NCBI GenBank assembly: GCA_017465475.1
Contig: JAFTWC010000042.1
Location: forward strand, 21,398 to 85,397
Length of the DNA stretch: 64,000 nt
Source: Lachnospiraceae bacterium
Lineage (GTDB): Bacteria; Bacillota; Clostridia; Lachnospirales; Lachnospiraceae
Direction: 5' to 3'
Below, one piece after another: positions 1 through 64,000 of this stretch. The notes under the pieces are model-generated. The model did not search any database and had not been told where the DNA came from. It was given only the letters and a program-made list of their open reading frames with translations. The translations under genes were made by a program, and so were the position numbers. Numbering within the stretch: the stretch's first letter is position 1; every line of letters starts with the position of its first letter.

Positions 1-625
1 TTACCAAATATCCTTTTATCCTGCTGCCGGTCTTTACCCGACCCGCTACGATACAAACATATTCTTTATGAATGGTTCGCTCTTTAAAAAGACCGGACAA
101 GGTTTGAAGTCCTTCCATGCTTTTTCCAGCCGTAATCAATCCGCTGGTGTTTCGGTCCAAGCGATTGCATACTCCCGGACGGAATGTCTGCAAATCGGAT
201 TCTTTCAATGCTCCCGAGCGTAACAAATAAGATATCACCCATTCATTTAGGGAATAATCCTCCGGAGCAGCTTTTTGAGACAACACCCCCACCGGCTTAT
301 TTAAAACCAACACATCTTCATCCTCATAAACAATGCGAATATCCGAAAACTCCTTCGGTTCTTTTCCTGTTTTTTCTTCTACAGCTGTAGTCTTATCTTT
401 TTTTTCGCTTTGAAACCCTTTGATGGTATCCTCGGACAGAAAAAGGCAGACTTCGTCTGTCTCTTTTAAAACCTCCGAGCCGTCTGCCCTCTTCCCGTTT
501 AATGTTATATTTTTCTTGCGCAACATTTTATGAAAAAAACTCTGCGGTGCCGCGTCCATATACTTCACAAGAAGCTTAAACAGCTTCTGTCCGGCCTCAT
601 TTTTCGATACGATAATCTTTTTCAT
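1..625 (-). CDS. RluA-family pseudouridine synthase, cut by window edge
   Basis: Converts uridine to pseudouridine in rRNA or tRNA. Only the first 208 codons are present, so about a third of a typical 300-residue protein is missing. Residues 1-60 look like the S4-type RNA-binding segment (LRKKNITLNGK). The catalytic region follows with LNKPVGVLSQK and the NRLDRNTSGL motif that carries the catalytic aspartate. A charged Lys/Glu linker separates the two. It is the last visible gene of the long leftward array and starts 19 bases after the membrane protein gene. The target base cannot be named from this fragment. Confidence 0.85.
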   Translation of the reverse strand, partial: MKKIIVSKNEAGQKLFKLLVKYMDAAPQSFFHKMLRKKNITLNGKRADGSEVLKETDEVCLFLSEDTIKGFQSEKKDKTTAVEEKTGKEPKEFSDIRIVYEDEDVLVLNKPVGVLSQKAAPEDYSLNEWVISYLLRSGALKESDLQTFRPGVCNRLDRNTSGLITAGKSMEGLQTLSGLFKERTIHKEYVCIVAGRVKTGSRIKGYLV

Positions 626-644
626 ACTTTAACCGCCTTTTCTT

Positions 645-1211
645 TTATACTGCCAATGAACGAAGAAAATCCGTCAATTCTGTCCATTCCTCCTCCGTTC
701 TGGTGGCCGTATCCGCATTCTTTACTTCCGAAAGGAAACGTTCTTCTTCCTTGTAAACAATTACCTTTCCCGGAATTCCTCTTTTCTTTAACTCTTGGGA
801 CAAATACTCCGTAATCTTTTCCGTTTTTTCTTTGTCCCGTGCCGCCAGACCGATGACCTTATGTCCTGTCAGTACCACAAAAGACATTCCCATGGCCCGT
901 TCTCCGGAAGTAAACAAATAGTCTGATAACAAAATACTTCCCTCCGGTACCACTGCCTTTACCCGGTCATACAGCTCCGATTCCGGGGTATGATACGGCA
1001 ACATCACAAACCAGGTACAAAGATACCGCGCCATGGGAAGTACAAATAAAACCGCAAACACGGTAAAAATATTTCTTGATTCAAACTTGTTTAAGCACAA
1101 TCCCGCTATAAAAATAGCCACACCAACAGCTATCATGAGCAATGCTCCTCTTAAATTACTGTTCTTCTGCGCCCGGATATGTCCGTATTCACATCGTTCG
1201 ACTTTCTTCAT
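645..1211 (-). CDS. Two-helix membrane protein of unknown function
   Basis: A 188-residue protein with two hydrophobic helices (about residues 21-40 and 48-71) and a soluble C-terminal half of about 115 residues. I recognise no catalytic motif. The C-terminal half has an alternating strand/helix look (VLTGHKVIGLAA, then a Lys/Glu-rich helix, then KVIVYKEEERF), as in small nuclease- or sensor-like cytoplasmic domains, but that is only an impression. A GGAG motif precedes the ATG. It lies 9 bases after the HAD gene in the same array, so it is probably co-transcribed. Confidence 0.75.
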   Translation of the reverse strand: MKKVERCEYGHIRAQKNSNLRGALLMIAVGVAIFIAGLCLNKFESRNIFTVFAVLFVLPMARYLCTWFVMLPYHTPESELYDRVKAVVPEGSILLSDYLFTSGERAMGMSFVVLTGHKVIGLAARDKEKTEKITEYLSQELKKRGIPGKVIVYKEEERFLSEVKNADTATRTEEEWTELTDFLRSLAV

Positions 1212-1220
1212 CCTCGTCTC

Positions 1221-1868
1221 CTATCTTTTGATTTCATCATAGTGCGTAATATAATAATCCGCCAGTCTCAGTTTTTCTTCCCTGTAATCTGCGGAAAAAT
1301 CATCTTCCACACCGCAAACCTTCATACCGGCAGCTTTTCCTGCTAAAATTCCTTCCGGAATATCTTCAAACACAAGACATTGTTCCGGTTCTACTCCTAA
1401 ATACCGTGCCACCAAAAGATAAATGTCCGGTGCCGGCTTTCCTGTCTTTACTTCGCAGGACATATGTACTTCGTCAAAATAAGGTGCAATCCCCAATGTA
1501 TCCAATACAGCCAAAGCAAGCTCCTTGGAATTGCTGGTAGCAATGCCCGTCTGAATCCCCTCTTTCTTTAAATCTTTCAAAAAAGAAAGCACTCCCGGCT
1601 TTAGGGGAACTTCATGACAATACTTATCCATAGCCATTTCATTCCAGTCATCCTTAATCTTTTCCAAACTGTCCGGAATTCCGAAGGTTTCCTTAAAATA
1701 CACCGCTGTTTCCGAAAAGCTCATGCCGGAAATCTTTTTTTGTAAATCCGGCGGGAGTTCGATTCCGAACCGGGCCAGATATTCAATATCGATTGCCTCC
1801 CACATCCACATGGAATCCACAACCGTTCCGTCCAAATCAAAAATTACCGCTTTGATATTTTCTAACAA
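1221..1868 (-). CDS. HAD-superfamily phosphatase, beta-phosphoglucomutase-like
   Basis: A phosphatase or phosphomutase of the HAD family acting on a small phosphorylated metabolite. Motif I is FDLDGTVVDS with Asp11 and Asp13. Motif II is IATSNSKE, the motif III lysine is in KTGKPAPDIY, and motif IV is VFEDIPEGILAGKAAG. The helical cap between motifs I and II fits the beta-phosphoglucomutase/phosphoglycolate phosphatase group. I place the start at a TTG at 1868 because AAAGGAG lies 8 bases upstream. A longer reading from 1895 would bury that ribosome site inside the gene. The substrate is unknown. Confidence 0.85.
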   Translation of the reverse strand: MLENIKAVIFDLDGTVVDSMWMWEAIDIEYLARFGIELPPDLQKKISGMSFSETAVYFKETFGIPDSLEKIKDDWNEMAMDKYCHEVPLKPGVLSFLKDLKKEGIQTGIATSNSKELALAVLDTLGIAPYFDEVHMSCEVKTGKPAPDIYLLVARYLGVEPEQCLVFEDIPEGILAGKAAGMKVCGVEDDFSADYREEKLRLADYYITHYDEIKR

Positions 1869-1919
1869 GCATCTCACTCCTTTTACATCCCGCAATTCCC
1901 GTCACACTGTATGCGATAC

Positions 1920-2669
1920 CTACTTTTCTTTCACACTGTCACGCAGTGTCTGTACTTCTTCCTCCGTAAGCGGTCTGTACTCTCCCGGAAGCAAAGTCTC
2001 ATCTAATGTAACTCCTCCCATTGCCATCCGCTTTAAGTACAACACTTCATTTCCTGTTGCCGCAAACATCCTCTTTACCTGGTGGAACTTTCCTTCCTGT
2101 AATGTAACTGCGGCAGCACATCCGCCTTCCGGCAAAAAAATTTCTTTCTCCTGTTCGGTCAACGTCCTAAGAACCGCCGGCATAGCAGTCAGTTCCTCAT
2201 CCACCTTCATTCCGGAGGCAAATACTTTCACATCTTCCTCGGTAATCTCTCTTATAAGCTTCGCAAAATATAATTTATCCGCATGCTTTTTCGGAGAAAT
2301 CAGTTGATGGGACAATATCCCGTCATCCGTAAGAAGCAAAAGGCCTTCCGTATCCTTATCAAGCCGCCCCACCGGAAATAAATTCCTTCGTTTTTTATCC
2401 TCGGATGACAACAGGCTCAAAACAGTCCTTGCCTCATTGTCCTTCGTTGCAGACACGGTTCCGGCAGGCTTATTTAACATATAATAAACAAACTTCTGAA
2501 AGGTCAGTTTTTCTCCGTCCAATGTCAAAACATCGCTGTCTTCTTTCACCTGCTCCGCAATGGTTTTTCTGACATCACCGTTTACACAAACTCTGCCCTT
2601 TGTAATTACGTCTCTTGCCTGGGACCGGGTCATACCGGTCAGCTCTGCCACAAGCTTGTCTAACCGCAT
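1920..2669 (-). CDS. rsuA: RsuA-type 16S rRNA pseudouridine synthase
   Basis: Family members make pseudouridine 516 in 16S rRNA. The 249-residue protein has an N-terminal S4 domain (MRLDKLVAELTGMTRSQARD) followed by the catalytic domain with YYMLNKPAG, the active-site motif GRLDKDTEGLLLLTDDG, and the C-terminal GKFHQVKRMFAATGNEV block. Motif order, length and the RPLTEEE tail fit RsuA better than RluB, RluE or RluF. It starts 11 bases after the methyltransferase gene, so two 16S modification enzymes sit side by side. Confidence 0.85.
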   Translation of the reverse strand: MRLDKLVAELTGMTRSQARDVITKGRVCVNGDVRKTIAEQVKEDSDVLTLDGEKLTFQKFVYYMLNKPAGTVSATKDNEARTVLSLLSSEDKKRRNLFPVGRLDKDTEGLLLLTDDGILSHQLISPKKHADKLYFAKLIREITEEDVKVFASGMKVDEELTAMPAVLRTLTEQEKEIFLPEGGCAAAVTLQEGKFHQVKRMFAATGNEVLYLKRMAMGGVTLDETLLPGEYRPLTEEEVQTLRDSVKEK

Positions 2670-2680
2670 GCATATCCTCC

Positions 2681-4057
2681 TTACATCATCCGCCAGCCTG
2701 CCAGATACTTATTTTTTATCACACCGCCGTTTGCTTTCCCCCAGCCCAACGGATATCCGTCAACGCAAATAAGTACAAAACCGTCTTGTACCGGTGTTTT
2801 CGCCGTAATGGTTTCACACTTTAAGTAGCGGATTACATCTTCGTCCTCTGCTGTCATATTATAACAATTATCGTATTCTTCTGCTTTTAACGCACATGCC
2901 AATGCCTGGCTTGGTTCAAAACGATTCTTCTTCATCTCCCCCAGTAATAAACCGGAGCGCAAAATCCGAAGCCCTGTCAAATCCGGCAGTCCATCCGGCA
3001 GGTAATATAATCGTTCTTCTCTTGCCACAATCCGTTCCGCCACAATCGGAAGAGATAAACGTTTTAAAAATTCTTCCGCTTCCCCTGATAATTTGGCCGG
3101 TCGAACCCGTTCCACTGTCGGAAACGTCCCCTGTGCATCTTCGGACTTCTTTAACAGTGCCACAAAGTGACCTTCTCCTTCCATCCTGTGAGGCCAGATG
3201 CGAATAGCTTTCTTTGTTTCTTCCGGCGCATCTGCCCATTCCGGTCGTCCTGTAGCAAAGCCTTCATACCAAAGAGGCGATTCCACCATAGAAAGTTCCG
3301 GATACTCTCTTAGCAAAAAGGCAAGGGTATCCTCATCTTCCTCCGGAGAAAAGGTACAGGTAGAATACAGCAACATTCCGCCGGGACGTAACATTCTTAC
3401 TGCCGACGGCAAAATCTCCCTCTGAAGCTTCTGATAGTACTCCACACCGTACTGTTCCCAATTTTTCATAATCGCCGGACTCTTTCGGAACATTCCTTCT
3501 CCCGAACAAGGAGCATCTACCAGAATCTTATCAAAATATCCCGCAAACCGCTCCGCAAGCTTTGCCGGAGGTTCACTGACAATCACTGCATTTTTCGTAC
3601 CGAACAGTTCCAAATTTTTAAGGAGTGCTTTTGCTCTGGAGTTACTGATATCATTGGATACCAATACCCCTTCCCCGGCAAGTTTTGCCGCCAACTCCGT
3701 ACTTTTTCCTCCCGGTGCTGCACACAAATCCAACACTTTCTCTCCCGGTGTTACCGGAAGTACTGCAGCCGGTGTCATGGCACTGGGTTCCTGAATATAA
3801 TATAAGCCCGCAAAATAATACGGATGTTTTGCCGGTTGCGCCACATCCGCATCATAATAAAATCCGTTCTTAATCCACGGAATTTGTCGCACCGTTACCG
3901 GTGCTATGTCACAGAATTCTTCCGCAGATAACTTCATCGTATTTACACGCAGGCCGGCTGCATGCTCCGCATCATACCCTTTTGCAAAGGCATCATACTC
4001 GGCACCCAGCAGCTCGCGCATCCTTTTTTCAAACTTCTCCGGTAATTGAATTGCCAT
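2681..4057 (-). CDS. RsmF-like rRNA (cytosine-5) methyltransferase, NOL1/NOP2/Sun family
   Basis: An SAM-dependent RNA m5C methyltransferase of 458 residues. The SAM-binding motif is LDLCAAPGGKSTELAAKL near residue 110, and the two active-site cysteines are in DAPCSGEGMFRK and YSTCTFSPEEDE. The C-terminal 150 residues resemble the extra RNA-binding region of RsmF-type proteins (GYPLGWGKANGG near the end). By family the target is a 16S rRNA cytosine, but the exact position is inferred. It is downstream of the alarmone synthetase by 29 bases. Confidence 0.85.
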   Translation of the reverse strand: MAIQLPEKFEKRMRELLGAEYDAFAKGYDAEHAAGLRVNTMKLSAEEFCDIAPVTVRQIPWIKNGFYYDADVAQPAKHPYYFAGLYYIQEPSAMTPAAVLPVTPGEKVLDLCAAPGGKSTELAAKLAGEGVLVSNDISNSRAKALLKNLELFGTKNAVIVSEPPAKLAERFAGYFDKILVDAPCSGEGMFRKSPAIMKNWEQYGVEYYQKLQREILPSAVRMLRPGGMLLYSTCTFSPEEDEDTLAFLLREYPELSMVESPLWYEGFATGRPEWADAPEETKKAIRIWPHRMEGEGHFVALLKKSEDAQGTFPTVERVRPAKLSGEAEEFLKRLSLPIVAERIVAREERLYYLPDGLPDLTGLRILRSGLLLGEMKKNRFEPSQALACALKAEEYDNCYNMTAEDEDVIRYLKCETITAKTPVQDGFVLICVDGYPLGWGKANGGVIKNKYLAGWRMM

Positions 4058-4086
4058 ACCGTCCTCCTGTTTTTCTCCTGTGTCTC

Positions 4087-4890
4087 CTACTTCAAACTCT
4101 GTACCCGGTAACCTTCCGCTATAATATCCAGTTCTTTACTGAAACGCTCCAACTGCGTCAGGTCGCCTTCCTGATACACACGGAAAAACTCATCCTGAAT
4201 TTTTACAACCTCTTTTTTATTGGCCACCTTGTACAAATTTTGGATGTTCGTCAAGATATCTGCTACAAGCCTTGCGTTATGGTTAAAGGAATTTTGAGCA
4301 TCCATAATTTCTTCTCGCACCGATGCCATTTCTTCATCCAATACCACGATAGCCTCCGCCGCCTTTAACAAACGGTTTTTCAGATTTTCCGGCATATTTT
4401 TCTTATACTTGTACTGCAGCGAATGCTCAATGGTAGCCCAAAAATTCATGGCAAGGGTACGAATCTGGATTTCCACCTGTAACCGCTTCGGTCCCTTTAA
4501 GGTTTCCACCGTATAATATACAATCATGTGATAACTTCGGTATCCGCTCTTTTTTACATTCACCAGATAGTCTTTTTCTTCTTTCACCTGCATATCCGCA
4601 CGGTTTTTTATGAGTTCCACTACCTTATAAATATCTTCGGTAAACTGGCAGATGATACGAATACCTGCTATATCTTCAATATAACTTTCAAACTCTTCAA
4701 ACGCAATTCCCTTTTTCTGACATTTTTCCAGAATACTGGAAATAGACTTTAGTCTTCCCTTTACCTGCTCTACCGGAGAATAACTTCCGCTTTTCCGGTA
4801 GGCATCGATTAAGTGCTCAAACTTAACTACTATCTCATCTACCGCCAGTGCATACGGTTCCAACAGCTCTCTCCAAAGCTGAATTTCCAT
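4087..4890 (-). CDS. Small alarmone synthetase (RelQ/YjbM type GTP pyrophosphokinase)
   Basis: Makes (p)ppGpp-type alarmones from ATP and GDP/GTP. The protein is 267 residues with a single RelA/SpoT synthetase domain and no HD hydrolase, TGS or ACT domain, so it is a stand-alone synthetase. Visible family elements are KGRLKSISSILEKC, DIAGIRIICQFTEDIY, and GYRSYHMIVYY followed by EIQIRTLAMNFWATIEHSLQ. It is somewhat longer than the roughly 210-residue Bacillus versions owing to a helical C-terminal tail. It lies 36 bases after an LCP gene, so it may be transcribed with cell-envelope genes. Confidence 0.9.
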   Translation of the reverse strand: MEIQLWRELLEPYALAVDEIVVKFEHLIDAYRKSGSYSPVEQVKGRLKSISSILEKCQKKGIAFEEFESYIEDIAGIRIICQFTEDIYKVVELIKNRADMQVKEEKDYLVNVKKSGYRSYHMIVYYTVETLKGPKRLQVEIQIRTLAMNFWATIEHSLQYKYKKNMPENLKNRLLKAAEAIVVLDEEMASVREEIMDAQNSFNHNARLVADILTNIQNLYKVANKKEVVKIQDEFFRVYQEGDLTQLERFSKELDIIAEGYRVQSLK

Positions 4891-4926
4891 GTTTTACCTC
4901 CTCAAAAGCCCAATACCTCTTGTTCC

Positions 4927-6429
4927 TTATTCCCCTGTCGCAAAAATCTTGTTGTGCAGTTCCGTAATATTTTTTTCCCATTTTACACGAAGAATTTTTG
5001 CTTTTCCGACTGTTGCATCCTCAAAGCCTCCTGCTACCGGAATACGGAAAGATTCCAACGATAAAATGCGATTTTCCACTACCGACTCCAAAACCTCCTG
5101 CATATCCTCTTTGGAAATATCGGTTAACACCTGCGGAATACAATCATTAAAAATGGAAAGAAGCGTTATAATATTGGTATCCTTGAACCGATTAAACAGC
5201 TTTGTTAACACTGTTCTTTGACGCTCGGTACGTCCGAAATCATTATGGGTGCCGTTTATTGTCGGCACATAACGCACACGACAATAGCCAAGTACCTGAT
5301 TTCCGTTCATCAACTGAGTGCCGGCAACTACATTACGATACTGCGGTTTGGAAATATAATCGTGGGTACGTAAATATGTTGCCTCTTCCGCTGTTAACGT
5401 GATTTCCACGCCACCCAAACGGTCTACAATCCACTCAAAACTGTCAAATCCCACCTTCACATAGCCGTCGATTTTTACCTGGAAATTCTTTTCAATAGTC
5501 TCCATCAAAAGTTTTGCCCCACCGGCTCCGTATGCTGCATTTAACTTACCATCGGCATGCCCCGGAATCGGTACATACATATCACGCATAAAGGATGTCA
5601 TATAAATCTTCTTGGTTTTCGAATTTACCGAAACCAAAATCATGGAGTCGGAACGTTCTCCTCCCAGCTGCGGAAGTGCTTCTACACCGATTAAAAGTAT
5701 ATTATAAACATAATCCTCCTGACGCGGTTCAATGCTCGGAACCTCCAACGTTCCCGGCGTTTCCGTATTGTCCGGATTATCCGGTTCCTGTGTCAGCAAC
5801 GAATCTTCCTGATTTACCGGTGGCGGTGTCACCCCCGGTGTAATGTCTTCCGGTCTGGATACATTTTTATCCAAATACCCTGTCACAAAACTGATTAAAA
5901 GCTTCTGTCCCGGCGCCGTGCCAATCAATAAACCAAGTACAAGACAAACGGAACACAAGGAAATTGCTGTTACCTTACACCACACCGGAATACGCTTCCA
6001 AACACTTTTCTTTTTCTTCTTACTGATTTTCGGCTTATCTTCTCCTTCCGCCGGTCCGAGACTTGCCGCCATCTGCGCCGCCAAAGCTTCGTCAATACTT
6101 TGCAAAATCATATCTTCATCCGCAGTCTCGGCAGGATTTACAAACTCTTCTTCCCCAAAATCAAAATCAAAATGAAGCTCCGGAAGTTCTTCCGAATCCT
6201 CCGATGCTATGTATTCCGTTTCCGTACCTGTCGGTTCGGCACTCCCTGCTGTGACCGCAGCACCTGTTGCAACTGCAGTCTTCGCCGTAACAGCACCAAC
6301 CAGTGCGTCGGGCACCAACACTTCTCCGGTCTCTTCATCTATATCAAAGCCTTCAAATCTGGATAATACTTCTCCGGTTACTTCATCTACTTTACAACCT
6401 TCATATCTGGACTTAACTTCCTCACTCAT
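4927..6429 (-). CDS. LytR-CpsA-Psr (LCP) ligase with duplicated cytoplasmic motif
   Basis: LCP proteins attach teichoic acid or polysaccharide precursors to peptidoglycan outside the cell. This one has 500 residues: an unusual cytoplasmic N-terminus of about 150 residues, one transmembrane helix (about 151-172), a Pro/Thr-rich linker, and the LCP domain (NILLIGVEA, ERSDSMILVSVNS, SFMRDMYVPIPG, GRTERQR). The N-terminus begins with two tandem copies of a short motif, RYEGCKVDEVTGEVL then RFEGFDIDEETGEVL. AAAGGTGG precedes the ATG. It is a paralogue of the next gene, which lacks the long cytoplasmic part. Confidence 0.9.
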   Translation of the reverse strand: MSEEVKSRYEGCKVDEVTGEVLSRFEGFDIDEETGEVLVPDALVGAVTAKTAVATGAAVTAGSAEPTGTETEYIASEDSEELPELHFDFDFGEEEFVNPAETADEDMILQSIDEALAAQMAASLGPAEGEDKPKISKKKKKSVWKRIPVWCKVTAISLCSVCLVLGLLIGTAPGQKLLISFVTGYLDKNVSRPEDITPGVTPPPVNQEDSLLTQEPDNPDNTETPGTLEVPSIEPRQEDYVYNILLIGVEALPQLGGERSDSMILVSVNSKTKKIYMTSFMRDMYVPIPGHADGKLNAAYGAGGAKLLMETIEKNFQVKIDGYVKVGFDSFEWIVDRLGGVEITLTAEEATYLRTHDYISKPQYRNVVAGTQLMNGNQVLGYCRVRYVPTINGTHNDFGRTERQRTVLTKLFNRFKDTNIITLLSIFNDCIPQVLTDISKEDMQEVLESVVENRILSLESFRIPVAGGFEDATVGKAKILRVKWEKNITELHNKIFATGE

Positions 6430-6451
6430 AAATAAACCACCTTTTTCATTC

Positions 6452-7492
6452 TTATTTCAATGCATTCCAGAATTCCTCTTTGTTTGCTTCCCAATCCAAT
6501 ACAAGCGTACTGGTCACACCATTTAGATCCATGGATTCATATGTGTTTTTTGCCGGAATCTGTCGTTGCTCCATAGTCGTGATTTTCCCTTCGTACACCG
6601 CATAAATCAAATCCTGCATGGTTTCCTCGGAAATATCGGTTTCCACATAACCTAACGCTTCCTTTAAAATTTTTGCCCACTTCGTAATTCCCGCCTTCAT
6701 ATAGCGCTCGAATAAATTTTCAAGAACCATACGCTGACGTTCCGTTCTTCCGTAATCATACTTCTTTCCGTTACAATTTGCAACATGTCTGATACGACAA
6801 TAGCCCAGCGTCTGATTTCCGTTTAATACCTGTGTTCCCGTCACCACATTGCGATACGCTTCGTTGGAAATGTAGTCATGGGTATTCAGATACTGCGCTT
6901 CGTCCGCCGTCAGCGTCACTTCCGCACCGCCCAGCAAATCAATTACTTTTTCAAAACTGTCAAATCCTACCTTTACATATCCATCCGGCCATACTCCCAG
7001 CTTGTCGTACAAAATCTTATACAATCCGTTTACCCCCAATTTCCCGTAAACCGCATTGATTTTATTGGGTTTCATTCCTTCCGGTTCCACATAGGTATCA
7101 CGAAGTACTGAGGTCAGAATAATCTTTTTTTCTTTCACATGTACCGTTGCCAGAATAATGGCATCAGTTCTTCCTTTTCCCGGTGTACTTCTAATAGCCT
7201 CTTCTCCTAATAACAGGATGTGATAAAATTCTTTTTCCTTACCATCTGCCTCCGCATCAGCAGGTTTTTGGATTTGCGACAGTTCATCTCCTTCCTCATT
7301 GCCCATAAGCTCACCGTTTCCGCCCGGTATGTAGGTAACCACATCGTGCAGATAACCGGCCACAACCTTAGAGGTTAAACGTTTTCCTGCTTTTGTATAG
7401 AATAAAAACAATAAGGATGCCACCGTCACTGCAAGCACTGTAGCAACGATTAATAAGACTGCTTTTCTTCTCTCTCTATTTTTCCCTTCCAT
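6452..7492 (-). CDS. LytR-CpsA-Psr (LCP) family cell-wall ligase
   Basis: A second LCP phosphotransferase of 346 residues with a short cytoplasmic N-terminus, one transmembrane helix at about residues 12-34, and the LCP core (HILLLGEEA, GRTDAIILATVHV, SVLRDTYVEPEG, YGRTERQRMVLENLF). Core segments such as DGYVKVGFDSFE are shared with the neighbouring LCP protein, so the pair arose by duplication. The ATG at 7492 has TAAGGAG just upstream; an ATG 33 bases further out overlaps pepD and lacks a ribosome site. Confidence 0.9.
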   Translation of the reverse strand: MEGKNRERRKAVLLIVATVLAVTVASLLFLFYTKAGKRLTSKVVAGYLHDVVTYIPGGNGELMGNEEGDELSQIQKPADAEADGKEKEFYHILLLGEEAIRSTPGKGRTDAIILATVHVKEKKIILTSVLRDTYVEPEGMKPNKINAVYGKLGVNGLYKILYDKLGVWPDGYVKVGFDSFEKVIDLLGGAEVTLTADEAQYLNTHDYISNEAYRNVVTGTQVLNGNQTLGYCRIRHVANCNGKKYDYGRTERQRMVLENLFERYMKAGITKWAKILKEALGYVETDISEETMQDLIYAVYEGKITTMEQRQIPAKNTYESMDLNGVTSTLVLDWEANKEEFWNALK

Positions 7493-7511
7493 AGCATACT
7501 CCTTAGAAAAA

Positions 7512-8972
7512 CTATTTGATTTCACCGTTTTCCAATATGTTCTCTAAAAGTTTATAGATTCGTATAGCGGAACCGATATGAAGTCGTTCTGCCGGTGTAT
7601 GAATATCTTTCATTTCCGGTCCGATGGAAATCATATCAAGTCCCGGTATGGTTTCCCCTAAAATACCGCATTCCAAACCGGCATGAATCGTGGCAAGTAC
7701 CGGCTTTACTCCAAACATCTCTTCGTAAGATTTTGCATAAACTTCCCGTAACTTCGATTCTGCGTTGTATTCCCAAGCCGGATATTCACCGGACACCTCA
7801 TAGTCTCCTCCCAAAAATCCGATAAGATAGGTTAACTTCTCTCTTAAAAAGCTCAGGTAACTCCGCTTACTGCTGCGCAATGCCCAATGGAACTCCATCC
7901 CCTCTCCATTGGTTTTACAAATACCTAAATTTAATGAACTTTCTACCAGTCCCGGAATCTCCGCACTGTTTACCTGGATTCCGTTGGGAGCCTGCATCAA
8001 AAGAAATAATATCTTTTCAAAACTTCTCGGATGAAATACCGGAAGTTCCTCCACTACCTCATCCGGTGCAAACGCAATCTTTGCCTCCGGCTCCGCACTG
8101 CGGACTTCTTCCGTCATCTCAGCTGCGATTTTTTCTGCCGCAGCAATCTGTTCCTCTGTAATGTCCTCCGGAAATAAAAGCGTTGCCTGTGCGTCTCTCG
8201 GAATAGCATTATCCTTCTGGCCTCCGGAAAGCTCCTCTACCAAAAACGGAACTTCCTCCCGGAGCATATATAAATATCGCGCTAAAAACAATACTGCATT
8301 GGTTCTGTTCTTATCGATTTCCGCACCGGAATGCCCGCCAAGCAACCCGGAAACAGTGACTTTGACAGTACGACCGCCGGCAATCACTCGCTCCGTAAAG
8401 AGCTGACCTGCCACCCGCATACCGCCGGCGCAACCGCAAAGCACCACGTTTTCCTCTTCGGAATCAATATTAATCATATGTCTTCCGGTAAGCAACGCTC
8501 CGTCCAATGCCTTCGCACCGTCCATACCGGTTTCTTCATCAGTCGTAATCACCATTTCAAGTGCCGGATGTTTTAACGTATCGTCGGCCAACATTGCAAG
8601 ACAATATGCCACTGCAATACCGTCATCGCCACCCAAAGTGGTTTTATCCGCAAATAACCATTCCCCGTCTGTCAAAAGCGTTAAGCCGTCTTTTTCAAAA
8701 TCTATGGTGGCGTCGACCTCTTTTTCACATACCATGTCCATATGTCCCTGTAAAATCACCGTAGGAAGATGCTCGTAACCTGCGGATGCCTCTTTATAGA
8801 AAATCACATTATCCGCTCCGTCACGGTGATACCGGATGTTATGCTCTTTTGCAAAACATTCCAAATAATCCGCTATCTTTCCCACATTTCCGGAACCGTG
8901 CGGGATTGCTGCAATTTCCGAAAAATAATAGAATACTTTTTTATAATCCAGTGCTTCCAATTCCGCAAGCAT
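7512..8972 (-). CDS. pepD: PepD-type aminoacyl-histidine dipeptidase (M20 family)
   Basis: A cytosolic metallodipeptidase that hydrolyses Xaa-His and other dipeptides. The 486-residue length matches PepD. Metal-site motifs are visible: QGHMDMVCEK (His and Asp), LGGDDGIAVAY (bridging Asp), and TTDEETGMDGAK (the catalytic Glu pair). A C-terminal His is in DIHTPAERLHIG. There is no signal peptide. It starts 12 bases after the UPF0210 gene and ends 19 bases before the LCP gene. Confidence 0.93.
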   Translation of the reverse strand: MLAELEALDYKKVFYYFSEIAAIPHGSGNVGKIADYLECFAKEHNIRYHRDGADNVIFYKEASAGYEHLPTVILQGHMDMVCEKEVDATIDFEKDGLTLLTDGEWLFADKTTLGGDDGIAVAYCLAMLADDTLKHPALEMVITTDEETGMDGAKALDGALLTGRHMINIDSEEENVVLCGCAGGMRVAGQLFTERVIAGGRTVKVTVSGLLGGHSGAEIDKNRTNAVLFLARYLYMLREEVPFLVEELSGGQKDNAIPRDAQATLLFPEDITEEQIAAAEKIAAEMTEEVRSAEPEAKIAFAPDEVVEELPVFHPRSFEKILFLLMQAPNGIQVNSAEIPGLVESSLNLGICKTNGEGMEFHWALRSSKRSYLSFLREKLTYLIGFLGGDYEVSGEYPAWEYNAESKLREVYAKSYEEMFGVKPVLATIHAGLECGILGETIPGLDMISIGPEMKDIHTPAERLHIGSAIRIYKLLENILENGEIK

Positions 8973-8984
8973 GGTATGTCCTCC

Positions 8985-10349
8985 TTAATTCTTAAAACTA
9001 TGAATCGGTGCCGGAATTCTTCCGCCTCTTGCTACAAACGCATCACAGGAGAAGTTATTTACCGGCATAATCGGTGCATAACCCAAAAGTCCACCGAACT
9101 CTACAATATCTCCCACATCTTTTCCGATAACCGGAATCAAACGAACCGCCGTAGTTTTTGCATTAATCATACCGATGGCCATTTCATCCGCAATAATACC
9201 GGAAATGGTAGTTGCTTTCGTGCTGCCCGGAATGGCAATCATATCAAGACCTACGGAACATACACAGGTCATTGCCTCAAGCTTTTCTAAGGTAAGGGCA
9301 CCGGCCTGTACCGCATCAATCATCCCCTGGTCTTCGCTGACCGGAATAAAAGCACCACTCAAACCACCCACATAAGAGGATGCCATAACGCCACCCTTCT
9401 TTACCTGGTCATTTAACAATGCAAGGGCTGCCGTAGTACCCGGTGCTCCCGGAAACTCCAAACCGATTTCCTGCAAAATCTCGGCAACAGAATCCCCCAC
9501 TGCCGGAGTCGGAGCCAAAGATAAGTCTACAATACCAAACGGTACGCCCAGTGCCTTGGACGCTTCCGTAGCCACAAGCTGACCAACACGGGTAATCTTA
9601 AATGCCGTCTTCTTAATGGTCTCACAAAGGGTTCCGAAATCCGCACCGCGTACAGACTCCAATGCAGTCTTTACAACACCCGGACCGCTGACACCCACAT
9701 TAATGATGGCATCTGCTTCGGTCACACCATGGAATGCACCTGCCATAAACGGGTTATCATCCGGTGCATTACAGAAAATAACAAGCTTTGCACAACCGAG
9801 AGAATCACTCTCCTTGGTTGCTTCTGCGGTTTTAAGTACAATTTCACCCATGAGACGCACCGCATCCATATTGATACCGGTACGGGTGGAGCCCACGTTT
9901 ACGGAAGAACATACTCGTTCCGTCTCTGCAAGTGCCTGCGGAATGGATTCAATTAATAACCGGTCTGCCGTGGTCATCCCCTTGCTGACAAGTGCGGAAT
10001 ACCCACCGATAAAGTTGACACCTACCGTCTTTGCCGCACGGTCAAGCGTTTTTGCGATAGTCACAAAATCCTCCGGCTTCTTGCATGCGGAAGAACCTAC
10101 CATTGCAATCGGAGTTACGGAAATTCTCTTATTCACAATCGGAATTCCGAACTTTTTACCGAGACGTTCTCCCGTCTCCACCAAATCCTTCGCCATGGTA
10201 GTTATTTTCTCATATACCTTGCGATTTAATTCGTCCAAGTTATTATCTGCACAATCAAGCAGACTTATACCCATGGTAATGGTACGTACATCCAGATTTT
10301 CCTTTTCAATCATCTGGTTCGTCTCAATGACTTCGTGTATATTTATCAT
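8985..10349 (-). CDS. UPF0210/DUF711 (PFL) family protein
   Basis: A 454-residue protein of the UPF0210 family, named for its similarity to glycyl-radical (pyruvate formate-lyase fold) enzymes but lacking the usual C-terminal glycyl radical motif. Recognisable segments are [17 protein letters not shown] at the N-terminus, [15 protein letters not shown], and [13 protein letters not shown] near the end. Its biochemical role is not established. In many Firmicutes it is paired with a small ACT protein, as here (31 bases apart). Confidence 0.88.
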
Positions 10350-10379
10350 GTATAATACCTCACTCTCTTTTGATATGTG

Positions 10380-10652
10380 TTAGATACGATGCATCATATC
10401 AAAAATATCTTCATGCTGTGCTTTAATAATAACTCCGATTTCCTTACCGATGGCATCCAAATCCTCCGCAATCTCATGATTTTCCTTTGGGGAATTGTTG
10501 GCATCCACCACCATCATCATGTTGAAATAATCCTGTACAATGGTCTGGGAAATATCAAGAATATTTACCTTGTTCTCCGCCAGATAGGTACATACCTTTG
10601 CAATAATACCTACGCAATCTTTTCCTACTACAGTAATAATTGTTTTCTTCAT
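10380..10652 (-). CDS. ACT domain protein (UPF0237 family)
   Basis: A 90-residue single ACT domain: beta strand TIITVVGKDCVGIIAKV, helix, then NKVNILDISQTIVQDYFNMM. ACT domains usually bind amino acids and regulate partner proteins. The fixed neighbourhood with UPF0210 suggests it is the regulatory partner of that protein; this is inference. It is cytosolic and co-directional, between the MBL gene and the UPF0210 gene. Confidence 0.88.
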   Translation of the reverse strand: MKKTIITVVGKDCVGIIAKVCTYLAENKVNILDISQTIVQDYFNMMMVVDANNSPKENHEIAEDLDAIGKEIGVIIKAQHEDIFDMMHRI

Positions 10653-10675
10653 GTTTTTATCCTCCTGCTTTTTGC

Positions 10676-11503
10676 TTATGCAAATAATTCCATTTGTTCT
10701 GCCATAACTTCTACCATCTTTGACGGTACATCACGCTCTGCCACAAATAAATCCGGCATAGGAAGTCCGCGTTTTGCGGCGGCTGCCTGCAATTCAATCC
10801 GAACAGTCTCATAGGCCAGTTCCGGTAAATTGTTTTCTTTACTCAGATGTGCAAGTATAACATGCTTAAGCTCCGGATGCAATACTTCACAAATTAATTT
10901 TGCCGCGGAATCATTGGACAGATGTCCGCGTTCTCCCAAAATACGCTGTTTCAAATAATAAGGATATGCACCAACCATCAACATGTTGACATCATGGTTG
11001 GATTCCAAATACAAAATCTCCGATTCCTTTACCGCTTCTAAAATATGTTCGTCATACATGCCAAGATCCGTCACCAAAGAAGCTTTTTTTCCTTCCGCTT
11101 CAAAGGTATAGCATACCGGATTGGCCGCATCATGAGATATGGAATGGGGATGCACCATCAGGTTATCAAACCACAACGGTTCTTCCGGTTTTACCTCATG
11201 AAACAATCCTTCCGGAATCTTCCCTACAGAGGTCTTTCCCTTTAACATCCCGCAAAGGGTTTCTGCCGTTCCGTAAATCGGAATTCCGTACCGTCTTGCC
11301 AGTACGCCTATCCCCTGGATGTGGTCGGAATGTTCATGCGTAATCAATATCCCTTTTAACCGGTCCGCCCCCGTTCCGATAGAAGCAAGTGCCTGTTCTA
11401 TCCGTTTCCCGCTGATTCCCGCATCTACCAATAGATGGGTCTCACCGTTTCCTACATAAACGCAATTTCCGCTGCTTCCGCTGGCAATTGCACATACTTT
11501 CAC
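10676..11503 (-). CDS. MBL-fold hydrolase of the WalJ/YycJ type
   Basis: A 275-residue metallo-beta-lactamase-fold protein. The N-terminus (AIASGSSGNCVYVG) and the metal motif THEHSDHIQGIGVL are typical of WalJ/YycJ, a putative nuclease-like enzyme tied to cell-wall and DNA-replication coordination in Bacillus. A further metal ligand is in ILAHLSKENN. The start codon is GTG at 11503, with GAAGG upstream at a slightly long spacing. In Bacillus the gene sits with the walRK regulator genes; no such regulators are next to it here. Confidence 0.85.
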   Translation of the reverse strand: MKVCAIASGSSGNCVYVGNGETHLLVDAGISGKRIEQALASIGTGADRLKGILITHEHSDHIQGIGVLARRYGIPIYGTAETLCGMLKGKTSVGKIPEGLFHEVKPEEPLWFDNLMVHPHSISHDAANPVCYTFEAEGKKASLVTDLGMYDEHILEAVKESEILYLESNHDVNMLMVGAYPYYLKQRILGERGHLSNDSAAKLICEVLHPELKHVILAHLSKENNLPELAYETVRIELQAAAAKRGLPMPDLFVAERDVPSKMVEVMAEQMELFA

Positions 11504-11541
11504 TAAAAAAACCTTCTTTCTGTTACTGTCTTTGCCGTATC

Positions 11542-13974
11542 TTATGATTTCCAGCCAAGTTCAATCTTATCTCCGTCAGAAATTCCCTGCATAAATGTGG
11601 TAGATGCGCCGTTTACTTTTACAATCGGCTGACGCCCTCTGGCATCCGAAAGATTAAATGCCACCACATCCAGTACATCCACAAGCAGATAGGAACTTTT
11701 TCCCTTTAACACCTTCGCCTGACCGTTTACCACAACCACAATATCTTTTGCGGAATTTCCGGCTGCTGCCGGCTCTTCCTTCGGTACTTCGGCAACCTTT
11801 TCTTCCGGCACCGGCGTGGCTGCCATACTCTGTACAACTCCCGGTTGTTCAGCTGCCGTTTCGTTCCGTGAGGCATCTTTCTGTCCCGGAACAAACGGTT
11901 CCAACGGCGGCAACGGTTGCCCGGTTCTTACCGGTGCGTACTGCGTAGACATACTCTTCCCGAACTTTAATGATGATTCATCCGCATTCAATGCACTTAA
12001 CAATGAAAGCAGATGTCCCGCCTTATCCTCCGGCTTTTGATTTTGCATCATCGGCGGTCGTTTAAATTCCACCGGTTCGTCCTCATCATCCAACTCATCG
12101 TAGGATTTCAAATAAATATCGGACCGGAACTCTTCCTCCTTATTAGACGGTGCCGGTGTTGTATCCGGTTCCACAGAAAAATTTTTCTTTTCCGGTTCCA
12201 CGGAAGAAACGACCTTTTTTTCTGTCTCCGTGCGTACAACGGAACCGTCATATACTTTAGCTTCTGACGAAGCAATCGTACCGTTTATGGTCACATCCTC
12301 TGTTGGTACAATATCAAAATATGCCAGCAACTGACTTAAGGTATAATACTCTAAAGCAGTTACAATGTCACCTTCCTTAATTTCATAATTTTCCGAAACC
12401 GGTTCGCCGTTTACCTGAATTATCCGCGGACACGTCATCTTCACCCCATTAACGGTAACATTAAGATTCTGCTTATACTCCGGTAACTTTTCTACCGTAC
12501 AGGAAGCGTCCGTCCCCTTCGTGCCGACAGAAATCTTTAACTTATCATTTTGCACAATGGGAGCATTAATCCCCGCCGGCTGGCCGTTTAATAAAATCTC
12601 CGCAGCTTCTCCCAGTTTTCCTTTCAATGTACGCTTTACGCCGTTTACATTAAAATTAAGTTCTTTTCCCCGCATCGGGAACAATTCTTCATTAGAGAAG
12701 CCGAATTGCAGAGCCGCATCCCCCACAGTTAAACTACCGTTATCGTATAGCTTTATATGTTCATCGTTAACTTTGACAAAAACAAAATTATTTTTCTGCT
12801 CATAGTAATTCAGACATATACCAATCGGAGTAACCAACAGAGAATCCTTTTTGATACCTTCTTGTAAAAACGTAACAAAGGATAGTACTTCTTCCCCACG
12901 AAGTGCCACACGCTCTTTCGGTACATTTAACTTTTCAGAAAGTAACTCCGTAAAGCCTGCTATTTTCCCGCCGCCTCCCACAACAAACACTGCACTGACC
13001 GGCTTTCCTCCGTTCAGCTCCGTTATCTGTGTCGCAATCGCGTCAGCCATCTCATCAACCTGTTCTCTGATATCCGCCAAAACAGCTTCTCTGTCTGCCT
13101 TCTGCTTCAGTCCCATAATATCCGTATATGTAATGGCTTTCTTCTTTGTAGAAGTCTCAAGCTTCATGCGCTCCGCACTATTATAGTCCACCAAACGTTT
13201 TTTTGCAATGGTTTCCGTTAACATATCTCCGGCCATCGGTATCATCCCGTAACCAATGACACTTCCGTCCCTTGTAATACAAATATCAGAGGTTCCTGCT
13301 CCCACATCCACTAAAGCAATATTCAGGAGTCTGAAATTTTCCGGAATTGCCACAAGCATGGCTGCAATCGGCTCCAAGGTGAGATTTTCTACTTTAAGTC
13401 CCGCTTTTTCTACCGCAGCATACAATCCGTCGATCACTTCATTAGGCAGGAAAGTCGCCAATACTTCCACACCGATTTTCGACGCTTTATGCTCCTCTAA
13501 ATTCGTAATCACAAATCCGTTTAAATAGTAATGTACCACGGTATATGCCACACAAAAGAAATGCTGGCCTGCCTCTTTGGTTTCTTCCCGCATTTTCTTG
13601 TGAGCCTTTTCCACACCCATCATTTCCAAGGTATGCACCATATCTGCATCCACTACTACTTCATCATCAAATTCCACTTCCGCAAACGCCTGTGTCGTAT
13701 TCAACACACGACCTGCAGCCGCAATGCAGACTTCCTTAAGACTTCTCCCCGTCTGCTCTTCCAGCTCTTTTGTAACTTCGGCTATGGTATTTGCTACACT
13801 GGCAATATCATGAATCTGACCGTCCATCATGGCTCTGGTGGCATGCAGCCTCGTACTCTGTGCCACTACGGTAAATGCACGGGCACCTGTTTTGTAACCT
13901 ACGGTTCCCACAATGCTTCTCGTTCCGATGTCCAGTCCGTATACCAACTTGTCCGCTGCTTCCGTCTGACTCAC
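11542..13974 (-). CDS. FtsA-like actin-fold protein with long C-terminal extension
   Basis: An 810-residue protein, about twice the length of FtsA. Residues 10-350 form the actin-like ATPase: VYGLDIGTRSIVGTVG (phosphate 1), LVDVGAGTSDICITRDG at 221-237 (phosphate 2), and VFVVGGGGKIAGFTELL near 329 (adenosine loop). The remaining 400 residues hold several short beta-rich segments repeating a VNG motif, then a Pro/Glu-rich linker, and end with another such segment. No amphipathic FtsA membrane helix is evident. The GTG start overlaps the coaE stop by 4 bases, with GGGAGG upstream. The role in division or envelope assembly is inferred. Confidence 0.8.
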   Translation of the reverse strand: MSQTEAADKLVYGLDIGTRSIVGTVGYKTGARAFTVVAQSTRLHATRAMMDGQIHDIASVANTIAEVTKELEEQTGRSLKEVCIAAAGRVLNTTQAFAEVEFDDEVVVDADMVHTLEMMGVEKAHKKMREETKEAGQHFFCVAYTVVHYYLNGFVITNLEEHKASKIGVEVLATFLPNEVIDGLYAAVEKAGLKVENLTLEPIAAMLVAIPENFRLLNIALVDVGAGTSDICITRDGSVIGYGMIPMAGDMLTETIAKKRLVDYNSAERMKLETSTKKKAITYTDIMGLKQKADREAVLADIREQVDEMADAIATQITELNGGKPVSAVFVVGGGGKIAGFTELLSEKLNVPKERVALRGEEVLSFVTFLQEGIKKDSLLVTPIGICLNYYEQKNNFVFVKVNDEHIKLYDNGSLTVGDAALQFGFSNEELFPMRGKELNFNVNGVKRTLKGKLGEAAEILLNGQPAGINAPIVQNDKLKISVGTKGTDASCTVEKLPEYKQNLNVTVNGVKMTCPRIIQVNGEPVSENYEIKEGDIVTALEYYTLSQLLAYFDIVPTEDVTINGTIASSEAKVYDGSVVRTETEKKVVSSVEPEKKNFSVEPDTTPAPSNKEEEFRSDIYLKSYDELDDEDEPVEFKRPPMMQNQKPEDKAGHLLSLLSALNADESSLKFGKSMSTQYAPVRTGQPLPPLEPFVPGQKDASRNETAAEQPGVVQSMAATPVPEEKVAEVPKEEPAAAGNSAKDIVVVVNGQAKVLKGKSSYLLVDVLDVVAFNLSDARGRQPIVKVNGASTTFMQGISDGDKIELGWKS

Positions 13975-14582
13975 CTTACCACCTCCCGCTTTAAGTGCTT
14001 TTCTACCTGCTCCATAATATGTGCTTCACACTCTTCTTCCGAAGAGTCATTGTATAGTACAAAATCACTTTCGGAAAAGAACAACTCTTCCGATGCTTGT
14101 TTTTTTATAATCTCCTCCACCCGTTCTTCGGTATATCCGCGATTTTTCTTTAACCGCTCCCTGCGAACCGAAAGCGGTGCGTGAATATACCACAATTCGT
14201 CACAAATATCTTTATAACCGGCTTCGATTAAAAGTGCTGCCTCAATGAGAACCATTCCTGCATATTCAGCGTTACGAAGGGTCCCAATCCGTTCTTCCAC
14301 ATACTCCCGCACCTTTGGGTGTACACAGGCATTTAACTCGGCGACTCTCCCTCCGACAAAGGCAACTTCATACAGTTTCCCACGATTTAAAGACCCATCC
14401 TCATGAAGAATCTTCGTTCCGAACAAGGACACCAATTCTTCATGGGCACTTCCGCCCCGTTCCATAATCTCATGAGCGATTGCGTCGCAATGCAAATATT
14501 CGGTTTCGTAATGCTTTTTCAGAATTCCCACCACTGTGGACTTCCCGGCTCCTACGCCTCCCGTGATTCCGATTACTTTCAT
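13971..14582 (-). CDS. coaE: Dephospho-CoA kinase
   Basis: Catalyses the last step of coenzyme A synthesis, phosphorylating dephospho-CoA with ATP. The 203-residue length is normal. The Walker A motif is GITGGVGAGKSTVV at the N-terminus, followed by HCDAIAHEIM with the conserved Asp. The lid region contains RRERLKKNRGYTEE. It sits between polA and the FtsA-like gene; polA-coaE adjacency is common in Firmicutes. Confidence 0.95.
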   Translation of the reverse strand: MKVIGITGGVGAGKSTVVGILKKHYETEYLHCDAIAHEIMERGGSAHEELVSLFGTKILHEDGSLNRGKLYEVAFVGGRVAELNACVHPKVREYVEERIGTLRNAEYAGMVLIEAALLIEAGYKDICDELWYIHAPLSVRRERLKKNRGYTEERVEEIIKKQASEELFFSESDFVLYNDSSEEECEAHIMEQVEKHLKREVVR

Positions 14583-14639
14583 TTTTCCCTCACCTGACTT
14601 TACTTTCGTTCATAGTCCGACTGTTCCGCACGCCCGGAC

Positions 14640-17297
14640 CTATTTTGTTTCGTACCAGTCGCTTCCTTCGCTTACACTCACCTCAAGGGGTACGGAAATA
14701 TCAGCAGCTGCCTCCATCTCCTCTTGTAAAATCTGTTTTACATATTCTTTTTCCGCAAGCGGTGTTTCGATAAGTAACTCATCATGCACCTGAAGTACAA
14801 TCCTTGCTTTACTGTTGTCCCTCTTTAACCGCTCATCCACGCGAATCATGGCAATTTTCATAATATCCGCCGCGGTTCCCTGTACCGGAGAATTCATGGC
14901 TATCCGCTCTCCGAAGGACCGTTGCATAAAGTTGGAAGAAGCGATTTCCGGCACCGGTCTTTTACGTCCGAACAACGTAGTTACAAAGCCCTTTGTCTTA
15001 GCTTCCTCTACTAACGAATCCAGGTACTGTTTAATCTTCGGATAGGTTTCAAAGTAGCGGTTAATATACTCTTCCGCTTCCTTTCTGGAAATGTTCAAAT
15101 CCTGTCCCAAGCCGAAGGAGCTGATGCCGTATACAATACCGAAATTTACCGCCTTGGCGTTACTTCGTTGAGCCGGTGTTACCTCATCGTAAGGAGTATG
15201 GAACACCTGGGATGCCGTAAGACGATGAATATCCTCCGCCTCATTATATGCCCGAATCAACTGCTCATCTCCGGACAAATGGGCCAGAATACGAAGTTCA
15301 ATCTGGGAATAATCCGCATCCACAAACACATGCCCCTCTGCCGGCACAAAGGCCTTACGAATTTTGCGTCCCAACTCCATTCTCACCGGAATATTTTGAA
15401 GATTCGGCTCTGCACTGCTTAAGCGTCCCGTAGCCGTAATCATCTGTTGGAACTTGGAATGAATCCTGCCGTCTTCCGCCACAAATGCCGGTAATCCGTC
15501 TGCATAGGTAGACTTTAACTTTGCTAACTGTCTGTACTCCAATATATTTTCCACAATCGGGTCTTCACTTCGAAGTTTTTCCAAAATATCTGCCGAAGTG
15601 GAGTACCCCGTTTTTGTCTTTTTTCCTCCCGGAAGTTTCAGTTTTTCAAATAAAATTACACCCAGCTGCTTCGGAGAATTTATATTAAACGCTTCTCCCG
15701 CCAATCGATAAATTTCCTGTTCCAATCGGGTGATTCCTTCGTTTAACTGCTTCGAATACTCCGAAAAGAAGGATAAATCAACCTCCATGCCTGCCTGTTC
15801 CATATCATACAGTACCGCTACCAACGGAAGCTCAATGGTCTTATATAGTTCTTCCATACCGTTCTCACGGAGTTCGGACAACAGTACCGGATAAGCCACC
15901 TGTGCTGTCATGGCTTCATAAGCAGCCACCTGTCGACGCAATTCGGTATCCGCACCGGTATCTTCCTCCGGCTCTTCAAATAAACTCATCTGCTTCGGTT
16001 CCTTTGCCACAAGCAAAGTTTCCGCTGCCGGAAGGGCAAGCTTTAAATAATCTCGTGCAATATCTTCATAGGTATAACTGTTTTTTAGAGGATTTAATAA
16101 ATATGCACAAAGTGCTGCATCACCAAACCGTTTACGGTCTTCCTTCGCCACAGCAAACATGCGCTCCTTTAAATCTAAGGTAACAGGCACGGCCTGTTTT
16201 TCGCAAACTTTATGAAGAACACCTGCTGTGCCTTCTTCCTTCATTACAGTCACCGGAATGACATATGCCTTCCCTTTTACTGCCAGTACCAACTCTTCTC
16301 CGCTAAAGGAAAAGCCTACCGGTTCTTCCTTTGTAAGTCCTGCAATGACAACATCCGCATCCGCCATGGAAGACAATTGCTGCGGCTTTTCATCAAAAGA
16401 CTTGTCATCGCTTACCAAGCCCTGATCCGGTGAAAAGTGACGGGAAAGCAATGACTTAAACTCCAATTCCTTACAAAGCTTATAAGCGTCATCCGTAAAA
16501 ATATTACCAAATCGTGCCGTTTCATAAGAAAACTCCGGTTCCCAGTCCGTCTTAATGGTAGCCAGGGTCTTACTGAGCCGCGCCAAATCTGCATTCTCCC
16601 GTAACGACTCTCTGGCTTTCTTCGGTTCCACCTCATCAACATGAGCAATAGCTTCTTCCACTGTCGGGAAGACAGACAAAATCTTAACAGCAGTCTTTTC
16701 TCCGATGCCCGGAACTCCCGGAATATTATCGGACGCATCTCCCATCAGCCCCTTTAAATCCACAATCTGCGCCGGGGTGACACCGTATTTTTCCAACACC
16801 TCCGCCGGTGTATAGTCTTCAATCTCCGTGCCGGTGCGCTTTGTCTTCGGAATCCGCACCAATACGTCATCATTCGACAACTGTAGTAAATCCCTGTCAC
16901 CGGATACAAGGGACACTTTTTTTCCGTCTCTCGCGCCCTTTGCGGAAAGTGCTCCCAAGATATCATCCGCTTCAAAGCCCGGACACTCAATGGTCAGAAC
17001 CCCCATTGCCGACAACATCTGCTTCAAAAGCGGCATCTGCTCACGAAGTTCCTCCGGCATCCCCTTACGAGTACCCTTATACTCCGCATACATCTCATGA
17101 CGGAAGGTCGGATGCTTTACATCAAAGGCCACTGCCAGATAATCCGGCTTTTCCTCTTCCGCAATCTTTATCAAAATATTTAAAAAGCCCAGTACACCGT
17201 TCGTATGTCTGCCGTCTGTGGTGGTCATATCCGGCAAACCGTAAAATGCACGGTTCACAATACTGTTTCCGTCAATTACTACAAGCTTCTCTTTCAT
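14640..17297 (-). CDS. polA: DNA polymerase I, proofreading site degenerate
   Basis: Repair and Okazaki-fragment polymerase of 885 residues. The N-terminal 5'-3' exonuclease covers about 1-290 (VIDGNSIVNRAFYG, FEADDILGAL, SGDRDLLQL). The polymerase covers the last 400 (motif A DYSQIELRILAHLSGD, motif B RSNAKAVNFGIVYG, motif C QVHDELLIE). The middle 3'-5' exonuclease domain is present in length, but the DxE metal motif is absent (the segment reads ADVVIAGLTKEE), as in Bacillus Pol I. I start at 17297 because GAGGAG precedes this ATG and overlaps the upstream stop. Confidence 0.96.
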   Translation of the reverse strand: MKEKLVVIDGNSIVNRAFYGLPDMTTTDGRHTNGVLGFLNILIKIAEEEKPDYLAVAFDVKHPTFRHEMYAEYKGTRKGMPEELREQMPLLKQMLSAMGVLTIECPGFEADDILGALSAKGARDGKKVSLVSGDRDLLQLSNDDVLVRIPKTKRTGTEIEDYTPAEVLEKYGVTPAQIVDLKGLMGDASDNIPGVPGIGEKTAVKILSVFPTVEEAIAHVDEVEPKKARESLRENADLARLSKTLATIKTDWEPEFSYETARFGNIFTDDAYKLCKELEFKSLLSRHFSPDQGLVSDDKSFDEKPQQLSSMADADVVIAGLTKEEPVGFSFSGEELVLAVKGKAYVIPVTVMKEEGTAGVLHKVCEKQAVPVTLDLKERMFAVAKEDRKRFGDAALCAYLLNPLKNSYTYEDIARDYLKLALPAAETLLVAKEPKQMSLFEEPEEDTGADTELRRQVAAYEAMTAQVAYPVLLSELRENGMEELYKTIELPLVAVLYDMEQAGMEVDLSFFSEYSKQLNEGITRLEQEIYRLAGEAFNINSPKQLGVILFEKLKLPGGKKTKTGYSTSADILEKLRSEDPIVENILEYRQLAKLKSTYADGLPAFVAEDGRIHSKFQQMITATGRLSSAEPNLQNIPVRMELGRKIRKAFVPAEGHVFVDADYSQIELRILAHLSGDEQLIRAYNEAEDIHRLTASQVFHTPYDEVTPAQRSNAKAVNFGIVYGISSFGLGQDLNISRKEAEEYINRYFETYPKIKQYLDSLVEEAKTKGFVTTLFGRKRPVPEIASSNFMQRSFGERIAMNSPVQGTAADIMKIAMIRVDERLKRDNSKARIVLQVHDELLIETPLAEKEYVKQILQEEMEAAADISVPLEVSVSEGSDWYETK

Positions 17298-17301
17298 CTT
17301 A

Positions 17302-17745
17302 TTACTCCTCATCTTCCGACGGTTCACTGATTACCATCAGATTGTTCCCATCTTCCGGTTCTACTTCTTCCAGTCCTGCTATCATACGAAAAAAACGTCT
17401 GTCCTCTTCTTTCCGTTTTACCTTCAAAGTAATTCCGCTCTGTAGTACTAACAGCACAATCACCACGGCAAGCAATGCTCTTCTTCGTGCACAGGAACGT
17501 TTCCGCTTCAATTCATTTAAATAGCATACCTCTATTTTTTCATTTAATTCTTCACTGTAATTTTCTGACAAATCCGTATCTTCATCCAACTGTTTCAAGG
17601 CTGTCATAAGAGAATATGTCACTTCCAGTTCTTCCCTGCACTCAGGACAACTGTCAATATGATCCAAAAAGGCCTGTGTCTCTTCTGCATTCAATTGTCC
17701 GTTGATAAACTGTGTAATCAACTCCAAGGCTCTTTTACAATCCAT
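17302..17745 (-). CDS. Membrane protein with zinc-finger anti-sigma-type domain
   Basis: A 147-residue protein. The N-terminal 60 residues match the putative zinc-finger domain found on anti-sigma factors (CKRALELITQFINGQLN, then HIDSCPECREEL). A transmembrane helix of about 16 residues lies near 90-107 after a basic stretch, and a short acidic tail follows. No sigma factor gene is adjacent, so the partner is unknown. The ATG at 17745 has AAGGAG 8 bases upstream. It is the first gene behind the promoter at 17.82 kb and its stop abuts the polA ribosome site. Confidence 0.8.
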   Translation of the reverse strand: MDCKRALELITQFINGQLNAEETQAFLDHIDSCPECREELEVTYSLMTALKQLDEDTDLSENYSEELNEKIEVCYLNELKRKRSCARRRALLAVVIVLLVLQSGITLKVKRKEEDRRFFRMIAGLEEVEPEDGNNLMVISEPSEDEE

Positions 17746-17818
17746 ACCGCAATCTCCTTCCTTCGCTTTCCCGAGCGAACGCGAACAATACTGTCCCCTG
17801 TACACACGATATCAATTT

Positions 17819-17847
17819 AGTATACCATTTTTACAAAAAAAAAGCAA
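17819..17847 (-). promoter_or_regulatory. Sigma-A promoter of the long leftward array
   Basis: Read on the minus strand: -35 TTGCTT at 17842-17847, a 17-base spacer, and -10 TATACT at 17819-17824 with TGG just upstream (extended -10). The -35 box overlaps the T-tract side of the upstream terminator, so transcription ends and restarts within about 50 bases. It precedes the first gene by about 70 bases. Confidence 0.75.
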
Positions 17848-17875
17848 GAACTCTCGCCTGTTACAACAAGAGTTC
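17836..17875 (-). terminator. Rho-independent terminator of the permease gene
   Basis: Read on the minus strand, a hairpin with 7-bp arms (GAACTCT at 17848-17854 and its complement at 17869-17875) is followed by a run of T at 17836-17843. It ends the permease transcript just before the next promoter. Confidence 0.75.
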
Positions 17876-17904
17876 CTACTTAAATTTATGTCTATTTCCA
17901 AACA

Positions 17905-19188
17905 CTACATACCGAACAACAGCCAAATACCGATATAGGCCGGAATAACCGCTGCAAGGGTAAACGGAATACCGATTTTAAAGAAATCTTTATTCTTTAC
18001 TTCATAGCCGGCCTTTCGCAAAATCCCGATACCGGTAATATTGGCAGATGCACCGATCGGCGTTATATTTCCGCCCAAAGTTGCCCCGGACAAAAGTCCG
18101 AAATAAAGCGGTGTGGGATCAATCTGCAACGCTGCCGCAATACCTGCAATCACCGGAATCATGGTAGCCACATACGGAATGTTATCAATAAATGCGGAAA
18201 TAATTACCGATGCCCATACAATAATGGTATACAACAGGAAAATATTGTTGCCGCCGGCCTTTGCAAGAAGATTTGCCAATGCGTCAATTACCCCCATATG
18301 TGTGATACCGCCGATCATTAAAAACAGACCGATTAACAATCCGATGGTATTAAAATCAATGGCCTTCAGCGGAGGGAGAGCCTCCTTAAGTGTCCCTTTC
18401 TTCGAACAGTTTATAATAATACCTACTATCAGCAACTCAGTACAAATCAACCCGTTTGTAATATCCGGCTTATTCGGAATAAAAGAAGCACCGATGAGCA
18501 AAACAATGGCTCCCACCAAAAGCACCGTCGGTAAGTAATCCGTCACTACGGTTCTTGTTCCTCCGCTCTCTTTTTTATCAAGCTTAAGTTTCCTCTCCTT
18601 CCGGAAAACAAATGCCACAATAAAAGCTGAAAGCACTGCTCCCAGTTCTACGATAAAAAACATACTCGGCTTTCCTTTGTAAAAGAAAAAGTCCAAAAAA
18701 CTCATATCCAAAGCGGAACCGAGCAGAATAGCCGTAGTATCTCCCACCAGAGTTGCTGCTCCCTGTAGATTAGAGGACACCGCGATGCTGATGATAAACG
18801 GAATCGGATTTATCTTTAATTTCTTACAGATTTCCAACGCAACCGGAGCCACCATAAGAACCGTGGCAACATTATCCACAAATGCAGAAATAATACCTGC
18901 AAACAATGCCAAAGCTACTACCGCTATCTGGACATTCGGCACCTTCTCCATAATAATATCCGCCAAAAGCGCCGGCATTTTACTTTCAATAAACAAAGCA
19001 ACAAGTCCCATGGTTCCGGCAATCATCAGGATTACATTAAAATCCAAAGACGACACAATCTTATCAAGCGGAAGCATTCCGGACACAATAAAAATCAGTG
19101 CCGAGCCAAGCGCAATGTAAGGGCGGTATTTCCCAAAAATCAGCATCAACACATAAGTCAGTGCAAATAAAATAATTGCAGGTATCAT
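17905..19188 (-). CDS. ArsB/NhaD/SLC13-type ion transporter
   Basis: A 427-residue integral membrane protein with about 11 helices in two inverted halves. Each half carries the family hairpin signature: AFVDNVATVLMVAPVA in the first and AFIDNIPYVATMIPVI in the second, and GGNITPIGASANITGIG follows. Such proteins move anions, organic acids or Na+/H+ in the inner membrane; the substrate cannot be told here. The ATG at 19188 has AGAGGAG upstream. It has its own promoter and terminator, so it is monocistronic. Confidence 0.85.
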   Translation of the reverse strand: MIPAIILFALTYVLMLIFGKYRPYIALGSALIFIVSGMLPLDKIVSSLDFNVILMIAGTMGLVALFIESKMPALLADIIMEKVPNVQIAVVALALFAGIISAFVDNVATVLMVAPVALEICKKLKINPIPFIISIAVSSNLQGAATLVGDTTAILLGSALDMSFLDFFFYKGKPSMFFIVELGAVLSAFIVAFVFRKERKLKLDKKESGGTRTVVTDYLPTVLLVGAIVLLIGASFIPNKPDITNGLICTELLIVGIIINCSKKGTLKEALPPLKAIDFNTIGLLIGLFLMIGGITHMGVIDALANLLAKAGGNNIFLLYTIIVWASVIISAFIDNIPYVATMIPVIAGIAAALQIDPTPLYFGLLSGATLGGNITPIGASANITGIGILRKAGYEVKNKDFFKIGIPFTLAAVIPAYIGIWLLFGM

Positions 19189-19274
19189 AGTCAGTTCTCC
19201 TCTCATCCCCGGGTTACATCCAATTTAACGGAACCTATTGTAGTTTCGGCATATCATCCTGTCGACCTAACTCT

Positions 19275-19303
19275 ATAATACACGAAACTTTTCACTATGA
19301 CAA
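19275..19303 (-). promoter_or_regulatory. Sigma-A promoter of the permease gene
   Basis: Minus strand: -35 TTGTCA at 19298-19303, a 17-base spacer, and -10 TATTAT at 19275-19280 preceded by TG. It lies about 87 bases upstream of the permease start. Confidence 0.7.
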
Positions 19304-19351
19304 GCACCTGATTTCATTTAACAGATGAGAGTTCCAAAAAGGAGTTCTTTA

Positions 19352-20068
19352 TCATTCCTCCCGCAACACTTCCAATGCAACTGTATCTCTTTTCTTATAG
19401 CGTTTCTTAGAAAACAGATATAAAAACACAGTACCGAGTCCCAAACACAAGATTATCCAGAACACATTCTTTCCCGTACTTACTCCGTTTTCCGCAATAT
19501 TATCTGCCAGCATTTTTAACCCTATCAGGCACGTTCCCGCAAAGATTGAGCCCATTTCAACTACCGGATTACTCAGATATCTGATTCCCAAACACAACCC
19601 ATTCAGAAGAAATCCTACACTGAAAAATAACAGAATCTCAACAAATCTCGCTGTAGGTACCGCTCCTGTCAAAAGACAAAGCCCGTGTCCCGCCATAGTA
19701 AGTCCTACACCGATTGCCAATAAAACCCAGGTATTGATAACATAGCCCTTTGTCATAACATACTTGGCCATAGGAAAGCCGCCGAACGCTTTTCCCAACT
19801 TTCCGTACCGCCCGAACATACTCGTCATATGCCATACCAACATAACGTAATTAACAAAGGCCTGGAACCCCAACAGTCTTAATATCCATATTTCTGACAA
19901 CTGCACTCCAAACAACAGCGACACCAACGGAGCCACCGCACAAAGTCCCATGAGCACAAGCAACCTCCCGCATTCATTCAGATTCATCCCGAATCCGCAA
20001 CCAAAAGTTCCCCGCATCCGTTTGTTTCCCCAGACTAACTTCATTGCACGTTTAAACTCGTTTTTCAT
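19352..20068 (-). CDS. Tandem-paralogue membrane protein 4 of GntR/ABC operon
   Basis: A 238-residue protein with about six hydrophobic helices, probably an ABC permease subunit. It shares with three upstream neighbours an N-terminal KRAMKLVWGNKRMR segment and a central FPMAKYVMTKGYVINTW motif (about residues 98-114), between helices 2 and 3. The C-terminus ends with a basic patch (FSKKRYKKRDTV). It is the last gene of the operon. I do not recognise a named family; the function as an exporter component is inferred from the ATPase in the operon. Confidence 0.75.
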   Translation of the reverse strand: MKNEFKRAMKLVWGNKRMRGTFGCGFGMNLNECGRLLVLMGLCAVAPLVSLLFGVQLSEIWILRLLGFQAFVNYVMLVWHMTSMFGRYGKLGKAFGGFPMAKYVMTKGYVINTWVLLAIGVGLTMAGHGLCLLTGAVPTARFVEILLFFSVGFLLNGLCLGIRYLSNPVVEMGSIFAGTCLIGLKMLADNIAENGVSTGKNVFWIILCLGLGTVFLYLFSKKRYKKRDTVALEVLREE

Positions 20069-20088
20069 ATCATTTCCTTCTTTCGTAT

Positions 20089-20808
20089 CTATCTGGTTCC
20101 AAGTGAATTTGTCGCAGGTTTCGATAAATAAACTCGTCTTTTATATTTACACAGAAAGTGTAAATAATACATCACCAGACCGCCGAGTACACAAAGACAC
20201 TGAATCAGCAAGGCCATTTCCACGGAAAGCCCAATTTTCCCCAATGCTCTCGGTACCAAAATAAGAAGTGCCACATAAACTCCCGAATAATGAGTGCCCT
20301 TATTATAACGGTCAAAATATCCTATCAACATTTGAATCAATGCATCAATAAAGAACATCACTACCGTCAAAACCAGAAGATCATCCGTCACATCCGAAGC
20401 CACTGCCCCTACTGCTACATTAATTCCATGGATTCCCATCATAATCACGAATCCGATTTCATAGAAGACTAATTTATTCATCACCAGACCTTTTGTCAGC
20501 ACCCATTTGGAAACAGGCATCCCGGCAATTCCTTTTCCCGATGACTTGTTATAAATCAGTGCACATTCCGTCACCAGCATATCCATGATACACTTACATA
20601 AAAATGCACAAAGATATGCCCATCGATAAAGATCGGATTCCCATAGATTCTTGCCGAATATCAAAAAGATGGACGGTGCTGCCATTGCAATGGCAGTCAT
20701 TCCGAAGAAAAACATGTTTCCGGCAAATCCGATGCCGCTTCCGAAAAACAGCCTCAGACATTTTGAGCCCCACATAAGTTTTAACCCTTGTTTCCAATTT
20801 TGTCCCAT
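20089..20808 (-). CDS. Tandem-paralogue membrane protein 3 of GntR/ABC operon
   Basis: A 239-residue, six-helix membrane protein. It keeps the family start (KQGLKLMWGSKCLR) and the central MPVSKWVLTKGLVMNKL motif. It has a basic C-terminus (CKYKRRVYLSKPA). I start at 20808, just after the upstream stop, because the longer reading overlaps the upstream gene and has no ribosome site. Function inferred: transporter subunit or immunity-type membrane protein working with the operon ATPase. Confidence 0.75.
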   Translation of the reverse strand: MGQNWKQGLKLMWGSKCLRLFFGSGIGFAGNMFFFGMTAIAMAAPSIFLIFGKNLWESDLYRWAYLCAFLCKCIMDMLVTECALIYNKSSGKGIAGMPVSKWVLTKGLVMNKLVFYEIGFVIMMGIHGINVAVGAVASDVTDDLLVLTVVMFFIDALIQMLIGYFDRYNKGTHYSGVYVALLILVPRALGKIGLSVEMALLIQCLCVLGGLVMYYLHFLCKYKRRVYLSKPATNSLGTR

Positions 20809-20812
20809 ACCT

Positions 20813-21550
20813 TTATCTTCCCTTCGTTTGTGCCATCTTTTCCTGTGCCGTATTATACACAACGGTACGTTTTCTATAAGTTATCTCCATAAGTTTCAGC
20901 CCCAGCACCAAGCCGCCAACCACCAATACCGTAAAACTGATCACCACCCACAAAACCGGCATTTCATAATGGTAACAGGCCTCAGAAAAACGCTTCAACA
21001 ACACCGTTTCTATCGGCAAATCAAATGCGCAGATAAAAGCTATAGCAGCATAAATCCATATAAACGCGACCCAGGTCCATGCAGAACAGGTCATAATTTG
21101 CACCAGCACGTAGGCAACTGCGTACACCAGTATCATATCATCCAACATGGATACTTCACAATACCCCAGTACCACACAAAGCCATCTTGTAACTACACTG
21201 GGAATCAGTGCCACCAGAAAGCCGATCAAACGGTTTACCGCAATACCCTTTGTCAATGCAGTTTTGGCTATCGGAAAGCTTAATAGACTTTTCCCCGCTT
21301 TATAGATTGCATTAAACTGATGTCCTGTGTAGGCACTGATATATAAATAAAACACTGCCGGTAATATGGTTAACCCAAATTCTGTTTGAATCGATACCTC
21401 TTCTTTTACCAACTCATTAATGAACGGAGCCCCGCCGAATACCAGGGCAAGCAAGAAACAAATCAAAAACAACACCCAAGGAACCCCAAATGCTTTTCGG
21501 TACTGTTTGGTCCCCCACATCAAATGCAGCGCACGTTTCATTTCGCCCAT
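20813..21550 (-). CDS. Tandem-paralogue membrane protein 2 of GntR/ABC operon
   Basis: A 245-residue, six-helix membrane protein with KRALHLMWGTKQYRK at the N-terminus and FPIAKTALTKGIAVNRL in the centre. The start overlaps the end of the upstream gene by 13 bases, so translation is probably coupled. The C-terminus is basic (ITYRKRTVVYNTAQEK). Among the four copies, this one is closest to copy 1 in the central KTALTKG motif. Confidence 0.75.
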   Translation of the reverse strand: MGEMKRALHLMWGTKQYRKAFGVPWVLFLICFLLALVFGGAPFINELVKEEVSIQTEFGLTILPAVFYLYISAYTGHQFNAIYKAGKSLLSFPIAKTALTKGIAVNRLIGFLVALIPSVVTRWLCVVLGYCEVSMLDDMILVYAVAYVLVQIMTCSAWTWVAFIWIYAAIAFICAFDLPIETVLLKRFSEACYHYEMPVLWVVISFTVLVVGGLVLGLKLMEITYRKRTVVYNTAQEKMAQTKGR

Positions 21551-22266
21551 CTTTCCTCCCCCTTCTCCTTTTTCAACCGATATGCCTGTGTCACAAGTTC
21601 ATCCACACTCCGGTCCGGTAACGTTCTTTTTTTATACGCATACTCCATCACCACCGGTGCCAGAAGACTTCCGAGAATCAATAATCCCACAAACAAAACC
21701 ACTGCCACCGGAATATGCAGGTTGATTTCCAAAAACAGTTTATTAAACCGGGTATACAACACACACCCCCAAACAAAAGACCCCATTGTCAAAATACTTA
21801 CCAGGGTGGATGCCATGCCGACAATACTCAGTACATATGCAATTCCGAAGAAAATCAGGAAATCGTCCATTCCCCTCTCGCTTCCGTTTCCTAAAATGCA
21901 TCCCACGAGGCGCATCCCCGCGCAAGGAAGAAAAAACGTTAGAAACTTGATTTGATTTGTAACCAACATTCCCTTTGTTAATGCCGTTTTTGCAAGTGGC
22001 GTACAAAGGAATGCCTTTCCCAGAGAATCAATCAGATTCTGCATCGTCCCGTAAGATATACCGGACAGATAACAGGCTGCCGGCATGTAGATAAGAAACA
22101 TTGCCAACGAATCTATGTCCGTGTCCGGTTTTACAAACACCGAAAGCCATGTTACCACCAACGCAATCAGCAAAAAGAAAATCTGAAAAAAGAAACTCAA
22201 ACCATTAAATATACGACCGCCTCTGCACTTTTTTACATACCGCATCGCATTTTTCACTTCACTCAT
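21538..22266 (-). CDS. Tandem-paralogue membrane protein 1 of GntR/ABC operon
   Basis: A 242-residue, six-helix membrane protein. The N-terminal amphipathic segment (NAMRYVKKCRGGR) is less like the other three copies, but the centre has the shared motif (PLAKTALTKGMLVTNQ) and the C-terminus has the YKKRTLPDRS basic patch. GGAGGG precedes the ATG. It follows the 193-residue permease-like gene by 13 bases. Confidence 0.75.
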   Translation of the reverse strand: MSEVKNAMRYVKKCRGGRIFNGLSFFFQIFFLLIALVVTWLSVFVKPDTDIDSLAMFLIYMPAACYLSGISYGTMQNLIDSLGKAFLCTPLAKTALTKGMLVTNQIKFLTFFLPCAGMRLVGCILGNGSERGMDDFLIFFGIAYVLSIVGMASTLVSILTMGSFVWGCVLYTRFNKLFLEINLHIPVAVVLFVGLLILGSLLAPVVMEYAYKKRTLPDRSVDELVTQAYRLKKEKGEERWAK

Positions 22267-22279
22267 ACCGGCCCTCCTA

Positions 22280-22861
22280 CTATTCTTCCTCCCAAAGCTT
22301 TTTCAGACTTTTGAAAAAGATTGCCTCGCAACATATAAATACCACCCATGCAATTCCTACGCCCCAAATCGGAACGGTCACCAGATGCGACATTCCCAAA
22401 AATACCAATGCTAACATCGTGATACAAATCAGCCCGAGCGGATGCTTTACAAACAAATGACTTCCTGCCAAATAAACTAAAAGGATACAAAATACCGCAT
22501 TTCCGTTAAAACCTCCCTGTATCAGCTCTCCGATACATTTATATGCCGCAAAAACCACGACTCCCAGTACACACAGGAAGGTATCCAGTACAAGCCAGCG
22601 TTTTCTTTCTTTTTCCAAGCCATTTGTCATACTCCGATAGAAGGACGCACCGTAATTTTTACGTCTCAGAATCCCCTGACGTTCTCCGTAAAGTGTCATA
22701 GCACAAATCCCTACAAATAACATCACGATGCGATAAACGGCTTCCGTCACCGTATCGTCTCCCAATATTACAAAAATCGGACCAAGCATTGCACCAAATA
22801 CAAGAAATGTCAGCAAAAACGTATATTTATTTCTATTTAACTGCCAACCCAACTCCTTCAT
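22280..22861 (-). CDS. Membrane protein of GntR/ABC operon, distinct from paralogues
   Basis: A 193-residue protein with about five helices. It lacks the KxxLTKG motif of the next four genes. After two helices a cytoplasmic loop reads LYGERQGILRRKNYG, and the start MKELGWQLNRNKYTF resembles an amphipathic in-plane helix, as in ABC-2 type permeases. It directly follows the ATPase gene by 11 bases and may be the cognate permease. No substrate can be assigned. Confidence 0.7.
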   Translation of the reverse strand: MKELGWQLNRNKYTFLLTFLVFGAMLGPIFVILGDDTVTEAVYRIVMLFVGICAMTLYGERQGILRRKNYGASFYRSMTNGLEKERKRWLVLDTFLCVLGVVVFAAYKCIGELIQGGFNGNAVFCILLVYLAGSHLFVKHPLGLICITMLALVFLGMSHLVTVPIWGVGIAWVVFICCEAIFFKSLKKLWEEE

Positions 22862-22872
22862 CTTTCCGCCTC

Positions 22873-23757
22873 CTAGGAATTACGCTGCTCCGCATAACGA
22901 AGCAGATATACGCAGAGTTGCTGCAGATTCGGGGTTTCCGTCACTGCACCTGCCGCATCCAGTTCTCCTCTGTGTTCCGCTTTGGCAAAGCCGGTACAAG
23001 TACTTACATTCCGGTCTTCTACCATAAGATACTTTTTCACTTGGTCAAAAGACGTATCATCTCCGGATACCAGAACATAACGCTCACACAATTCGCTTAC
23101 AAAACCGGACTCAATGATTCCGCCACCATACATCAAAATCGCATAATCCGTTACATTTTCCATATCTGCAATATTGTGCGTAGAGAATAAAATGGTGTTT
23201 TCTCCGTCTCCCGCCTCCAAATAGTCTCTGAACTGTCCGCAAAGACGATCACGCATGAGCGGGTCTAAATTGGAACCCGGCTCATCCAGCACCAAAAACT
23301 CTGCATCTCTTGCAAACACCGCTGCCAGGCCGAGACGGATACGATTACCGTCGGAAAGCTCTGCCAGTTTTTGTTTCTTTTCTCCGTAGGCAGCCACACC
23401 GTACTGCTTACAAAGCTCCCAGAACTTTTCTTCATGGAAGGTTTTAAATCCAAGCTTATTGACCATGGCCACATCATACGGTGTCCAGGTCATCGGGTAC
23501 ATCCCCTGTGCCGCAAGATATCCGATGCGCTCCTTTGTTTCATTTTTTTCAATATCCGTAATCTCACCGAAATACGTAATCTCACCCTTTGTGGCTTCGA
23601 TAATCCCGCACAGCACATCCAGCAATGTGGTCTTACCGGCACCGTTAGCACCTACCAAAGCAGTGGAAAATCCCTTCGGGATCGAAAAATCCAACGAACC
23701 CAACGTAAACTTTTTATACTGTTTTACCAAACCCTTTGCTACAATCACATTATCCAT
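22873..23757 (-). CDS. ABC transporter ATPase
   Basis: A 294-residue ATPase of the drug/lantibiotic exporter class. Walker A is GANGAGKTTLLD, the signature is LSDGNRIRLG (LSDGN in place of LSGGQ), Walker B is FLVLDEPGSNLDP, and the H-loop is FSTHNIADME. The last 70 residues form the C-terminal extension common in this class. It is the only ATPase in an operon with five membrane genes. A short hairpin (GTGAC/GTCAC, 23771-23784) lies just before its ribosome site. Confidence 0.92.
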   Translation of the reverse strand: MDNVIVAKGLVKQYKKFTLGSLDFSIPKGFSTALVGANGAGKTTLLDVLCGIIEATKGEITYFGEITDIEKNETKERIGYLAAQGMYPMTWTPYDVAMVNKLGFKTFHEEKFWELCKQYGVAAYGEKKQKLAELSDGNRIRLGLAAVFARDAEFLVLDEPGSNLDPLMRDRLCGQFRDYLEAGDGENTILFSTHNIADMENVTDYAILMYGGGIIESGFVSELCERYVLVSGDDTSFDQVKKYLMVEDRNVSTCTGFAKAEHRGELDAAGAVTETPNLQQLCVYLLRYAEQRNS

Positions 23758-23888
23758 TTTTTCCTACAGGCAGTGACTTATGTCACCCCTTACTCCTTTC
23801 TCTTTTCTTACTTTCTTTTTTGTGTTTCGTCCGACCATCTCTGTTATTTTGGTCTCTTTTTTACACTTCTTCTACTGCCTTGTCCCCT

Positions 23889-24257
23889 TTACTCCGCGTG
23901 GTCTAAAACAGTAATCAAATCCTTTACTTCCTCTACCGTCATTCCGATTGTCTTTGCAGCCTCTAATGCTTCTAGCAAATGAGCTTCCACTTCCCGTAGC
24001 CTCTGTTCCCGTATCATGGCCGTATCCTGAGGATTTACCACAAAGCCCTTTCCCTGTACCGAAGTTACCAGTCCTTCCAGGCAAAGCTCCTCATAGGCCT
24101 TCATGGTGGTAATCACACTGATTTTCAGGTCCTTTGCAAGGCCTCTGATACTGGGAAGAAATTCTCCGGGAGTAAGTCTTCCGCTAAGAATCTCATCCTT
24201 TAGCTGTACTGCAATCTGTTTATAAATCGGAATCTCTGAGTTTTGCAGAATCTTCAT
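23889..24257 (-). CDS. GntR-family (YtrA type) transcriptional regulator
   Basis: A 122-residue repressor: an N-terminal winged helix (IPIYKQIAVQLKDEILSG, LPSIRGLAKDLKISVITT) and a short helical C-terminal dimerisation region with no ligand domain, which is the YtrA type. YtrA proteins usually repress their own ABC operon. The recognition-helix region is nearly identical to that of the regulator at 41653-42027 (DLKISVITT versus DLQISVITT). It is the first gene of its operon, behind a promoter whose -10 box lies within a palindrome. Confidence 0.92.
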   Translation of the reverse strand: MKILQNSEIPIYKQIAVQLKDEILSGRLTPGEFLPSIRGLAKDLKISVITTMKAYEELCLEGLVTSVQGKGFVVNPQDTAMIREQRLREVEAHLLEALEAAKTIGMTVEEVKDLITVLDHAE

Positions 24258-24274
24258 ACATGCCTCCTGTTCTC

Positions 24275-24326
24275 AACTGTTCATATCCGACATAAACAGT
24301 ATATACTGTTATGAACAGTTTGTCAA
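24275..24326 (-). promoter_or_regulatory. Promoter with nested palindromic GntR operator
   Basis: Minus strand: -35 TTGACA at 24321-24326, a 17-base spacer and -10 TATACT at 24298-24303. The -10 lies within a perfect 16-bp palindrome AACAGTATATACTGTT (24295-24310). An outer inverted pair, AACTGTTCAT at 24275-24284 and ATGAACAGTT at 24311-24320, brackets it. Binding there would block RNA polymerase, so autoregulation by the adjacent GntR protein is likely. Confidence 0.82.
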
Positions 24327-24358
24327 TAGGGTTACTGTAAGTTTTTTATTTCTCATAC

Positions 24359-24404
24359 AAAAAAGGTATGTCATTTACGCTCATTTCCGCGTAAATGACA
24401 CACC
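24359..24404 (-). terminator. Rho-independent terminator of metA
   Basis: On the minus strand a hairpin with perfect 12-bp arms (24369-24380 and 24389-24400, extended by 3 bp outside one mismatch) is followed by six T (24359-24364). Confidence 0.88.
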
Positions 24405-24425
24405 TCTCTGCACATTTGGCATCAC

Positions 24426-25331
24426 CTACCACTCATACGGTGTATTCTGGTATACGTAATAATTAAGCCAATTACTGTAAAGTGCATTGGCATGGGAACG
24501 CCACAAAAGAAGCGGCTTTTGCTCCGGATCATTGTCCGGATAATAGTTTACCGGAATGTCCGGGTTGATGCCCTTTGCCACATCTCGCTTGTATTCCTTG
24601 TCCAAGGTAAGACGATCATACTCCGGATGTCCCAGAACAAAAATATTTTTTCCGCCTTCCGCAAGCAAAATAAAGTAGCCAGCCTCATCACTTTCCGCTA
24701 ACACGGTAAACTTTCCGCACTTTTCCACATCTTCCTTTGAAATGCCGGTATAGCGGGAATGAGGAGCATAAAACTCGTCATCAAATCCGCGAACCAGCGG
24801 CTCTTTGCGATTCAATACTCGATGACGGTATACGCCGGACAGCTTAGAAGAAAGCATCTCCTTGTGCACACCGTAATGATGGAACAACCCTGCCTGAGCT
24901 CCCCAACAAATATGAAGGGTCGACGTCACATTGGTCTCGGACCAATCCATAATCTGCGTAAGTTCTTCCCAATATGCCACATCCTCGAACTCCATCTGTT
25001 CTACCGGAGCACCGGTAATAATCAGACCGTCAAACTTCTTATGCTTCACGTCATCAAAGGTCATATAGAACTGTTCCAAATGACTGAGAGGAGTATTGGT
25101 TCCCACATAACTGGCTGTGGTTAAAAAGGTCACTTCAATCTGAAGCGGTGTATTGGAAAAACTACGAAGAAGCTGTAACTCCGTGTCTTCCTTAAGAGGC
25201 ATCAGATTTAAAATCGCAATACGAAGGGGGCGGATATCCTGGGTCATAGCCCGACTCTCGTCCATTACAAAAATATTCTCCGCTTCCAATATTTTCTTTA
25301 CAGGTAAATCATTGCTTACTTTTACAGGCAT
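24426..25331 (-). CDS. metAA: Homoserine O-acetyltransferase, MetA family
   Basis: Activates homoserine for methionine synthesis. The 301-residue protein belongs to the MetA (not MetX) family. Cys142 is in HICWGAQAG, and the His/Glu pair is in LGHPEYDRL. Residue 111, which decides the acyl donor in this family, is Glu (GAPVEQMEF) and not the Gly of the E. coli enzyme, which predicts acetyl-CoA use. It follows ligA by one base and is likely co-transcribed with it; a strong terminator follows. No SAM riboswitch precedes it. Confidence 0.93.
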   Translation of the reverse strand: MPVKVSNDLPVKKILEAENIFVMDESRAMTQDIRPLRIAILNLMPLKEDTELQLLRSFSNTPLQIEVTFLTTASYVGTNTPLSHLEQFYMTFDDVKHKKFDGLIITGAPVEQMEFEDVAYWEELTQIMDWSETNVTSTLHICWGAQAGLFHHYGVHKEMLSSKLSGVYRHRVLNRKEPLVRGFDDEFYAPHSRYTGISKEDVEKCGKFTVLAESDEAGYFILLAEGGKNIFVLGHPEYDRLTLDKEYKRDVAKGINPDIPVNYYPDNDPEQKPLLLWRSHANALYSNWLNYYVYQNTPYEW

Positions 25332-25332
25332 A

Positions 25333-27300
25333 TTATTCTTCCTTTCCTCCCGCCATTGATAAGAATTCCTCTTCCGTAATGACAGGTATATTTAATTCTC
25401 TCGCTGTTTTATTTTTCGACGACTGAGACGTGGAATCATTGTTAATGAGATAATCTGTTTTTGCGGACACACTGCCGGCCACTTTACCGCCCCGTTCTTC
25501 GATAAAGGCCTTTAATGCAGATCGGCCGTCAAACTGAAACACCTTTCCGGTAATGACAAAGGTCTTTCCGGCAATGGCAGATTCCAGTGTCAATGCCGGA
25601 CGTTCCAGTGTCACAAAGGATAATAATTCTTCCGCTTCCGCCCGATTCGTCGTTTTTGCAAAGTATTCCACAAAAGTTTCTGCAATCACTTCTCCGATAC
25701 CTTCTACCGTTAATAACTCTTCTACGGTAGCGTTCATCACACGCTCCAAATCCTCCTCAAAGGAACGGCAAATCACTTTTGCAGTGGACACTCCGATGTT
25801 CGGCACACCCAGAGCATACAAAAATCTTGCAGGAGTCACGGTCTTTGCCGCCTCCACGGAGGCAATAAGGTTCGCATAAGACTTTTCTCCAAAGCCCTCC
25901 ATGGTGGTAATGGTTTCTTTATGCTCGGAAAGCCGGAATAAATCCGCTGCTTTTGTAATAATCTTTTCGTTTAAGAACTTCTCAATGGTGGCCTCCGACA
26001 ACCCTTCAATGTTCATGGCATCTCTGGTTACAAAATGAGCAATAGATTTCACCTTCTTTGCCGGACACTCTACATTCACACAGTACAGTGACTTTACTTC
26101 ATTCTCTGTTTTAAGGCTTGTCTGCTCTCCACAAACAGGACAACACTGTGGTGGCCTTGCGGTACCGCTTTTGGTCAGATTCGCCGCAATCTGCGGAATA
26201 ATCATATTTGCCTTATACACCTGAATTGTGTCGCCGATTCCAAGAGCAAGACCTTCCATAATGCTGACATTGTGAATGCTGGCACGGGACACTGTGGTTC
26301 CTTCAAGTTCCACCGGTGCAAATATGGCCACGGGGTTGATTAACCCTGTTCTGGATGCACTCCACTCTATCTCGAGAAGTTCCGTTTCCGCAATCTCATC
26401 TGCCCACTTAAATGCTATGGAATCCCGTGGAAACTTCGCGGTTCTGCCTAAACTGTTGGCATATGCAATATTATCAAAGGTTAACACCAGTCCATCCGAC
26501 GGAAAATCGTTTTTCGGAAGCTTTGCTTCCATTTTTCCGATTTGTTCTACAACTGTCTCCGGAGTTACAAGCACATGCTCCACACAGGTAAATCCTTGCT
26601 TTGCAAGAAAATCCATCTGCTCGCTTCTGGTGGTAAAGGAAAGTTCCTCTTCTGCCGTTACCAACGTATACACATAGAACAATACATTTCTCTGTGCTGT
26701 AATTTCGTTGTTTAACTGACGCACTGTACCGCTGCACAAATTCCGCGGATTCTTATACTTTGCTTCCGCTTCTGCGATTTCTCCGTTGATTCGCTCAAAC
26801 TCGGAATAAGTAATAATAGCCTCGCCTCGCACCGTTAAATTCCCCCTATATGGGATTGTAAGCGGTACATTTTTATATACTTTTACGTTATTTGTAATTA
26901 TTTCTCCGATTTCACCATTTCCTCGGGTTACCCCTTTTACCAGCTCTCCGTTTTCATACGTAAGAACATTGGTAAGACCGTCTAACTTCCAGGAAAGTAC
27001 TCCTTCTCTTCCGGAAAGCCAGCCTGCCAACGCCTCCCTGTCCTTTGTTTTATCCAAAGAAAGCATAGGAGCTGCATGGGCTTCTTTCGGCAATTCGCTG
27101 ACAATCTCATAACCTACCTTTACCGTCGGACTATCCGCAAGTACAATGCCGGTCTCTTTTTCTAACTCTACCAATTCATCATATAGCGCATCATATTCGA
27201 AATTACTCATAATTTCGGAACTATCCTGATAATATGCCTTTGCCGCCTCTTTTAAAATCCGGTGCAACTCCCGCATACGTTCCATTTGTTTTTCTCCCAT
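25333..27300 (-). CDS. ligA: NAD+-dependent DNA ligase
   Basis: Seals nicks using NAD+. The 655-residue chain has the Ia domain (YYQDSSEIMSNFEYDALYDEL), the adenylation motif WKLDGLTNVL with the active lysine, an OB fold, a four-Cys zinc finger (CCPVCGEQ and CVNVECPAKK), helix-hairpin-helix repeats, and a C-terminal BRCT domain (AIAGKTFVITGKV). The stretch after the active site reads RGNGEIGE where the family usually has RGDGTTGE, so this is a divergent version. AAAGGTGG precedes the ATG at 27300. Confidence 0.92.
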   Translation of the reverse strand: MGEKQMERMRELHRILKEAAKAYYQDSSEIMSNFEYDALYDELVELEKETGIVLADSPTVKVGYEIVSELPKEAHAAPMLSLDKTKDREALAGWLSGREGVLSWKLDGLTNVLTYENGELVKGVTRGNGEIGEIITNNVKVYKNVPLTIPYRGNLTVRGEAIITYSEFERINGEIAEAEAKYKNPRNLCSGTVRQLNNEITAQRNVLFYVYTLVTAEEELSFTTRSEQMDFLAKQGFTCVEHVLVTPETVVEQIGKMEAKLPKNDFPSDGLVLTFDNIAYANSLGRTAKFPRDSIAFKWADEIAETELLEIEWSASRTGLINPVAIFAPVELEGTTVSRASIHNVSIMEGLALGIGDTIQVYKANMIIPQIAANLTKSGTARPPQCCPVCGEQTSLKTENEVKSLYCVNVECPAKKVKSIAHFVTRDAMNIEGLSEATIEKFLNEKIITKAADLFRLSEHKETITTMEGFGEKSYANLIASVEAAKTVTPARFLYALGVPNIGVSTAKVICRSFEEDLERVMNATVEELLTVEGIGEVIAETFVEYFAKTTNRAEAEELLSFVTLERPALTLESAIAGKTFVITGKVFQFDGRSALKAFIEERGGKVAGSVSAKTDYLINNDSTSQSSKNKTARELNIPVITEEEFLSMAGGKEE

Positions 27301-27375
27301 AGTTTCCACCTTTCCAAACATCAGTCCGGTTCTTTTACCGAACCCTTTCCATCTTCTACCGTTTACCCGCCTAAT

Positions 27376-28278
27376 TTATGCCTTGCGGTACGGTGCTTTC
27401 CTATCTCCGTTATTTACAACCCGTTCCTTTATATTTTTCCGCTCGGTAGTCCCCCGCGATTCCCCTTCGGTCTTTTCCTTCGGCTTAGCATAGGTTACGC
27501 TGCCGTCGTTTCTCGTCATATCATGAAGTACCGGAGTGTTAGAAGACTTCTGAATCAGATTCTGAAGCTCCGAAAGTTCCTGTGGTGTCAATTTCCGATA
27601 ATCTCCTAATTTCAAATGACCGAGATGGATATTCATAATACGTACTCTTTGTAAGTGTACCACGCGATATCCGAAATACTCACACATACGGCGAATCTGA
27701 CGATTGAGCCCCTGGGTCAGGATTACCTTAAACCGATACTTGTCCAGCGCTTCAATCTTACACGGTCTGGTCACGGTATCCAGAATCGGCACTCCTCCTG
27801 CCATTCCCTGCAAAAACTCTTTCGTTATCATCTTATTCACTTTTACGATATACTCTTTTTCATGATAGTTTCCGGCACGCAATATCTTATTTACAATATC
27901 ACCGTCGTTGGTCAACAAAAGCAAACCTTCCGAATCCTTATCCAAACGTCCGATGGGATAGATGCGCTTTCCGTAATTCACAAAATCCACCACATTATCC
28001 GGCTCTCTTTTATCGCTGGTACAAACAATTCCTCTCGGCTTATTTAACGCCAACAGCACCAGATCCTCTTCTTTCTTTAACTCTTTTCCGTTAAACACTA
28101 CGGTTTGTCCCGGGAGCACCCGGCTTCCCATTACCGCACGTTCACCGTCAATAAACACTTTTCCGTCTTCAATAAAACCGTCAGCAGCACGGCGTGAGCA
28201 TACTCCTGCATCCGCTAAGTACTTATTAATTCTCACTCCTGCTGCTACTTCATCCGCTGCAAATTTTTTCGCTTTCAT
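27376..28278 (-). CDS. rluF: RluF-type 23S rRNA pseudouridine synthase
   Basis: Family members modify U2604 of 23S rRNA. The 300-residue protein has an N-terminal S4 domain (RINKYLADAGVCSRRAAD), LNKPRGIVCTSD, the active-site motif GRLDKDSEGLLLLTNDGD, and the RluF-like segments ILRAGNYHEKEYIVKV and GLNRQIRRMCEYFGYRV. The C-terminus adds a basic tail of about 50 residues. The ATG at 28278 has GGAAAGGA upstream; the longer reading to 28365 enters the repeat region and has no ribosome site. Confidence 0.92.
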   Translation of the reverse strand: MKAKKFAADEVAAGVRINKYLADAGVCSRRAADGFIEDGKVFIDGERAVMGSRVLPGQTVVFNGKELKKEEDLVLLALNKPRGIVCTSDKREPDNVVDFVNYGKRIYPIGRLDKDSEGLLLLTNDGDIVNKILRAGNYHEKEYIVKVNKMITKEFLQGMAGGVPILDTVTRPCKIEALDKYRFKVILTQGLNRQIRRMCEYFGYRVVHLQRVRIMNIHLGHLKLGDYRKLTPQELSELQNLIQKSSNTPVLHDMTRNDGSVTYAKPKEKTEGESRGTTERKNIKERVVNNGDRKAPYRKA

Positions 28279-28325
28279 ACTGTATCCTTTCCAATAATTT
28301 CTACTCTGCGTTCGCATGACTGCGC

Positions 28326-28552
28326 ATTTTTTTGCGTGCAGGCTTGCACTTCGTGCCACCCACACTTCGTGACTTCGTCACTCAGTCGTGGGCGCGTTCG
28401 CCTCTTCTTTTTTGCGTGCAGGCTATGCTTCGCATCCGCCCCCACTTCGTGACTTCGTCACTCAGTCGTGGGCGCGTTCGCATAATCAGAGATTTTGGGA
28501 AGTCTACTTCCCAAAATCTCTTCTATGCTCACTTTGCCTGCACGCAAAAAAG
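28326..28552. repeat. 80-bp tandem palindromic repeat with closing inverted arm
   Basis: This gene-free stretch of 353 bases (28279-28631) holds two copies of an 80-base unit starting near 28331 and 28411. Each contains the segment GCGTGCAGGC, a variable mini-hairpin (GCAC-TTC-GTGC in one copy, ATGC-TTC-GCAT in the other) and a constant mini-hairpin GTGAC-TTC-GTCAC, ending in GGGCGCGTTCGC. A long hairpin with 15-bp perfect arms follows (28488-28502 with 28507-28521). The block closes at 28536-28551 with an inverted copy of the unit start. It resembles REP/BIME-type elements. Between the block and the tRNA I see nothing else. Confidence 0.8.
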
Positions 28553-28631
28553 CCTTCCCGCGTTCTACCTGCAGAAAAGCTCCTGTCGCACTGCCCTCCC
28601 GGCAAAACGTAATCTCCAAATAAAAAGAAAA

Positions 28632-28705
28632 TGCATCTGAAGGGACTCGAACCCCCGCTAACATGGTTCCGGAAACCATTGCTCTATCCACTGAGCTACA
28701 GATGC
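28632..28705 (-). tRNA. tRNA-Arg (anticodon CCG)
   Basis: A 74-base cloverleaf on the minus strand. The acceptor stem pairs GCATCTG with CAGATGC. The D-arm is GCTCAGTGGATAGAGC. The anticodon stem ATGGT/ACCAT encloses the loop TTCCGGA, giving anticodon CCG (reads CGG). The T-arm carries GTTCGAGT. The CCA end is not encoded. Confidence 0.95.
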
Positions 28706-28714
28706 AATAAAGCT

Positions 28715-28743
28715 ATTATATCCAATTAACAACAATTGGTCAA
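28715..28743 (-). promoter_or_regulatory. Promoter of tRNA-Arg
   Basis: Minus strand: -35 TTGACC at 28738-28743, a 17-base spacer, and -10 TATAAT at 28715-28720, about 10 bases upstream of the mature tRNA 5' end. Confidence 0.88.
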
Positions 28744-28753
28744 GTAGAAACAG

Positions 28754-28782
28754 TTGATTTTCTTCATTTTTTTTGGTATGAT
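28754..28782 (+). promoter_or_regulatory. Promoter of the secreted-protein gene
   Basis: Plus strand: -35 TTGATT at 28754-28759, a 17-base spacer, and -10 TATGAT at 28777-28782, about 40 bases upstream of the start codon. It stands back to back with the tRNA promoter, with 10 bases between the two -35 boxes. Confidence 0.82.
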
Positions 28783-28821
28783 AGTAAATGGTTGTTAAAT
28801 TTATGCAAAGGAGGGTTTCTT

Positions 28822-29961
28822 ATGAAGTTTCGTCGATGTATGTCTATGATATACAGTTCCGCGCTTGTGTTGGGACTCTCTTTTTTGTTCTATCCGCAAT
28901 CAAAAGAAACCTCTGATAATAAAGATAAAGGTGTCGTAAATTCTGTCACCGCACCTACCGAGGCTGCCACAGCGACCCCGACTGTAACCATGCCGGTGGC
29001 ATCAGACATTACCGCGCCTTCTTCTACTCAAGAACCTGTTACTACACAGGCTCCTACCGTTACTTCTGTTCCGGATAACAATCTTCCGCCTATTTTAACT
29101 AACAATACCCTGTCTGCACCGCTATCCGGTGTAAAAGACCTTGTAACATCTTATATAAATGCATATTATAAAAACGACTTTGAAACCGTTTCTTCTCTTG
29201 TTACGGATGCCACCATGTTAAACGCTACACTCATGGAATCCAATTCTAAAAACGTAGCAAAAGTAGAAGATTTACAGTTATATTCTAAACCGGGTATCGA
29301 TGGCGTCTTTTCTATTGTATACGCCACATACTCCCTTTATTACAATGATTTACAACTTTCCGTGCCATATTTCTCGGAATATTACGTAAAACGCTTAACC
29401 GACGGAAGTTATCGAATCATCACAACGCCAATCTCTGCAAGCACAAGACAGGCTTTCTTCCAAGCTCGTAAATCAGAAGCGGTGTTGAAGCTTTCCGTAT
29501 CTTCACTGATTAAGCGCTACCATGCCGCCTGCCTGGCTGCAAACGAACCGTTGTTAGCTCAGTGTGTTACAAATCCGGACTATTTGGATTTAGAGTATAT
29601 TGCATCCCGTTATTCCGTTACCGAAGCCTTTACCGATTACGATTTTCTTCTGTACCCGGGAATCAACGAGTTTGAGTACATTGTATTTGTTACACATAAT
29701 GAAAAAATCGTGTTTTCCAATACCCCGGCACCATGTATCGAATATTATTACATTGATTTAGACGATTCTTCCGGGTACCCTGCCATCTATCTCGGCATTA
29801 CTTCTTTAGATACTGACGCATATTGTGCTGCGGTAACTCAGGAAGAAGAAATTCAGGCTCTTGCCAAAAAAATCAACACAAAAATGCAAGAGGCCCTGGT
29901 CGCTGATGATGATTTGAAGGAATTCTATCAATTACTTCTTTCCAATTCATCTGAAAACTAA
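28822..29961 (+). CDS. Secreted or membrane-anchored protein with tandem NTF2-like domains
   Basis: A 379-residue protein. The N-terminus is basic then hydrophobic (MKFRRCMSMIYSSALVLGLSF), a signal peptide or anchor. A Thr/Pro/Ala-rich linker runs to about residue 95. Two similar domains follow, each starting with a helix of the type VTSYINAYYKNDFETV or IKRYHAACLAANEPL and continuing with beta strands rich in Tyr, which suggests NTF2-like folds. No catalytic motif is clear. AAAGGAGG lies 6 bases before the ATG at 28822. It is monocistronic with its own promoter and terminator, so it is probably a cell-surface ligand-binding protein (inferred). Confidence 0.78.
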   Translation: MKFRRCMSMIYSSALVLGLSFLFYPQSKETSDNKDKGVVNSVTAPTEAATATPTVTMPVASDITAPSSTQEPVTTQAPTVTSVPDNNLPPILTNNTLSAPLSGVKDLVTSYINAYYKNDFETVSSLVTDATMLNATLMESNSKNVAKVEDLQLYSKPGIDGVFSIVYATYSLYYNDLQLSVPYFSEYYVKRLTDGSYRIITTPISASTRQAFFQARKSEAVLKLSVSSLIKRYHAACLAANEPLLAQCVTNPDYLDLEYIASRYSVTEAFTDYDFLLYPGINEFEYIVFVTHNEKIVFSNTPAPCIEYYYIDLDDSSGYPAIYLGITSLDTDAYCAAVTQEEEIQALAKKINTKMQEALVADDDLKEFYQLLLSNSSEN

Positions 29962-29986
29962 GTTTATGCACCACAGCTGAGTAGTA

Positions 29987-30020
29987 CCAAGAGTCCGCTT
30001 ATGCAGGACTCTTGGTTTTT
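29987..30020 (+). terminator. Rho-independent terminator of the secreted-protein gene
   Basis: Plus-strand hairpin with perfect 10-bp arms, CCAAGAGTCC at 29987-29996 and GGACTCTTGG at 30006-30015, followed by five T. Confidence 0.92.
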
Positions 30021-30032
30021 CATTTTTAATCG

Positions 30033-30974
30033 TTAACTCCCCAGCAGGCATTCCTTCTCCACAGAATAAAAATACACATGGTGAGACAATACCTCCTCCG
30101 GTTCCACTTGAGTATCATTCACTTCCCGTACAATCTCATTTAAACGGGACAATTCTTCTCCATCCGTGTTTTTTAGCACCAGCACCTCGTGAACACTACT
30201 GGGAATCACATAAAAGTCTCCTTCAAAACGTTCTCCCAATCTTTTTAAAATTCCGGGATAAAGTATGGTTGTCGCACCGTTAATTTTCTTACGGTTAGAT
30301 AAAATGTAAAGCTTCTGTTCCTCCAATTTCTCTTGCGGCTCCGATAACTGTAACGTAAACAACCGTTCTTCGTTTTCTGAACACGGCAACACAATCTGTT
30401 CCATACAGACCAGCTGTTCCGGGAACAATCGTCTGGTGTTCTCCACAATCTTCGGAAAATACTCGTCTGCACTACCGAATCCCATCAGCTCCCACACATG
30501 TTTCGGTAATTGATAGCTTTTGATTTCATCCTCTCCGTCTTCCGTTAAAACACAGACCACCGCCACCAGATCAAGGAATTCAAAACATACCGTATCCTTC
30601 AAATATTCCCTGTTTTGCTCCCCATGTAACAAACGTAGAAACAAATGCTCCTCAATCCATTCTTTCTCAAGAAACTTACCTGCCTGTTGTTTCATCGTTT
30701 CACATTCTCCCAGCACAATGTTCGCCAAATACTCTGCCAGTGCTGTTTCCTGCTCTCCCATACAATAGGAACGATATAGTTCCTCCGTATAAAAGCAAGG
30801 AATGCACTCACTGTTTTCTTTTCGCACAAACAAAGCTTCCTTCATCACCCCATTATTTTTTCTTACCTGTGAAACCTCGGTTTCATATCCGGCTCCCAAA
30901 ATTTCTTTTAAAAGACCGCACACTTCTGACCGAAATTCCTCTTTGCTTCTTGTTTTCTCCTTCTTTTCCTGCAA
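30033..30974 (-). CDS. DUF5688-like protein
   Basis: A 313-residue soluble protein that I match by recall to the DUF5688 family found in Lachnospiraceae. The pattern is a basic N-terminal stretch, a helical first half, then ILSNRKKINGATTILYPGILKRLGERFEGDFYVIPSSVHEVLVL near the C-terminus. No function is known. The start is a TTG at 30974 with GGAG 8 bases upstream. The 3' end faces the convergent secreted-protein gene with a terminator between. Confidence 0.72.
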   Translation of the reverse strand: MQEKKEKTRSKEEFRSEVCGLLKEILGAGYETEVSQVRKNNGVMKEALFVRKENSECIPCFYTEELYRSYCMGEQETALAEYLANIVLGECETMKQQAGKFLEKEWIEEHLFLRLLHGEQNREYLKDTVCFEFLDLVAVVCVLTEDGEDEIKSYQLPKHVWELMGFGSADEYFPKIVENTRRLFPEQLVCMEQIVLPCSENEERLFTLQLSEPQEKLEEQKLYILSNRKKINGATTILYPGILKRLGERFEGDFYVIPSSVHEVLVLKNTDGEELSRLNEIVREVNDTQVEPEEVLSHHVYFYSVEKECLLGS

Positions 30975-31216
30975 TCAATTTGCTCCTCTCCCAAAACAGG
31001 CTGCGTTCTTTATACGCCTTATACCTTTATACAACATGATACACATATTTGTATTCCCGGAAATACTACTCCGATGCGGAGTAAAGATATTTAGAAATTC
31101 GAATTCGGTTTGATATCTTGGTTTCTATTTTATCAGAACCTTTCACCATTCTCAAGATGGAATAATATACAAACTTACTACTCAATCTTTATGCAACATG
31201 ACGATTTTTCGTCCGC
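30975..31216. other. Intergenic stretch, no feature recognised
   Basis: Together with the terminator at 31217-31263 this fills about 308 bases between the DUF5688-like gene and nfnB. It is AT-rich with several TATA-like words that could serve as -10 boxes for the leftward DUF5688-like gene, but none has a convincing -35 at the right distance. I see no small gene. Confidence 0.5.
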
Positions 31217-31263
31217 AAAAAAAGTGGCGCAATCCCTTATTTTTCAAGGGGTTACGCCACTTT
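31217..31263 (-). terminator. Terminator of the nfnA-nfnB operon
   Basis: Minus-strand hairpin pairing AAAGTGGCG-type arms (31221-31236 with 31249-31263, one interruption), followed by a run of T at 31217-31223. Confidence 0.88.
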
Positions 31264-31282
31264 ATTCTTCGTTTTTTACCTC

Positions 31283-32677
31283 TTACTCGTGGTTCATATC
31301 CGACAGGTATGTATCAATTCCTTTTGCTGCAGTTTTTCCGGCTCCCATTGCAAGAATCACTGTAGCAGCGCCTGTTACCGCATCTCCTCCCGCAAACACA
31401 CCGTCCTTACTTGTGCTTCCGTTTGCATCCTCAGCCACAATACAGCCTCTTTTATTTGCTTCAAGCCCTGCTGTAGTGGAAACAATCAACGGATTCGGAC
31501 TCGTACCCAATGACATAATTACCGTATCCAATTCCAACTCAAATTCAGAATCCGGCTTTTCCATCGGCTGACGTCTTCCTGAAGCATCCGGTTCACCAAG
31601 CTCCATTTGTACACAACGCATTCCCTTTACCCATCCGTTTTCATCGACTAAAATCTCTTTCGGGTTGGTCAAAAGCTTAAAAATAACACCTTCTTCTTTC
31701 GCATGATGTACTTCTTCCACTCTTGCCGGAAGCTCTTCTTCCCCTCTACGGTATACAATATATACTTCTGCTCCCAAGCGCAGTGCAGTTCTTGCCGCAT
31801 CCATAGCCACATTTCCGCCACCGATGACCGCCACCTTTTTCCCAGCCGCAATCGGAGTATCAAACTCTTCCGAAAATGCCTTCATCAAATTGTTTCTGGT
31901 CAAATATTCATTGGCAGAAAAAACGCCGTTCGCATTTTCGCCCGGAATTCCCATAAACTTCGGAAGTCCCGCACCGGAACCTACAAACACCGCCAAAAAT
32001 CCTTCTTCCTCCAATAATTCGTCAATAGTAACCGACTTTCCGACCACCACATTGGTTTCAATCTTAACACCCAAAGCTTTTACATTTTCAATTTCACTTT
32101 TTACTACCGTATCCTTCGGAAGACGGAACTCAGGAATACCGTACACGAGTACACTGCCCGGTTCATGTAACGCTTCAAATATGGTAACATCATAGCCCAT
32201 TTTAGCCAAATCACCGGCACAGGTAAGTCCGGCAGGGCCGGAACCGATTACAGCTACTTTTTTATTCTTTTTCTCCGCATGAACTTCCGGTCTGATTCCG
32301 TGTTCTCTTGCATAATCCGCAGTAAAGCGTTCCAACTTACCGATAGAAATCGCTTCTCCCTTAATGCCCCTGATACATTTCGCTTCACACTGGGATTCCT
32401 GCGGACATACGCGACCGCATACCGCCGGCAACGCCGAGTACTCCGAAATCACATGATATGCCCCTTCAACATCTCCCTCACTTATTTTCCCGATAAAACG
32501 AGGAATATCAATATTGACAGGACACCCGGTCTGACATTTCGGGTTTTTACATTTTAAGCAGCGATCTGCCTCAGCTCTTGCCTCTTCCATAGAATACCCA
32601 AGGCAAACTTCCTCAAAATTATGTGCACGCTCCGTCGGATTCTGTTCCCGCACCGGAACTCTTTTTAATACATCCAT
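31283..32677 (-). CDS. nfnB: NfnB/GltA-type large subunit of electron-bifurcating transhydrogenase
   Basis: Flavoprotein subunit that passes electrons between NADPH, ferredoxin and NAD+ with NfnA. The 464-residue protein has N-terminal Fe-S cysteines (CLKCKNPKCQTGCP and VCGRVCPQESQCEAKC), the first FAD site VAVIGSGPAGLTCAGDLA, and a second nucleotide site VAVIGGGNVAMDAARTA. On sequence alone it could be called a glutamate synthase small subunit. The adjacent NfnA-type gene and absence of a large GltB argue for NfnB. AGGAG precedes the ATG at 32677. Confidence 0.88.
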   Translation of the reverse strand: MDVLKRVPVREQNPTERAHNFEEVCLGYSMEEARAEADRCLKCKNPKCQTGCPVNIDIPRFIGKISEGDVEGAYHVISEYSALPAVCGRVCPQESQCEAKCIRGIKGEAISIGKLERFTADYAREHGIRPEVHAEKKNKKVAVIGSGPAGLTCAGDLAKMGYDVTIFEALHEPGSVLVYGIPEFRLPKDTVVKSEIENVKALGVKIETNVVVGKSVTIDELLEEEGFLAVFVGSGAGLPKFMGIPGENANGVFSANEYLTRNNLMKAFSEEFDTPIAAGKKVAVIGGGNVAMDAARTALRLGAEVYIVYRRGEEELPARVEEVHHAKEEGVIFKLLTNPKEILVDENGWVKGMRCVQMELGEPDASGRRQPMEKPDSEFELELDTVIMSLGTSPNPLIVSTTAGLEANKRGCIVAEDANGSTSKDGVFAGGDAVTGAATVILAMGAGKTAAKGIDTYLSDMNHE

Positions 32678-32703
32678 TTTTTCTCTCCTATCACTGTCTC
32701 TAC

Positions 32704-33585
32704 TTAATTGCAGTGACCGCAACCGCCGTGATGGGTTGCCCCTTCCTGCTCTTTCAGATACGTTCTTCCCTCTTCGGTTTTATACATCTGCTGACGTTTC
32801 ATGGCCTGATCAAAATCCACCAAATGGCCGTCAAATTCCGGTCCGTCTACACAGGCAAATTTCACCTCACCACCTACTGACACACGACACGCACCACACA
32901 TTCCGGTACCGTCTACCATAATCGGATTCAAGCTGACTATCGTCGGAATATGAAGTTCCTTTGTAAGCAAACTCACAAACTTCATCATAATAAGCGGACC
33001 GATTGCCACCACCATATCGTAAGACTTCCCTTCTTCCGATACCAGTTTCTTTATGCAGTCGTTCACATTCCCCTTCATTCCGTAAGAACCGTCATCCGTT
33101 GTAACATATAAATTCCCGGCCACACGACTCATTTCTTCCTCTAAAATCACAAGACTCTTATTTCTGGCACCGATAATACAGTCCGCTTCGATTCCTTTCT
33201 CCCGCAACCATTTTACCTGCGGATAAACCGGAGCGGTCCCCACTCCGCCGGCCACAAACAATACTTTCTTGCCTTTTAACTCCTCAAGCGGCTCATCAAT
33301 CCACTCACAATATTTTCCTAACGGCCCCACAAAATCTCTGAAAAAGTCTCCTTTTTCTAAAGAAGCCATCCGTAAGGTAGAAGCGCCTACTGTCTGAAAT
33401 ACGATGGTTACGGTTCCTTTTTCTCTGGAATAATCACAGATTGTAAGTGGAATTCGTTCCCCACGTTCATCTATCTTAACAATAACAAATTGTCCCGGCA
33501 AACAGGTTTTTGCCACTCGCTCCGCTTTGACTTCCATCATTACAATGGCATCGCTCAACTGCTTCTTTTCTATAATTTCGTACAT
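32704..33585 (-). CDS. nfnA: NfnA-type FAD/[2Fe-2S] small subunit of transhydrogenase
   Basis: A 293-residue ferredoxin-NADP reductase-like protein. The FAD-binding segment is ERIPLTICDY, the NAD site is VLFVAGGVGTAPVYPQ, and the [2Fe-2S] cysteines are in GTGMCGACRVSVGG and KFACVDGPEFDGH. The C-terminus adds a His/Cys-rich tail (HHGGCGHCN). With NfnB it should interconvert NADH, NADPH and reduced ferredoxin, central to anaerobic redox balance. It ends 26 bases before nfnB. The ribosome site is weak: GGAAGG lies about 14 bases before the ATG. Confidence 0.88.
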   Translation of the reverse strand: MYEIIEKKQLSDAIVMMEVKAERVAKTCLPGQFVIVKIDERGERIPLTICDYSREKGTVTIVFQTVGASTLRMASLEKGDFFRDFVGPLGKYCEWIDEPLEELKGKKVLFVAGGVGTAPVYPQVKWLREKGIEADCIIGARNKSLVILEEEMSRVAGNLYVTTDDGSYGMKGNVNDCIKKLVSEEGKSYDMVVAIGPLIMMKFVSLLTKELHIPTIVSLNPIMVDGTGMCGACRVSVGGEVKFACVDGPEFDGHLVDFDQAMKRQQMYKTEEGRTYLKEQEGATHHGGCGHCN

Positions 33586-33610
33586 TTTTCGACCAACATT
33601 CCTTCCAAAT

Positions 33611-33633
33611 TATCCCAAATATTATCCCAAACA
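33611..33633 (-). repeat. 12-base direct repeat in the nfn leader
   Basis: Two exact copies of TTTGGGATAAT (minus strand) lie at 33611-33621 and 33623-33633, a 12-base period, about 30 bases upstream of the nfnA start and downstream of a TATACT box (33653-33658). The position suits a regulator binding the early transcript or DNA, but no known motif was recognised. Confidence 0.5.
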
Positions 33634-33838
33634 TCCCCATTACCCACAATAGTATATCACACCTTTTGCGGAAATTCCACATAAAAAAATATTTTTTGTA
33701 TTATGCATCAGAAAAATCAAGATGTCACTTTTTTATAAAAATATAAAAAAAAGACTTTACTTCAATTCTTTGTCGTGGTAAAATATCACTGTAAGAAACG
33801 TAAAATCATTTCCAAACACAAAGGAGGTTTCATTTATA

Positions 33839-34156
33839 ATGAGCAAAACAATCAGAACACCTGCAGTGGATTATTTATTTGATGCAATTCTTTCCTTAAA
33901 GGACCGCGAAGAATGCTACACTTTTTTCGAGGATGTATGTACCATCAACGAACTGTTGTCTCTGTCTCAGAGATTTGAAGTTGCTGCCATGTTGCGTTCC
34001 CATAAGACCTATTTGGAAATTGCAGAAAAGACCGGCGCTTCTACTGCCACAATCAGTCGCGTTAACCGTTCCTTAAATTACGGAAACGACGGTTACGACA
34101 TGGTATTTGAGCGAATTCCGTCTATGATATCTGATGTTACATCCGAAGAAGAATAA
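33839..34156 (+). CDS. yerC: YerC/YecD-type TrpR-related regulator
   Basis: A 105-residue helix-turn-helix protein of the TrpR superfamily. It has SLKDREECYTFFEDVCT, ELLSLSQRFEVAAML and the recognition region TGASTATISRVNRSL. The ligand and targets are unknown; no Trp site is evident. AAAGGAGG precedes the ATG. In Bacillus yerC lies near pcrA, and pcrA is also close here (900 bases downstream), so the neighbourhood appears conserved. Confidence 0.9.
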   Translation: MSKTIRTPAVDYLFDAILSLKDREECYTFFEDVCTINELLSLSQRFEVAAMLRSHKTYLEIAEKTGASTATISRVNRSLNYGNDGYDMVFERIPSMISDVTSEEE

Positions 34157-34163
34157 ATGAAAT

Positions 34164-34206
34164 AAAACGTGCCGTCCTGCAATTTGCACACGGCACGTTT
34201 TTCTTT
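34164..34206. terminator. Bidirectional terminator between yerC and the DUF1836 gene
   Basis: 12-bp perfect arms (34164-34175 with 34190-34201) have A on the left and T on the right, so the hairpin can end both convergent transcripts. Confidence 0.9.
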
Positions 34207-34210
34207 TAAA

Positions 34211-34918
34211 TTATGCTTTCTTTTTTTCTTCCGGTTTCTTTTCGACTTTTTTCTTATCTTCTTTTTTATCTTCTTTCTTCTTTGCTTTATCCGCTTTGTC
34301 GTCTTTTTCCGTAATTTCGGTTCGGGCAGGTGCAAACTCTTTATCAATAATCTGCTCAATCAACTGTTTTTTCATATATACGTCAAAACTCAACATACAA
34401 ATCAAAGAAAACTTCCGCAAGAAGTCCTGCTGTTCCTTACTCTTTACTTCACTGTAAGTTCCCTGTACCGCTTTCCACTTTCTTGCTACATCCTTTGCCA
34501 CCACATCCGACTGTGCCCTCTGTATATCAAATATTTCATTATATATTTTTTCAAACGGCACTTCACCCGCTCCGTCAAAAAATTTTTCATTCAACGGCTT
34601 TAATACCGACTGAATATCCGTAATAGACAAAACACCTTTTAAATAATAAATCAGAATCAAAAGGTACATGTGATCTTTGGAATATTTCTTTTTATTCGGA
34701 GAAGGCAACAACTCATTCTTCGTATAATTATTAATCATGGTCTTTGTCAGTAACTTATCCTCATCATATCGCTTCGAAGACTCCAAATGTCGATCCATAA
34801 ACGTTGTCACCTGGTCCATATATAAATCGATATTCGGTAATTCATCCGGCTTAACATATGAAATTCCCTTTAATCGATCGAGAAGTTCACGCAACTCCTC
34901 ACTGTCTTCCCATGCCAT
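34211..34918 (-). CDS. DUF1836 protein with Lys/Glu-rich tail
   Basis: A 235-residue protein. Residues 30-150 match DUF1836 (LPNIDLYMDQVTTFMDRHL, then LLTKTMINNYTKNELLPSP and KKYSKDHMYLLILIYYLKGVLS), thought to be a winged-helix-like domain. The last 35 residues are almost entirely Lys and Glu, giving a highly charged low-complexity tail. It is probably a DNA-binding regulator (inferred). It is divergent from pcrA. Confidence 0.85.
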   Translation of the reverse strand: MAWEDSEELRELLDRLKGISYVKPDELPNIDLYMDQVTTFMDRHLESSKRYDEDKLLTKTMINNYTKNELLPSPNKKKYSKDHMYLLILIYYLKGVLSITDIQSVLKPLNEKFFDGAGEVPFEKIYNEIFDIQRAQSDVVAKDVARKWKAVQGTYSEVKSKEQQDFLRKFSLICMLSFDVYMKKQLIEQIIDKEFAPARTEITEKDDKADKAKKKEDKKEDKKKVEKKPEEKKKA

Positions 34919-35054
34919 GGCATTCTCCCCTTTCTCTTCTTCTCTATATTATATAGTATTCGAAACCACGTTGCAAGTACTTTCTTTTTTTCCGCCGTTA
35001 TGCTATACTGTTTTTCAAAGACAAGTCACAACATAAAAAAGAAAAGAGGTACTT

Positions 35055-37403
35055 ATGAGTATTTATGATACATTAAATCCAATGCAGCAGGAAGCTGTTT
35101 TTTTTGACCGCGGTCCACTCCTTATTTTAGCCGGTGCAGGCTCCGGAAAAACAAGAGTTCTAACCCACCGTATCGCTTATCTGATTGAAGAACGCGGCGT
35201 AAGCCCGTTCCAAATTCTTGCAATCACCTTTACCAACAAGGCGGCAAAGGAAATGAGGGAACGTGTGGACAAAATTGTCAGCTACGGCGCAGAAAACATC
35301 TGGGTCAGCACCTTCCATTCCACCTGCGTACGGATTCTCAGACGTTTTATCGAATCCTTAGGATACAGCAGAAACTTTACCATTTACGATGCGGATGACC
35401 AGAAAACACTGATTCGAGACATTTGTAAATCACTGGATATCGATACCAAACAAGTCAAAGAACGCACCTTTTTATCTGCCATTTCTTCTGCAAAGGATGA
35501 ACTTATTTCTCCGGAAGAATACGCCATGAAAGCTAATGCCGACTTTTCTAAGCGTAACTTTTCCAGAGTATATACCGAATACCAAAAGCGATTAAAAGCC
35601 AGCAATGCGTTGGATTTTGATGATTTGATATTTAAAACAGTAGAGTTATTTCAGACTAATCCGGAAGTATTGGACTACTACCGCCGTCGATTCCGTTATA
35701 TCATGGTGGACGAGTATCAGGACACCAACACCGCACAGTTCCGTCTTATTTCTTTGCTTGCCTCTTATACCAACGAAGAGGGAGAAACCGAAAAGAATCT
35801 GTGTGTGGTAGGTGACGATGACCAGTCTATCTACAAATTCCGCGGAGCCAACATAAAAAACATTCTGAACTTTGAAAAAATATACCCTGAGGCTCATGTA
35901 ATCCGCCTGGAACAAAACTACCGTTCCACCGGAAATATTCTTTCCGCCGCAAATGAGGTCATTCATCACAACATCGGCAGAAAGGATAAATCATTATGGA
36001 CCGAAAACGAGGATGGTTCTCCGGTATTTTTCACCCAATATCCTTCCGATTACTCGGAAGCCGAAGGTGTGGCACAAAGCATCAAAGACTGTGTGGACGA
36101 AAAAGGAGCTTCCTTTAAAGATTTTGCGATTTTATACCGAACCAATGCCCAATCCCGTGTCTTCGAAGAAAAACTGATTGCAAGAAATCTTCCCTATCGT
36201 GTCATCGGAAGCATCAACTTCTATCAAAGAAAAGAAATCAAAGATTTACTTGCTTACTTAAAAACCATCGACAACGCATTGGATAACTTAGCGGTAAAGC
36301 GTATTATTAACGTTCCGAAACGAGGTATCGGTCTCACCACAGTGGACCGTATTGATGATTACGCGGAAGCAAACGACATGACATTTTACGAAGCGTTGCG
36401 CCATGCAGAGTTTATTCCATCCGTTGCCAGAGCCTGCGGAAAACTGACCTCTTTCGTGGCATTTATCGAGGCTCTGCGAAGCAAACCGATTTCACCGTCC
36501 TATACGTTAAAGAACATGATTGAAGAAATCATGGAAGGAACCGGACTTACGGAAGAAATCAAGTCCTCTGCGGCAGATGAAGAAGAAGCTGCGGAACGTC
36601 TGGCAAATGTAGATGAATTGATTAATAAGGCCGTTCTCTATGAACAAACCGCCGATGAACCTACCTTAAGCGGATTTTTGGAAGAAGTGGCATTGGTTGC
36701 GGATATCGATTCACTGGATGAGTCCACAGACGTGGTGGTCCTTATGACTCTGCATGCTGCCAAAGGATTGGAATTCCCTTATGTGTACCTTTGCGGTATG
36801 GAAGACGGCTTATTCCCAAGTTATGTTTCCATCAATGCAGATAATCCTGAGGAAGAAATAGAGGAAGAACGAAGACTCTGTTACGTTGGAATTACCCGTG
36901 CCATGAAAGAACTACACTTAAGCGCCGCTTCTACCCGTATGGCAAGAGGTGAAACCCAGTATAACCCTACCTCCCGCTTCATCAAAGAAATTCCGCGCTA
37001 TCTTCTTAAGATGGAGCAGGCCGGCTCTCAAAATACCTTCCGGAACAGCAGCGCTTTCGGAAACAGTCCGATACGAACCATGTCCGGCGCAAGTATGCCG
37101 CTTCCGAAAAGAAGCACACCGTACAGTAACTCTGCCGGAGGTTTCGATTTTGAAAAGCCAAAGCCTCGACCGTCTGCCGTACCGTATGGCTCCACTGCAT
37201 CTGCTCCGGCGAAGAATTTCGGCAACGGCCCTTCCGCGTCTCTCTCTTATGGGATAGGCGATAAAGTTCGTCATATCAAATTCGGTGTCGGCACCGTCAC
37301 CAATATTGTCAGCGGTGGCAGAGACTATGAAGTTACGGTTCTGTTTGAAACCTTCGGAGTAAAAAAACTGCTGGCTTCCTTTGCCAACTTAAAAAAGTGT
37401 TGA
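35055..37403 (+). CDS. pcrA: UvrD-family helicase PcrA
   Basis: An ATP-dependent 3'-5' helicase for repair and replication-fork maintenance, 782 residues. Visible motifs are GAGSGKTRVL (Walker A), AITFTNKAAKEM (Ia), DEYQDTNTAQF (II), GDDDQSIYKFRGA (III), VIRLEQNYRST (IV), VVLMTLHAAKGLEFPYV (V) and RRLCYVGITRA (VI). A flexible Ser/Pro/Ala linker leads to the C-terminal Tudor-like domain (GDKVRHIKFGVGTV). An extended -10 (TGC-TATACT, 35001-35009) lies upstream. Start chosen at the ATG with AGAGG before it. Confidence 0.97.
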   Translation: MSIYDTLNPMQQEAVFFDRGPLLILAGAGSGKTRVLTHRIAYLIEERGVSPFQILAITFTNKAAKEMRERVDKIVSYGAENIWVSTFHSTCVRILRRFIESLGYSRNFTIYDADDQKTLIRDICKSLDIDTKQVKERTFLSAISSAKDELISPEEYAMKANADFSKRNFSRVYTEYQKRLKASNALDFDDLIFKTVELFQTNPEVLDYYRRRFRYIMVDEYQDTNTAQFRLISLLASYTNEEGETEKNLCVVGDDDQSIYKFRGANIKNILNFEKIYPEAHVIRLEQNYRSTGNILSAANEVIHHNIGRKDKSLWTENEDGSPVFFTQYPSDYSEAEGVAQSIKDCVDEKGASFKDFAILYRTNAQSRVFEEKLIARNLPYRVIGSINFYQRKEIKDLLAYLKTIDNALDNLAVKRIINVPKRGIGLTTVDRIDDYAEANDMTFYEALRHAEFIPSVARACGKLTSFVAFIEALRSKPISPSYTLKNMIEEIMEGTGLTEEIKSSAADEEEAAERLANVDELINKAVLYEQTADEPTLSGFLEEVALVADIDSLDESTDVVVLMTLHAAKGLEFPYVYLCGMEDGLFPSYVSINADNPEEEIEEERRLCYVGITRAMKELHLSAASTRMARGETQYNPTSRFIKEIPRYLLKMEQAGSQNTFRNSSAFGNSPIRTMSGASMPLPKRSTPYSNSAGGFDFEKPKPRPSAVPYGSTASAPAKNFGNGPSASLSYGIGDKVRHIKFGVGTVTNIVSGGRDYEVTVLFETFGVKKLLASFANLKKC

Positions 37404-37509
37404 TTTTAGAAAATTTTTCTAGTATTTTTTTTACCACTATGGTATACTCTAACTAAATACAGAACGACAAAATGCACATGTTACACAATGGGAAAGGAAG
37501 GATGACACT

Positions 37510-37794
37510 ATGAGTTGTACAATGAAAAAATTAGAAGAATTAGTATCCAGTAATGCAAAGCTTGCAGAGCTGCTTCATTTAAAGAAGGAAGAAGAACAGG
37601 AAAAGAAAAACACTGTCCTTTATGTATTTGCCATTATCGGTGCTATTGTTGCAATCGCCGGCATTGCCTATGCCGTATACCGTTATCTTAATCCGGTATA
37701 TGTAGAAGACGGCGAATTAGAGGATGAATACGAAGAACTTTTCGAAGATGATTACATTCCGAACACTGCTTCCGATACTGATTTTGCCGAGTAA
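37510..37794 (+). CDS. Small membrane protein with acidic C-terminus
   Basis: A 94-residue protein: a helical charged N-terminus (MKKLEELVSSNAKLAELLHLKK), one transmembrane helix at about residues 36-56, and a strongly acidic tail rich in Glu and Asp. A GGAAGG lies 8 bases before the ATG, and an extended -10 (TGG-TATACT) is about 60 bases upstream, so it has its own promoter and is separate from pcrA. The role is unknown; similar small proteins are common in Lachnospiraceae. Confidence 0.8.
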   Translation: MSCTMKKLEELVSSNAKLAELLHLKKEEEQEKKNTVLYVFAIIGAIVAIAGIAYAVYRYLNPVYVEDGELEDEYEELFEDDYIPNTASDTDFAE

Positions 37795-37844
37795 GTATCG
37801 ATTCGGATGAATCTTCAACTTTTGGATTCCTACACACAAATCAC

Positions 37845-37884
37845 AGAAAGCCCTTTTGCTCCGTGCATAAGAGCTTTCTTTTTT
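37845..37884 (+). terminator. Terminator after the small membrane protein gene
   Basis: Plus-strand hairpin AGAAAGC (37845-37851) with GCTTTCT (37873-37879), extended imperfectly inside, followed by six T. Confidence 0.8.
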
Positions 37885-38011
37885 GTTCTTTTCTATTTTT
37901 TTCTTTTGACACATCAACTTTCTCTTGCTTTTTTTTCGATTTCTGCTACAATCGATTTTGTGTGCACATTTTGCATATACTAAATTGATTGAAAGGTTGC
38001 AAGGTATTCTT

Positions 38012-39199
38012 ATGAAAACAGCGTCTTTAAATACAAGACATTCCGTACATAAAAAGCACAATTCCTTTTGGAATTTGTTAAACGACTATCTGTTTGGGCC
38101 GGCTACCGTATTTGTGAAGAAGCAGACTGTTCTTTGTATTGCCATTGTAGCCATGTTAGTCACCTGTGTGCTGGTTCCGCCGGATGCAGAATATCTTGGC
38201 TACTTTGACTTACGCACCCTGGCAACCTTGTTCTGCACCCTTGCGGTTGTGGCTGCTTTTTCTCATATTCATTTATTTGAAGTCATCAGTAAAACCATTG
38301 TTATAAAACTTCACACGTTGCGAAATGCCACCCTCGGTCTTGTCATGATTACCTTTATAGGCTCCATGCTGTTAGCAAACGACATGGCACTCCTTACCTT
38401 CTTACCGTTAGGTTTTTTTGTACTGAACAGTACCGACAATAAAAAATCCATGGCATTTGTTTTTATTATGCAAAACATTGCCGCAAACCTAGGTGGTATG
38501 GTTACACCCTTCGGAAATCCGCAGAATCTGTTTCTCTACTCCTATTACAACATTGACACTGTAGAGTTTGTACAGATTATGCTTCCGACCTTTGTAACAG
38601 CGACCTTACTCATTATTGGCATTTGTCTTTTTGTAAAGCCCACACCGCTTACCTTAAAAAACGACGATGACTATCATCTGCCGTTGAAGAGAACCGTAAT
38701 CTATTCCATTCTCTTTGTGTGCAGTATATTAATTGTATTCCGCGTAATTCCATACCTTTGGGGAACCTTGGTAATTACCGCAATCTTACTTTTCATGGAT
38801 AAAAAGGCCATCAAAGAAGTAAACTATCCGCTTCTTGCCACCTTCTGTGCCTTTTTCGTATTCAGCGGAAACCTGGCTCGGATTCCTGCAGTAAGTGCCT
38901 TTTTCTCCGGTCTCTTACCGATAAACACCTTGTTGTTTGGTATCCTTTCCTGCCAGTGCATCAGTAATGTACCGAGTGCCGTACTGTTGTCCCACTTTAC
39001 AACAGACTATGCAAGTCTTCTTCCGGCAGTCAACATCGGCGGATTAGGTACCCTGATTGCCTCCCTGGCAAGCCTGATTACCTTTTCCGAATACAGAAAG
39101 CACAATTCGGAGCAGACAAAGAAGTATGTGCTGATGTTTTCCGCCATTAATTTCGGCTTTATGGCCGTACTGTTTATCGTGCAGAGCTTGATTTTATAA
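38012..39199 (+). CDS. SLC13-like permease
   Basis: A 395-residue, roughly 11-helix membrane protein of the SLC13/citrate transporter-like superfamily. It has FDLRTLATLFCTLAVVAAF, the hairpin-type signature SMLLANDMALLTFLPLG, GGMVTPFGNPQNLFLYSYY, and a second-half match SCQCISNVPSAVLLSHF. It probably exports or imports an organic anion or an oxyanion, with ions coupled. The start at 38012 has AAGG upstream at 7 bases; the longer reading is not needed. It has its own terminator. It is not close in sequence to the permease at 17905. Confidence 0.82.
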   Translation: MKTASLNTRHSVHKKHNSFWNLLNDYLFGPATVFVKKQTVLCIAIVAMLVTCVLVPPDAEYLGYFDLRTLATLFCTLAVVAAFSHIHLFEVISKTIVIKLHTLRNATLGLVMITFIGSMLLANDMALLTFLPLGFFVLNSTDNKKSMAFVFIMQNIAANLGGMVTPFGNPQNLFLYSYYNIDTVEFVQIMLPTFVTATLLIIGICLFVKPTPLTLKNDDDYHLPLKRTVIYSILFVCSILIVFRVIPYLWGTLVITAILLFMDKKAIKEVNYPLLATFCAFFVFSGNLARIPAVSAFFSGLLPINTLLFGILSCQCISNVPSAVLLSHFTTDYASLLPAVNIGGLGTLIASLASLITFSEYRKHNSEQTKKYVLMFSAINFGFMAVLFIVQSLIL

Positions 39200-39236
39200 A
39201 AACTCTACTGCTATAGAATCTTTATCATAGAACAAA

Positions 39237-39280
39237 AAGACCGCTGTTTGTCTGATTGCAAACGCAGCGGTCTTATTTTT
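39237..39280. terminator. Bidirectional terminator between the permease and the leftward small gene
   Basis: Perfect 10-bp arms AAGACCGCTG (39237-39246) and CAGCGGTCTT (39265-39274), with a further 4-bp inner pairing (TTTG/CAAA). T follows on the right and A precedes on the left. Confidence 0.9.
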
Positions 39281-39281
39281 C

Positions 39282-39413
39282 CTACTTCTTTTCTTCCTTT
39301 TCCTCTTTCCTCTCTTTAAATCTTTTCACTGTCGAAAACGCAATCACCAGCGTAATCACCGAAATCACCATAAGGCTTATCCCCCACAGCCGTAACATCT
39401 TACTTTTCTTCAT
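39282..39413 (-). CDS. Small single-helix membrane protein, 43 residues
   Basis: Residues 7-28 form one hydrophobic helix, then a basic/acidic tail (KRFKERKEEKEEKK). The ATG at 39413 has AAAGGGG 8 bases upstream. It is the last gene after the zinc-ribbon gene in the leftward direction. I do not recognise it. Confidence 0.6.
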   Translation of the reverse strand: MKKSKMLRLWGISLMVISVITLVIAFSTVKRFKERKEEKEEKK

Positions 39414-39441
39414 CGTTCTTCCCCTTTCTGCCTTTTTATCT

Positions 39442-39669
39442 CTACTCCGATATGAATGTATCAATAATCAACTTCTTACAGCTTTTACAATACCGGCCGG
39501 GAAGTTTAAATGTCCCCCAGGAATACTTCGTCGCCTGAAGTCCCCCGCTCCCCGTCATTTTATCTCCAAGACTTATACGCTTTCCCTCTTCGTGCCAACG
39601 AACGCTCATACGTCCATCTCCTTTTAAATACCCTTGTTTCATCTCCTGCTTACAGTACGGACATTCCAT
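39442..39669 (-). CDS. Zinc-ribbon-type protein (PF20097-like)
   Basis: A 75-residue protein with two cysteine pairs: MECPYCKQEM at the N-terminus and RYCKSCKKLI at the C-terminus, forming a likely four-Cys metal site. It fits the PF20097-type zinc-ribbon proteins by recall, with no known role. AAGGAGGG lies 6 bases before the ATG at 39669, which comes directly after the DUF523 gene. Confidence 0.72.
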   Translation of the reverse strand: MECPYCKQEMKQGYLKGDGRMSVRWHEEGKRISLGDKMTGSGGLQATKYSWGTFKLPGRYCKSCKKLIIDTFISE

Positions 39670-39670
39670 C

Positions 39671-40123
39671 CTATTCCCTCCTTGTATACTCCAAAAAGTC
39701 ATCAAGCTCACTTTCCCCAAATACTTTCACACCATTTTTCCGAAGCAGTTCTGCCGTTACGCCTTCTCCCGACACAACCGTCCCTGAAAAACTTCCGTCA
39801 TAAATTTCCTTATTTCCGCAAGATGGGGAACGTTCTTTTAAAAGTGCCACCTCACATCCGTACAAATTCGCGATTCGTAACGTCTCTTCTGCCCCACGAC
39901 AAAACGCCGCCGTACGGTCTTCTCCGTCTTTTGATACCACTTTATTCTCACATCGTTCCGAAGGAGTTCTCGGAGTAGGTAATCCGCCCAGCTGTTCCGG
40001 ACACACCGGAACAAAAGTAATATCGTCCCGTTCAAGTAACGTTCTTACAGCTTCCTCTGCTTTCGGCACGCCGTTATATCGGCAGTTCACACCTAAAAGA
40101 CACATACTCACCAATACACGCAT
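39671..40123 (-). CDS. DUF523 family protein
   Basis: A 150-residue protein of the DUF523 family. The conserved cysteines are in the N-terminal MCLLGVNCRYNG and in SPSCGNKEIYDG. The GVPK and PVCPEQLGGLPTPRTP segments are family hallmarks. The function is not established; its cysteines suggest a metal or Fe-S site. AAAGGAGG precedes the ATG at 40123. It starts 16 bases after the ABC membrane gene and may be co-transcribed with the second GntR/ABC operon. Confidence 0.85.
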   Translation of the reverse strand: MRVLVSMCLLGVNCRYNGVPKAEEAVRTLLERDDITFVPVCPEQLGGLPTPRTPSERCENKVVSKDGEDRTAAFCRGAEETLRIANLYGCEVALLKERSPSCGNKEIYDGSFSGTVVSGEGVTAELLRKNGVKVFGESELDDFLEYTRRE

Positions 40124-40139
40124 CTTATGCCTCCTTTGT

Positions 40140-40835
40140 TTAACGAGTTTTTGGACAACCTTTCCGTTCCTCACATAATGCTTTACAATATCCGTAGACT
40201 ACAGATATGACAAACAGTCCCGTCCCGATTAATGCAACGGGACAAAAAAATCGAGTCACATCGCTCTTTGTCACGTTCTCCATATCTCCCAATACCCCAC
40301 CGATATATCCGCCTGTAAAACCGCCGCAGAAACCGGACCATAACGGAATTCCTATGGTAAGCTTCTGTCCCGGACAAACAAAGAGAATGACCATGGCAAA
40401 GAACGAGAAACCGGTCACGGAAAGAACCTCCGTCAAAAACAGTAAAACGGAATACTGTTCTCCTGCAATCAACCATGCCGGTGCCTGCATCACCGTAATG
40501 AAACAAATCATCAAAAACCAATGCAACAAACAAATCACAATTCTGTTTTTCACAAAGGTTCGCTTACTGAGTCCCAGCATCAATGCCATGTGTTCCGAAG
40601 AAACACATATCTTTTTCCGATTCTGAAACAACGATGCCGGACTCATGAACCATGGAATCAAAAACAGCAGTATCGTTACATATCCAAAGATAGAAATTGT
40701 GGCCGTATATTGCACTCCACCCACACCGGAAAACAGTAAAAACAAAAAGTAAAGAAATAACAAACAGGCTCCCATAATAAAGTTTGCCCGATTCTTTCTG
40801 CAAAGATTAAATTCTGCTTTTAACGATGTCATCAT
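40140..40835 (-). CDS. ABC transporter membrane protein (second GntR operon)
   Basis: A 231-residue protein with six hydrophobic helices, starting with an amphipathic segment (MMTSLKAEFNLCRKNRANF). It belongs to the ABC-2-like permease group by context: it overlaps the upstream ATPase by 4 bases, so it is the likely partner of that ATPase. A cytoplasmic loop reads MLGLSKRTFVKNR, a distant echo of the KxxLTKG motif in the first GntR operon. AAGGAGG precedes the ATG at 40835. Confidence 0.75.
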   Translation of the reverse strand: MMTSLKAEFNLCRKNRANFIMGACLLFLYFLFLLFSGVGGVQYTATISIFGYVTILLFLIPWFMSPASLFQNRKKICVSSEHMALMLGLSKRTFVKNRIVICLLHWFLMICFITVMQAPAWLIAGEQYSVLLFLTEVLSVTGFSFFAMVILFVCPGQKLTIGIPLWSGFCGGFTGGYIGGVLGDMENVTKSDVTRFFCPVALIGTGLFVISVVYGYCKALCEERKGCPKTR

Positions 40836-41635
40836 GCTTTTCCCTCCTTGCAAAGCTTTACCATTAGCTGTTTTAAGGAAAGACGCTCACCGTTTTCACC
40901 GGCCAACCGCTCCAAAAGTTCCTCCTTTGATTCATAAAACAGAAGTTTTCCCTTTTCCATCATGGCAATGTAATCTGCCACTTTATCCAAATCCTCTGTA
41001 ATATGAGTAGAGAAAATAATCCCCATCTTCTCCTCCACAAGCTCGGACTGCAGTACATACAAAAATTCACGACGTACCACCGGGTCAAGTCCCCCCGTTG
41101 GCTCGTCCAGCAAAAGCAATTCCGGTTTATGGGCTAGTGCAAATGCCAACTGCGCTTTTGTAGTTTCACCCTTGGAAAGTTGGCTTCCCGTTTTTTCGGC
41201 TCCTACCTCAAAACGACTAAGAAGCGAAAGGTAACGTTCTTCCTCATACTCCGGGTAAAAGGTACCGAAGATGCGACCGTTTTCCCGTAACGTCTCCTTC
41301 GGAAGAAAGTAAAAGTCCTCTCCTACATAACCGATACAATGTTTTGCCTCCGCCGCGTGGGTAGAAACATCATACCCGGCGATCTCCATAGTACCTTTCT
41401 TTCTCGGCAAATTTTGCATAATCAGTCGAAGCAATGTAGACTTTCCCGCACCGTTTCTTCCGATCAATCCCAACATATAGCCTCGTTCCAAAGTGAAGGA
41501 AACCTCTTTTACGGAAAACTTCCCTTCTCCGAAATGAAAAAAGGACTTTTCCAACCCCTGTACCTTAAGTGCCGGTCGCATGAGGCGCTCCGCTTCTTTT
41601 TCTATTTTATTTTCTTCGCTTGTTTGCTCCTGCAA
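40832..41635 (-). CDS. ABC transporter ATPase 2 (second GntR operon)
   Basis: A roughly 267-residue ATPase: Walker A GRNGAGKSTLLRL, signature LSKGETTKAQL, Walker B ELLLLDEPTGGLDP, H-loop IFSTHITEDL. The start is uncertain. A TTG at 41635 has GGGGG 8 bases upstream and is my choice; an ATG at 41581 without a clear ribosome site would drop 18 residues. The N-terminal 20 residues are charged and lie before the core. Confidence 0.88.
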   Translation of the reverse strand: MQEQTSEENKIEKEAERLMRPALKVQGLEKSFFHFGEGKFSVKEVSFTLERGYMLGLIGRNGAGKSTLLRLIMQNLPRKKGTMEIAGYDVSTHAAEAKHCIGYVGEDFYFLPKETLRENGRIFGTFYPEYEEERYLSLLSRFEVGAEKTGSQLSKGETTKAQLAFALAHKPELLLLDEPTGGLDPVVRREFLYVLQSELVEEKMGIIFSTHITEDLDKVADYIAMMEKGKLLFYESKEELLERLAGENGERLSLKQLMVKLCKEGKA

Positions 41636-41652
41636 AACCAAGACCCCCTGTC

Positions 41653-42027
41653 TTATTCGGAATCTAACAGCACCTCAACCATTTCCATAATGTCGTTCCG
41701 ATCCATTCCTGCCTCACGACATTCCTTGATGCTGTCTAACATATGGCGCTCTGCCATGGCAAGCTTCTTCTCCCGGAGTAAATCCGTATTCTGCTCACAC
41801 ACGTAAAACCCCTTCCCCGATACGGAAAAAATCAATCCCTCTTTTTCCAATTCCTCATAAGCACGTTTTGTAGTAATAACACTGATTTGTAAATCCTTAG
41901 CAAGGGACCGGATAGACGGCAACATATCCCCTTGTTTTAACTCTCCCGACACAATGGCTGTTTTAACCTGTCCGATAATTTGCTCATAAATCGGCAGTGT
42001 TGACTGCCCGGAAACTACGAATTGCAT
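41653..42027 (-). CDS. GntR-family (YtrA type) regulator of second ABC operon
   Basis: A 124-residue YtrA-type protein: winged helix (LPIYEQIIGQVKTAIVSGEL, MLPSIRSLAKDLQISVITT) and a short helical dimerisation tail. It is third in its operon, overlapping the membrane gene upstream by 13 bases. Its recognition-helix region nearly matches that of the regulator at 23889-24257, which fits the near-identical operators of the two operons. It probably represses this operon (inferred). Confidence 0.9.
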   Translation of the reverse strand: MQFVVSGQSTLPIYEQIIGQVKTAIVSGELKQGDMLPSIRSLAKDLQISVITTKRAYEELEKEGLIFSVSGKGFYVCEQNTDLLREKKLAMAERHMLDSIKECREAGMDRNDIMEMVEVLLDSE

Positions 42028-42872
42028 ACGCGCTCCTCCTTTCCGGAATTTCCTTTTTTATGAATTTCCTCCCATGCACGGTTCCAGTAAACATAAACAA
42101 CCAGTACGGCACACACATACGCCAACACGGTTCCGCCCCAGAACCCCCATGTTCCAAACCATCCCTTTCCAAAAAACACAGGTCCAATATACACCTGAAA
42201 CGCTGCTACAATTACACCGATTACGGTCACACCGTTAAACCATAGCTCCTTTTTCCGGGTTTCCCATTCTTCTTCAGTCAGTTCTGTCCTCTTTTTCTTC
42301 CGTTTTTCCGGTTCCTGTTCTCTTTTGCAATCCTCATGAATTCCGCCCACCGTATCGTCCTGCTGCCAATCTACGTTTCTGTAAAACGGAGTTACCCAAG
42401 TGTATGCATCCTTTTGCTCCTTCTGTACCGCCACGGCATACACCATAATACCGCTGTACATAATCAAAAACTGCAGGGTACAACAGAAAAAGAAGCGTAA
42501 CCACTCTAAATACGAGTACCCTGAAATCAAGCACGCCCCTGCACCGACTAAGAAGAACACAAAAATTTGAAACACCAAATAGGTAAATAAATACATCATC
42601 AGATAATGTACTCGTTCCTTTTTAGAAAAAGGAAGCAAATACAAGAGCTTTCCCATGCGAGGCGGAAATAACACCACCAGCCAGACAACCGCCATTCCCT
42701 GACCCATGGTAATACGATCGGACTCCATGGCGCCAAGTAAATCAATTACCATATAAACTGCAGTCACCAGCGCCGCAAGCCCGCGCCAACCCCACAGTTC
42801 TCTCCTTAACCGGAACATGCCTTCCCGGACCAAAAACAGAAAATACTCACCAAAACTTCTTCTCTGCTCCAT
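42015..42872 (-). CDS. ABC transporter membrane protein 1 (second GntR operon)
   Basis: A 285-residue membrane protein. After an amphipathic N-terminus it has about six helices in the first 165 residues and then a soluble stretch of 60 residues (rich in KKKRTELTEEEWETRKKEL), then two final helices. It begins 2 bases after the ATPase stop, with AAAGGGATGG just before. It is the likely partner of the 42875-43741 ATPase. Confidence 0.78.
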   Translation of the reverse strand: MEQRRSFGEYFLFLVREGMFRLRRELWGWRGLAALVTAVYMVIDLLGAMESDRITMGQGMAVVWLVVLFPPRMGKLLYLLPFSKKERVHYLMMYLFTYLVFQIFVFFLVGAGACLISGYSYLEWLRFFFCCTLQFLIMYSGIMVYAVAVQKEQKDAYTWVTPFYRNVDWQQDDTVGGIHEDCKREQEPEKRKKKRTELTEEEWETRKKELWFNGVTVIGVIVAAFQVYIGPVFFGKGWFGTWGFWGGTVLAYVCAVLVVYVYWNRAWEEIHKKGNSGKEERVCNS

Positions 42873-42874
42873 CA

Positions 42875-43741
42875 CTACACCATCCCTTTCTTTACCACAC
42901 CCTGTTTCACATAATACATTAAATCCTCCATGGTAGGCCGGACACATTCCAAATCAAGTCGTACCGGATCTCCATCGTTTAATATAATCCCTTCTGCCGT
43001 ATACTCGGAAAGCCGTTCTCCCAATATCCGGCTTTTCATGTAAGGGAACAGCTCATATCTGCCTCTTACCAACAAAAAACGATCTAAAATCTGTTCCGTG
43101 CTGTTACTAAACATCTGCTCCCCTTCGTGTAACATAACGGTATAGTCTGCCTTTGCCTCCAACTCCGAAACAAGTTGAGAGGAAAGTAAAATCCCACATT
43201 CTTCTCCCTCCAACACTTCACTTAATACTTCCATAAACTCATCCCGGAACACCGGATCAAGAGAAGCTGCCGGCTCATCCATGATTAGAAACGTTGCCCC
43301 ATGAGACAATGCAAATGCCAACTGGAACTTCATCTTCATTCCTTTGGAAAGTTTCCTTAAAATACGTTTTTTCGGTATTTCAAACCGTTCCAACAATTCC
43401 AAATACTTTGCTCTGTCCCAGTTTCTGTAGTAGGGACCGTACATATCTCCCGTGAGCAATGCAGACATTCCTTCATCAAAAGGCGAATCATCAAACACAA
43501 ACCCCATACACTCTTTGGCTTCCCGTTCGTTTTCCCTTAGGGAATACCCTCCGATCATGACATCGGCATTCTCCGGCAAAGGAAGCAACCCTGAAATTAC
43601 CGAAAGCAGCGTGGTTTTACCCGCGCCGTTTACACCAAGCAGTGCTGTCAAATATCCAGCCTCTACATGAAACTCTATTTCATTCAATGCAAATCCGTCC
43701 CGCTGTAACCGCGGTATTTTTACTTCCAGTACAGTATTCAT
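42875..43741 (-). CDS. ABC transporter ATPase 1 (second GntR operon)
   Basis: A 288-residue ATPase with Walker A GVNGAGKTTLLSV, signature LSKGMKMKFQ, Walker B FLIMDEPAASLDP and a Q-/H-loop region LSSQLVSELEA where the usual H-loop histidine is replaced by Gln. It is a single domain with a C-terminal extension of about 70 residues. It is the first gene of the operon behind a promoter with a YtrA-type operator. Confidence 0.9.
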   Translation of the reverse strand: MNTVLEVKIPRLQRDGFALNEIEFHVEAGYLTALLGVNGAGKTTLLSVISGLLPLPENADVMIGGYSLRENEREAKECMGFVFDDSPFDEGMSALLTGDMYGPYYRNWDRAKYLELLERFEIPKKRILRKLSKGMKMKFQLAFALSHGATFLIMDEPAASLDPVFRDEFMEVLSEVLEGEECGILLSSQLVSELEAKADYTVMLHEGEQMFSNSTEQILDRFLLVRGRYELFPYMKSRILGERLSEYTAEGIILNDGDPVRLDLECVRPTMEDLMYYVKQGVVKKGMV

Positions 43742-43795
43742 CCTCGTCTCCTTTTACCTCCCAACCTTTTTCCATTCGCCTCACTTGCATTCACA

Positions 43796-43845
43796 ACTGT
43801 ATATGTTCATATATACAGTATATACACAGTCATATTATTTGTCAA
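43796..43845 (-). promoter_or_regulatory. Promoter-operator of the second GntR/ABC operon
   Basis: Minus strand: -35 TTGACA at 43840-43845, 17-base spacer, -10 TATACT at 43817-43822. Downstream of it lies an inverted repeat, ACTGTATAT at 43796-43804 and ATATACAGT at 43811-43819, overlapping the -10. The core ACAGTATATAC is shared with the palindrome at 24295-24310, and the -35/-10 geometry is the same. Confidence 0.8.
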
Positions 43846-43865
43846 GTACTTATGTTGTCTTTATG

Positions 43866-43896
43866 AAAAATAAAAAGAGGTCGCCTCAGCGACCTC
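43866..43896 (-). terminator. Terminator of plsY
   Basis: Minus-strand hairpin with 8-bp arms GAGGTCGC/GCGACCTC (43877-43884, 43889-43896), followed by TTTTTATTTTT. Confidence 0.92.
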
Positions 43897-43909
43897 CGAA
43901 CAATCCTAT

Positions 43910-44554
43910 TTATTCTCCTTCAGTTGCACCGTTTGCCTTAATACGGGCAATCTCTTCATCCTTATTCCAAAGATAACTGAAATGTACTTCCGTACCGTTT
44001 TTTATACGCTTTAAATTATCCGTATGCTTAAAGCAAATCACCACAGCCACCACAAGGAATATAATGGCAGACAACACTTGCTCATTCATGGCTCCGTAAA
44101 TCAAAGCATATGCCACAGAAGCAGACATCGGAACCACACAAAGATAATTTACAATCAAAACCACAACCAATTCAATGGAAATCATTATAAGGAACAACCG
44201 TACATCCGTCATTAACACAACACCACCGAGACATGCCAGGCCCTTTCCCCCACGGAACTTCATATAAAACGGGAAAATATGTCCTAAAATACAGGACGCA
44301 CCGGTAATCGGAAATGCATAAGCAAAGTTCGGAAACAACTTTCCGGTAATCCACAATGCCAAACACGCTTTCCCGATATCAAGCAATGCACAAAACGCTC
44401 CTATTTTCTTCCCCTTTAACAAGATTACATTGGATGCGCCGGCATTTCCCGAACCTCTTTTTCTGATATCAAATCCGTTCATTACTCCGATAATATAAGA
44501 CGGACTAAATGCACCGACCAAATATCCGATTAACAAGCAGCCAAAAATCTCCAT
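43910..44554 (-). CDS. plsY: Glycerol-3-phosphate acyltransferase PlsY
   Basis: The first acyltransferase of phospholipid synthesis, using acyl-phosphate. The 214-residue, five-helix protein has the family motifs GSGNAGASNV (first cytoplasmic loop), HIFPFYMKFRGGKGLA (second), and the third with a conserved Asn in the C-terminal half. It is monocistronic: its own promoter and strong terminator surround it. Confidence 0.94.
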   Translation of the reverse strand: MEIFGCLLIGYLVGAFSPSYIIGVMNGFDIRKRGSGNAGASNVILLKGKKIGAFCALLDIGKACLALWITGKLFPNFAYAFPITGASCILGHIFPFYMKFRGGKGLACLGGVVLMTDVRLFLIMISIELVVVLIVNYLCVVPMSASVAYALIYGAMNEQVLSAIIFLVVAVVICFKHTDNLKRIKNGTEVHFSYLWNKDEEIARIKANGATEGE

Positions 44555-44629
44555 AAACTCTCCTCCGCTATAAACCGATTATCAGAGAATCGATTCTATC
44601 TTTTTGTACTTTATTCTCCTTACCTTTCT

Positions 44630-44658
44630 ATGGTATCACAATCCGTCAAGATTCGCAA
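44630..44658 (-). promoter_or_regulatory. Candidate promoter of plsY
   Basis: Minus strand: -35 TTGCGA at 44653-44658, a 17-base spacer, -10 TACCAT at 44630-44635 with TG two bases from it. About 75 bases before the start codon. The -10 is a poor match, so confidence is moderate. Confidence 0.5.
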
Positions 44659-44665
44659 GCTATCT

Positions 44666-45373
44666 TCATAAAGTCTTAATATATTCCAGTAACTCCCTAA
44701 ATCCCCCTTGCGGATAAGCTGAAATGTCTTCTTCCTTCTTGTTAAGCAGACAATCCGTAAGTAAAAAAACCTTCATACCTACATTTTCCGCCACCATATC
44801 CTCCGACACATCATTTCCTACCATTAAGCACTCCTCGGGAGCTATATTAAGACGCTTCGCCAATTCCAGATAATACGCCGGATTTGGCTTACTGACACCA
44901 ATATTTTCATATGTGGTACAAAGAACAAAATCTTCCCTGGAAACACCGGCCCACTCCATTCTCTGTCTTGTGGCTACCATCGGAAAAATCGGATTGGTAG
45001 CAAGTGCTGCCTTAAGCCCCTTTTTCTTTACCGCTTCCACCGCTTCCTTTGCCATAGGCTCAAAACCACAGGCCTCTTTTGCTTTCACAAACTCTTCACG
45101 GTAAAAATCATCAAACAACACCTTATCCTGTAACACATCAATTCCGTATAGTTCCGCAAACACATCCCAAAACTTTGTTTCATTCATAACAGAACCGTCA
45201 TTTGTCACCATAGCCTTCGTCCCGTTCCAAACGTTTTTCACCAATTCATCAGGATTATATCCGTATTTTGCAAGGCGTTTTGCCAAACTTCCGAAATAAA
45301 TCTTTAAAAAGCCGTCATAGTCCATCGGCAACAACGTACCGTCAAGGTCAAATAATACTGCTTTCACACTCAT
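44666..45373 (-). CDS. HAD-superfamily hydrolase
   Basis: A 235-residue cytosolic HAD phosphatase: motif I AVLFDLDGTLLPMD near the N-terminus, motif II ALATNPIFPM, motif III lysine in GVSKPNPAYYLE, and motif IV MVGNDVSEDMVAENVGM. The helical cap is of the C1 type. The substrate is unknown; it is not close to the enzyme at 1221. AGGAG lies 7 bases before the ATG at 45373. Its promoter region holds an 18-bp palindrome. Confidence 0.85.
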   Translation of the reverse strand: MSVKAVLFDLDGTLLPMDYDGFLKIYFGSLAKRLAKYGYNPDELVKNVWNGTKAMVTNDGSVMNETKFWDVFAELYGIDVLQDKVLFDDFYREEFVKAKEACGFEPMAKEAVEAVKKKGLKAALATNPIFPMVATRQRMEWAGVSREDFVLCTTYENIGVSKPNPAYYLELAKRLNIAPEECLMVGNDVSEDMVAENVGMKVFLLTDCLLNKKEEDISAYPQGGFRELLEYIKTL

Positions 45374-45408
45374 ATTTTTTCTCCTGTTCCTTTTTATACT
45401 TTCTGTAG

Positions 45409-45426
45409 AAAATAGTATACTATTTT
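45409..45426 (-). promoter_or_regulatory. Perfect 18-bp palindrome at the HAD gene promoter
   Basis: The palindrome AAAATAGTATACTATTTT (45409-45426) contains the -10 word TATACT (45414-45419, minus strand). A -35-like TTGCTA lies 15 bases upstream at 45435-45440. Overlap with the -10 makes it a candidate operator; no regulator is adjacent. Confidence 0.6.
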
Positions 45427-45531
45427 TCATATGATAGCAAGCTTTTTTTACACTTCGTATCAAGTTCCACCCTTACAGACTTGCTCTCCGATTTGCACTT
45501 ACGTCTGCTGCCATTCACGGAACAAAGAGCC

Positions 45532-45569
45532 ACAAAAAAGGCTTCGAAACCTTATCGTTCCGAAGCCTT
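45532..45569 (-). terminator. Terminator downstream of the 45587 gene
   Basis: Minus-strand hairpin with 9-bp arms AAGGCTTCG (45538-45546) and CGAAGCCTT (45561-45569), then T (45532-45539). Confidence 0.9.
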
Positions 45570-45586
45570 ACAACCATCTCATTTGT

Positions 45587-46483
45587 TTATAAAGTCATAT
45601 CAAAATGCGGCCTTTCCTGCTTAACATCTTCCTTTGCCGTATCTTCCTTCTCGGCATTACCGGCTGCACGCTCTGCTAAAAGTTCTTTCAGCTTAGCGGT
45701 CAACTCTTCGATGGAACCTGCCGTTACTTTATTCGGGATAACCGGCTTATCCTTGTCGTTTCCGTTTTTGTCTGCTACGGTTTCATTTTTCTCATCCCGT
45801 TCAGCCCGTTTTTCTTCCCGTTGCCGTTCCAACTTCTCATTCCGTTCCTTCTTCTCTGCACGAATTGCTTTCTGTTCGTTTCGAAGGTCCTCTTGCATCC
45901 GAAGGGTCTGCTTCGTCAGTTCCGCAAAGTAGGTCACCACACCGTCTTTATCTACAGTAATGCCCATACGCTTAATCTGGTCCGCATCCTCACCCAGCTC
46001 TTCCTTTACCTGGTCAAACTTCTCATCCGCGGTATCGATAATGCCTACATACTTTTCTTTTACCGCCTCATCCGCAGCCATCTCTTCTAACGTCTTCGGG
46101 TCAATGACACAACTGTATTTTTTGGTAGACTGATTGTGATAGTATTGTGCTTCCTCGTCATTGGAAAACTCCGCCACAAAAAAATCAATGTCACCGTATT
46201 TTTCCTTTAACTCAGCAAGAAGATTTTTCGCTGCCTCGCTAAGTTCAACCTCATCCTCTACCTTTTTCTTCTCTTCCAGGTGAATACCACCGGCATTCTT
46301 CTGATATGCCTTCAGCTCGTCCTTGTCCATCTTCTTGGCCTTATCGGACATTTCATACATAGCTGCATTATCATTGCCCGGGCGCTTCGCCTTTCCTGCG
46401 GCACGACGTTCCTCACGGTTACCACCGTTTAAAATCTCATTAACGTTTTTCGGAAACCCTCCGAATCTGTGAATTCCGTTCAT
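45587..46483 (-). CDS. Highly charged protein of unknown function
   Basis: A 298-residue soluble protein that is very rich in Lys and Glu. The middle has a defined region (LLAELKEKYGDIDFFVAEF, KKYSCVIDPKTLEEMA, FDQVKEELGEDADQIKRMGITV) that resembles a short beta/alpha domain, followed by a coiled-coil helix (residues 190-250) and a disordered Lys/Glu tail. It may be related to the DUF6033 group seen in Lachnospiraceae, but I am not sure of that. No function can be given. It has its own terminator. Confidence 0.7.
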   Translation of the reverse strand: MNGIHRFGGFPKNVNEILNGGNREERRAAGKAKRPGNDNAAMYEMSDKAKKMDKDELKAYQKNAGGIHLEEKKKVEDEVELSEAAKNLLAELKEKYGDIDFFVAEFSNDEEAQYYHNQSTKKYSCVIDPKTLEEMAADEAVKEKYVGIIDTADEKFDQVKEELGEDADQIKRMGITVDKDGVVTYFAELTKQTLRMQEDLRNEQKAIRAEKKERNEKLERQREEKRAERDEKNETVADKNGNDKDKPVIPNKVTAGSIEELTAKLKELLAERAAGNAEKEDTAKEDVKQERPHFDMTL

Positions 46484-46580
46484 AAAAAGACCTCCTTATC
46501 TTCTTCACCAAATCCTTTTGTTCTGTTACTTGTCATACCTCTGTATGCATGACATAAATATCCTTATTTACAATATCGAC

Positions 46581-46619
46581 AAAAAACAGCGAAAACCTTA
46601 GAGGCTCCGCTGTTTTTTT
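46581..46619. terminator. Hairpin terminator downstream of ybaK
   Basis: Perfect 11-bp arms AAAAAACAGCG (46581-46591) and CGCTGTTTTTT (46608-46618), with further inner CCT/AGG pairing. T runs on both strands allow termination of ybaK leftward. Confidence 0.85.
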
Positions 46620-46631
46620 CTCATTCGATTA

Positions 46632-47117
46632 TTATTTTACGATTACATCCGCCACTTTTGCCTTACTTGCTTTTAAGTAGTCCTCCACAGAAAGCTTTAA
46701 CTGCAGGCCCGGTTTTCCTCCGCTGACATGTAAATGCGGCAAACCTTCCGCGGAAACGTCAAGCACCGTAGGAAACGCTTTCTTCATCCCGATGGCAGTA
46801 CATCCCCCCCGGACATATCCGGTCACGTTTGTCAGTTCCTTAAGAGGCAACAGCTCCAATGCTTTTTCATTTACGGCTCTTGCCGCTGCCTTTAAGTCAA
46901 GCTCTTCCTCAATGGGAATCACAAACACATAGTACGCCTTACTCTTTGCCACCGTCACCAGTGTCTTAAATACCAGCCTATGATCCAGTCCCAAGGTGTC
47001 TGCCGTAGTAACTCCATCCACAAACTCATCACATTCATAGGATTGCATCTCGTATGAAATCTTTAGTGAATCCAAAATCCGCATTGCATTTGTTTTTACT
47101 GTCTTTTCCTTTGCCAT
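46632..47117 (-). CDS. ybaK: Cys-tRNA(Pro)/Cys-tRNA(Cys) deacylase YbaK
   Basis: A tRNA editing enzyme of the YbaK/EbsC family that hydrolyses mischarged Cys-tRNA(Pro). The 161-residue length is normal. Visible family segments are KTLVTVAKSKAYYVFVIPIEEELDLKAAARA, the GGCTAIGMKKAFPTVLD block, and the HVSGGKPGLQLKLSVEDYL C-terminal strand-helix. It begins 31 bases after the small DUF3006-like gene. Confidence 0.93.
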   Translation of the reverse strand: MAKEKTVKTNAMRILDSLKISYEMQSYECDEFVDGVTTADTLGLDHRLVFKTLVTVAKSKAYYVFVIPIEEELDLKAAARAVNEKALELLPLKELTNVTGYVRGGCTAIGMKKAFPTVLDVSAEGLPHLHVSGGKPGLQLKLSVEDYLKASKAKVADVIVK

Positions 47118-47148
47118 ACTAACTACTCTCTTTTCTTCCTAATCCTGA

Positions 47149-47322
47149 TTATTCTACAACTTCATACTCAAACATCTCGTACTTCAGTTTTGTTCCCACA
47201 TCAATTCCCGCCGGAAGCAGGGCTCGTGCCACAAGTTTCCTATCAAAGGATTCCATATCGGTGCGTACCAAATTTGCGTAATCTCCGTCGATGCTGTCTA
47301 CAATATAATAAATAGTCTCCAT
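47149..47322 (-). CDS. DUF3006-like small protein, 57 residues
   Basis: A 57-residue protein: YYIVDSIDGDYANLVRTD then LLPAGIDVGTKLKYEMFEY. This matches the DUF3006 pattern (an all-beta domain, VIDRIEGDxAxL, LPxGxKxGDxL) by recall. AGGAGG lies 10 bases before the ATG at 47322. It begins 14 bases after the histidine phosphatase stop and likely shares that transcript. No function is established. Confidence 0.72.
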   Translation of the reverse strand: METIYYIVDSIDGDYANLVRTDMESFDRKLVARALLPAGIDVGTKLKYEMFEYEVVE

Positions 47323-47336
47323 CTTTCATTTTCCTC

Positions 47337-47936
47337 CTACTTCTTAAAGGATGCCATACGTTCCGGAAAGGTCTTTTCCACATAGGCATGTTCCTTTTCT
47401 CCAACACAGTCGTATCCCTCGAAATCCAACTCGATAATATACGGCATCCAGTCCACAATCCGCAGAAAATCGTCACAATTAAAGGACCGATTATAATAAT
47501 TTAAGATAGAGCTTAAAGCCGTGCCGTGAGTCCCGATAACAATATTCTTTCCTTCGTTTGCAGATAAAATTTCCCGCAGAGCCTCCATATTCCGCTCCTG
47601 CACCATACCGATGGACTCTCCCCCTTCTTCATGAAACGAAAAATCTGCCCATCGTTTTTTCAAAAGATTGTCGGAAGAGTTCCCTTCTTTCCCTTTCTCT
47701 CTTTCACGAAGTCTTTCATCCGTATGTATCTCTTTATTAATATATGCCGCCGTCTCTTCTATGGTGGACATACTTCTCACATAAGGGCTGCAATAAAACA
47801 CATCGATTTCTTTATCCTTTAATGTCTCCAACACTATTTTTCTATCTGCAAGCCCTTCGGCCGTTAACGGTCTGGTGCGGTCATCTTCATGTGCATGTAC
47901 CGGCTCCGCATGACGTACAAAATATACCTTGGTCAT
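47337..47936 (-). CDS. Histidine phosphatase family protein
   Basis: A 199-residue phosphoglycerate-mutase-like phosphatase. The catalytic motif VRHAEPVHAHEDD has the nucleophile histidine, CSPYVRSMSTIEETAAY has the phosphate-binding Arg, and TVGTHGTAL-like VIGTHGTALSS holds the second histidine. The acid/base residue is likely the Glu in ERLREREKG. The substrate is unknown. It has its own strong promoter 130 bases upstream. Confidence 0.9.
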   Translation of the reverse strand: MTKVYFVRHAEPVHAHEDDRTRPLTAEGLADRKIVLETLKDKEIDVFYCSPYVRSMSTIEETAAYINKEIHTDERLREREKGKEGNSSDNLLKKRWADFSFHEEGGESIGMVQERNMEALREILSANEGKNIVIGTHGTALSSILNYYNRSFNCDDFLRIVDWMPYIIELDFEGYDCVGEKEHAYVEKTFPERMASFKK

Positions 47937-48061
47937 ATTCTCTCTCCACTCAAATTTACTCTTTTTCTACTGTGTTATATTCATCCAGTGTTATTTCAGC
48001 CAGCTTTGCAAAAGCGACGACCACTCTGGTATGAAACACTCATTTATAGTTCTTTCTTATC

Positions 48062-48090
48062 ATTTTAACACTGACAATTTCCAATGTCAA
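48062..48090 (-). promoter_or_regulatory. Sigma-A promoter of the histidine phosphatase gene
   Basis: Minus strand: -35 TTGACA at 48085-48090, 17-base spacer, -10 TAAAAT at 48062-48067. It is downstream of the kinase terminator and gives a leader of about 120 bases. Confidence 0.82.
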
Positions 48091-48091
48091 C

Positions 48092-48119
48092 AAAAGGAGA
48101 GCACTGTTCTGCTCTCCTT
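48092..48119 (-). terminator. Terminator of the zinc-ribbon kinase gene
   Basis: Minus-strand hairpin with 10-bp perfect arms AAGGAGAGCA/TGCTCTCCTT (48094-48103, 48110-48119), followed by TTTTG. Confidence 0.9.
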
Positions 48120-48128
48120 AACTGTCTT

Positions 48129-48737
48129 CTATATGCAGTTTTCTTTCACCCAGCCAATCACATAATCTGCCACCTCTTCCACCGCTTTTCCGCTGATATC
48201 AAAGGTTTCAAACATCGTGTCTCCGTGTCGGTCATGGGTTTTAAAATATTCGTTATACTCTACAGAACCCTGAATCCAGTTTTCATCTGTAATCCCTCTG
48301 CCTTCCTTCATGCGCTTCTTAAGAAGCTCCGCCTCACAGGTAAGGGCAAGAACCTTGATATCCGGGAAGAACCGTCTGCAATACTGATGGTGCAACTTAT
48401 CCAGATTTCCCGCCATCGTCCAAAGTACCGGACGTCCGCTCTGCATGATGTTCATGGAAAGCTGTTCAATCAAATTTAACCGACTTTCAAAATCTTCATT
48501 GGTTTCCGACTTCATATACCCGCAGAACACATCCGCATCCAGCACCACAAAATCTACCCTCTTTTGCTGAATCATCTGGGCCGTGGTGGTCTTTCCCACC
48601 CCACTGCATCCGGTGAGAATAAACAGCGGATAGTCCACTTTCTCCCAAGTGTATCCACACTTCGGGCACCGTACTAAGTTTCCGTTTACTTCTTTATCCC
48701 ACTCATAATTTCCGCATTTCATACATATTCCAATCAT
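48129..48737 (-). CDS. Zinc-ribbon plus P-loop kinase-like protein
   Basis: A 202-residue protein. The first 35 residues hold a four-Cys zinc ribbon (CMKCG and CPKCG). Next comes a P-loop kinase fold: Walker A LTGCSGVGKTTTAQM at about residues 40-54, and LDADVFCG, which probably provides the Walker B acidic residue. A lid-like basic segment (LLKKRMKEGRGITDE) follows. It looks like a nucleoside/shikimate-type or RNA-end kinase; the substrate is unknown. GGAGG lies 7 bases before the ATG, which overlaps the ParB-like gene stop by 4 bases. Confidence 0.85.
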   Translation of the reverse strand: MIGICMKCGNYEWDKEVNGNLVRCPKCGYTWEKVDYPLFILTGCSGVGKTTTAQMIQQKRVDFVVLDADVFCGYMKSETNEDFESRLNLIEQLSMNIMQSGRPVLWTMAGNLDKLHHQYCRRFFPDIKVLALTCEAELLKKRMKEGRGITDENWIQGSVEYNEYFKTHDRHGDTMFETFDISGKAVEEVADYVIGWVKENCI

Positions 48738-49183
48738 TTGTTGTCCTCCAAAATCTTCTCCACTGTTTTTCTGTTTTCTTCTCCCGTGGTCCACACTGCC
48801 GCCCAGACACGCTCTACCCCAAGCTGACGATAAGTCTCCAAACGATGTCTTCCGTCGTCCACCTTAAACTTTCCGTAAACATACTCTACGATAAGCGGTG
48901 GCGCATCCCATTCATTTGCAAGGCTATCCTTCATCCGGTCCACCACTTCAAAGAAATACTGTATATCATTTGCCGCATGCAAATACTCCGGCGTACCGGA
49001 CTTTACATCCGAAAGTAACGTAATCGGAATCTCCCGTAATCCGAAATAGTACCGTTCCTCCAAAAGTAATCCGTCCGCTAACGCTAGATTCTTTCCGTCT
49101 GCCCGTAAAAAATCCTGCATCCACTCGTCTATTTTTCCTTCCTTGTCATATTGCTTGGCCAAGGATAATGTTCCGTAAATCAT
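48734..49183 (-). CDS. ParB/Srx-like protein with intact DGRHR motif
   Basis: A 149-residue protein. The region 95-137 (PPLIVEYVYGKFKVDDGRHRLETYRQLGVERVWAAVWTT) matches the ParB/sulfiredoxin nucleotide-binding fold, with DGRHR at 110-114. The first 60 residues (AKQYDKEGKIDEWMQDFL, DGLLLEERYYFGLREIPITLL) match the C-terminal domain of the 50203 protein. ParB/Srx relatives bind CTP or ATP; some are kinases. Translation appears coupled to the kinase downstream. Function is unknown. Confidence 0.85.
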   Translation of the reverse strand: MIYGTLSLAKQYDKEGKIDEWMQDFLRADGKNLALADGLLLEERYYFGLREIPITLLSDVKSGTPEYLHAANDIQYFFEVVDRMKDSLANEWDAPPLIVEYVYGKFKVDDGRHRLETYRQLGVERVWAAVWTTGEENRKTVEKILEDNK

Positions 49184-49283
49184 TTTTCAACTCCTCCTTG
49201 TTCGCCGTTTCTTCATGCCGCCGACGCTTTTACTCACGGTTCCTCACCAGGCACATTCTCTGCCGGTTTAACGCCCCCGTCCC

Positions 49284-50099
49284 CTACCTTCTCCTGCGTT
49301 GTCGTACCACTTCATACATCAAAATCGATGCCGCGCAACTCACGTTAAAGGATGATGCGGTACTGGTTTCTGCCATAGGTATGGTACAAAGTTCATCACA
49401 CAGTTCCTTATACCCGTAACTTAACCCCTTTGTCTCATTTCCGATAAAAAGAAGTAGCGGAACAGTCAACTCCAGCTCATAGATTGCCTTTTGCTGATGT
49501 GCCGTAGAACCATACATACGAAATTCTCCGTGTGTTTCTTTTATCTTACATATCATTTTCTCCAAGACATCTGTTTCAGCAATCCGAAGCACCTGCAAAG
49601 AAAAGAAAGAACCCATGGACGCTACAATTACCTCCGGGTCATACAAATCCACCCCATGGCCGGTCAGAATCAGCGCATCCACCCCCAACGCATCACAGGA
49701 GCGAATTGCAGTTCCAAGGTTTCCTTTATTGGACGGGCGATCAAACAGCACAAGAAAAGGAGTTTCCGACATTTTTATCTGTTCCGGTGTAAATTCCTTC
49801 ATTTCCACAATTGCCATCAGTTCCGACGTATCTTCTTTCCCGCTGAGTTCTCCCAACAGTTCATCGGAAAAGCAATAGTTTTCCTTCGTTTTCACTGTGG
49901 CAAGCAATTCCTTCGCCCATTCGGATAACTTCCCTTCTCCATATAAAAAGGACTTTATCTTCCATCCGTTCTTTATCGCTTCGTTAATATTTCGAACGCC
50001 CTCTACTACAAACTCTCCGTAGCGGTTTCGCTTTGTCCGATTCGTCTTTAGTACCTGAATATGCTGAAATATATTATTTCTTACCATAATCCTTGTCAT
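49284..50099 (-). CDS. TrmH/SpoU-family RNA 2'-O-methyltransferase
   Basis: A 271-residue trefoil-knot methyltransferase. N-terminal RNA-binding region (RNRYGEFVVEGVRNINEAIKNG), then the SPOUT core: motif 1 NKGNLGTAIRSCDALG, motif 2 LLLFIGNETKGLSYG, and motif 3 IPMAETSTASSFNVSCAASILMYE. In motif 3 the usual Ser-Leu-Asn-Val-Ser is Ser-Phe-Asn-Val-Ser. The target nucleotide is unknown. It is 100 bases upstream of the ParB-like gene, with no terminator seen between. Confidence 0.88.
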   Translation of the reverse strand: MTRIMVRNNIFQHIQVLKTNRTKRNRYGEFVVEGVRNINEAIKNGWKIKSFLYGEGKLSEWAKELLATVKTKENYCFSDELLGELSGKEDTSELMAIVEMKEFTPEQIKMSETPFLVLFDRPSNKGNLGTAIRSCDALGVDALILTGHGVDLYDPEVIVASMGSFFSLQVLRIAETDVLEKMICKIKETHGEFRMYGSTAHQQKAIYELELTVPLLLFIGNETKGLSYGYKELCDELCTIPMAETSTASSFNVSCAASILMYEVVRQRRRR

Positions 50100-50126
50100 C
50101 CGTATATCGCCTCTACCTCATAAAAT

Positions 50127-50162
50127 ATAACACAGAAAGCCTGACTAAGCCTTCTGTGTTAT
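50127..50162. terminator. Hairpin terminator downstream of the CD3324-ParB-like gene
   Basis: Perfect 11-bp arms ATAACACAGAA (50127-50137) and TTCTGTGTTAT (50152-50162), followed on the minus strand by ATTTTAT. It separates the fused gene from the TrmH-like gene. Confidence 0.82.
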
Positions 50163-50202
50163 AAAATTATACCATAGAGCAGCTTCCGATTTTATTCCGA
50201 CT

Positions 50203-50943
50203 TTACTTTAAAACGAACTCGGTATACGGTGCATACTTCTTTACAAAATCATCGTAATCGCTTTTCTTGGTGGTCCACATAATAACCGGATAGTAGGTAA
50301 CTTTCTCTCGTACCAGTGCCTCAAATAAGGGATTATTGCAGTTAATCTCAAATTCTCCGTCCGCATACCCTACAATGACCGGCGGAAGGATTTGATTCTC
50401 CCGAATTTTTTCTCTCCATGCATTCACCCTGTCTTCAAACACCTCCGGATGCACCTGCCATTTGATTCCTTCTTCCGGTCCGCTGCTACGAACAAACATA
50501 CTAAGCGGCATAGCAAGAGGCCCTAAATAATACCGATCTTCCAGATACAATCCATCGGAAAACGCCTTGTTTTTCCGTTCAAACAGAAGATAGGTGTGAA
50601 TCCATTCCTCCAAAAGACCGGCATCGTTATACTCTTTAGCCGACTGCACTCCTAAGTTAAACTTAAGTTCGTCTCTTCCTTTTTTCTCATATACAATCTT
50701 TTTCACGGTCTCCCTGGAAAGCGCGTATTCCTTTGCCAATTCCGCAACCGACACGCCGTACAGAAACTTGTTCTGTAGCATCCGGTTCCTCTTTCTGTAA
50801 TACTGCTTCTGTCCCGAAACTTCCCCCCAGGGTTTCTCTTGTTCTTCTGCCAAAGGAACATATAAAAGATTCCCGCCGGCATACTTCTGAATTTCTATAA
50901 AAAGTTCGGTTGGAAGTACTTCTTTGGCATTTAAGTAGTTCAT
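50203..50943 (-). CDS. CD3324-type HTH domain fused to a degenerate ParB-like domain
   Basis: A 246-residue fusion. Residues 1-90 match CD3324-family proteins (MNYLNAKEVLPTELFIEIQKY, YYRKRNRMLQNKFLYG, a helix-turn-helix at 68-86). Residues 100-246 are a clear paralogue of the 48734 protein: AKEYNDAGLLEEWIHTYLL and GLYLEDRYYLGPLAMPLSM align without gaps to it. In the ParB-like half the DGRHR motif is replaced (the aligned residues read NNPLF), so nucleotide binding by that motif is unlikely. The start has GGAC/GAGT only, a weak ribosome site. Confidence 0.82.
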   Translation of the reverse strand: MNYLNAKEVLPTELFIEIQKYAGGNLLYVPLAEEQEKPWGEVSGQKQYYRKRNRMLQNKFLYGVSVAELAKEYALSRETVKKIVYEKKGRDELKFNLGVQSAKEYNDAGLLEEWIHTYLLFERKNKAFSDGLYLEDRYYLGPLAMPLSMFVRSSGPEEGIKWQVHPEVFEDRVNAWREKIRENQILPPVIVGYADGEFEINCNNPLFEALVREKVTYYPVIMWTTKKSDYDDFVKKYAPYTEFVLK

Positions 50944-50989
50944 CTGTTGTCCACTTCTTTCTATTACTACAAGATAGCTGCACTGTTTC

Positions 50990-51376
50990 CTAATACTTTA
51001 TTACATAATATAGCACATAAACCCAGTTTAATAAACCGTGGAAAATCGCCCAACCGATGGATTGCCACTTGGTATAAGACAGAACCACCGCCAGTGCAAC
51101 ACCTACCGCCGCACCGATATCAATTCCCTTCTCTGTCGTCTTATTAATGACTACTTTCGATTCATGGTGCTGTGTTCCCTTCCCGTAAATCAACTCTTCC
51201 ACCGGTATCTCAAAACATTCTGCCAACGCAGATAAAGTTTCTACATCCGGCTGTGTCTTGCCCTGCTCCCAATTGGAAACCGCCTGTCTCGTCACATGGA
51301 GCTGCTCTGCCAACTGTTCCTGCGTCATCCCCTGCTCTGCTCTTAACTTCTTAATACTTTTCCCTACATTATTCAT
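50990..51376 (-). CDS. Membrane-anchored XRE-family regulator
   Basis: A 128-residue protein. Residues 1-60 are a helix-turn-helix of the XRE/Cro type (IKKLRAEQGMTQEQLAEQL, VTRQAVSNWEQGKTQPD). The C-terminal part holds two hydrophobic helices (about 87-105 and 108-126), so it appears membrane-bound. The ATG at 51376 has AAGGAGG 8 bases upstream; an ATG 6 bases before it is too close. Targets are unknown. A TM-tethered regulator of this type may sense envelope stress (inference). Confidence 0.85.
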   Translation of the reverse strand: MNNVGKSIKKLRAEQGMTQEQLAEQLHVTRQAVSNWEQGKTQPDVETLSALAECFEIPVEELIYGKGTQHHESKVVINKTTEKGIDIGAAVGVALAVVLSYTKWQSIGWAIFHGLLNWVYVLYYVIKY

Positions 51377-51507
51377 ATCCATATCCTCCTTGTGGTTTTT
51401 ACTACCCTTACTATAGCAAACTCCTGCAAAATCGTCACGCAACGGTACGTTGCATTTTGCAATTTTCGGTTGATTAACACAACAATGCAAGTAAGATTAC
51501 CATGCCT

Positions 51508-52326
51508 CTACCTTGTCCCTTCAAAACTTTCTTTTGCTTTTATCGTCGTTTGTCTACGCTTTTCCATTGTCTTTTCAAACACTTCATCCGCAACCTTTGG
51601 AAACTGTTCATGAATCACTTTCGTTCCCACTTCCGTTATACCTCCCTTGGTCGCCACTCTGGAAATCACATCTTCAAAGGAATACTCTTTGTCAATCATC
51701 AACATCCCTGTTCCTACCATGGTATGTAACACCATCTGCACAATCTGTTTTTCTGAAAGCGTCGTATGTTTCTTTGCAGATGCACAAATTTCCTGAAAGA
51801 TTGCCGCGATAAATCCCGGCATACAACTTACCAGTTCAGCCCCCATTCCCATCTCCTGCTCCGGCAGTTCAATCATCATACCCATGCTGGAAAATAACTT
51901 TGTCAAATACTCCTTATCCTTCTCTGTCACCCGCTCGTTATAACATACCAGTGTCTGGGCCTGATTCACCTCTGCCGTCACACTGGGAATCACTTTTGCA
52001 ATTTTGTTGTTGCAAATCTGCTCTATCTGTTCCAACAAAATACTACCGTTTAAGGAAACTAGCAAGGCATCCTTTTTTAAGTACTCCTTGATTTCCAACA
52101 AAACCTCTTTCATATCTACCGGACGAACACACAGAAATACAATATCCGCTTCTGTCGCCAATTCCGGATTACTTTCACATACCGTACATTTGTCCTTCAA
52201 ATGCATAATCTTTTCTATGGTCCGATTTGCCACCAACAGATTCTCTGCCGAAACACATTTACTATTCAAAAACTTTTCCAGAAACATCTTTCCGGTACTC
52301 CCATAACCGATAATACCAATCTTCAT
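51508..52326 (-). CDS. ProC/ComER-like NAD(P)-dependent oxidoreductase
   Basis: A 272-residue protein of the pyrroline-5-carboxylate reductase superfamily. The N-terminal Rossmann motif is IGIIGYGSTGKMFLEKF, followed by ADIVFLCVRP. The C-terminal half has the family helices (GFIAAIFQEICASAKKH, TKGGITEVGTKVIHEQF). The SGSSPAY-type catalytic segment is SCMPGFIA here, so the ComER or ProC-like subclass is uncertain. Start at 52326 has AAGGAG upstream. Substrate unknown. Confidence 0.82.
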   Translation of the reverse strand: MKIGIIGYGSTGKMFLEKFLNSKCVSAENLLVANRTIEKIMHLKDKCTVCESNPELATEADIVFLCVRPVDMKEVLLEIKEYLKKDALLVSLNGSILLEQIEQICNNKIAKVIPSVTAEVNQAQTLVCYNERVTEKDKEYLTKLFSSMGMMIELPEQEMGMGAELVSCMPGFIAAIFQEICASAKKHTTLSEKQIVQMVLHTMVGTGMLMIDKEYSFEDVISRVATKGGITEVGTKVIHEQFPKVADEVFEKTMEKRRQTTIKAKESFEGTR

Positions 52327-52362
52327 CTCTACACTCTCCTTATACAACTCTTTTTGTTTCTC

Positions 52363-53103
52363 TTACAGCATCCGAACCATACCCAGCACCAACAAATGCA
52401 CCGGATAAAATCCGTAATACACATACTTTATCACCTTGTTATACGGTCCTTGCTTTCCGCGATACAGCCAAATCGGTATCAATGCAAACAAAGCAAATGC
52501 CTGTCGCACGATAGAAAACGTATGCCCAAACAAGTTTACTTCATAATAAAATCCGCTCAGAATCTCCACATTAATGTAGTAAAGGCATACCAACTGCCCC
52601 AAAACCTGCCACCACTTCCTCCCCCGGAAGAAATAGAACACAAGCACGGTAAGTACTCCGGCATAATGATAATCCACAAAAGTCACCAGTCCCAGTACAA
52701 ATGCCAGGCACAAGGTTCCGATACAGGTTACAATTCGCAACCACAGCTTTCCCTTTTTCTTTGCCGATTCGTTCAGATACATCAGAAATACCGCAATCAA
52801 AAACGTCCATAACACATTTTGATGTAGCGGATAAAACAAACTGCTTCCCATCACAAGATTGAAGGGAATTTCCGATAGTACCGCAAATAAAAACAGCCGT
52901 CCCACATACTTTTTTAAAGAACGGGTATGGAAGTACCCTTCCACAATCATGAACGCAAAAATCGGATATGCCATTCGTCCGATATCGGTCAGCCAATCAT
53001 TCCCCGGTATCACCGTTGCCCAAAGATGGTCACACAGCATAAATACCATGGCCAGAATATGCAGTGTCATGGATGATATCTCTAATTTTTTCTCGTGATT
53101 CAT
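52363..53103 (-). CDS. TraX-family membrane protein
   Basis: A 246-residue protein with about seven helices that matches the TraX family: LHILAMVFMLCDHLWATVIPG, GRMAYPIFAFMIVEGYFHT, and a C-terminal GFYPVHLLVLGMVRML. TraX of plasmid F acetylates pilin; the chromosomal versions probably have other acyl transfer or membrane roles. GGAGG lies 8 bases before the ATG at 53103. There is no conjugation gene around, so mobile origin is not implied. Confidence 0.85.
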   Translation of the reverse strand: MNHEKKLEISSMTLHILAMVFMLCDHLWATVIPGNDWLTDIGRMAYPIFAFMIVEGYFHTRSLKKYVGRLFLFAVLSEIPFNLVMGSSLFYPLHQNVLWTFLIAVFLMYLNESAKKKGKLWLRIVTCIGTLCLAFVLGLVTFVDYHYAGVLTVLVFYFFRGRKWWQVLGQLVCLYYINVEILSGFYYEVNLFGHTFSIVRQAFALFALIPIWLYRGKQGPYNKVIKYVYYGFYPVHLLVLGMVRML

Positions 53104-53154
53104 CGTTTGTTCCTCCGTCCTCTTCAGCATGTATCCGGAATGTATTTCCCCTTT

Positions 53155-54105
53155 CTAACCAGCTTCCTTCATAGAAAGAACTCTCTTCTCAATCTCCCGA
53201 ATGACCTTTATAAACTCCTCATCTGATTTTCCGGTTGGGTCTTCTAACCCCCAATTATCATCAAAGTCCCGCCCAATGAACGGACAACTCACATTACATC
53301 CCATGGATATTGCAATATCCGGCTCCGGAATATCCGTCATCAACTTAGAATACTGGGTTTTCTCCATGTCGATATCGTACAGTTCTTTCATGATACGAAC
53401 CGCATCCTGATTGATCTGCGGCTTCGTTTCCGTTCCGGCGGAATAACACGTGAAAGCGTCCGACAAATACCTTTTCCCAAAGGCTTCCGCAATCTGACTG
53501 CGGCAGGAATTATGTACGCAGATAAAAGCTACCTTCTTCTTATAAAACGGACACCTTGTTCCGATACATTGCTGATTTTTCCCGCTGAAATCACACTTTA
53601 TCTCTGACGTTTCCAGCGTCACCTCATACTTCTCATTTATAAAATCAACTGCTTCGGAAAAGGCTAAAAAGGCATCCCGCTTACAGCATCGCGGTCCGCC
53701 GACTTCTGCCAAATCCCCCAACGCTTTCGACGTAAACTTCATATGCTCTCCCCAGGTACTATCCGTAGACAGCGGTCCGGTTCCATCGATAATAGAGAGT
53801 GCCGCTCCCATGGAACTCACCGCACCGCACACTCCCCACTGCCCACAGGTTGCTCCCGGCATCTGCACGCCACGACGCATCAATTCTTCCAAGCACTGCG
53901 GCAAATCCAATGCTCCGCCTGCATTATAAAAGGCTGTCAAAAGGGCTGCACCGTCTAAAATGTGATGCTCCGGTCCGTGGATTCTGATAAAATCCTGTTC
54001 TGCAATTTTACAAAAAATCTCAATCGGATTTTTACCTGTTTCCTGTAAACACATCATTATGATGCGTTTGCCTCTCTCTTCCATTGAATAGTCCATATAA
54101 TTCAC
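53155..54105 (-). CDS. DUF5714 domain fused to LMW-phosphatase-type arsenate reductase
   Basis: A 316-residue fusion. Residues 20-190 are a cysteine-rich DUF5714-type domain (HGPEHHILDGAALLTAFYN, CGQWGVCGAVSSMGAALSII, CDFSGKNQQCIGTRCPFY). Residues 192-316 are an ArsC/LMW phosphatase domain: Cys196-x5-Arg202 in ICVHNSCRS, Cys270 and Cys274 in MGCNVSCP, and GLEDPTGKSDE. ArsC reduces arsenate using thiols. I start at a GTG at 54105 with GAGGTGAT upstream; a longer reading to 54264 runs through a terminator. No ars operon is adjacent. Confidence 0.85.
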   Translation of the reverse strand: MNYMDYSMEERGKRIIMMCLQETGKNPIEIFCKIAEQDFIRIHGPEHHILDGAALLTAFYNAGGALDLPQCLEELMRRGVQMPGATCGQWGVCGAVSSMGAALSIIDGTGPLSTDSTWGEHMKFTSKALGDLAEVGGPRCCKRDAFLAFSEAVDFINEKYEVTLETSEIKCDFSGKNQQCIGTRCPFYKKKVAFICVHNSCRSQIAEAFGKRYLSDAFTCYSAGTETKPQINQDAVRIMKELYDIDMEKTQYSKLMTDIPEPDIAISMGCNVSCPFIGRDFDDNWGLEDPTGKSDEEFIKVIREIEKRVLSMKEAG

Positions 54106-54212
54106 TTCTATCACCTCAGAACAATTATAGCATACTCCCCTATATTTTTCAGTATCATTATATTCTTTGTAAAAAATTTTTGTCGTCATCCTCCTTTTCC
54201 CCTCGTCATAAA

Positions 54213-54252
54213 TAAAAAACAACCGAACCGCCTCACAAAGACGGTCCGGCTG
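54213..54252 (-). terminator. Terminator of the XRE regulator at 54302
   Basis: Minus-strand hairpin pairing 54220-54232 with 54240-54252 (two mismatches), followed by TTTTTT (54213-54219). It shows that the ArsC-fusion gene begins after it. Confidence 0.82.
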
Positions 54253-54301
54253 TAACATACACACCTATTTCTCTTTTCAAAATGTTTTATTGCCCACGTA
54301 A

Positions 54302-54889
54302 TTAATTCAAGAACACATGCATCAGCAGTCCGATTAACACACAAACAGCCACCGCAACCGCAGCACTTCCGAGCACCAAAAGAACCTTCTGGTACGGACG
54401 CTTGCCGATCTCCCGCTGCTTCTGAATCTCATCCAACCGTTTCCCTTCGGCAAATGCCACGATTTCTTTGTAGGTCTGAATATCGTTGTCCTTTTTTATC
54501 TTCTCCACCTTAAGGGCAAAATACATGGTTACCGCAAAAATAACGCCCCACGGAATAAAGCCCAAATTTCCCAGCCAACGTACCAACGGAACTACCGATA
54601 CCAGCATTACCACAAACAATACGGTAAGAATTGTACCGTATTGTTTCAACTTTGTTACTTCTTCTTTTTTGATTTCTTCTCTCATTCTGTCAATATCTCC
54701 TTTGATTAGTTTGTCAAGTGAGATATGAAAGACTTCGCTCAGCAGTACCAAACTATTCACGTCCGGATAGCTTTTATCGTTTTCCCAGTTGGAAATGGTT
54801 TGTCTGGAAACATATACCCGTTCCGCTAATTCCTCCTGAGATAAGTTTTCCTCCTGACGACAGTTCTTAATTTGTTTTCCGAGTTCCAT
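54302..54889 (-). CDS. Membrane-anchored XRE-family regulator
   Basis: A 195-residue protein: XRE/Cro helix-turn-helix at 1-65 (LGKQIKNCRQEENLSQEEL, SRQTISNWENDKSYPDV), a linker helix, then two transmembrane helices at about residues 86-125 and a third near 175-193. AAGGAGGT lies 6 bases before the ATG at 54889. Its architecture parallels that of the shorter protein at 50990. Targets are unknown; it has its own terminator. Confidence 0.87.
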   Translation of the reverse strand: MELGKQIKNCRQEENLSQEELAERVYVSRQTISNWENDKSYPDVNSLVLLSEVFHISLDKLIKGDIDRMREEIKKEEVTKLKQYGTILTVLFVVMLVSVVPLVRWLGNLGFIPWGVIFAVTMYFALKVEKIKKDNDIQTYKEIVAFAEGKRLDEIQKQREIGKRPYQKVLLVLGSAAVAVAVCVLIGLLMHVFLN

Positions 54890-55012
54890 CCCGTCACCTC
54901 CTTGCACTCTCATACTAATCAAAACGTCGGATTCCGGCTATCAAAAACCGTTGACATCGGGCACATTTACGGTGTCAAAATGCTTTGACATAGCGTAAAA
55001 CCGCCTATTCCC

Positions 55013-55675
55013 TTAGATTTTCAGTAGCTTCACAATTTGTTGTTCCTTCGCGTCAGGCAACACTTCTTTTACCCTGTCCATCATCTTCTGCTTAGATACC
55101 TCAGGGTCCGTAACATAAGCCGAAGCAATAAAATCATACCCGAAGAAATGCTCCGGCGTTGTATACTGCGCAATTCCCCAACCGTAAGGCTTCCCGAATT
55201 TATCTTTCGCATAAACAAAATCCGCGACACAAACATAGCCCTGCATTTGAAGACGTGTCATGATGGTATCAAAACCCTTGTTGCCTCCCTTACAATAATT
55301 CCGAATCTTTTTCAGTTCCTTTGACAGAATCACTTCATGCTCCGCAATCGCGTCGAACAAGTCCTTATCTTTGTAAAATGCCAAACCATCCTCATAGCGG
55401 GCATCAAAATCGTAACCGTCCCTACGGTAGTTTACAAAGTCGGGAATCCATTCTTTGCTGACAAATCCCGCTTTTCCGTTAAAAAATTTCCCGTAAATAC
55501 ACCTACCGCTTTTCGCAACAGGACCTTTCCATTCCCAAGGCCCCTCCTTGTAGGTAAACCAAAGATCAGGAGGACACATCTCCTCCACGGAATAACCCGG
55601 TATCCCGTTCTTAAAAAACGGGAGAAAACCATATTCCTCTACCTTATTTAGCAGATCATCCGCATTATAAATCAT
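55013..55675 (-). CDS. AlkZ-related protein
   Basis: A 220-residue soluble protein that I match by recall to a group annotated as AlkZ-related in Lachnospiraceae (DNA glycosylase of the winged-helix AlkZ/AlkX type). Characteristic stretches are PWEWKGPVAKSGRCIYGKF, FVSKEWIPDFVNYRRDGYDF, and GNKGFDTIMTRLQMQGYVCVAD. The relation suggests DNA-damage base excision, but no AlkZ QxQ-type motif is certain here. It is the first gene of the run of small enzymes leading left. Confidence 0.68.
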   Translation of the reverse strand: MIYNADDLLNKVEEYGFLPFFKNGIPGYSVEEMCPPDLWFTYKEGPWEWKGPVAKSGRCIYGKFFNGKAGFVSKEWIPDFVNYRRDGYDFDARYEDGLAFYKDKDLFDAIAEHEVILSKELKKIRNYCKGGNKGFDTIMTRLQMQGYVCVADFVYAKDKFGKPYGWGIAQYTTPEHFFGYDFIASAYVTDPEVSKQKMMDRVKEVLPDAKEQQIVKLLKI

Positions 55676-55699
55676 ATGTCCACCGCCTTTTCATTGAAC

Positions 55700-56392
55700 T
55701 TAATCTTCTATCGCAAGCAACGCCGCTTTTGTCGCATGAATCTGCGTCGTATCAAACACCGGTAACGCTGTATCCTCCTGTCCGATTAGCAAACCGATTT
55801 CCGTACAACCTAAAATCACTCCTTGGGCTCCATCTCTTTGTAAGCTCTCTATTACGGAGACAAACTTCTGCTTCGATTGCTCCGAAATGATTCCGAGACA
55901 CAATTCCTTATAGATTACATCATTTACGGTGGTGATTCCCTCCTCATCCGGAATCAGCACATCAATCCCGGCTTCGATTAACTTACTTTTGTAAAACTCC
56001 TGTGTCATTGTATATTTTGTACCAAGAAGTCCCACCTTTGTAATTCCGTGTTTCCTTAACTCATCCGCCGTTGCTTCCGCGATATGTATTACAGGAATCG
56101 AAATTTCCCGCTGAACCTCCGAAGCCACCTTATGCATTGTATTGGTGCATATTACAATAAAATCCGCGCCTGCTTTTTCTAAATTGACCGCAGCCTGCGA
56201 AAGCACCTGCGCGCTCTTGTCCCATTCACCTTTTGCCTGATACTCTTCAATTTCCGCAAAGTCCACACTATAAAGAAGCACCTTTGCCGAGTGTAAGCCT
56301 CCCAGTTTCCTCTTTACGGTTTCATTTACAATTTGATAATAAGTAACCGTGCTCTCCCAACTCATTCCGCCGATTAAACCGATTGTTTTCAT
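55700..56392 (-). CDS. Aspartate/glutamate racemase family protein
   Basis: A 230-residue cofactor-independent racemase. Two catalytic cysteines are visible: CTNTMHK near residue 83 and LGCTEIGLL near residue 195. The N-terminus GLIGGMSWESTVTYY is typical of the YgeA/aspartate racemase group. It interconverts D and L forms of an amino acid in the cytosol; the exact substrate is unknown. It lies 24 bases after the GNAT gene. Confidence 0.9.
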   Translation of the reverse strand: MKTIGLIGGMSWESTVTYYQIVNETVKRKLGGLHSAKVLLYSVDFAEIEEYQAKGEWDKSAQVLSQAAVNLEKAGADFIVICTNTMHKVASEVQREISIPVIHIAEATADELRKHGITKVGLLGTKYTMTQEFYKSKLIEAGIDVLIPDEEGITTVNDVIYKELCLGIISEQSKQKFVSVIESLQRDGAQGVILGCTEIGLLIGQEDTALPVFDTTQIHATKAALLAIED

Positions 56393-56416
56393 CTTTTTAT
56401 CCTCCCGTTTTTCCTG

Positions 56417-56869
56417 TCACAACTTATACTGCATAAAATTTCCGTTCTTTACAAACCCGAAATCCGAATATAATAACACTCCCATGTCGGACGCCGTAAT
56501 CTGCACTGTTCCGCAACCGTATTGTTTGGCTTCTTCCACAACTCTCGCAAGCAATTCTTTTGCAATACCTTTTCTGCGATATCCTTCCAAAGTATACATA
56601 GACGAAAGCAGACCTATCTTTCCGTTCGGACAACCGAAATACGGTGGCTTCTCTACAAAGGACATGCCGCTGGTTCCAACAATGAGGTCTCCATCCATAG
56701 CCAACCACGAAACAAATGAACCGTCTGCCATATGCCGGTTATAATAATCCAACAGTGCCGGCTTCAAATCAATGTCTTCCGTTGCACCTTCTTCTCTTAA
56801 CTGACAAATACGCAGTTCGATAAACGTATCCAATTCATTTTCAGTTAATCTTTTATAGTGAATCGACAT
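56417..56869 (-). CDS. GNAT acetyltransferase
   Basis: A 150-residue acyltransferase. The acetyl-CoA loop (motif A) is YTLEGYRRKGIAKELLARVV with the RRKGIA pattern, followed by TVQITASDMGVLLYSDFGFV (motif B). It is a stand-alone GNAT with an unknown amine substrate. It is 24 bases after the MBL gene. Confidence 0.88.
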   Translation of the reverse strand: MSIHYKRLTENELDTFIELRICQLREEGATEDIDLKPALLDYYNRHMADGSFVSWLAMDGDLIVGTSGMSFVEKPPYFGCPNGKIGLLSSMYTLEGYRRKGIAKELLARVVEEAKQYGCGTVQITASDMGVLLYSDFGFVKNGNFMQYKL

Positions 56870-56893
56870 TTTCGCTCCTCCACAAATTTAAAT

Positions 56894-57487
56894 TCATTCC
56901 AACATTTTCTCATTCGCATGAGCATAATAAACTACTTTCGGCTCGTAACTCATGACCAGCGCCCAGTCCTCTTTCAGTTTTCCATTTTCCTCATATGCCC
57001 CAAGGTACTCCATGGGTTCCAAATCTCCCACAAAGCAAGTTCCATCGTCCAACAGCAAAGCTACACTGTCTTCACTGTGGCTGGTTGTAGAAATGATTTC
57101 ACCTTCAATTCCAAAACTTTTAAGGAACGTCCTGCTTTCCTCACAGGTAATCACCGTCGCTTCCTCTTTGCAAATCGGCTCATATTCCAACCATTTCTCC
57201 CTTGCAAAAATCTCATCGGAGAACCCCACATACTCCCGCTGCACATCCACCAAAAGAAGCTTCACACCTTGCTTCATCAGCTCACTTACAAGGCCCATAT
57301 GGTCCGGATGATAATGGGTTGCCAAAACATAAGTAATATCTTTCAGACTAATATTCTGCCGTTTGATTTCTTTGTAAAACAATGGCAAAGTCCCGGCGTA
57401 ATCAGTATCTACAAGTAAATTCCCTCTAGTTCCACGGATAAAGAACGTATTTGTGTTGCCGTATTTTAATCTACTTACTATTTCCAT
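56894..57487 (-). CDS. MBL-fold metallo-hydrolase
   Basis: A 197-residue metallo-beta-lactamase-fold protein. The metal motif is ATHYHPDHMGL, with a later His in STTSHSEDSVAL and FVGDLEPM carrying an acidic ligand. The substrate is unknown. The ATG at 57487 has GGTGAG upstream; a longer reading would begin inside the hairpin at 57516. Confidence 0.88.
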   Translation of the reverse strand: MEIVSRLKYGNTNTFFIRGTRGNLLVDTDYAGTLPLFYKEIKRQNISLKDITYVLATHYHPDHMGLVSELMKQGVKLLLVDVQREYVGFSDEIFAREKWLEYEPICKEEATVITCEESRTFLKSFGIEGEIISTTSHSEDSVALLLDDGTCFVGDLEPMEYLGAYEENGKLKEDWALVMSYEPKVVYYAHANEKMLE

Positions 57488-57515
57488 ATCATTCTCACCA
57501 TCCAAATAACAGTCC

Positions 57516-57544
57516 GGCAGGTAACCTCGGTTACCTGCCTTTTT
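57516..57544 (+). terminator. Perfect 11-bp hairpin with T-run on the opposite strand
   Basis: Perfect 11-bp arms (57516-57526 and 57529-57539, 2-base loop) followed by TTTTT on the plus strand only. All flanking genes are on the minus strand. On that strand it has no T-tract and lies just downstream of the Nudix stop and 29 bases upstream of the MBL start. Confidence 0.6.
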
Positions 57545-57554
57545 GACCACTTCT

Positions 57555-58019
57555 TTACAAACAATACAACGAATACGGCCCGTGCTTTGTACTTCCGTTA
57601 TACTCCTCTTTGTGCAGTCCGGTTTCCTTCTTCACCGCACTTTCAATCAGCTTTTTCGTAAGTTCCGGTACATCTTCCCGTGTCAATGCTTCTTCCACAT
57701 CAAGCCACAACACTTCACTGTTCTCATCATGGTCAGAGGTTGCCTCGCCGGACACATATTCCGCACGGAACGCAATGTACCAATCGTGCATGTTAAACCG
57801 GATTCCGATGATATCCAGTGGTTTCACCGTCACCTTCGTCTCTTCCATATACTCCCGTACCAGTGCCTCCTGTGGCGTTTCGTCCACATTCACATAACCT
57901 CCCGGTACAATCAAAAGCCCCTTTCCTCCACCATAAGTATGGCGCGCAAGAAGAACTTTGTTATCTTTGATTACCACTCCGGTGACGCTTTGTCCCCAGT
58001 TTGTCGTTCCGTTTTCCAT
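57555..58019 (-). CDS. Nudix hydrolase
   Basis: A 154-residue Nudix protein that cleaves a nucleoside diphosphate linked to another group. The Nudix box GGYVNVDETPQEALVREYMEE spans about residues 36-56 with the REXXEE core. The substrate is unknown. GAGGAT precedes the ATG at 58019. It is separated from the polysaccharide deacetylase gene by 111 bases that include a hairpin. Confidence 0.92.
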   Translation of the reverse strand: MENGTTNWGQSVTGVVIKDNKVLLARHTYGGGKGLLIVPGGYVNVDETPQEALVREYMEETKVTVKPLDIIGIRFNMHDWYIAFRAEYVSGEATSDHDENSEVLWLDVEEALTREDVPELTKKLIESAVKKETGLHKEEYNGSTKHGPYSLYCL

Positions 58020-58077
58020 AGTAAAATCCTCACATCAAATTTATCGCTCTAACTTACCCTATACGAGATGTTTTGAC

Positions 58078-58105
58078 ATGGGCAAGAGTTTTTCCTCTTG
58101 CCCAT
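58078..58105. terminator. Hairpin between the deacetylase and Nudix genes
   Basis: Perfect 11-bp arms ATGGGCAAGAG (58078-58088) and CTCTTGCCCAT (58095-58105) with a 6-base loop. Neither strand has a long T-tract, so it may be a weak terminator of the deacetylase or an RNA processing/stability element. Confidence 0.55.
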
Positions 58106-58130
58106 TATATAATTCATCTCATTTTCTTCT

Positions 58131-58826
58131 TTATAAAAACTTCGGCTCCTCAAATACTACGCCTTTTTCAATTACATAATCAAGGAACAACTTATAATAT
58201 CCCGGTAACATTTCCTCTGTCTCATCATGAGCATGCATAAGAATAATATGCGCATTTCCTTCGCCCAACAAAGCAGCGCCGTATCCCGGGTTCAAGTCAT
58301 GGATTCGAGCCATAACATTCTCCTTTGTAAAGCCGGAATTCGGACGAATTCCGTACTCCGCAAAGTCAAAGGTCCAGAGGGTATCGATATCCACATGTAA
58401 ATTATTCGCCTTCCACCACGGATAGGTAAGTCTGGAGTCATCCAGCTTATTAAAATGATTCTCGCTTAAATACTGCTGCAATATCGCGCGGTTTGCGCCT
58501 CCCTTATCTCCGTACGGAAAACGGAATGGTTTCACGGTACGTTTCACTCTGCAATCTTTGTATAACTTGTCGAGAACATTCTCACATTCCACAATCTCTT
58601 CTAAGCATTTCGGCACGGAAAGCTTTGAAAACTGCGGGTGAGAATAACTGTGATTTCCCACAATCATTCCGTTTTTTACCGCGTACATTGCCTCTTGGTA
58701 ATAACGCTCCACGTTTTTTCCCGTAGCAAAAAATACAGCCTTGATTCCTTTCTCATTTAAATAATCCACGATTGCCGGGGTATTCTTTGATGCGATGTCA
58801 TCAATGGTTAAAATAGCGTAATTCAT
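58131..58826 (-). CDS. Polysaccharide deacetylase (NodB) family protein, cytosolic
   Basis: A 231-residue protein of the carbohydrate esterase 4 fold. Motif 1 is LTIDDIAS (Asp-Asp), motif 2 HSYSHPQF (His-x3-His), and motif 3 RFPYGDKGG. It has no signal peptide or membrane anchor, so unlike typical peptidoglycan deacetylases it should act inside the cell, or be released by another route. Substrate unknown. Confidence 0.9.
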   Translation of the reverse strand: MNYAILTIDDIASKNTPAIVDYLNEKGIKAVFFATGKNVERYYQEAMYAVKNGMIVGNHSYSHPQFSKLSVPKCLEEIVECENVLDKLYKDCRVKRTVKPFRFPYGDKGGANRAILQQYLSENHFNKLDDSRLTYPWWKANNLHVDIDTLWTFDFAEYGIRPNSGFTKENVMARIHDLNPGYGAALLGEGNAHIILMHAHDETEEMLPGYYKLFLDYVIEKGVVFEEPKFL

Positions 58827-58905
58827 AGTAGTTCTCCTTTTTCGTTGTAATTATAATTTCGGATACCGGTGTTCCCGTTGTCCGTAAATTTCTTCTTTCC
58901 CTTGT

Positions 58906-59430
58906 TTACAAACAAATCCAATATCTTCGTAGCATATGTTCCCCTTCGACCTCATTATATGCCTTGATAATATCCTCTAGCTTCCCTCCCAGCTTTTCAC
59001 AAACATGAATAGAGGTCGTATTCTTATCATTAATTGTAAACAATACCTTTTCCATGCCATGCTCCTTCGCAAGCGCAAGTCCCAGGCGCAGCATTTTCGT
59101 CCCGTAGCCCTTACCCCATTCCGACACTCTCACAGCATAGCCGATGCTTCCGATCTCTTTCAGCACCTTTTCCGTAAACTCCGTTCGAAGCTGAAACTCT
59201 CCGATAAACTTCCCATCATCCACAGCCCAATAATGAAAACTGGGAGACTGACCTTCTACCAAGCCTTTCTCCTTTTTCTCATACCATGACTTTGTACGTG
59301 AAAACCAATCTTCATCTATGGTATCCGGATTCGACGGTCTGAAATAGACCACCTTATTATCATATAATTCCTGACAATATTCTTTATAGTCCAAGGTGTA
59401 TTCCGGACAACGTTTTATTAATTGTAACAT
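58906..59430 (-). CDS. GNAT acetyltransferase, RimJ/RimL-like
   Basis: A 174-residue acetyltransferase. The acetyl-CoA loop reads RVSEWGKGYGTKMLRLGLALA and motif B is NTTSIHVCEKLGGKLED, like the ribosomal protein acetyltransferases RimJ/RimL. The substrate is unknown. It lies 24 bases after another GNAT gene. Confidence 0.87.
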   Translation of the reverse strand: MLQLIKRCPEYTLDYKEYCQELYDNKVVYFRPSNPDTIDEDWFSRTKSWYEKKEKGLVEGQSPSFHYWAVDDGKFIGEFQLRTEFTEKVLKEIGSIGYAVRVSEWGKGYGTKMLRLGLALAKEHGMEKVLFTINDKNTTSIHVCEKLGGKLEDIIKAYNEVEGEHMLRRYWICL

Positions 59431-59454
59431 AATAAGCCTCCGTAAATTCTAACT

Positions 59455-59907
59455 TCAACCATCATTAGTTCGACCAATAAGCCTCAACTCTTCCATACCA
59501 TCCTCAACCAAACCGGTTTCTACAAAGCCCACCGACTTGTACAGATGCTTCGCCGTTTCATTTCCCACTGAAACTCCGGTATAGATTTCCTTTGCGTCAA
59601 ACCGTTCCATCAAGTATGTAATTCCTTGTTTCAAAGCTTCTCTTCCGTATCCCCTATTCTGATGTTGTTTGTCTATGAGGAATTTCCACAAGGTATATTG
59701 ATTTCTGGATTCATAATATCCCAACATAATAAATCCTACCGGCTTTTCATCGGCATAAACCGCAAACGGAAATGCGGTTTCGCGATATACATACGCCTGT
59801 GCTAATGACTCGGCAGTCGTCGATACAAATGATTTCTGATGTTCCGCAACTTTTAAGCTTAATACATTGTCAAGATTGTCCTTTGTTATTTTCTTCAATA
59901 CAACCAT
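59455..59907 (-). CDS. GNAT acetyltransferase, spermidine acetyltransferase-like
   Basis: A 150-residue acetyltransferase: KFLIDKQHQNRGYGREALKQG (acetyl-CoA loop with NRGYG) and NETAKHLYKSVGFVETG (motif B). The start overlaps the end of the upstream membrane gene by 38 bases, with AAAGGA upstream, indicating a shared transcript. It resembles the SpeG/PaiA-type group, with an unknown amine substrate. Confidence 0.87.
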   Translation of the reverse strand: MVVLKKITKDNLDNVLSLKVAEHQKSFVSTTAESLAQAYVYRETAFPFAVYADEKPVGFIMLGYYESRNQYTLWKFLIDKQHQNRGYGREALKQGITYLMERFDAKEIYTGVSVGNETAKHLYKSVGFVETGLVEDGMEELRLIGRTNDG

Positions 59908-60262
59908 GCTTTTCTTTCCTTTCCTTAAGAAAAACCGACGTCAAATACACCACCAAACAGCAAAGAAACGGCGACATCCCCTCGCCGACATAAGCCACCC
60001 AAAAACTTGCCTTATTCCACGCCGGTGAAGATATATATGCATCTGTCATCAAAATTGCAAACGCTGCAGTTAAAAGGAACGGAATTGCCTGTCCCCCTCG
60101 ATGCTTTGCCACTCTGCAAAATAACATTTGCGCACAAATCGACGGAATAATCCTTAGGATAATAGACATTGCATCTCCCCATGAAATAAACGGCCAAAAT
60201 AACAAGATAAGCGGTACTAGCGTGCCCATTAATAGTAATATATTTACGATATACTTTTTCAT
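59870..60262 (-). CDS. Small membrane protein of unknown function
   Basis: A 130-residue protein with four predicted helices (about 3-22, 28-46, 59-76, 85-108) and a basic C-terminal tail. I see no catalytic motif. The ATG at 60262 has AAGGAGCGGGAG upstream. It is between the CHAP protein and a GNAT that it overlaps by 38 bases. Confidence 0.7.
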   Translation of the reverse strand: MKKYIVNILLLMGTLVPLILLFWPFISWGDAMSIILRIIPSICAQMLFCRVAKHRGGQAIPFLLTAAFAILMTDAYISSPAWNKASFWVAYVGEGMSPFLCCLVVYLTSVFLKERKEKHGCIEENNKGQS

Positions 60263-60291
60263 ATAACTCCCGCTCCTTTTTATCATCATCT

Positions 60292-60813
60292 CTAGTACCG
60301 ATACCCATCCGGAATTCGGATATACGCCCGAATATGTTCATCCATCGGTCGCTCCAACACTCGTGAAATGTTATCGTTAAAGGTATTCCCTTCCGCCACC
60401 ACAAGCCTCTCCTCATAAGCCTCCAGTATAATGCCGATATGGTCATGTTCTTTGTTAATAAAAACTCTGTCGTAAAGCACAATATCCCCTGCCTCCGGTA
60501 CAAAACCGTCGTCTCGTTTATGGTACTCGATTCGACTGTCGGCTATGGCATATTCTTCCCAACCGCCACAACCTGCCAGACTACAGGTAACGCACTCATC
60601 CGGGCTGTAAGGAATCTCAAAGCATGCTTCTCTGCAACAATAGTACACAAAAGCCGCACACCATAACCGATCCGCTTCTTTTAAATTCCACTTTGGAAAA
60701 TACTTTACAATAGGTTCAATATTTGATTCCTTTCCGTCGATATAACCATGAAAAGGTAATAGTGCTTTTTCTCTTGCGACTTCTGCCAAGCGTTTTCTTG
60801 TAGTGTGTTCCAT
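60292..60813 (-). CDS. CHAP-domain protein lacking a signal peptide
   Basis: A 173-residue protein of the CHAP (Cys, His-dependent amidohydrolase/peptidase) type. The catalytic Cys is in LWCAAFVYYCC, the His is in HDHIGIILEA, and GDIVLYDRVF plus VVAEGNT complete the fold. CHAP proteins usually cut peptidoglycan outside the cell, but no export signal is visible here. AAGGAGG lies 6 bases before the ATG at 60813. It could act on an intracellular target or be exported with another protein. Confidence 0.82.
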   Translation of the reverse strand: MEHTTRKRLAEVAREKALLPFHGYIDGKESNIEPIVKYFPKWNLKEADRLWCAAFVYYCCREACFEIPYSPDECVTCSLAGCGGWEEYAIADSRIEYHKRDDGFVPEAGDIVLYDRVFINKEHDHIGIILEAYEERLVVAEGNTFNDNISRVLERPMDEHIRAYIRIPDGYRY

Positions 60814-60903
60814 AATCTCCCTCCTTACTCCTTCTTTCCATTCTACCACTGCACCATTTTAAAGTCAATGTTTGTACACATTCAAAACACTCCCAAAACG
60901 CAA

Positions 60904-60937
60904 AACAACCGCCTATAATTCCTCATAGACGATTGTT
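60904..60937. terminator. Terminator of the DUF3800 gene
   Basis: An imperfect 13-bp inverted repeat (60904-60916 with 60924-60937, two mismatches), with T-rich flanks on both strands, just downstream of the DUF3800 gene. Confidence 0.72.
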
Positions 60938-60943
60938 ATTTTT

Positions 60944-61564
60944 CTATAATCTTTTCTTCACAATATTCTTATAAATGTTTTTCTTAAAATCGGATTTTGA
61001 ATGAAAAAACTCTGACTCGGACTTCGTTAAAACTGTTTTCTGTGCAATTGCTTCAACCGTACAAATCAAATCCGCTACTTGCGACAGCTTATATTGATTT
61101 GTTTCTATTTTTCTGAATTCCACATTAGAAAACATCGTATTAAATACCGAAAGCAATATTTGCGTCAGTTCAATCTGTCCGTAATCATAATAAACAATAA
61201 TCGAATCAAATGCGGCTATATTCTCATAGTTTTCTCTCAAACTGCTTATAATCTCTTTTGTCAACTTTTCTATATAAGCCAATTTTGTTTTTTCTTTACA
61301 TTCTCCTTGATCAATACTAGAACATATATACTTAATATCTACCATTCGGGTAAAGTGATATAACGCATTAAAAAGAGCTCTCCTGTTTTCCCTCAAATCA
61401 TTTTTATAATTGCTTATCTGTTTTTCTAAGGCAGATATGTTTCTTTCAATATCTACTTCTTGATTATGTAAAACCATAGCAACATAATAATTCGGTGATG
61501 ATGGATTATATTGGCCGAAATCGCCGGACTCATCCACAAAGACGCTTAGAACTTTATTTTTCAT
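60944..61564 (-). CDS. DUF3800 protein, RNase-H-like candidate nuclease
   Basis: A 206-residue protein of the DUF3800 family. The N-terminal VFVDESGDFG carries Asp11 and Glu12. Further acidic residues in RNase-H-like positions are Asp127 (after a beta strand, VYYDYG) and Asp165 (in the C-terminal helix QVADLICTVE). This layout fits a metal-dependent nuclease, though activity is not established. DUF3800 proteins are known to be found near structured RNAs, and one precedes this gene. Start at 61564 with GGGAG upstream. Codon use is AT-richer than the neighbours, suggesting transfer. Confidence 0.82.
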   Translation of the reverse strand: MKNKVLSVFVDESGDFGQYNPSSPNYYVAMVLHNQEVDIERNISALEKQISNYKNDLRENRRALFNALYHFTRMVDIKYICSSIDQGECKEKTKLAYIEKLTKEIISSLRENYENIAAFDSIIVYYDYGQIELTQILLSVFNTMFSNVEFRKIETNQYKLSQVADLICTVEAIAQKTVLTKSESEFFHSKSDFKKNIYKNIVKKRL

Positions 61565-61584
61565 AAACACTCCCATTTGTATAA

Positions 61585-61678
61585 CAAAACGGCGGGGTAA
61601 ATCCCCGCCAGCCGGTGGACCTGGACCTCTCGGTCAGCCCAAAGCAAAATGCACTTAGTGCAACAGATTCATATCTGT
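61585..61678 (-). ncRNA. Structured leader RNA upstream of DUF3800 gene
   Basis: Read on the minus strand from the predicted start at 61678, about 94 bases fold into a chain of hairpins: ACAGAT-ATGA-ATCTGT (61663-61678), TGCAC-TAA-GTGCA (61650-61662), GACC-GAGA-GGTC with a GNRA loop (about 61625-61636), a weaker CCAG/CTGG stem, and a closing GGCGGGG-ATTTA-CCCCGCC (61591-61609) followed by GTTTTG. The closing hairpin is terminator-like and lies just before the gene. By known work, DUF3800 genes are often preceded by distinct conserved RNAs (DUF3800-I to -XI motifs); which one this is, I cannot say. Confidence 0.72.
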
Positions 61679-61684
61679 AACATT

Positions 61685-61713
61685 ATTATATGCTTTTTTC
61701 TTAAAAATGTCAA
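61685..61713 (-). promoter_or_regulatory. Exact consensus promoter of the leader RNA and DUF3800 gene
   Basis: Minus strand: -35 TTGACA at 61708-61713, 17-base spacer, -10 TATAAT at 61685-61690. Both boxes match consensus exactly. A start 7 bases downstream is the first base of the 5' hairpin. Confidence 0.9.
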
Positions 61714-61763
61714 CTACAACTTTTAAATCTTTTCCTCCCATCTACTATTACCTCTTGCATTTC

Positions 61764-62966
61764 TTACCTTCCCCCTACCTGATACCTCAAATATGCCCGT
61801 CTGCCGATTATCACAAACACAACGCTCAACAGCACATACACAATCGGAGCCACCTGCTGCATGGTCAAAAATCCGCCCAGGACCGGCACCAAACGGTAAT
61901 CCAAAAATCCCCATATCGCCACTACATTGATTGGATTTAAATCAAAGATTTGTCCCAACACCCGGTATTCATAAGGAACCATTACCAGCATCGGAAGAAG
62001 CACAAGTACGCCGATAATTGCCACTACCGCCACCGTACTGTTACGGAACAGCTCCGAACAACACAGAATAATGGAGGAATACATAAGTGCTGCAAGAATT
62101 GTCAATATATAGCAATACCATATTGCCTCTCCGAAGGTCATCTGCACCATAGCAGACGGCATCACCAACTGAATCGGTGCATGGAGTCCTTCTGTTCCGA
62201 AAATCAAAAGCTGCGGAACCGCCGATATCAGTAAAATAATACCGGCACTCACCATGGTAAACACCATTCCCGCAGTAAGCTTTGCCCAGTACAGTATCTT
62301 TCTACCGTTGCGGCTGCACAACACCAGCTGATCGGTCTTTTTCTGATGTTCGTCCGCAAACAGATTTGCCAGACAAACCGCCAGCATAACCGCGATCAGT
62401 ACAACCGCGGTATAAGCCAATGTCAACGCAGAATAAGGCCCCACATAATACTCATAGGTCCACGGCACGGAGTCCTCATTTTCAAGAACTTCCCGCCAAT
62501 AGTCCTTTTCCTTCTCCGTCAGATATTGTTCCTCCATGGCAGATTCAATTCGTATTTTTCTGGCGGCATAAACCAGTTCCTCAGCCGCAGAAATCCCCAA
62601 TACCTCTTTCATCTTTTCCAGTGTTCCTGCATTTGAGACAGCCGTACCGCATACCTCTCTTACTATAACATTATATACATCCGTGTAAGGCTTAAATGCA
62701 GTTTCACTTGTTGTCAATGCCGTAAACGCCTCTTCCACCAATACATCATCCACGGTTCTTCCTATAATCGGCTTTTGATTTTCCTTATCCTGCCGCTCTG
62801 CCTCGTATTGGGTTGCTTGTACCCCTTTTATGTCACGCGTCACGGTCACCTCAATCACAGCATATGCCACCATGGTCAGAAATACCAACCCGAATGCAAT
62901 CCAAGTCATCTTCCTGCTTAGTATTTTCTTTAGTTCAAAACGGACTAAGGTTCGAAAATTTTTCAT
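61764..62966 (-). CDS. ABC transporter permease, ABC-2 type
   Basis: A 400-residue membrane protein: one N-terminal helix (17-37), an extracellular domain of about 130 residues, then five to six helices (TLAYTAVVLIAVMLAVCLANLFADEHQKKTDQL) as in ABC-2/DUF3526-like permeases. The cytoplasmic loop LVLCSRNGRKILYWAKL is the typical ATPase contact loop. It follows the ATPase by 2 bases, so the two are partners. Substrate unknown. Confidence 0.85.
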   Translation of the reverse strand: MKNFRTLVRFELKKILSRKMTWIAFGLVFLTMVAYAVIEVTVTRDIKGVQATQYEAERQDKENQKPIIGRTVDDVLVEEAFTALTTSETAFKPYTDVYNVIVREVCGTAVSNAGTLEKMKEVLGISAAEELVYAARKIRIESAMEEQYLTEKEKDYWREVLENEDSVPWTYEYYVGPYSALTLAYTAVVLIAVMLAVCLANLFADEHQKKTDQLVLCSRNGRKILYWAKLTAGMVFTMVSAGIILLISAVPQLLIFGTEGLHAPIQLVMPSAMVQMTFGEAIWYCYILTILAALMYSSIILCCSELFRNSTVAVVAIIGVLVLLPMLVMVPYEYRVLGQIFDLNPINVVAIWGFLDYRLVPVLGGFLTMQQVAPIVYVLLSVVFVIIGRRAYLRYQVGGR

Positions 62967-62968
62967 AG

Positions 62969-63670
62969 TTACTCCCCTTCCTCCTCAAATTGTGATAAAT
63001 AAAACTTTTCCAAATCACCGTTACTTTCATCCCATACTCCCTGATAAATCAACTGACCGTCCTTCATCATAAGCACCTCGTCCGCAATGTGCTCAATGTC
63101 AGACACAATGTGGGTAGACAAAAGTACAATACAATCCTTTCCCAGCTCTGCAATCAGGTTGCGAAACCGAACCCGTTCCTTCGGATCAAGGCCGGCAGTG
63201 GGCTCATCGAGTATCAGCAGCTCCGGGTCGTTTAACAGCGCCTGGGCAATGCCGATACGCTGCTTCATACCGCCGGAGTACGTTTTGATTTTCTTTTTCG
63301 CCACATCCTCCAATGCCACCAGCTTTAACAGTTCCGCAGACTTTCTCTTTGCCTGCTCCTTGGAAAGTCCCTTTAATGCCGCCATATACAGCAGAAAATC
63401 ATGACCGCTAAACTCCGGATAATACCCAAAATCCTGGGGAAGATACCCAAGCAATGCCCGGTAGTTTTCCTCACTCACATCCATACCGTCCAACGCAATG
63501 GTTCCTTCCGTCGGTTTTAATATCCCGCAAAGCATCCGCATGAGCGTCGTTTTCCCGGCACCGTTGGCACCCAAAAGTCCGTACACTCCTTTGTGAAGCT
63601 TTAGGGAAATGCGGTCCACCGCAATCTTATTCTGATACCGTTTTGTTACTCTGTCTATGATTAATTCCAT
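62969..63670 (-). CDS. ABC transporter ATPase
   Basis: A 233-residue ATPase: Walker A GLLGANGAGKTTLMRML, Q-loop YLPQDFG, signature YSGGMKQRIGIAQ, Walker B ELLILDEPTAGLDP, H-loop LLSTHIVSDIE. It is the single ATPase of the final operon. The ATG at 63670 has GGAGG 7 bases upstream; a longer Cys-rich reading to 63841 lies wholly within the upstream gene's region and has no such site. Confidence 0.95.
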   Translation of the reverse strand: MELIIDRVTKRYQNKIAVDRISLKLHKGVYGLLGANGAGKTTLMRMLCGILKPTEGTIALDGMDVSEENYRALLGYLPQDFGYYPEFSGHDFLLYMAALKGLSKEQAKRKSAELLKLVALEDVAKKKIKTYSGGMKQRIGIAQALLNDPELLILDEPTAGLDPKERVRFRNLIAELGKDCIVLLSTHIVSDIEHIADEVLMMKDGQLIYQGVWDESNGDLEKFYLSQFEEEGE

Positions 63671-64000
63671 GCAAATTCCTCCAAATGATTCATTGTCTTT
63701 CCGTATTCTTTCATCAACACTACCACTAACAGCACGGCAGCAAGCACCCACCAAACACCCCCCTCTGCTCCGTACAACCGAGGCGCATACAAACGAGATA
63801 TCGGACCCAGTACACCCACACCGGCACTGATACTGCCGCAAACATACATGCCCTCTCTTCCCGGCAAACGACGCACCACCATTAATCCAAGTACCGCAGT
63901 CAAAAGATACGGAACCATAATATACACTCCGCTTTTTAAAAGTTGCACTCCCATCACCATAGCCACCGGAAGAAGCCCCAACAATTGCGCCATCCCAAGC
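63661..64000 (-). CDS. ABC transporter-associated membrane protein, cut by window edge
   Basis: The last 113 residues of a membrane protein whose start is beyond the window. It has about four hydrophobic helices (VMVMGVQLLKSGVYIMVPYLL near the start of the visible part, VWWVLAAVLLVVVLM near the end) and a short cytoplasmic tail. Its stop overlaps the ATPase start by 10 bases, so it is co-translated and is likely a second permease or accessory subunit. Confidence 0.65.
   Translation of the reverse strand, partial: LGMAQLLGLLPVAMVMGVQLLKSGVYIMVPYLLTAVLGLMVVRRLPGREGMYVCGSISAGVGVLGPISRLYAPRLYGAEGGVWWVLAAVLLVVVLMKEYGKTMNHLEEFAWN

Follow-up and report, generated by a model that had tools for sequence, protein, structure and literature searches.

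The DUF3800 RNA motifs reportedly originate from Weinberg et al. 2017, and the AbiF RNA motif is said to come from the same catalogue as the motif DUF3800-XI. The latter, Rfam family RF02975, is modelled as a 48-nt core with a DUF3800 gene next to it. No function or test of the DUF3800 RNAs was found in the literature searched, in which most subscription papers lay beyond reach. A comparable arrangement is the AbiF system of Clostridioides difficile: according to its description, which cites the DUF3800-XI motif catalogue, AbiF RNA neutralises the AbiF protein in cis and in trans, making a type III-like pair (PMC12373285). AbiF and the DUF3800 module share a structured RNA placed before an effector gene; they differ in that AbiF is a HEPN protein accompanied by two RNA motifs, whereas the module described here combines DUF3800 with one P1-P2-P3 unit. 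A tandem-repeat RNA antitoxin is given there as a feature of type III toxin-antitoxin systems (PMC12373285). Phage counter-measures of this kind are also on record: pseudo-ToxI, an RNA mimic of ToxI, suppresses ToxN (PMC5449768), and a phage antitoxin mimic acts against DarTG (PMC11481870). DUF3800 itself is reported to adopt an RNase H fold and to act as an accessory at certain Cas12a2 and VI-F loci (PMC10910872, PMC12669027). This TPR-DUF3800 accessory has the DUF3800 domain in common with the present module and differs by its CRISPR context and, for Cas12a2, by TPR domains, neither of which is seen here.

The window, that is, the whole stretch of 64,000 nucleotides analysed, comes from a Lachnospiraceae bacterium and carries one such module, with the following features:

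61685..61713, minus strand: sigma-70-type promoter, TTGACA-17-TATAAT, 12/12 consensus letters, near the left edge of the module
61650..61678, minus strand: 5' part of the RNA (P1 region), two small hairpins, from the fold, outside RF02975
61616..61641, minus strand: P2, the core hairpin, with which RF02975 begins; 6 + 4 pairs interrupted by a bulge of 2 nt, with covariation
61610..61615, minus strand: P2-P3 linker, its first base being the conserved C of the CACC-type joint, from RNA alignments
61586..61609, minus strand: P3, GC-rich hairpin (61609-61591) and T tract, from covariation and from a terminator scan that marks 61610-61586
60944..61564, minus strand: DUF3800 gene, 206 aa, ATG at 61564, from ORF and Pfam
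60954..61764, minus strand: inserted stretch, 811 bp, missing at the corresponding site in four genomes of the genus, with boundaries placed to within about 15-25 bp

The exact promoter that a sequence-only reading had reported is indeed found on the minus strand at 61713-61685. It is the single exact TTGACA/TATAAT pair (spacer 16-18) in the window, as compared to a mean of 0.04 in 50 mononucleotide shuffles, while window-type relatives mostly have TTGATA-17-TATAAT at this position; a transcription start just downstream would be predicted from it. The leader (61679-61577, minus strand) has an MFE of -41.4 kcal/mol and a z of -4.2, none of 200 shuffles being equally stable. It folds into four hairpins at about 61678-61663, 61662-61650, 61641-61616 and 61609-61591, with TTTT after the last, in agreement with the series of small stems closed by a GC-rich hairpin and a T tract described earlier. 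The suspicion that this RNA is one of the DUF3800 motifs was correct: RF02975 matches at 61641-61594 (minus strand) with 58 bits against a gathering score of 37.8, over positions 1-48 of the 48 of the model, and the leader thus belongs to a known, catalogued Rfam family. The gene has 30.9% GC versus 43.6% for the window, which bears out its AT-richness, and its product scores 32.1 bits with Pfam PF12686 (DUF3800; cut-off 21). A further in-frame ATG upstream, at 61576, overlaps the likely ribosome-binding site. The window genome (88.8% complete) holds a single RF02975 match and a single DUF3800 match.

By its order of promoter, RNA, terminator and effector gene, the locus resembles the type III toxin-antitoxin systems ToxIN, CptIN and TenpIN. 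The terminator-like hairpin and T tract, judged from the letters, sit between RNA and gene in the window and in its relatives, so the layout initially noticed in one locus is common to the relatives. The module differs from type III systems in having neither tandem RNA repeats nor, by Pfam, a protein of ToxN/CptN/TenpN-type family; as already noted from the letters, no direct repeats were found in 61560-61720. The proposed kinship with type III toxin-antitoxin loci is therefore supported in the sense of working alike, given the gene's dependence on the RNA, the gene-less RNAs and the solo phage copies described below, and finds no support as a matter of membership, since repeats are lacking and Pfam gives DUF3800 in place of a ToxN-type family.

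The RNA goes beyond what RF02975 models, with one more hairpin on the 5' side and another on the 3' side that covaries. The RNA set comprised 106 RNAs merged to 105, L117, L118 and L112b being excluded (L117 and L118 are probably false matches); the pattern used for this set finds no RNA at L035, which nevertheless has an RF02975 match of 42.2 bits. The covariation alignment, A1, holds 101 of the 105 copies in 92 distinct rows, without L101, L109, L111 and L115. Over these 101 copies, 93.4% of the cells of P2 and P3 are paired, and 11 of the 17 pairs show changes on both sides. The covariation score reaches 0.294, as compared to 0.134 in shuffles (0/500 as high) and at most 0.140 with the partners slid, and the covariation across homologues anticipated for this leader is thereby present. 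P3 contributes both-side changes in 6 of its 7 pairs, and the structure line of RF02975 leaves it unpaired. With the 14 TGGTCT-type rows set in register, 16 of the 17 pairs hold in at least 87 of about 92 rows, and the closing U-A pair holds in 65/91. P1, absent from RF02975, is a hairpin upstream of the core whose sequence differs by subtype; a P1 stem of at least 6 occurs in 74 of the 105 RNAs, versus 33.4 expected. The window-type RNA has two such small 5' hairpins, conserved in 23 window-type copies; in these the longest run of columns below 70% consensus is 1 and the mean conservation 0.94. A guide RNA of an RNA-guided nuclease (OMEGA, TnpB/IscB-like) was considered and rejected, as a variable segment is absent and the RNA is near-constant over the 23 copies. 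To note, L086 has a second, separate hairpin and T tract after P3, and P3 and terminator seem distinct there.

The three acidic residues predicted as RNase H-like, Asp11, Asp127 and Asp165, are at the positions named earlier and correspond to D11, D146 and D184 of the relative L003; they are invariant across 56 aligned proteins. Aligned with its 55 relatives, the window protein is without 19 residues, and the missing block holds the near-invariant H61, G63, P64, I66, R67 and E69 (L003 numbering). D11, the H61-E69 segment, D146 and D184 (L003 numbering) are putative catalytic residues. With that segment missing, the window copy is probably inactive, through a 57-bp in-frame deletion (in the region 61390-61430) that may be biological or an assembly error; in the window the effector seems dead and the RNA the remaining part. 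All 56 aligned proteins match Pfam DUF3800 at E 0.1 or better, and Pfam assigns neither the window protein nor any of the 56 to a ToxN-type family. PADLOC yields no match for the window protein and, for the 56 relatives, six weak families, the commonest in 4/56 and the best at E 3.7e-4. The DUF3800 proteins give weak matches only with PHROGs, and a sequence search of solved structures returned one chance-level match (E 0.25).

In the bacterial genomes the gene seems to require the RNA, and the RNA can do without the gene. RF02975 is found in 60 of 397 family genomes, which disposes of a leader occurring by chance in one genome, with 82 matches, 73 of them above cut-off. Behind the 82 matches lie 30 ORFs of at least 200 aa (including the window's and that of L091, with a changed C-terminus), 14 partial ones (for three of which fewer than 700 bases of contig are left), nothing in 37 cases and a contig end in one; for the 73 above cut-off, the figures are 29 ORFs of at least 200 aa (with the window), 14 broken or cut, 29 none and one contig end. 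The gene usually starts within about 110 bases behind the RNA, and a profile built from these proteins detects no DUF3800 upstream of, or antisense to, the 82 RNAs. Conversely, the 397 genomes contain 33 full-span DUF3800-XI matches, two with internal stops: 30 have RF02975 directly upstream, two have a diverged RNA (G041 and G224:C30, seen by eye and unreported by Rfam) and one is cut by the contig end. The RNA is present at 32 of the 32 testable full-span genes, two of them by eye. No RNA was seen at the gene fragments L270 and L272. An intact gene without RNA exists at L016, from another collection, at a contig edge where the upstream letters (bases 1-101) are unrelated; this edge is perhaps a mis-assembly. 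The L016 genome has an RF02975 match elsewhere, and 31 of the 32 aligned leaders of that collection carry the RNA.

The gene-less RNAs were compared with full modules over 76 of the 82 RNAs (the window, L062, L100, L112b, L117 and L118 being left out), with a search model that uses neither P1 nor promoter. A P1 stem of at least 6 is found in 16/34 gene-less RNAs (2.7 expected) and 18/28 full modules, and a promoter of at least 10/12 in 11/34 (1.1 expected) and 13/28, respectively. Because P1 and promoter are retained above chance, these RNAs are not plain debris. Several of them keep an apparent ribosome-binding site and the first codons of the lost gene, so gene loss may be recent. One such case can be followed in the genus of the window, where G397 has lost most of the DUF3800 gene: identity with the window is 86/90 for the RNA, 967/1200 for the ABC gene (p 1e-4), 212/241 for the remaining gene part (p 0.04) and 27/34 for the promoter, which is no better conserved than the ABC gene. 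Among modules, RNA and protein distances agree (Mantel r 0.82, 0/5000 permutations, 46 pairs), an agreement that does not establish contact, as genes that are linked have their history in common.

Some gene-less loci stand out on their own account. L045 and L048 belong to different genera; their RNAs show 99% identity along 101 bases, and each alignment stops close to the lost gene's start codon, which may reflect a spreading RNA-only form or a shared deletion. At L095, the RNA, a ribosome-binding site and first codons like those of a lost DUF3800 gene directly precede a 366-aa ORF that is acyltransferase-like by eye.

The module is inserted DNA, as a search of ten genomes from the genus of the window, its own among them, brought out. 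In G398, G399, G400 and G401 the site is empty and the ABC gene directly adjoins the sequence found behind the module, while G397 has the insertion in common with the window. At a second site a module is present in G400, and in G397 and G398 some 90-115 bases separate the flanks; at a third a module is present in G401 and missing from G397, from G400 and from the genome of the window. Compared pairwise, 25 module copies mostly cease to be similar immediately ahead of the promoter at one end and no more than about 15 bases from the stop codon at the other, and most copies have unrelated flanks. L003 and L004 (97.6% identical) are similar from 83 bases before the core to 31 bases behind the stop. 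In a group of close copies similarity extends to about -150 and +150, and to -1096 for L004/L030, because flanks are shared. The genus of L079 has 2 genomes, which makes its empty-site comparison uninformative. Reading the junctions of the three presence/absence sites disclosed no inverted ends or convincing target duplication of the sort that mark a DDE-type transposon; a candidate duplication at site 3 was discarded, the 7-bp overlap resembling the Shine-Dalgarno sequence of the next gene. As a separate observation, the same hairpin repeat (..GGGTGTATTTCGCTCTGCGAGGC) lies about 86-94 bases before the RNA core in seven modules of two RNA subtypes (L004, L005, L008, L030, L031, L075 and L087). 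It has 6 matches in 5 of the 397 genomes, 3 of the 6 adjoining modules, and also occurs without module (L293, L294, L297); it is a possible target or hot spot. Many module contigs are labelled Lachnospiraceae, and some from MAGs (L004, L012 and others) are labelled Bacteroides, Muribaculaceae, Treponema or Spirochaetia, which means either transfer across phyla or mis-binned contigs.

Copies of the RNA are also found in viral contigs. A general P2 pattern has 59 matches, spread over 58 viral stretches. The pattern sets no condition on the inner stem, which is fully paired in 40 of the 59, with two, one and no pairs in 8, 4 and 7, respectively; in a reversed-pattern control the stem is full in 2/21. 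A DUF3800 gene follows 4 of the 40 full-stem RNAs (L305, L322, L341 and L349), and a six-frame profile search detected no other in the viral stretches examined (stretches of the large contigs rather than whole ones). A separate pattern-based protein scan found 17 contigs, none of the other solo-RNA contigs being among them. RF02975 scores above cut-off in 12 of 14 viral loci scanned, L302, L310, L312, L318, L326, L328, L329, L334, L336, L345, L346 and L355, of which L318, L328 and L346 are near-identical, and below cut-off in L327 and L344. The RNA-bearing viral contigs are 18 to 176 kb long. The stretches of L312, L329, L336, L344 and L345 contain several tRNA genes, those of L327 and L355 a single one and the other seven none; ROOL is present in the L344 and L345 stretches, and in L318, L328 and L346 a drum RNA (RF02958) directly precedes the DUF3800-XI RNA with an overlap of four bases. 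The 116-kb viral contig of L355, which bears a DUF3800-XI RNA, also has a type-P5 twister ribozyme at 2321-2374 (minus strand).

Of 20 proteins from the viral stretches 15 have a PHROG match at 1e-5; the proteins of L329 and L310 have none. The matches include terminase (L326, L334), portal (L334, L355), PhoH (L326), exonuclease (L318, L302), RNA ligase (L344), homing endonuclease (L345) and NrdD (L327), among others; on these matches, terminase and portal included, L326, L334 and L355 have the strongest claim to being viral. The cores of the phage RNAs L318 and L326 are identical to that of the bacterial L042 at 54 of 56 positions, suggesting that phages and the bacterial pool exchanged it recently. 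RNA and gene also occur together in viral contigs: of the 17 relatives found there, RF02975 is above cut-off in 12, and in another 3 the RNA is recognised by eye. A search with the window protein alone retrieved no close relatives in viral contigs, the alignment being what reached these 17, and L291, a phage record with a partial DUF3800 match, has no RF02975 match. Among named phages, the L318 RNA has no match and the L310 RNA gives five records with short chance-level pieces.

P3 was followed in the phage RNAs after merging near-identical copies, 27 being kept (18 with a 4-base loop, 9 with a 5-base loop). In the solo RNAs with a 4-base loop a P3 stem of at least 6 is found in 12/18 (1.5 expected), and 9 of these 12 have no T run of 4. 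In this group P3 seems to have a role beyond termination, because the stem persists without T run. The 5-base-loop solo RNAs, of the cow-rumen-3 type, have such a stem in 2/9 (0.8 expected). P1 is not uniformly kept in phage copies, several being without a detectable stem of 4.

A second RNA family, cow-rumen-3 (RF03083), enters the comparison through the same core. The window leader scores low with its model (17.9 bits, E 0.051), and in four phage contigs that match cow-rumen-3 in full (99-144 bits) the RNA has the same P2 core at its 3' end; 3 of the 4 stretches contain tRNA arrays. A P2-only model from DUF3800-XI RNAs alone finds 4/4 cow-rumen-3 loci at E 7e-5 to 8e-4 in 42 kb, a comparison and not a blind search, because these loci had been chosen by a cow-rumen-3 consensus pattern. 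The model R1 comprises 52 RNAs, TGGTCT-type and many near-identical RNAs being left out. The cow-rumen-3 RNA thus resembles DUF3800-XI by a 3' domain made of the P2 core, with the same letters, and differs by its 141 nt and by having no DUF3800 in the examined stretches. In bacterial family genomes it was found in 0/200, a figure that does not show absence because no control genome gave a match either. No paper on cow-rumen-3 was found in the literature searched.

The observations comprise a conserved covarying RNA, an RNA at each testable gene, gene-less RNAs, sites with and without the module, and phage copies. The explanation that we favour, with belief and doubt in about equal measure, is that the RNA restrains DUF3800 in a mobile, type III-like module of gut bacteria with a defence role, the phage RNA copies acting as mimics. 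The RNA would be a short transcript probably ending at P3, and the protein would be made from read-through past P3. The protein, presumed to be an RNase H-fold nuclease from the fold given in the literature, would bind the RNA, with P2 and the CACC joint as the most likely points of contact, and RNA in excess would keep it inactive. Infection would then shift the balance between RNA and protein, and the freed nuclease might harm the cell or the phage. By carrying copies of the RNA, phages could hold the nuclease bound, much as pseudo-ToxI does with ToxN; an RNA mimic being known for ToxIN (PMC5449768) is a further likeness to that system. A restraining RNA is suggested because the gene hardly ever occurs without the RNA, the RNA persists without the gene and phages have solo copies. 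Against it, an RNA needed for activity would equally explain why no gene is without RNA, and the gene-less bacterial RNAs could be young remnants.

Such an activating role is the main rival. The RNA would be a cofactor or guide scaffold of an active nuclease, as in OMEGA/CRISPR effectors, and the phage RNAs competitive decoys. It is in keeping with the want of any testable gene without RNA in the 397 genomes, with DUF3800 as an RNase H-fold accessory in some Cas12a2/VI-F loci (PMC10910872, PMC12669027) and with RAGATH-18, another structured RNA, reported to guide TnpB (PMC11061315). We hold it rather unlikely, since the 23 window-type copies contain no guide segment, though most copies have unrelated flanks, and since gene-less bacterial RNAs with promoter and P1 would be of little use to an active nuclease. 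If the leader were instead a cis-acting attenuator only, with the protein or a ligand binding it to set read-through, the terminator-like P3 just before the gene and the gene start usually within about 110 bases would be expected; that no gene can be detected behind 29 of the 73 RNAs, that phage contigs carry the RNA without gene in the examined stretches and that a P3 stem without T run is kept in 9/18 phage copies render this account quite improbable.

In another alternative, DUF3800 and the RNA would themselves move a selfish 0.8-0.9 kb module by transposition or homing. Most module pairs being similar only from right ahead of the promoter to the neighbourhood of the stop codon, the three presence/absence sites in one genus and the seven copies of two RNA subtypes adjoining the same repeat all fit such self-movement; we still regard it as very improbable in view of phage solo RNAs without gene and of three sites read without terminal inverted repeats or convincing target duplication. 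Finally, the solo RNAs may serve the phage otherwise, common ancestry reflecting an RNA recruited by the bacterial module. Some of them do lie beside ROOL, drum or tRNA genes or, for cow-rumen-3, cow-rumen-4 genes; the 54/56 identity of the L318 and L326 cores with bacterial L042 speaks against it, and we consider it unlikely.

RNA-restrained effector modules are already known; the new elements here are another effector family, the absence of repeats and the candidate phage mimics. In its widest form, which we put forward tentatively and with somewhat more doubt than belief, the proposal is that DUF3800-XI proteins are anti-phage effectors held by a three-hairpin RNA and countered by phage RNA mimics, the phages including large ones that have tRNA arrays and cow-rumen-3 carriers. 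If true, this would be an arms race of RNA against RNA over an effector of RNase H type; two orphan RNA families and one DUF would acquire a function together, and RNA-restrained defence would gain a new effector family. The solo phage copies turn the function of the DUF3800 RNA into a question answerable by a two-plasmid test, and they make further RNAs from the tRNA arrays of phages, cow-rumen-3 and drum for example, candidate decoys of host RNA-protein systems.
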